NCBI RefSeq assembly: GCF_000159955.1
Contig: NZ_GG695974.1
Location: 68,323 to 79,943 of the forward strand
Direction of reading: 5' to 3'
From: Paenibacillus sp. oral taxon 786 str. D14
Lineage (GTDB): Bacteria; Bacillota; Bacilli; Paenibacillales; Paenibacillaceae
Length of the DNA stretch: 11,621 nt
The position numbers and the translations under genes were made by a program. This document shows positions 1 to 11,621 of the stretch, one piece after another; position 1 is the first letter of the stretch; every line of letters begins with the position of its first letter. The notes under the pieces were generated by a model. It was not told where the DNA came from, ran no database searches, and saw nothing but the letters and a program-made list of their open reading frames with translations.

Positions 1-39
1 GCGTATTGGCTTCAAGATGCCGATTGCTCTGGATTGAGG

Positions 40-45
40 TATAAT
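40..45 (+). promoter_or_regulatory. Possible -10 box upstream of the DUF1294 gene
   Basis: A perfect TATAAT hexamer lies about 70 bases ahead of the first gene. There is no good -35 hexamer 16-18 bases upstream (the bases there read ATGCCG), so the promoter is only tentative. It would drive the DUF1294 gene and probably the stress-protein gene behind it. Confidence 0.4.
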
Positions 46-96
46 AGATTTATCCATTAAGAGGAAATACTAAGCAATAACCGAGCAATGGGCTCG

Positions 97-103
97 AAGG
101 GGG
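97..103 (+). promoter_or_regulatory. Ribosome binding site that decides the DUF1294 start
   Basis: AAGGGGG sits 8 bases before the ATG at 112. The upstream in-frame ATG at 88 has its nearest purine-rich run (GAGGAAA, 61-67) about 20 bases away, which is too far. The later start is therefore preferred. Confidence 0.6.
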
Positions 104-111
104 CGGCGAAG

Positions 112-375
112 ATGAGGACGGGGTTACTCGTATGGTTTCTATTTATCAATGCGGTCGCCTATCTGGTGATGTCCGATGACAAGAGGCGGGCGAGGCAGAG
201 ACGTGAACGGATCCCGGAGCGAACGCTGTTTCTGCTTGCTGCACTGGGCGGAGCGCTGGGTGTACTGGTTGCCATGAATACCAAACGCCATAAAACGAAG
301 CACTTCAGCTTCCGGGTGGGCATTCCGCTGCTGCTTCTTTTCAACGCCGTACTTTATGGGTATTTTATGATATAA
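112..375 (+). CDS. DUF1294 small membrane protein
   Basis: This is an 87-residue membrane protein of the DUF1294 family, whose biochemical role is not known. Two hydrophobic segments are visible, at about residues 4-20 and 38-55, and a third at about 69-86. Between the first two lies the conserved family pattern: an N near residue 13, the DK pair at 23-24, the RIPE motif at 33-36, a GG-containing helix, and the RHKTKH motif at 59-64, after which the chain re-enters the membrane. The length matches the family. An ATG at 88 would add eight residues (MGSKGAAK), but the ribosome binding site supports 112. It ends 27 bases before the stress-protein gene, so the two probably share a transcript. The family call is firm; the function is unknown. 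Confidence 0.85.
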   Translation: MRTGLLVWFLFINAVAYLVMSDDKRRARQRRERIPERTLFLLAALGGALGVLVAMNTKRHKTKHFSFRVGIPLLLLFNAVLYGYFMI

Positions 376-390
376 ACTCTTGGGACAAGT

Positions 391-394
391 GAGG
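391..394 (+). promoter_or_regulatory. Ribosome binding site choosing the stress-protein start
   Basis: GAGG (within AAGTGAGG, 387-394) stands 8 bases before the ATG at 403. A GTG at 394 is in frame but overlaps this site, so the ATG is the better start. Confidence 0.6.
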
Positions 395-402
395 TGCTTT
401 CC

Positions 403-837
403 ATGCTATTCCATAAGATTTTAGCCGCGTACGACGGTTCGAAAGCAGCAAACAAAGCGCTGGACAAAGCCATTGAGTTGTGCAAAACGACGCCCGAAGC
501 CAAGCTGGAGGTCCTGCATGTGTACGACTTCCCGCGTTTTTACGTGGCCGAGGGCTTTGTGCCGGTACCTGCTTCCATGAACAAGGATTTCTATGAGCTC
601 GCAGAGAGAACGGTAGAGGAAGCGAAGAAACGCGTTGTGGCCGCAGGTCTGGAGCCTAAAGTCGAAATGGTTCAAGGGGCTCCGGCAGAGACGATTCTGG
701 AGTACGCTCAGAAGAGCGGGGCGGATCTGATCGTCATTGGCAGCCGCGGACTGGGCGGCATCCGCGAATTCGTGCTTGGCAGCGTCAGCCATAACGTCGT
801 CCAGCATGCCCGGATCCCGGTGCTCGTCGTGAAATAA
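403..837 (+). CDS. Universal stress protein, UspA family
   Basis: This 144-residue protein is a single Usp domain and is expected to be cytoplasmic and dimeric. It starts with the family strand and loop HKILAAYDGS (residues 4-13, with D11 at the adenine-side position). Near the C terminus it has the complete ATP-binding pattern G-2x-G-9x-G-S: G113, G116, then G126-S127. It ends with the typical strand IPVLVVK. The intact motif suggests an ATP-binding member rather than the non-binding class. Such proteins are usually induced by stress or growth arrest, but nothing in the sequence shows the signal here. The gene follows DUF1294 closely and is followed by a strong terminator, so the pair forms a short transcription unit. 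The physiological role is not predictable from sequence. Confidence 0.93.
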   Translation: MLFHKILAAYDGSKAANKALDKAIELCKTTPEAKLEVLHVYDFPRFYVAEGFVPVPASMNKDFYELAERTVEEAKKRVVAAGLEPKVEMVQGAPAETILEYAQKSGADLIVIGSRGLGGIREFVLGSVSHNVVQHARIPVLVVK

Positions 838-858
838 TAAGAGCCAGCTTGTTACAAG

Positions 859-892
859 AAGCCTGACCGAATCATTTCGGTTGGGCTTTTTT
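859..892 (+). terminator. Rho-independent terminator after the stress-protein gene
   Basis: A 13-base-pair stem pairs 859-871 (AAGCCTGACCGAA) with 876-888, with two G-T wobbles and a TCAT loop. It is followed by a T run (887-892). It lies 22 bases after the stop codon. Confidence 0.92.
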
Positions 893-927
893 GCTTGTTG
901 GAAGCATGTTGTGCTGGGTATCGGTTT

Positions 928-1110
928 TAACGCTTGCCAGAAAGCTTATTGAGGCGAAAAACACTAGATTTTTTTTCTAACGCTGACCAGCGTGCTTATT
1001 TGAGTTGGGAGCCGCCTTTTTCGGGAGAAAACTCCGAAATAAGCTCTCCCATAAGCGTTACAAGTTGCACGCTCCGATTTTAGCGCAAATAGCGTCTAAC
1101 CCAAGCGTTA
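928..1110. repeat. Mirror-symmetric intergenic repeat element, copy 1 (GC type)
   Basis: Four 23-base units follow the pattern TAACGC...GCTTATT. Two are direct (928-950 and 978-1000) and two are inverted (1038-1060 and 1088-1110; the last ends GCTATT). Unit starts are exactly 50 bases apart within each pair, and the centre between the pairs is 37 bases. The outermost units share nine complementary bases (TAACGCTTG against CAAGCGTTA). The inner units share GCTTATTT against AAATAAGC. Most units can also fold on themselves through TAA/TTA ends and an inner GC or GCT against GC or AGC, with the C after TAA unpaired. I know no named family for this element. Confidence 0.85.
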
Positions 1111-1176
1111 GAACTTTTGGCGTGTGTAGAACTTAACTCCTTCAACTCCATCAAGGAAGATTCCTGTAAGGAAAAC

Positions 1177-1202
1177 TAACGCTTGTCCGACAGGATTGAG
1201 GA
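1177..1202 (+). repeat. Degenerate fifth repeat unit
   Basis: The segment begins TAACGCTTG, identical to the first nine bases of the unit at 928. It later carries ATTGAGG, which matches the bases ending that unit and following it, with a 2-base gap. It lies outside the symmetric array and looks like a decayed or separately inserted unit. Confidence 0.45.
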
Positions 1203-1206
1203 AGAT

Positions 1207-1224
1207 GCCCAAATTTTTTTGGGC
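1207..1224. other. Perfect inverted repeat GCCCAAA/TTTGGGC
   Basis: A 7-base-pair stem (1207-1213 with 1218-1224) closes a TTTT loop. GATTTT follows rather than a clean T run, so it could be a weak terminator or simply a structural hairpin. It stands about 120 bases before glnQ. Confidence 0.45.
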
Positions 1225-1290
1225 GATTTTCTAGTCGGCGTGTAGGGAATTGTAGTTTTTTATAGTCTCCAAAGTAAGGTTATGTTCAAA

Positions 1291-1299
1291 TGTTACGAT
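1291..1299 (+). promoter_or_regulatory. Weak candidate extended -10 promoter for glnQ
   Basis: TGTTACGAT fits an extended -10 (TGn followed by TACGAT) about 50 bases upstream of the glnQ start. No recognisable -35 hexamer sits at the usual distance. Offered only as the best of poor candidates. Confidence 0.25.
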
Positions 1300-1303
1300 T
1301 ACT

Positions 1304-1324
1304 CACATCGACTTCAGGGATGTG
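1304..1324. promoter_or_regulatory. Inverted repeat CACATC/GATGTG just upstream of the glnQ ribosome binding site
   Basis: Two 6-base complementary arms (1304-1309 and 1319-1324) are separated by 9 bases and end 6 bases before the ribosome binding site. The element could be an operator or an RNA hairpin in the leader. I do not recognise it as the site of a particular regulator. Confidence 0.35.
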
Positions 1325-1330
1325 CGGTCG

Positions 1331-1338
1331 AAAGGAGG
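1331..1338 (+). promoter_or_regulatory. Ribosome binding site fixing the TTG start of glnQ
   Basis: AAAGGAGG lies 7 bases before the TTG at 1346. The longer in-frame GTG reading from 1322 would place this site inside the gene. It is therefore the main evidence for the TTG start. Confidence 0.85.
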
Positions 1339-1345
1339 GCTGCCG

Positions 1346-2074
1346 TTGATTCGCTTTCGACAGGTAGATAAGCATTTTGGTCATTTTCATGTACTGAAGG
1401 GGATTAATTTACAAGTTGAGGAAGGGGAAGTCGTGGTCGTTGTTGGCCCGTCGGGTTCAGGGAAAAGCACGATGCTGCGCTGCATTAACCGGCTGGAGAC
1501 GATTACGAACGGCGAGCTGACGGTAGGCGGCCTCCCGGTCCATGACCGCAAGACAGATATCAATAAGCTGCGCCGGGATATCGGAATGGTCTTTCAGCAC
1601 TTTAATTTGTACCCGCACAAAAAGGTGATCGACAATATCACGCTGGCGCCAATTAAGGTGCTGGGCATCTCCAAAGCGGAAGCTGAGCAGACGGCGATGT
1701 TTTATCTGGAGAAGGTGGGCATCGCCGATAAGGCGTCCGCGTATCCGTCCCAACTGTCGGGCGGGCAGCGGCAACGGGTGGCGATCGCCCGGGGGCTGGC
1801 GATGAAGCCGAAGATTATGCTATTCGACGAACCCACCTCGGCGCTGGATCCGGAAATGGTAGGCGAGGTGCTGGATGTCATGCGGACGCTCGCCCGCGAA
1901 GGCATGACGATGGTGGTGGTCACGCATGAGATGGGGTTTGCCCGGGAGGTGGCGGACCGGATTGTTTTTATGGATCAAGGGCAAATCGTGGAGGAAGCAG
2001 GGCCGGAGGAGTTCTTCGCGAACCCGCGGGAAGAGCGGACGCGTGCGTTCCTGAGCCGTCTGTTGAGCCACTAA
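1346..2074 (+). CDS. glnQ: Polar amino-acid ABC transporter, ATP-binding subunit (GlnQ type)
   Basis: This is the ATPase that powers import of a polar amino acid, probably glutamine or glutamate, as a dimer on the inner face of the membrane. From the TTG start it has 242 residues, the usual length for GlnQ. All ATPase motifs are intact: Walker [10 protein letters not shown] (34-42), the Q-loop at FQHFNLYPH (Q84), the signature LSGGQRQR (137-144), Walker B with the catalytic glutamate IMLFDEP (157-163, E162), the D-loop SALDPE and the switch histidine H194 in [12 protein letters not shown] is preferred over the GTG at 1322 because of the AAAGGAGG site and because [12 protein letters not shown] is a normal family N terminus. 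It is the first gene of the glnQ-H-M-P operon; the receptor gene starts 30 bases after it. Exact substrate cannot be read from the ATPase. Confidence 0.95.
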
Positions 2075-2104
2075 ATTAATCGATAATCAAGGGGAGGAAG
2101 AGAA

Positions 2105-2959
2105 ATGAAGAAGCGTTGGAGGCTAATCAGTATTGCGGTGGTATGTGCGTTGACGGTGCTGGCCGGATGTGCAAGTAATGGGGCAGGCGGCAACACAGCC
2201 GGGAACGGCGGGAATGCCGCTCCGGCAACCGGGGAGAGCGGAACCGGAGCTTTGGCGAAAATCAAGGATCGCGGCAAACTGGTGGTTGGCGTGAAGTACG
2301 ACACGAAGCTGTTTGGTCTCAAAGACCCGTCCACCGGCAACGTCGAGGGCTTCGACATCGATATCTCCAAGACGATCGCTAAGCACATTCTCGGCGATGA
2401 AAACGCGCTGGAGCTGAAGGAAGTCACTTCGAAGACGCGGATTCCGATGCTGAATAACGGTGAGATCGATATGATCGTAGCTACGATGACGATTACCGAG
2501 GAGCGGAAGAAGGAAGTCGATTTCTCCGACGTCTACTTCCAGGCAGGGCAGTCGCTGCTGGTGAAAAAGGGCAGCCCGATCACAGGCATCGAAAGCCTGA
2601 CGGCCGATTCGACGGTGCTGGGCAGCAAAGGCTCAACCTCGGTGAAAAATATCCGCGAGAAAGTGGAAGGTATCAAGGTGCTGGAGTTCGATAACTATCA
2701 GGATGCGTTTAACGCCCTGAAGGCGGGGCAAGGCGATGCGCTGACAACGGATGATGCGATTCTTTACGGTATGGCTGCCCAAGATCCGAATTATGAGGTG
2801 GTCGGCAAGCCGTTTACCGATGAACCTTACGGCATTGCGGTGCAGAAAGGCAACTCGGACATTGTGCAGGCAATAAACGATACATTGAAGGAGCTTCACG
2901 ACAGCGGAGAGTACGACAAGATTTACGAAAAATGGATCGGCAAGAAGCCGGGCGAATAA
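2105..2959 (+). CDS. glnH: Amino-acid ABC transporter substrate-binding lipoprotein (GlnH type)
   Basis: This 284-residue receptor is anchored on the outer face of the membrane. It captures the amino acid and delivers it to the permeases. The N terminus is a lipoprotein signal (MKKRWRLISI, then a hydrophobic stretch) ending in the lipobox LAGC, with lipidated C22. A Gly/Asn/Ala-rich linker (about 23-50) separates the anchor from a bacterial type-3 solute-binding domain (about 52-280). Visible family features are GKLVVGV (57-63), GFDIDI (82-87), SKTRIPML (109-116, where R112 is expected to bind the ligand carboxylate), MTITEERKK (128-136) and the hinge-region DALTTDDAIL (211-220). The ribosome binding site AAGGGGAGG (2089-2097) is strong. 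The GVKYDTKLFG and GFDIDI stretches resemble glutamate/aspartate receptors as much as glutamine ones, so the ligand is Gln, Glu or Asp. The gene symbol follows operon order. Confidence 0.92.
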   Translation: MKKRWRLISIAVVCALTVLAGCASNGAGGNTAGNGGNAAPATGESGTGALAKIKDRGKLVVGVKYDTKLFGLKDPSTGNVEGFDIDISKTIAKHILGDENALELKEVTSKTRIPMLNNGEIDMIVATMTITEERKKEVDFSDVYFQAGQSLLVKKGSPITGIESLTADSTVLGSKGSTSVKNIREKVEGIKVLEFDNYQDAFNALKAGQGDALTTDDAILYGMAAQDPNYEVVGKPFTDEPYGIAVQKGNSDIVQAINDTLKELHDSGEYDKIYEKWIGKKPGE

Positions 2960-2965
2960 TTCGTT

Positions 2966-3616
2966 ATGGATTTTACGATTCTAACTGACTATTTTGACGT
3001 GTACCTGGAAGGGTTCCGGGGAACGGTGCTATCCAGCTTGCTGGCGCTGGTGGGAAGCTTCGTGCTGGGCGCCTTAATCGCTGTGTTCCGCATCGCCCCC
3101 GTCCGGCCCCTGCGCTGGTTCGGAACAGGTTACGTGGAATTTATCCGCAATATTCCGCTGCTGCTTGTCGTATACATTTTCTATTATGGGCCAGCAGCTT
3201 TAGGTTTACCGCTTGACGGTTTCACGGCGGGAACGATCGGGCTTGCGGTATACACATCTTCGTTCATTGCAGAAGCGATCCGCGCCGGGATTCTGGCCAT
3301 CCCCCAAGGGCAAACGGAGGCGGCCCGCTCGTCCGGGTTGAGCTACGTGCAGACGATGCTGCATATTATCCTGCCGCAAGCGATCAAGCTGGTTATTCCG
3401 CCGCTCGGGAACCAGTTTATCAATTTAATCAAAAACTCCTCGGTGTTGACAATCGTGGCGGGGCTCGACCTGATGTATTTTGCCGACATCGTGAATGCCG
3501 ATACGTACCGGACGTTTGATACTTATATTTTTGTGGCGTTGTTCTATTTGGTGCTGACCTTGCCTTTAAGTTATGGAGTGAGGGTGTGGGAGCGAAGACT
3601 TGAGAAAAAATACTGA
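2966..3616 (+). CDS. glnM: Amino-acid ABC transporter permease (GlnM type)
   Basis: This is one of two membrane subunits that form the translocation path. It has 216 residues and about five hydrophobic segments (roughly 18-41, 55-80, 88-112, 137-165, 185-205). The family motifs are present: YVEFIRNIPLL (56-66) and the ATPase-contacting EAA loop, EAARSSGL at 118-125 with G124 and then LPQA at 136-139. The start lies only 6 bases after the glnH stop. No clear ribosome binding site precedes it; the preceding bases read GGCGAATAATTCGTT. Translation is therefore probably coupled to glnH. It is a sister of the next gene, and the pair likely forms a heterodimer. Confidence 0.93.
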   Translation: MDFTILTDYFDVYLEGFRGTVLSSLLALVGSFVLGALIAVFRIAPVRPLRWFGTGYVEFIRNIPLLLVVYIFYYGPAALGLPLDGFTAGTIGLAVYTSSFIAEAIRAGILAIPQGQTEAARSSGLSYVQTMLHIILPQAIKLVIPPLGNQFINLIKNSSVLTIVAGLDLMYFADIVNADTYRTFDTYIFVALFYLVLTLPLSYGVRVWERRLEKKY

Positions 3617-3634
3617 AAGGAGGCCTGAAGTTCG

Positions 3635-4285
3635 ATGGATTTTGCGGGGGCGTACAGTGCGGAGAATTTGCGCTTCTTGGCGGATGGGCTATACGTGACG
3701 TTGATCGTCGCCGGGCTGTCCATCGTGCTAAGCTTCCTGATTGGCTGTATCGTGGGCGTGATTCGGTATACGAAGCTGCCCGTGCTGTCGCCGATCATGC
3801 TGGTGGGTGTCGAGCTCATCCGCAATTTGCCTCTGCTGCTGATCATCTTCTTCATGCGATTTGCCTTGCCGGAGGTCGGCATCAAGCTCGGGCTTGTGGC
3901 CGCGACGGTGACCGGGCTGACGATCTTTGAGGCCGCGATGATCTCGGAAATCGTGCGCAGCGGTCTCGCCTCCATTGACAAAGGGCAAATCGAAGCGGCC
4001 CGTTCGTCAGGACTCAGCGCCGTGCAGACACTATGGCACATCGTGCTGCCCCAAGGCTTGCGGCGGATGGTGCCGCCATTAGTGAGCCAGTTCATCTCGC
4101 TGCTCAAGGACACGTCGCTGGCCGTGGTCATCTCCTTGCCGGAGCTGATGCACCACGCCGGGATTGTCATCGGTCACGGCTACACGTATACGATACCGAT
4201 TCTGCTGCTGGTGGCGTTGATCTATTTTACCGTCAACTTTGTGCTTTCGGTGATCTCAAGGCAATTGGAGGCACGACGAGCCTAG
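3635..4285 (+). CDS. glnP: Amino-acid ABC transporter permease (GlnP type)
   Basis: This second permease also has 216 residues and is a homologue of the preceding subunit. It carries the same landmarks: VELIRNLPLLL (59-69) and the EAA loop EAARSSGL (120-127) followed by VLPQGLRR (137-144). About five membrane segments are visible. AAGGAGG at 3617-3623 lies 11 bases before the ATG, within the 18-base gap after glnM. Two related permeases with one ATPase and one receptor is the standard make-up of this importer class. No T-rich terminator follows; a small CATCC/GGATG hairpin at 4333-4348 lacks a T run. Confidence 0.93.
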   Translation: MDFAGAYSAENLRFLADGLYVTLIVAGLSIVLSFLIGCIVGVIRYTKLPVLSPIMLVGVELIRNLPLLLIIFFMRFALPEVGIKLGLVAATVTGLTIFEAAMISEIVRSGLASIDKGQIEAARSSGLSAVQTLWHIVLPQGLRRMVPPLVSQFISLLKDTSLAVVISLPELMHHAGIVIGHGYTYTIPILLLVALIYFTVNFVLSVISRQLEARRA

Positions 4286-4395
4286 GCATCAACTGACATA
4301 ACACTAACATATAATGGTATATAAGGCATAGTCATCCTTCCCTGGATGTGGTACGATAAGGGGCAAAATAACTCACGGGATCCGGGGGAGCGGGG
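4286..4395 (+). promoter_or_regulatory. Gap between glnP and the kinase gene, with a possible promoter
   Basis: The 110 bases contain a TATAAT at 4310-4315 and an overlapping TATATAAG at 4318-4325. The only -35-like hexamer, CTGACA (4293-4298), is badly spaced for both (11 and 19 bases). A CATCC/GGATG hairpin (4333-4337 with 4344-4348) has no T run. Whether the two-component genes have their own promoter or depend on read-through from glnP is not settled. Confidence 0.35.
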
Positions 4396-5703
4396 ATGCG
4401 GAGCGTTGTCATAAAGTCCTTTCAAAGATCCGCTTACGTTCAGATTGTGGTCGTTGCGATCGGGACGGCCTTGGCGGGGGAACTGAAGATTAATCCGTTT
4501 GTTGGCGATATTTTTCGGATTGGTCTGGGGAGCAGCGCGTTTTTGTTGTTTTTGCTGCTGCTGCGGCAGTTGCCGTATCTCGTCACGGGCGTCATAACCG
4601 GCGTAGTGGTGCTGCTGTTTCGTACGGGATTGGATCAGGTGCTGAGCAACGGCTTGACCGTGGCTGAAAGCGTGACAAGGCATTGCTCGGCGGCGGTGTA
4701 TTACATCGTATTCGCCCTAGGGATGACCCTGATCAAGCGGCGTTTGGACCGCTTCTATCCCTTGGTGCTAGGGGCTGTAACCGCGGTCATCGACCTGATG
4801 TCCAATGAGTCGGAGCTGCTGACTCGGTTGCTTGTGACCGGCACAGCTACGTTTAAACTGAACGAGTGGACGTTTCTCATGATGATTGCCATGCTGCGTA
4901 CGTATTTTGTTACCGGGATTTACAGCAGCATTTCCGTCAGCCGGATGCGAATCGTGCAGAAGGAGCAGAATCGGCGGATTGAGCAGATGCTTAGCTTTAG
5001 CTCCGGTTTATATGGAGAGGTCTTTTACCTGAAGAAATCCATTGGCACCCTGGAGGAGCTGACCTTGCGCAGCTATGAGTTGTACCGGCGGTTAACGGAA
5101 GAAGGCCTGGAGGAGCACAAGCGTCACATCTTGGGGATGACGGAGCAGATCCATGAGGTGAAGAAGGATTCGCAGCGGATTTTGGCCGGGCTGATCAAGT
5201 TGACGGACCGCGAAGTCCCGGGGGATATGCCGTTGTCGAGCTTGGTCCAATATACCATCGACAGTACGCGGCAGTATGCCGATATGTTGGGGAAGCAGGT
5301 CGTTTTTACGCAGAAAATCACCCTGGATTACGACACCGCCAACTACATTCCCTTGCTTACGCTGCTGGGGAACTTGACGGCCAATGCGGTGGAGGCGATC
5401 CAGGGCCAGGGGCAGATTCATTTGGAGGTTCGCGAGCAGGCGGGATGGACCTTGCTCACGGTGAGCGACAGCGGGAGTGGCTTCCCACAGGACGAGCGGG
5501 AGCTGGTCTTTGAACCGGGTTTTACGACCAAATTTGATGAGGAAGGCGTCGCGGCGACGGGGATTGGGTTATCCCATGTGCGCGACATCGTGGCCCGGTT
5601 TGGCGGGGATATCTCCCTGGGGACGGCACCCGGGCTGGGCGGAGCGATGGTTCAAATCCGGATTCCAACCCCAAGCTTGCAGAAGTCGGTGGCGCCGGCT
5701 TAA
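4396..5703 (+). CDS. glnK: Sensor histidine kinase, GlnK (YcbA)-like
   Basis: This is the membrane kinase of a two-component system, 435 residues long. The N-terminal half (about 12-180) has five to six hydrophobic segments and no large extracellular domain, so it probably senses within or near the membrane. A helical linker (about 183-245) leads to QIHEVKKD (251-258), whose H253 is the likely phosphorylated histidine; this is a variant H-box rather than the usual HisKA sequence. The ATPase domain is complete: N-box LLGNLTANAVEAI (323-335, N330), DSGSG (358-362), FEPGFTTK (372-379) and GIGL (389-392). GGGGGAG at 4384-4390 serves as ribosome binding site. In B. subtilis the related GlnK works with GlnL in glutamine-responsive control. 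Here it follows the importer and precedes its partner regulator, so the same theme is likely, but the signal is inferred. Confidence 0.85.
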   Translation: MRSVVIKSFQRSAYVQIVVVAIGTALAGELKINPFVGDIFRIGLGSSAFLLFLLLLRQLPYLVTGVITGVVVLLFRTGLDQVLSNGLTVAESVTRHCSAAVYYIVFALGMTLIKRRLDRFYPLVLGAVTAVIDLMSNESELLTRLLVTGTATFKLNEWTFLMMIAMLRTYFVTGIYSSISVSRMRIVQKEQNRRIEQMLSFSSGLYGEVFYLKKSIGTLEELTLRSYELYRRLTEEGLEEHKRHILGMTEQIHEVKKDSQRILAGLIKLTDREVPGDMPLSSLVQYTIDSTRQYADMLGKQVVFTQKITLDYDTANYIPLLTLLGNLTANAVEAIQGQGQIHLEVREQAGWTLLTVSDSGSGFPQDERELVFEPGFTTKFDEEGVAATGIGLSHVRDIVARFGGDISLGTAPGLGGAMVQIRIPTPSLQKSVAPA

Positions 5704-5770
5704 AGCTGTTTGCAATTCAACCGTATCCTTGGCAAACCGCTACTAACCCAAAGTGTGAGGAGGTTATCCG

Positions 5771-6682
5771 ATGCCGCTCTCTTTTTGTATCGTTGACGAT
5801 GATGCCAGTGCGCGAAAAATGCTGCAGCACATTATCGAGGACAGCGGTCTGGGCGAGGTGACGGGGACGGCCGGCGGCGGAGCGGAGGGGGTGCGGCAAA
5901 TTTTAAGCGAGCCGCCGGATATCGTGCTGATGGATTTGCTGATGCCCGATCAGGACGGAATCGAGGTGATCGATTCCTTGCGCGCCCAAGGCTGCAGCTC
6001 CAGGTTCGTGATGATCTCCCAGATCGAAAATCAAGATATGGTTGGACGGGCGTACCGAAGCGGGATTGAGTTCTTCATCCGCAAGCCGATCAACCGGATC
6101 GAAGTGGAGACGGTGCTGCGGAAGATCAACGAACGCTATGCGTTAGGACATTATTTAGATGAAATCAAATCGAGTCTGAAGAAGCTGGAGGACTTGCGCA
6201 GCGCACCGCTCGCTACTCAGAACAAGCGAACGGTTCGCGAGGCGATCCAACCGATTCTGATGAATATGGGCTTGATTGGCGAAAGCGGCAGCCGCGATAT
6301 GATCGCCATCATGGAGTTGCTGCTGGAGCGGGGAGGCGAAGCTGGCGGCAATCTGCCGCCGCTGAAGGAGTTGTATCGTCAAACCGCGGCCACGTACAAG
6401 ACGAAGCCTGAGGACATCGCCAAGGAGGTCAAGGCGATCGAGCAACGGCTGCGCCGCGCGTTGATGGCGGGGCTGACGAACCTGGCTTCGCTGGGCTTGA
6501 CGGATTACGGCAATCCCCGGTTTGAGTATTATGCCCCGCTCTATTTTGACTTCGAGGATGTGCGGTTGAAGATGAAGGAGATCGAGGAAGGGCGCGAGCC
6601 GGGCAACAGCAAAGGGAAAGTGAACATTAAGAAGTTCCTGCAGGTGCTGTTTATCGAAGTGCAGGAGCAGTTGGGCGGATGA
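5771..6682 (+). CDS. glnL: Response regulator, GlnL (YcbB)-like
   Basis: This 303-residue cytoplasmic transcription regulator is the partner of the preceding kinase. Residues 4-120 form a receiver domain with the acidic pocket VDDD (8-11), the phosphorylated aspartate D55 in VLMDLLMP, S83 in MISQ and the conserved lysine K105 in FIRKP. After a charged helix (about 125-145), the rest matches the YcbB-type output domain of GlnL. The segments MNMGLIGESGSRDMIAIMELL and IEQRLRRALMAGLTNLASLGLTDYG within it probably form the DNA-binding helices. GAGGAGG at 5757-5763, 7 bases ahead, fits the ATG. In B. subtilis GlnL activates glutaminase and glutamine-transport genes; here the nearest plausible target is the adjacent glnQHMP operon. 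Co-transcription with the kinase gene is likely across the 67-base gap. Confidence 0.88.
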   Translation: MPLSFCIVDDDASARKMLQHIIEDSGLGEVTGTAGGGAEGVRQILSEPPDIVLMDLLMPDQDGIEVIDSLRAQGCSSRFVMISQIENQDMVGRAYRSGIEFFIRKPINRIEVETVLRKINERYALGHYLDEIKSSLKKLEDLRSAPLATQNKRTVREAIQPILMNMGLIGESGSRDMIAIMELLLERGGEAGGNLPPLKELYRQTAATYKTKPEDIAKEVKAIEQRLRRALMAGLTNLASLGLTDYGNPRFEYYAPLYFDFEDVRLKMKEIEEGREPGNSKGKVNIKKFLQVLFIEVQEQLGG

Positions 6683-6837
6683 GAGGATTATTGGAAACGG
6701 GTGATTGGTTAGCGGGAGCAACTGTTATTGGATGTCGGTGTCGCTGGATATCGAGCGGATGAAGTTGGATGGCGCTTTCCCGTTGGAGGCTGCTGATATC
6801 GGTGGTTGCCGCCCGGCCGTAAGGCTGGAGGATAAAA

Positions 6838-7024
6838 TAACTGGAAAAAGTAATGTTAATTTCGGGGAATCGGCGGGATTTTGTCAATTTAGCTGGAAAT
6901 TCTGCTGTTATTTTAATCATTTGATTGGATCTATAGAGTTTTGGTCCAAATTAACAGTAACTTTTACATCTAATTGGTTTCAAATGCGGGAGATTGGCGA
7001 AATTAAAGGTACTTTTTACAGTTA
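6838..7024. repeat. Mirror-symmetric intergenic repeat element, copy 2 (AT type)
   Basis: Four 23-base units are present. Two are direct (6838-6860 and 6890-6912; pattern TAACTGGAAA...GTTAAT or GTTATT) and two inverted (6950-6972 and 7002-7024; on the minus strand TAGATGTAAAA...GTTAAT and TAACTGTAAAA...TTTAAT). Starts are 52 bases apart in both pairs. The central gap is 37 bases, the same as in the element at 928-1110. Total length is 187 bases against 183. Sequence identity to the first element is largely limited to the TAAC and TTA(A)T ends, so the shared geometry is the main argument for kinship. Confidence 0.75.
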
Positions 7025-7044
7025 AGTGCGGCAGATTTCAGATC

Positions 7045-7076
7045 CAGAGCCGCATCCGTGGATATCAGAGCCGCAT
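7045..7076. repeat. Pair of 11-base direct repeats, 21 bases apart
   Basis: CAGAGCCGCAT occurs at 7045-7055 and again at 7066-7076. Start-to-start distance is 21 bases, two helical turns. Just upstream, TGCGGC at 7027-7032 is the inverse of its core and could pair with the first copy. The function is unknown. Confidence 0.6.
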
Positions 7077-7087
7077 TCGATAGATCC

Positions 7088-7117
7088 CCTAGTCTGTATA
7101 CCAGGCTAGGTTTTTTT
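7088..7117 (+). terminator. Rho-independent terminator upstream of the purine control region
   Basis: CCTAG (7088-7092) pairs with CTAGG (7106-7110). A T-G wobble and CTG/CAG continue the stem around a TATAC loop. Seven Ts follow (7111-7117). It probably ends the kinase-regulator transcript 400 bases after glnL and insulates the pur promoter. Confidence 0.85.
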
Positions 7118-7137
7118 GCGTTAGAGGGACATTGTTC

Positions 7138-7150
7138 AAAAACGAACATT
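7138..7150 (+). promoter_or_regulatory. PurBox 1 (PurR binding site)
   Basis: AAAAACGAACATT matches the Bacillus PurR consensus AWWWCCGAACWWT at all positions but one (A for the first C). With the inverted box at 7169-7181 it forms the paired operator expected for the purine repressor PurR, whose release is controlled by PRPP. Confidence 0.8.
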
Positions 7151-7168
7151 CGGATTTTACATTCTATT

Positions 7169-7181
7169 AATGTTCGGATTT
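7169..7181 (-). promoter_or_regulatory. PurBox 2 (PurR binding site, inverted)
   Basis: Read on the minus strand this is AAATCCGAACATT, a perfect match to AWWWCCGAACWWT. It lies 18 bases from PurBox 1 in opposite orientation and ends 3 bases before the -35 hexamer, the standard placement for PurR control. Confidence 0.88.
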
Positions 7182-7184
7182 GAG

Positions 7185-7214
7185 TTGACATGATGTGTCC
7201 GCCATTGGTACACT
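7185..7214 (+). promoter_or_regulatory. Promoter of the purine operon
   Basis: A perfect -35 TTGACA (7185-7190) and a -10 TACACT (7209-7214) are separated by 18 bases. Transcription should begin near 7221, about 30 bases before the riboswitch aptamer. The adjacent PurBoxes support the assignment. Confidence 0.7.
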
Positions 7215-7251
7215 AGGAGAGGAAAGGCGGCTCGCCGCCGAACATCATAAT

Positions 7252-7318
7252 CTCGTATAATGCCGGGAATAGGGCCCGGAAGTTTCTACCCGAGAACCGT
7301 AAATTTTCGGACTACGAG
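7252..7318 (+). ncRNA. Purine riboswitch aptamer, guanine/hypoxanthine type
   Basis: The three-way junction is complete. P1 pairs CTCGTA (7252-7257) with TACGAG (7313-7318). P2 is the CCGGG/CCCGG hairpin starting at about 7263, with its loop. J2/3 carries the conserved TTTCTACC (7283-7290). P3 pairs CGAGAA with TTTTCG around CCGTAAA. J3/1 is ACTA. The specificity base is C (7312), which pairs with guanine or hypoxanthine; an adenine switch has U there. It is linked to a terminator at 7337-7367, so ligand binding is expected to switch purEKBC expression off. Confidence 0.95.
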
Positions 7319-7336
7319 CGAATACGTGATGAAGGT

Positions 7337-7367
7337 AAGGCTACTCCGCACGGAAAGCCTTCTTTTT
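7337..7367 (+). terminator. Riboswitch-controlled terminator
   Basis: AAGGCT (7337-7342) pairs with AGCCTT (7356-7361), and an inner TCC/GGA closes a GCAC loop. A T run follows (7363-7367). It lies 18 bases after the aptamer and is the expected expression platform. Confidence 0.85.
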
Positions 7368-7554
7368 ATGAGCCTGGGCTTGTAAGCACCGGGCTTTGCG
7401 TTGCCGGCGGCGCGGCTGTGGCTGCCCGCACGCAGGTATCGTATTTCGCAGGGTCCGCGAATTTCGGGAAATCTTCGATTGTTTCCAGGAAGTTCGGGGC
7501 CCTTTTCCGTATTCGGCTCATTCTATAGATAGGTTTACAAGAAAACATGAACGT
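7368..7554 (+). other. Long purE leader with a stable hairpin
   Basis: Almost 190 bases separate the riboswitch terminator from the purE ribosome binding site. They begin with a stable bulged hairpin at 7371-7395: AGCCTGG pairs with CCGGGCT through one T-G wobble, then a bulged A and GCT/AGC close a TTGT-type loop. Only three Ts follow, so it is not a standard terminator. The remainder is GC-rich with no clear gene on the + strand. A 51-residue open frame runs on the minus strand (7521 to 7366) without a ribosome binding site. Confidence 0.5.
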
Positions 7555-7566
7555 GGAGGTTGAGGC

Positions 7567-8064
7567 ATGACAGCACAAGTCGCCGTAATCATGGGCAGCA
7601 AATCGGACTGGGAGACGATGTCCCATGCCTGTGCCGTTTTGGACGAACTGCAGATTCCTTACGAAAAAAATGTCGTATCCGCGCACCGCACCCCGGATTT
7701 GATGTTCGAATTCGCCGAGCAGGCCGCAGGCCGCGGTTTGAAGGTCATCATCGCGGGGGCGGGCGGAGCCGCCCACCTGCCGGGCATGGTCGCGGCCAAA
7801 ACCACGCTGCCGGTCATCGGCGTGCCGGTGAAGTCGGCCGCGCTGAACGGGCTCGATTCGCTGCTGTCGATCGTGCAGATGCCGGGCGGCATCCCGGTGG
7901 CGACGGTGGCGATCGGCAAAGCCGGGGCGATCAACGCCGGGCTGCTGGCGGCGCAAATCCTGGGCGCATTTGACTCCGAGGTCATGCGCCGGGTGCAGGA
8001 GCGCCGCGACCGGATCAAAGCCGAGGTGCTGGAGAGCGGCTCGGAGTTGGGAGCGGCGGAATGA
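7567..8064 (+). CDS. purE: N5-carboxyaminoimidazole ribonucleotide mutase (PurE class I)
   Basis: The enzyme converts N5-CAIR, made by PurK, into CAIR in de novo purine synthesis. It is cytoplasmic and normally an octamer. The 165-residue protein shows the class I motifs in order: VIMGSKSDW (7-15), the phosphate-binding and catalytic SAHRTPD (38-44, H40) and [12 protein letters not shown] (63-74), followed by the conserved GVPVKS (85-90) and [11 protein letters not shown]. The partner purK is adjacent, as expected for class I enzymes. GGAGG (7555-7559) stands 7 bases before the ATG. The gene ends with a 4-base ATGA overlap with purK. It is the first gene under PurR and guanine-riboswitch control. 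Confidence 0.97.
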
Positions 8065-9275
8065 GCGGCGGCGTGATGGGCAAAGCAGGCGGCGGTAATG
8101 GCACCCCGGTGATTGCGCCGGGCGCGACGATCGGCGTGCTCGGCGGCGGGCAGCTCGGCCGGATGATGGCGCTGGCCGGGAGCAACCTTGGCTACCGGTT
8201 CGTAGCCATGGATCCGACGCCGGATGCGCCTTGCGGCCAAGTAGCGGGGCAGATCGTGGCCCGCTACGACGACCAGGCCGCGGCGCGTGAACTTGCGGCG
8301 CGGGCCGATGTGATCACGTACGAGTTCGAAAACGTCGACGCCGGCGTAGCCGCGTTGTTGGAAGAAGCGTCGTACGTGCCCCAAGGCAGCCGATTGCTGT
8401 ATACGACTCAGCATCGGCTGCGGGAGAAGCGAGCCATCGAAGCAGCGGGCGTGAAGGTCGCGCCGTACGCGGAGATCGGCAGCGAGGAGGAGTTGCGCGC
8501 AGCCGTGGCCCGGCTCGGCCTCCCGGCCGTGCTGAAGACGGCCACCGGCGGATATGACGGCAAAGGTCAATGGGTCATTCGCGGCGAGGACGAAATTGCG
8601 CCGGCCTACGCCGAGTTGAGTAAGGCCGGGACGGAGCTCGTGCTAGAGCAATTTGTCCCGTTCGTTAAGGAGCTGTCGGTCATCGCGGCGCGCAGCCCGC
8701 GCGGAGAAATAAAGACGTTCCCGGCAGCGGAGAATATTCATGTCGACAATATTTTGCATGTGTCGATCGTGCCGGCCCGCGTGGAGGAGCAAGTGCAACG
8801 GGAGGCGGAACGGCTTGCGGCCCGAATCGCCGAAGGCTTGGAAGCCGTTGGCCTGCTGGCGGTGGAGATGTTCCTGACCGAGGATGGTGAGCTGTTCGTC
8901 AATGAGCTGGCGCCAAGACCGCATAACTCCGGCCATTACACGATGGAGGCCTGCACGACCTCCCAATTTGAACAGCATGTCCGGGCGATCTGCAATCTGC
9001 CGCTGGGGCCGGTGGAGCTGTTAACGCCGGTCGTGATGGTCAACATCCTGGGCGAGCATTTGGAGGCGGTGCGCAAGGCCGTTGTTACTGGCCAGTGGTT
9101 TGGCGAAGCCGGCGGCGAAACTGGATTCCCGGTGATCCCCAAAGTACACTTATATGGAAAGCACGGAGCCGCTCCCAAACGGAAGATGGGGCATATCAAC
9201 CTGATCTGCCGCAACGTGGAGGACGGGCTGCGTTGGATAGAGCAAACCAACATTTGGAGGAATGAATGTAAATGA
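8061..9275 (+). CDS. purK: N5-carboxyaminoimidazole ribonucleotide synthase (PurK)
   Basis: This ATP-grasp enzyme makes N5-CAIR from AIR, bicarbonate and ATP. It has 404 residues, slightly longer than usual because about 20 residues, rich in glycine, precede the first strand. Landmarks are the nucleotide-binding [12 protein letters not shown] (25-36), YEFENVD (87-93), the ATP-grasp loop GGYDGKGQ (163-170), [12 protein letters not shown] (196-207) and [13 protein letters not shown] (281-293), the Mg-ATP site. The start at 8061 overlaps the purE stop by 4 bases with GGGAG 7 bases ahead, arguing for translational coupling. An in-frame ATG at 8076 is possible but less likely. It ends in another ATGA overlap, with purB. 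Confidence 0.96.
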
Positions 9276-10570
9276 TCGAACGCTACAGCAGACCGGAAAT
9301 GAGAGCGATCTGGACGGAGGAAAACAAATTTAAGGCCTGGCTGGAAGTGGAGTTGTGCGCCTGCGAGGCTTGGGCCGAGCTTGGCGTGATCCCGAAGGAA
9401 GACGCCGCGCTGCTGCGCGAGAAGGCTTCGTTTGACATCAACCGGATCTATGAGATCGAGCAGGAAACCCGCCATGACGTGATCGCGTTTACCCGCGCCG
9501 TCTCGGAAAGCCTGGGCCCGGAACGGAAATGGGTGCATTATGGCTTGACCTCGACCGACGTCGTAGACACGGCGCTGGGGTATTTGTTGAAGCAGGCCAA
9601 TGCGATTTTGGAACGGGATATTTTGAATTTTATCGATATTTTGAAAGAAAAAGCCTTGGCTTATAAAGATACCCCAATGATGGGCCGGACCCACGGTGTG
9701 CATGCTGAGCCAACCACGTTTGGTCTGAAAATGGCGCTTTGGCACGAGGAAATGAAACGGAATCTGGAGCGGTTCCGCCGTGCAGCGGAGAATGTTCAAT
9801 TCGGAAAAATCTCCGGTGCCGTTGGTACTTACGCGAACATCGATCCGTTTGTAGAGGAATTTGTCTGCCGCAAGCTGGGCACGACGCCGGCGCCGATTTC
9901 CACGCAGACGCTGCAACGCGATCGTCACGCGGAATATATGGCGACCTTGGCTTTGATCGCGACGTCGCTCGACAAGTTCGCCACAGAAATCCGCGCTTTG
10001 CAGAAGAGCGAATTCCGCGAGGTGGAGGAAGCCTTCGCCAAAGGGCAAAAAGGCTCCTCGGCCATGCCGCATAAACGCAACCCGATCGGCTGCGAGAACA
10101 TCTCCGGCTTGTCCCGCGTGATCCGCGGCCATATGATTTCGGCTTACGAAAACGTAACGCTGTGGCATGAACGCGACATTTCCCACTCTTCGGTTGAACG
10201 GGTGATTCTGCCAGACGCTACGATGCTGCTGAACTACATGCTGAACCGCTTTGGCAATATCGTGAAGAACTTGACGGTGTTCCCGGAAAATATGAAGCGT
10301 AACATGGCTCGCACGTATGGCGTACCGTTCTCCGGCCGCGTGATGACGAAGCTGATCGACAAAGGCTTCAGCCGTGAGCAAGCTTACGACACGGTGCAAC
10401 CGCGCGCGATGCAGGCATGGGAAACGCAGCGTCAATTCCGCGACATCATTGAAGAGACGCCGGAAATTACCGCCGTCTTAAGTAAAGAAGAAATTGAAGA
10501 CGCATTTGATCCGTCCTGGCATCTGAAGCATGTCGATACGATTTTCCGGAAGCTTGGATTAATCGAGTAG
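9272..10570 (+). CDS. purB: Adenylosuccinate lyase (PurB)
   Basis: The enzyme acts twice in purine synthesis, releasing fumarate from SAICAR to give AICAR and from adenylosuccinate to give AMP. It belongs to the fumarase/aspartase superfamily and works as a homotetramer. The 432 residues match the family length (431 in B. subtilis). Seen are the catalytic-site histidines H68 (RHDV), H89 (VHYGLTSTD) and H141 ([14 protein letters not shown]), and the superfamily signature [11 protein letters not shown] (261-271) with the mobile catalytic serine. GGAGG at 9256-9260 lies 11 bases ahead of the ATG, which overlaps the purK stop by 4 bases. From about 9590 on, codon choice seems less GC-rich than in purE and purK, although there is no sign of a breakpoint. 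Confidence 0.97.
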
Positions 10571-10606
10571 TGGCTTGATAGCGGTTATAGGGGGAGGAGA
10601 AGCTTC

Positions 10607-11506
10607 ATGGCGGTACCGGCAATTTCCACCGCAGCGGATTTGGTGAAGGTCCCGCTGCTGTACAAAGGCAAGGTCCGGGAGCTGTACGATCTTGGCGAGC
10701 ATTATCTGATCGTGGTCACGGACCGCATCTCCGCATTTGATTACGTGCTGGATCCGGCGGTGCCGGACAAGGGGAACGTGCTGAACCGGCTGAGCGCGTT
10801 TTGGTTTGACAAGACGAAGCATCTGTTGGAGAACCACGTGATCCATACAGACGTGGACCGGCTTGGGGACGTGATTCCGGCGGAGCATCGCGAGGCGTTA
10901 CGCAACCGGATCATGGTGACCCGCAAGGCCGAACGCATCGACATTGAATGCGTGGTGCGCGGCTATGTGACCGGCGGCGGCTGGCGGCAGTATGAGAAGA
11001 CCGGCGCGATCAACGGTATCCAGCTACCGGAAGGGCTGCGTAAGAACGCGAAGCTGGCGGAGCCGATTTTTACGCCGGCGGCGAAAAATGACGTGGGCCA
11101 CGACGAGGATATCTCGTTTGCGGAGATGGCGGACAAAGTGGGCCAAGAATTGGCTGAACAGCTGCGGGACCGCAGCCTGGAGATGTACGCCTTTGCCCGG
11201 GATTATTGCGAGGAACGCGGCATCCTGCTCGCGGACTGCAAGCTGGAATTCGGGCTGGTGGACGGCAAGTTGATTGTCATTGACGAGATGTTTACGCCGG
11301 ATGCGTCGAGATTTTGGGCCAAAGAGAACTACGAGCTGGACATCGAGATCGACAGTATGGACAAAGAGCCAGTGCGTACGTATCTCGCCGGTTCCGAGTG
11401 GGATAAGCAGAGCCAACCAGACCCGCTCCCAGCGCAGGTGGTCGAAGCAACGACGCGTCGGTACCGTGAGATTTACCGGCGGCTGACTGGAGCAGAGTTG
11501 GCGTAG
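10607..11506 (+). CDS. purC: SAICAR synthetase (PurC), long type
   Basis: The enzyme joins aspartate to CAIR with ATP to give SAICAR, the step between PurE and PurB. Visible motifs are LLYKGKVRELYD (17-28), VVTDRISAFDYV (36-47), the substrate-site IECVVRGYVTGGGWRQY (113-129), LPEGLRKNAKL, EPIFTPAAK, HDEDIS (165-170) and the metal-site GKLIVIDEMFTPDASRFW (220-237). At 299 residues it is much longer than the roughly 240-residue PurC of Bacillus. The sequence resembles the long Ade1-like class rather than the short class that carries GDEISPD. GGGAGGAG (10592-10599) is a strong ribosome binding site. The 36-base gap after purB contrasts with the overlaps upstream. No terminator is visible after it within the window. 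Confidence 0.96.
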   Translation: MAVPAISTAADLVKVPLLYKGKVRELYDLGEHYLIVVTDRISAFDYVLDPAVPDKGNVLNRLSAFWFDKTKHLLENHVIHTDVDRLGDVIPAEHREALRNRIMVTRKAERIDIECVVRGYVTGGGWRQYEKTGAINGIQLPEGLRKNAKLAEPIFTPAAKNDVGHDEDISFAEMADKVGQELAEQLRDRSLEMYAFARDYCEERGILLADCKLEFGLVDGKLIVIDEMFTPDASRFWAKENYELDIEIDSMDKEPVRTYLAGSEWDKQSQPDPLPAQVVEATTRRYREIYRRLTGAELA

Positions 11507-11534
11507 GGACTGTGCTCAACATTGTCCTTCGCTC

Positions 11535-11621
11535 TAACGGACCACAGGGCCCTTATTGATCCAGATATATGGGGAAGACTGACGTAACGGACCGAGGAGC
11601 CCTTATTTTACCGGGGCGGCC
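11535..11621. repeat. Start of a third mirror repeat element (GGACC type), cut by the window end
   Basis: Two direct 23-base units, TAACGGACC...GCCCTTATT, lie at 11535-11557 and 11585-11607. The spacing is 50 bases, the same as in the element at 928-1110. Their TAACGG and CCCTTA ends are complementary apart from one C-C mismatch. Fourteen bases of the central segment follow before the window ends. The two inverted units expected from the other elements would lie outside. It begins 28 bases after the purC stop. Confidence 0.75.

Follow-up and report, generated by a model that had tools for sequence, protein, structure and literature searches.

Four-Unit Elements in the Window

The window, i.e., the whole stretch of 11,621 nucleotides of Paenibacillus sp. 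oral taxon 786 str. D14 that was analysed, contains an array of four related 23-bp units at 6838-7024, a sister element at 928-1110 and half of a third element after purC. The layout of the first array, as proposed in an earlier note on this DNA, was confirmed: the units start at 6838, 6890, 6950 and 7002, two direct and two inverted at a spacing of 52, around a 37-bp centre, for a total of 187 bp vs 183 bp in the sister element. The note's observation that TAAC ends persist is exact for part of the array and fails for units 2 and 3, which start TAGC and TAGA.

Element at 6838-7024
6838..6860, + strand, unit 1, TAACTGGAAAAAGTAATGTTAAT
6861..6889, spacer 1, 29 bp
6890..6912, + strand, unit 2, direct relative to unit 1 (+52)
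6913..6949, centre, 37 bp
6950..6972, - strand, unit 3, inverted
6973..7001, spacer 3, 29 bp
7002..7024, - strand, unit 4, inverted (+52 from unit 3)
Class I sister element (50/60/50)
928..950, + strand, unit 1
978..1000, + strand, unit 2
1038..1060, - strand, unit 3
1088..1110, - strand, unit 4
Third element after purC, cut by the window end
11535..11557, + strand, unit 1
11585..11607, + strand, unit 2 (+50)

The 52/60/52 geometry and 23-bp units of the 6838 element were found both by a repeat search and by a motif-free scan; the former returns direct pairs at a spacing of 52 and outer arms (6838-6864/6998-7024) that are complementary at 85%. Outer inverted repeats were considered with arms at 6793-6812/7049-7068, but since their score of 23 equals the 95th percentile of the control and a 14-bp direct repeat extends into the right arm, none is claimed. 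The third element is of the TAACGGACC type with a spacing of 50, and the half of it inside the window lies directly 3' of purC, apparently within the pur operon. A lone TAACGCTTGTCC unit lies at 1177-1199, 3' of the 928 element and near a T-rich terminator-like stretch, and four other loci (L001, L002, L005 and L006) have a similar unit. Upstream of purE lies a purine riboswitch (RF00167, 78.8 bits, 7233-7334), and an inverted pair at 7136-7183 has what we take to be a resemblance to PurR boxes.

Recurrence of the Geometry

We refer to such four-unit elements as "quads", a name of our own. The motif-free scan takes four 23-mers, two of them direct and two inverted, and adds up their six pairwise identities; its control reads the inverted units mirror-wise. 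The 6838 element scores 99 and the 928 element 96; scores of at least 84 occur at 30 places (orthologous copies counted separately) vs 0 in the mirror control, over 511,196 bp from 27 sources, namely the window and 26 related loci of relatives with a gene for the response regulator found immediately upstream, the closest being P. barengoltzii (96%). Quads above the same threshold number 13 in 381,578 bp of genome G001, 22 in 400,000 bp of P. oralis (G003) and 16 in 400,000 bp of G005, vs 0, 1 and 3 in the mirror control; the stretches of G001 and G003, like those of G006, G014 and P. macerans (G017), were picked from contigs or places with pattern matches, and the choice of loci L001-L023 and of the first 400 kb of G005 contig C1 took no account of such matches.

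The pattern in question is a strict one, two direct units of class I/II type at a spacing of 49-52, with the backwards pattern as its control. A recurrence test of this kind had been set beforehand, and in the relatives it came out in favour of recurrence, P. barengoltzii having 57 matches vs 0 for the backwards pattern. Five genomes have 57, 98, 173, 3 and 48 matches (backwards 0, 3, 0, 0 and 0), with the proviso that matches can arise on both strands for each dyad unit and that a full quad can yield two. In the genus to which P. oralis belongs there are 1184 matches vs 6 backwards, present in 22 of 40 genomes, and the 18 genomes that have no match could carry other unit sequences, to which the strict pattern is blind. 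Of ten genomes with named loci, seven of which are already among the 40, six have matches, including Fontibacillus with 10; Caryophanon has no strict-pattern match.

When spacing was left free (direct 30-80 bp, inner 25-125 bp) over 1,646,033 bp, a sample partly taken from contigs with pattern matches, 78 places were found vs 20 in the control, or 70 vs 10 after a GC filter. Direct spacings of 50-52 bp make up 132 of 140, vs 0 of 20 in the control. The inner dyad centres are 61-63 bp apart in 53 of 70 places and 69-72 bp apart in 10, with none at 64-68 bp and 7 elsewhere; the two clusters differ by about one helical turn, a figure that is based on these two clusters and is not a phasing test. 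The suggestions that selection acts on shape or spacing, and that the two elements of the window are kin by geometry, are thus supported by the mirror, backwards-pattern and free-spacing scans. A search of the literature on Paenibacillus repeats (mostly open-access papers, no preprints) gave no description of the family in titles or abstract starts among the matches listed.

Classes of Quads

Our catalogue holds 175 distinct quads from 206 places; it excludes loci L024-L026 and L117-L132, the latter having been scanned separately, and includes at least two false positives in GC-rich coding sequence (L112, L099) and a third within a 407-aa ORF (L095). A called ORF is overlapped by 28 of the 175, and 25 of these ORFs are of 177 aa or less. 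The units are imperfect dyads of 21-23 bp spaced 50-52 bp apart, with inner dyads ~62 or ~72 bp from each other, and few quads fall outside three classes. Class I (50/60/50) comprises the TAACGGAC, TAACGGAA, TAACGCTT, TAACGGTTG and TAACGAAAC types, class II (51/70/51) the TAGCGG.. type, and class III (51-52/60/51-52) the TAACTGGAAA, TAACGGTAAA, TGCAAAAGTGCA and other types. In P. phocaensis an array of four TAACGGAA quads occupies ~1.5 kb (L040:1391-2847). Quads lie in 17 divergent vs 51 convergent contexts, as compared with 89 vs 79 for all gaps of at least 190 bp. One class II element that was queried against phage and plasmid records had no match in either.

The element at 6838-7024 is a class III member of this dispersed family of Paenibacillus elements. 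In P. barengoltzii six more quads of class III geometry are catalogued in addition to the orthologue of the 6838 element, to which the units are 0.92 and the spacers and middle 0.79 identical. By reading of the sequences, the element is missing from the orthologous place in L002 and L004-L006, and a remnant is present in L003.

Conservation in Place and Whole-Copy Dispersal

At two orthologous sites the half-sites of the units are conserved. Among seven orthologues of the 928 element (two labelled P. timonensis), identity is 0.94 in half-sites, 0.79 in unit centres, 0.70 in spacers, 0.65 in the middle and 0.47-0.48 in the flanks, the flank identities throughout being from forced global alignment and including chance identity. 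For the purC element the corresponding values in three genomes are 0.96, 0.91, 0.74, 0.51 and 0.49-0.54, and the same order is kept when P. phocaensis is added (0.91, 0.85, 0.61, 0.44 and 0.45-0.47). The purC element of P. phocaensis has TAACGGAA units (unit 3 being TAATGGAA) where its three relatives have TAACGGAC, such that all four units read GGAA in the former and GGAC in the latter, a difference that may alternatively have its source in replacement by another quad copy. Homogenisation within elements, one of two explanations that the earlier note had offered for the resemblance among units, fits poorly, given that half-sites are kept and unit centres differ.

In all eight groups analysed, the two halves of a family, left and right, are associated with each other more strongly than in any of five shuffles. 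The halves are distinct and yet are kept together, from which it follows that whole elements were copied.

Pairing Between the Arms

Mean identities between units are 0.745 (units 1-2), 0.755 (3-4), 0.708 (1-4), 0.727 (2-3), 0.715 (1-3) and 0.719 (2-4), i.e., nearly the same for every pair. Compensation was tested in copies of exact geometry, 74 of class I and 40 of class II. The latter are oriented copies of one family, and the covariation between paired arms that a structured element had been expected to display is not in excess among them: departures in nested arms are compensated in 20 of 688 cases, as in shuffles (0.029), in crossed arms in 11 of 673 (shuffled 0.021) and within units in 9 of 433 (shuffled 0.036). 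Eleven copies from G014 give 12/95 nested and 9/81 crossed, both at the shuffled level, and 2/41 within units (z 2.5), and twenty TAACGCTT copies give 9/259 nested and 17/310 crossed, both under the shuffled level. Across the 74 class I copies, which mix several families, nested agreement is 0.307 (shuffled 0.159) and crossed agreement 0.311 (shuffled 0.145); the near equality of the two indicates that the four units share one recognition sequence rather than being base-paired partners. Within-unit compensation in this mixed set (92/1058 = 0.087; shuffled 0.056, z 5.6) fits the expectation for dyads, but also that for hairpins.

Orientation with Respect to Replication

The two halves of class II quads differ, so that their orientation can be read. 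On the 7.57-Mb chromosome of P. oralis, with dnaA at 1,852,341 and the terminus set half-way from dnaA at 5.64 Mb, 32 of 39 matched halves follow the fork (p 7e-5), or 31 of 39 if a locus at 5.63 Mb that has the opposite skew is reassigned. GC skew switches sign at dnaA and just before 5.64 Mb, and the class II copies reverse their orientation at dnaA and around 5.6-5.7 Mb. With respect to genes the same class is 5 co- and 6 anti-oriented (11 tandem contexts not flagged as intra-ORF), and orientation with transcription was rejected over eight groups as well (30 same, 21 opposite). Relative to local GC skew, the counts are 26:6 for class II in P. oralis, 10:2 for class II in P. macerans (where the copies may be common to P. 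oralis), 11:1 for GGA and 10:4 for GCTT quads in G001, 10:6 in G006, 9:7 in G014, 7:4 for GGAC, 6:2 for GGTTG and 3:1 for class II in G005; three of the nine groups have an uncorrected p below 0.05. The polarity of class II could stem from replication-linked dispersal, from a polar function or from a transcription unit of the element's own.

Inverted Ends and the Search for a Partner

In three genomes, G006, P. oralis and P. macerans, some quads are carried inside larger MITE-type elements, presumably ISL3-like, that have inverted ends of ~27 bp and duplications of 8 bp. The ends, with one mismatch allowed, match 18 times in G006, 50 in P. oralis and 28 in P. macerans, and 0 times in G001, G014 and G005, though quads abound there. 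For five of 16 cases in G006 the borders were read by eye, and the 8-bp duplication is perfect in one, near-perfect in two and absent in two. Among 30 loci fetched by means of the inverted ends, 17 have paired ends, and four of these (L254, L257, L258 and L265) a perfect 8-bp duplication. A quad lies between the ends in L252, L254, L276 and the single element of L253/L274; L254, the only one of the four with a perfect duplication to hold a quad, measures 518 bp and has a TAACGGTTG quad nested in a broken TAACGGAC quad. Ten MITEs of 212-220 bp with the same ends have no quad (L250, L251, L256-L258, L260, L271, L275, L277 and L279), and the seven of them that were read have other inverted pairs inside, e.g., TTTGCACGATTATCCC. 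Upstream of purE in P. macerans there is an insertion of ~380 bp that holds a quad and is absent from P. oralis; its 8-bp flanks differ at one base, and the right flank is a good match to P. oralis and the left flank matches for only ~10 bp.

Away from these elements the borders are less distinct. The profile and border counts are limited to quads with a clear TA register (149 in one count, 134 outside G006 in another, and 194 of 232 in two more, one of which also needed flank). Pooled by class, conservation drops ~2-4 bp beyond the outer TA, and in P. oralis and P. macerans the class II copies have longer common flanks, the right one resembling a ~27-bp inverted end. The class II alignment took 60 of 64 copies. 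A general target duplication was not clear in the 134 quads outside G006 (top z 3.2 among 576 combinations), and left-right flank similarity in 172 quads is 17.1 vs 16.5 in the control.

An autonomous partner was not found among Y1 transposases (G001, G002), ISL3 transposases (six genomes) or genes flanked by half-quads (2,403,709 bp). The ISL3 candidate was rejected after a whole-genome search that returned fragments only, in two of the six genomes. Half-quads of one class flank no gene in the 2,403,709 bp apart from two cases: an IS110-family element (PF01548; L102:6203-7948), its gene read as two ORFs, whose insertion separates unit 1 of a class III quad from unit 2, and a 976-bp gap in L207 with an ORF that by reading is methyltransferase-like. 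Shorter gaps between halves of different classes occur in L009, L010 and L112.

Resemblance to Known Systems and Alternative Explanations

In Sleeping Beauty (IR/DR), IS21 and Tn7, each transposon end has two directly repeated transposase sites. The order of sites in quads, direct-direct-inverted-inverted, is the one found in such four-site transposon ends, but the inside of a quad is only ~37 or ~47 bp and has neither a gene nor a known transposase. The res sites of serine resolvases likewise have several imperfect dyads ~50 bp apart, but are neither arranged as a four-site inverted array nor dispersed as quads are. REP, BIME and REPIN sequences share with quads that they are short intergenic palindromic repeats in many copies, with tandem clusters and several sequence classes per genome; the fixed spacing of four units sets quads apart.

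That quads form a structured RNA or cruciform, by pairing of unit 1 with unit 4 and of unit 2 with unit 3, strikes us as improbable. The fold z-scores of the 6838 and 928 elements (-3.44 and -2.85) speak for it, though they would be expected of inverted units anyway, as does an excess of sense-strand G-U over A-C in arms 1-4 and 2-3 of 70 elements in tandem contexts (194 vs 150). However, crossed arms have the same excess (207 vs 145) and equal agreement, compensation within families is at or under the shuffled level, orientation to neighbouring genes is the mixed one given above, and quads have no Rfam match above the gathering score: a scan of the window at E up to 1 returned the purine riboswitch alone, and in 15 loci that hold quads the matches were two FMN riboswitches and two tRNAs. 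The data, with no excess of arm compensation and with crossed arms that agree as well as nested ones, do not support a folded RNA or a cruciform, and a long-hairpin RNA was rejected on the unit identities, the G-U vs A-C counts and the compensation tests. Concerted evolution in which no binding protein takes part, driven by template switching or by gene conversion at inverted repeats, would account for the resemblance of units inside an element and for the replication polarity of class II; it is nevertheless very improbable in our estimation, because units that share half-sites have differing centres and arms able to pair are no more identical than others.

That polarity bears on two further explanations. 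As described in PMC3116915 and PMC8266576, REPINs form inverted doublets whose hairpins show compensating changes, and GTAG is a feature of REPs; lagging-strand targeting is described in PMC6006769. Quads might similarly consist of units that act as single-stranded hairpins and are moved by a Y1 transposase of the IS200/RAYT type on the lagging-strand template, a reading that draws on the dyad units, high copy number and arrays, on the fork orientation of P. oralis class II (32/39) and the local skew of P. macerans class II and G001 GGA quads, and on IS200-type genes close to TGCA-type quads in P. faecis. We regard it as unlikely, if by no means negligible: Y1_Tnp matches are absent from G001 and G002, two high-copy genomes with 57 and 98 pattern matches, GTAG lies near 5 of 776 units where ~27 are expected by chance, arm compensation is not in excess and orientation is not significant in six of nine groups. 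Y1 matches occur in two of four genomes (two in G003 and 14, several IS200-type by inspection, in G005), and identity with RAYT/REP was rejected on their absence from the two quad-rich ones. The TGCA-type quads of P. faecis lie ~50-190 bp from IS200-type copies (L121:913-1100, L126:920-1110, L127:2082-2270), and the similarity between L121 and L126 extends to the IS border. The other explanation, to which we give rather little credence, is that quads are a set of chromosomal sites used by the host in nucleoid organisation, segregation or replication, class II having a polarity along each replichore. Half-sites retained in place while flanks diverge, the flips of class II orientation at dnaA and near 5.6-5.7 Mb and the scarcity of divergent contexts would suit it; several families have no significant orientation bias, however, and the strict pattern is absent from 18 of 40 genomes, though other unit sequences escape it.

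A Proposed Explanation

The geometry, the whole-copy dispersal, the half-site conservation at two orthologous sites, the lack of excess covariation between arms and, in three genomes, the presence of some copies within elements that have inverted ends and 8-bp duplications are observations. The retention of spacing while site sequences change together points to a putative DNA-binding partner, not to folded RNA. The explanation that we propose, and on which we are evenly divided, is that a quad is a DNA element, either mobile in a non-autonomous way or partly domesticated, that offers four dimer sites to a putative protein. A dimer of this putative sequence-specific protein would bind each dyad in duplex form, and four dimers, ~five to seven turns apart, would build one complex, much as at those transposon ends that have a pair of transposase sites each; a quad would be, or derive from, a non-autonomous mobile element. 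Unit sequence would track shifts in the specificity of the protein, with the consequence that all four units within an element change in step. In favour of this explanation are the locked geometry, the two clusters of inner distance, the near-equal likeness of all unit pairs with no excess of arm compensation, the conserved half-sites of the 928 orthologues, the changed units of the purC element in P. phocaensis, the association of left and right halves and the quad-bearing insertion of P. macerans. Against it stand a partner protein that was not found, the lack of a general target duplication or outer inverted repeat, the inverted ends that were not found in three of six genomes, and the replication bias of class II, which a duplex-DNA model does not predict.

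More tentatively, and with the balance somewhat against it, quads may form a group-wide superfamily in which the layout of four dimer sites is conserved and the recognition sequence turns over with a putative, fast-changing DNA-binding partner, at least one class being laid out along the direction of replication. This last feature suggests that the partner may have a role at the replication fork or in organising the chromosome.

For small repeats of bacteria, sequence is usually the defining trait; for the quad family it is geometry. Several unit sequences in the same genome share one layout, and a search with a single consensus misses the other families. Quads offer a direct route to the putative DNA-binding partner and a case in which binding sites and their binder may change jointly within a genus.
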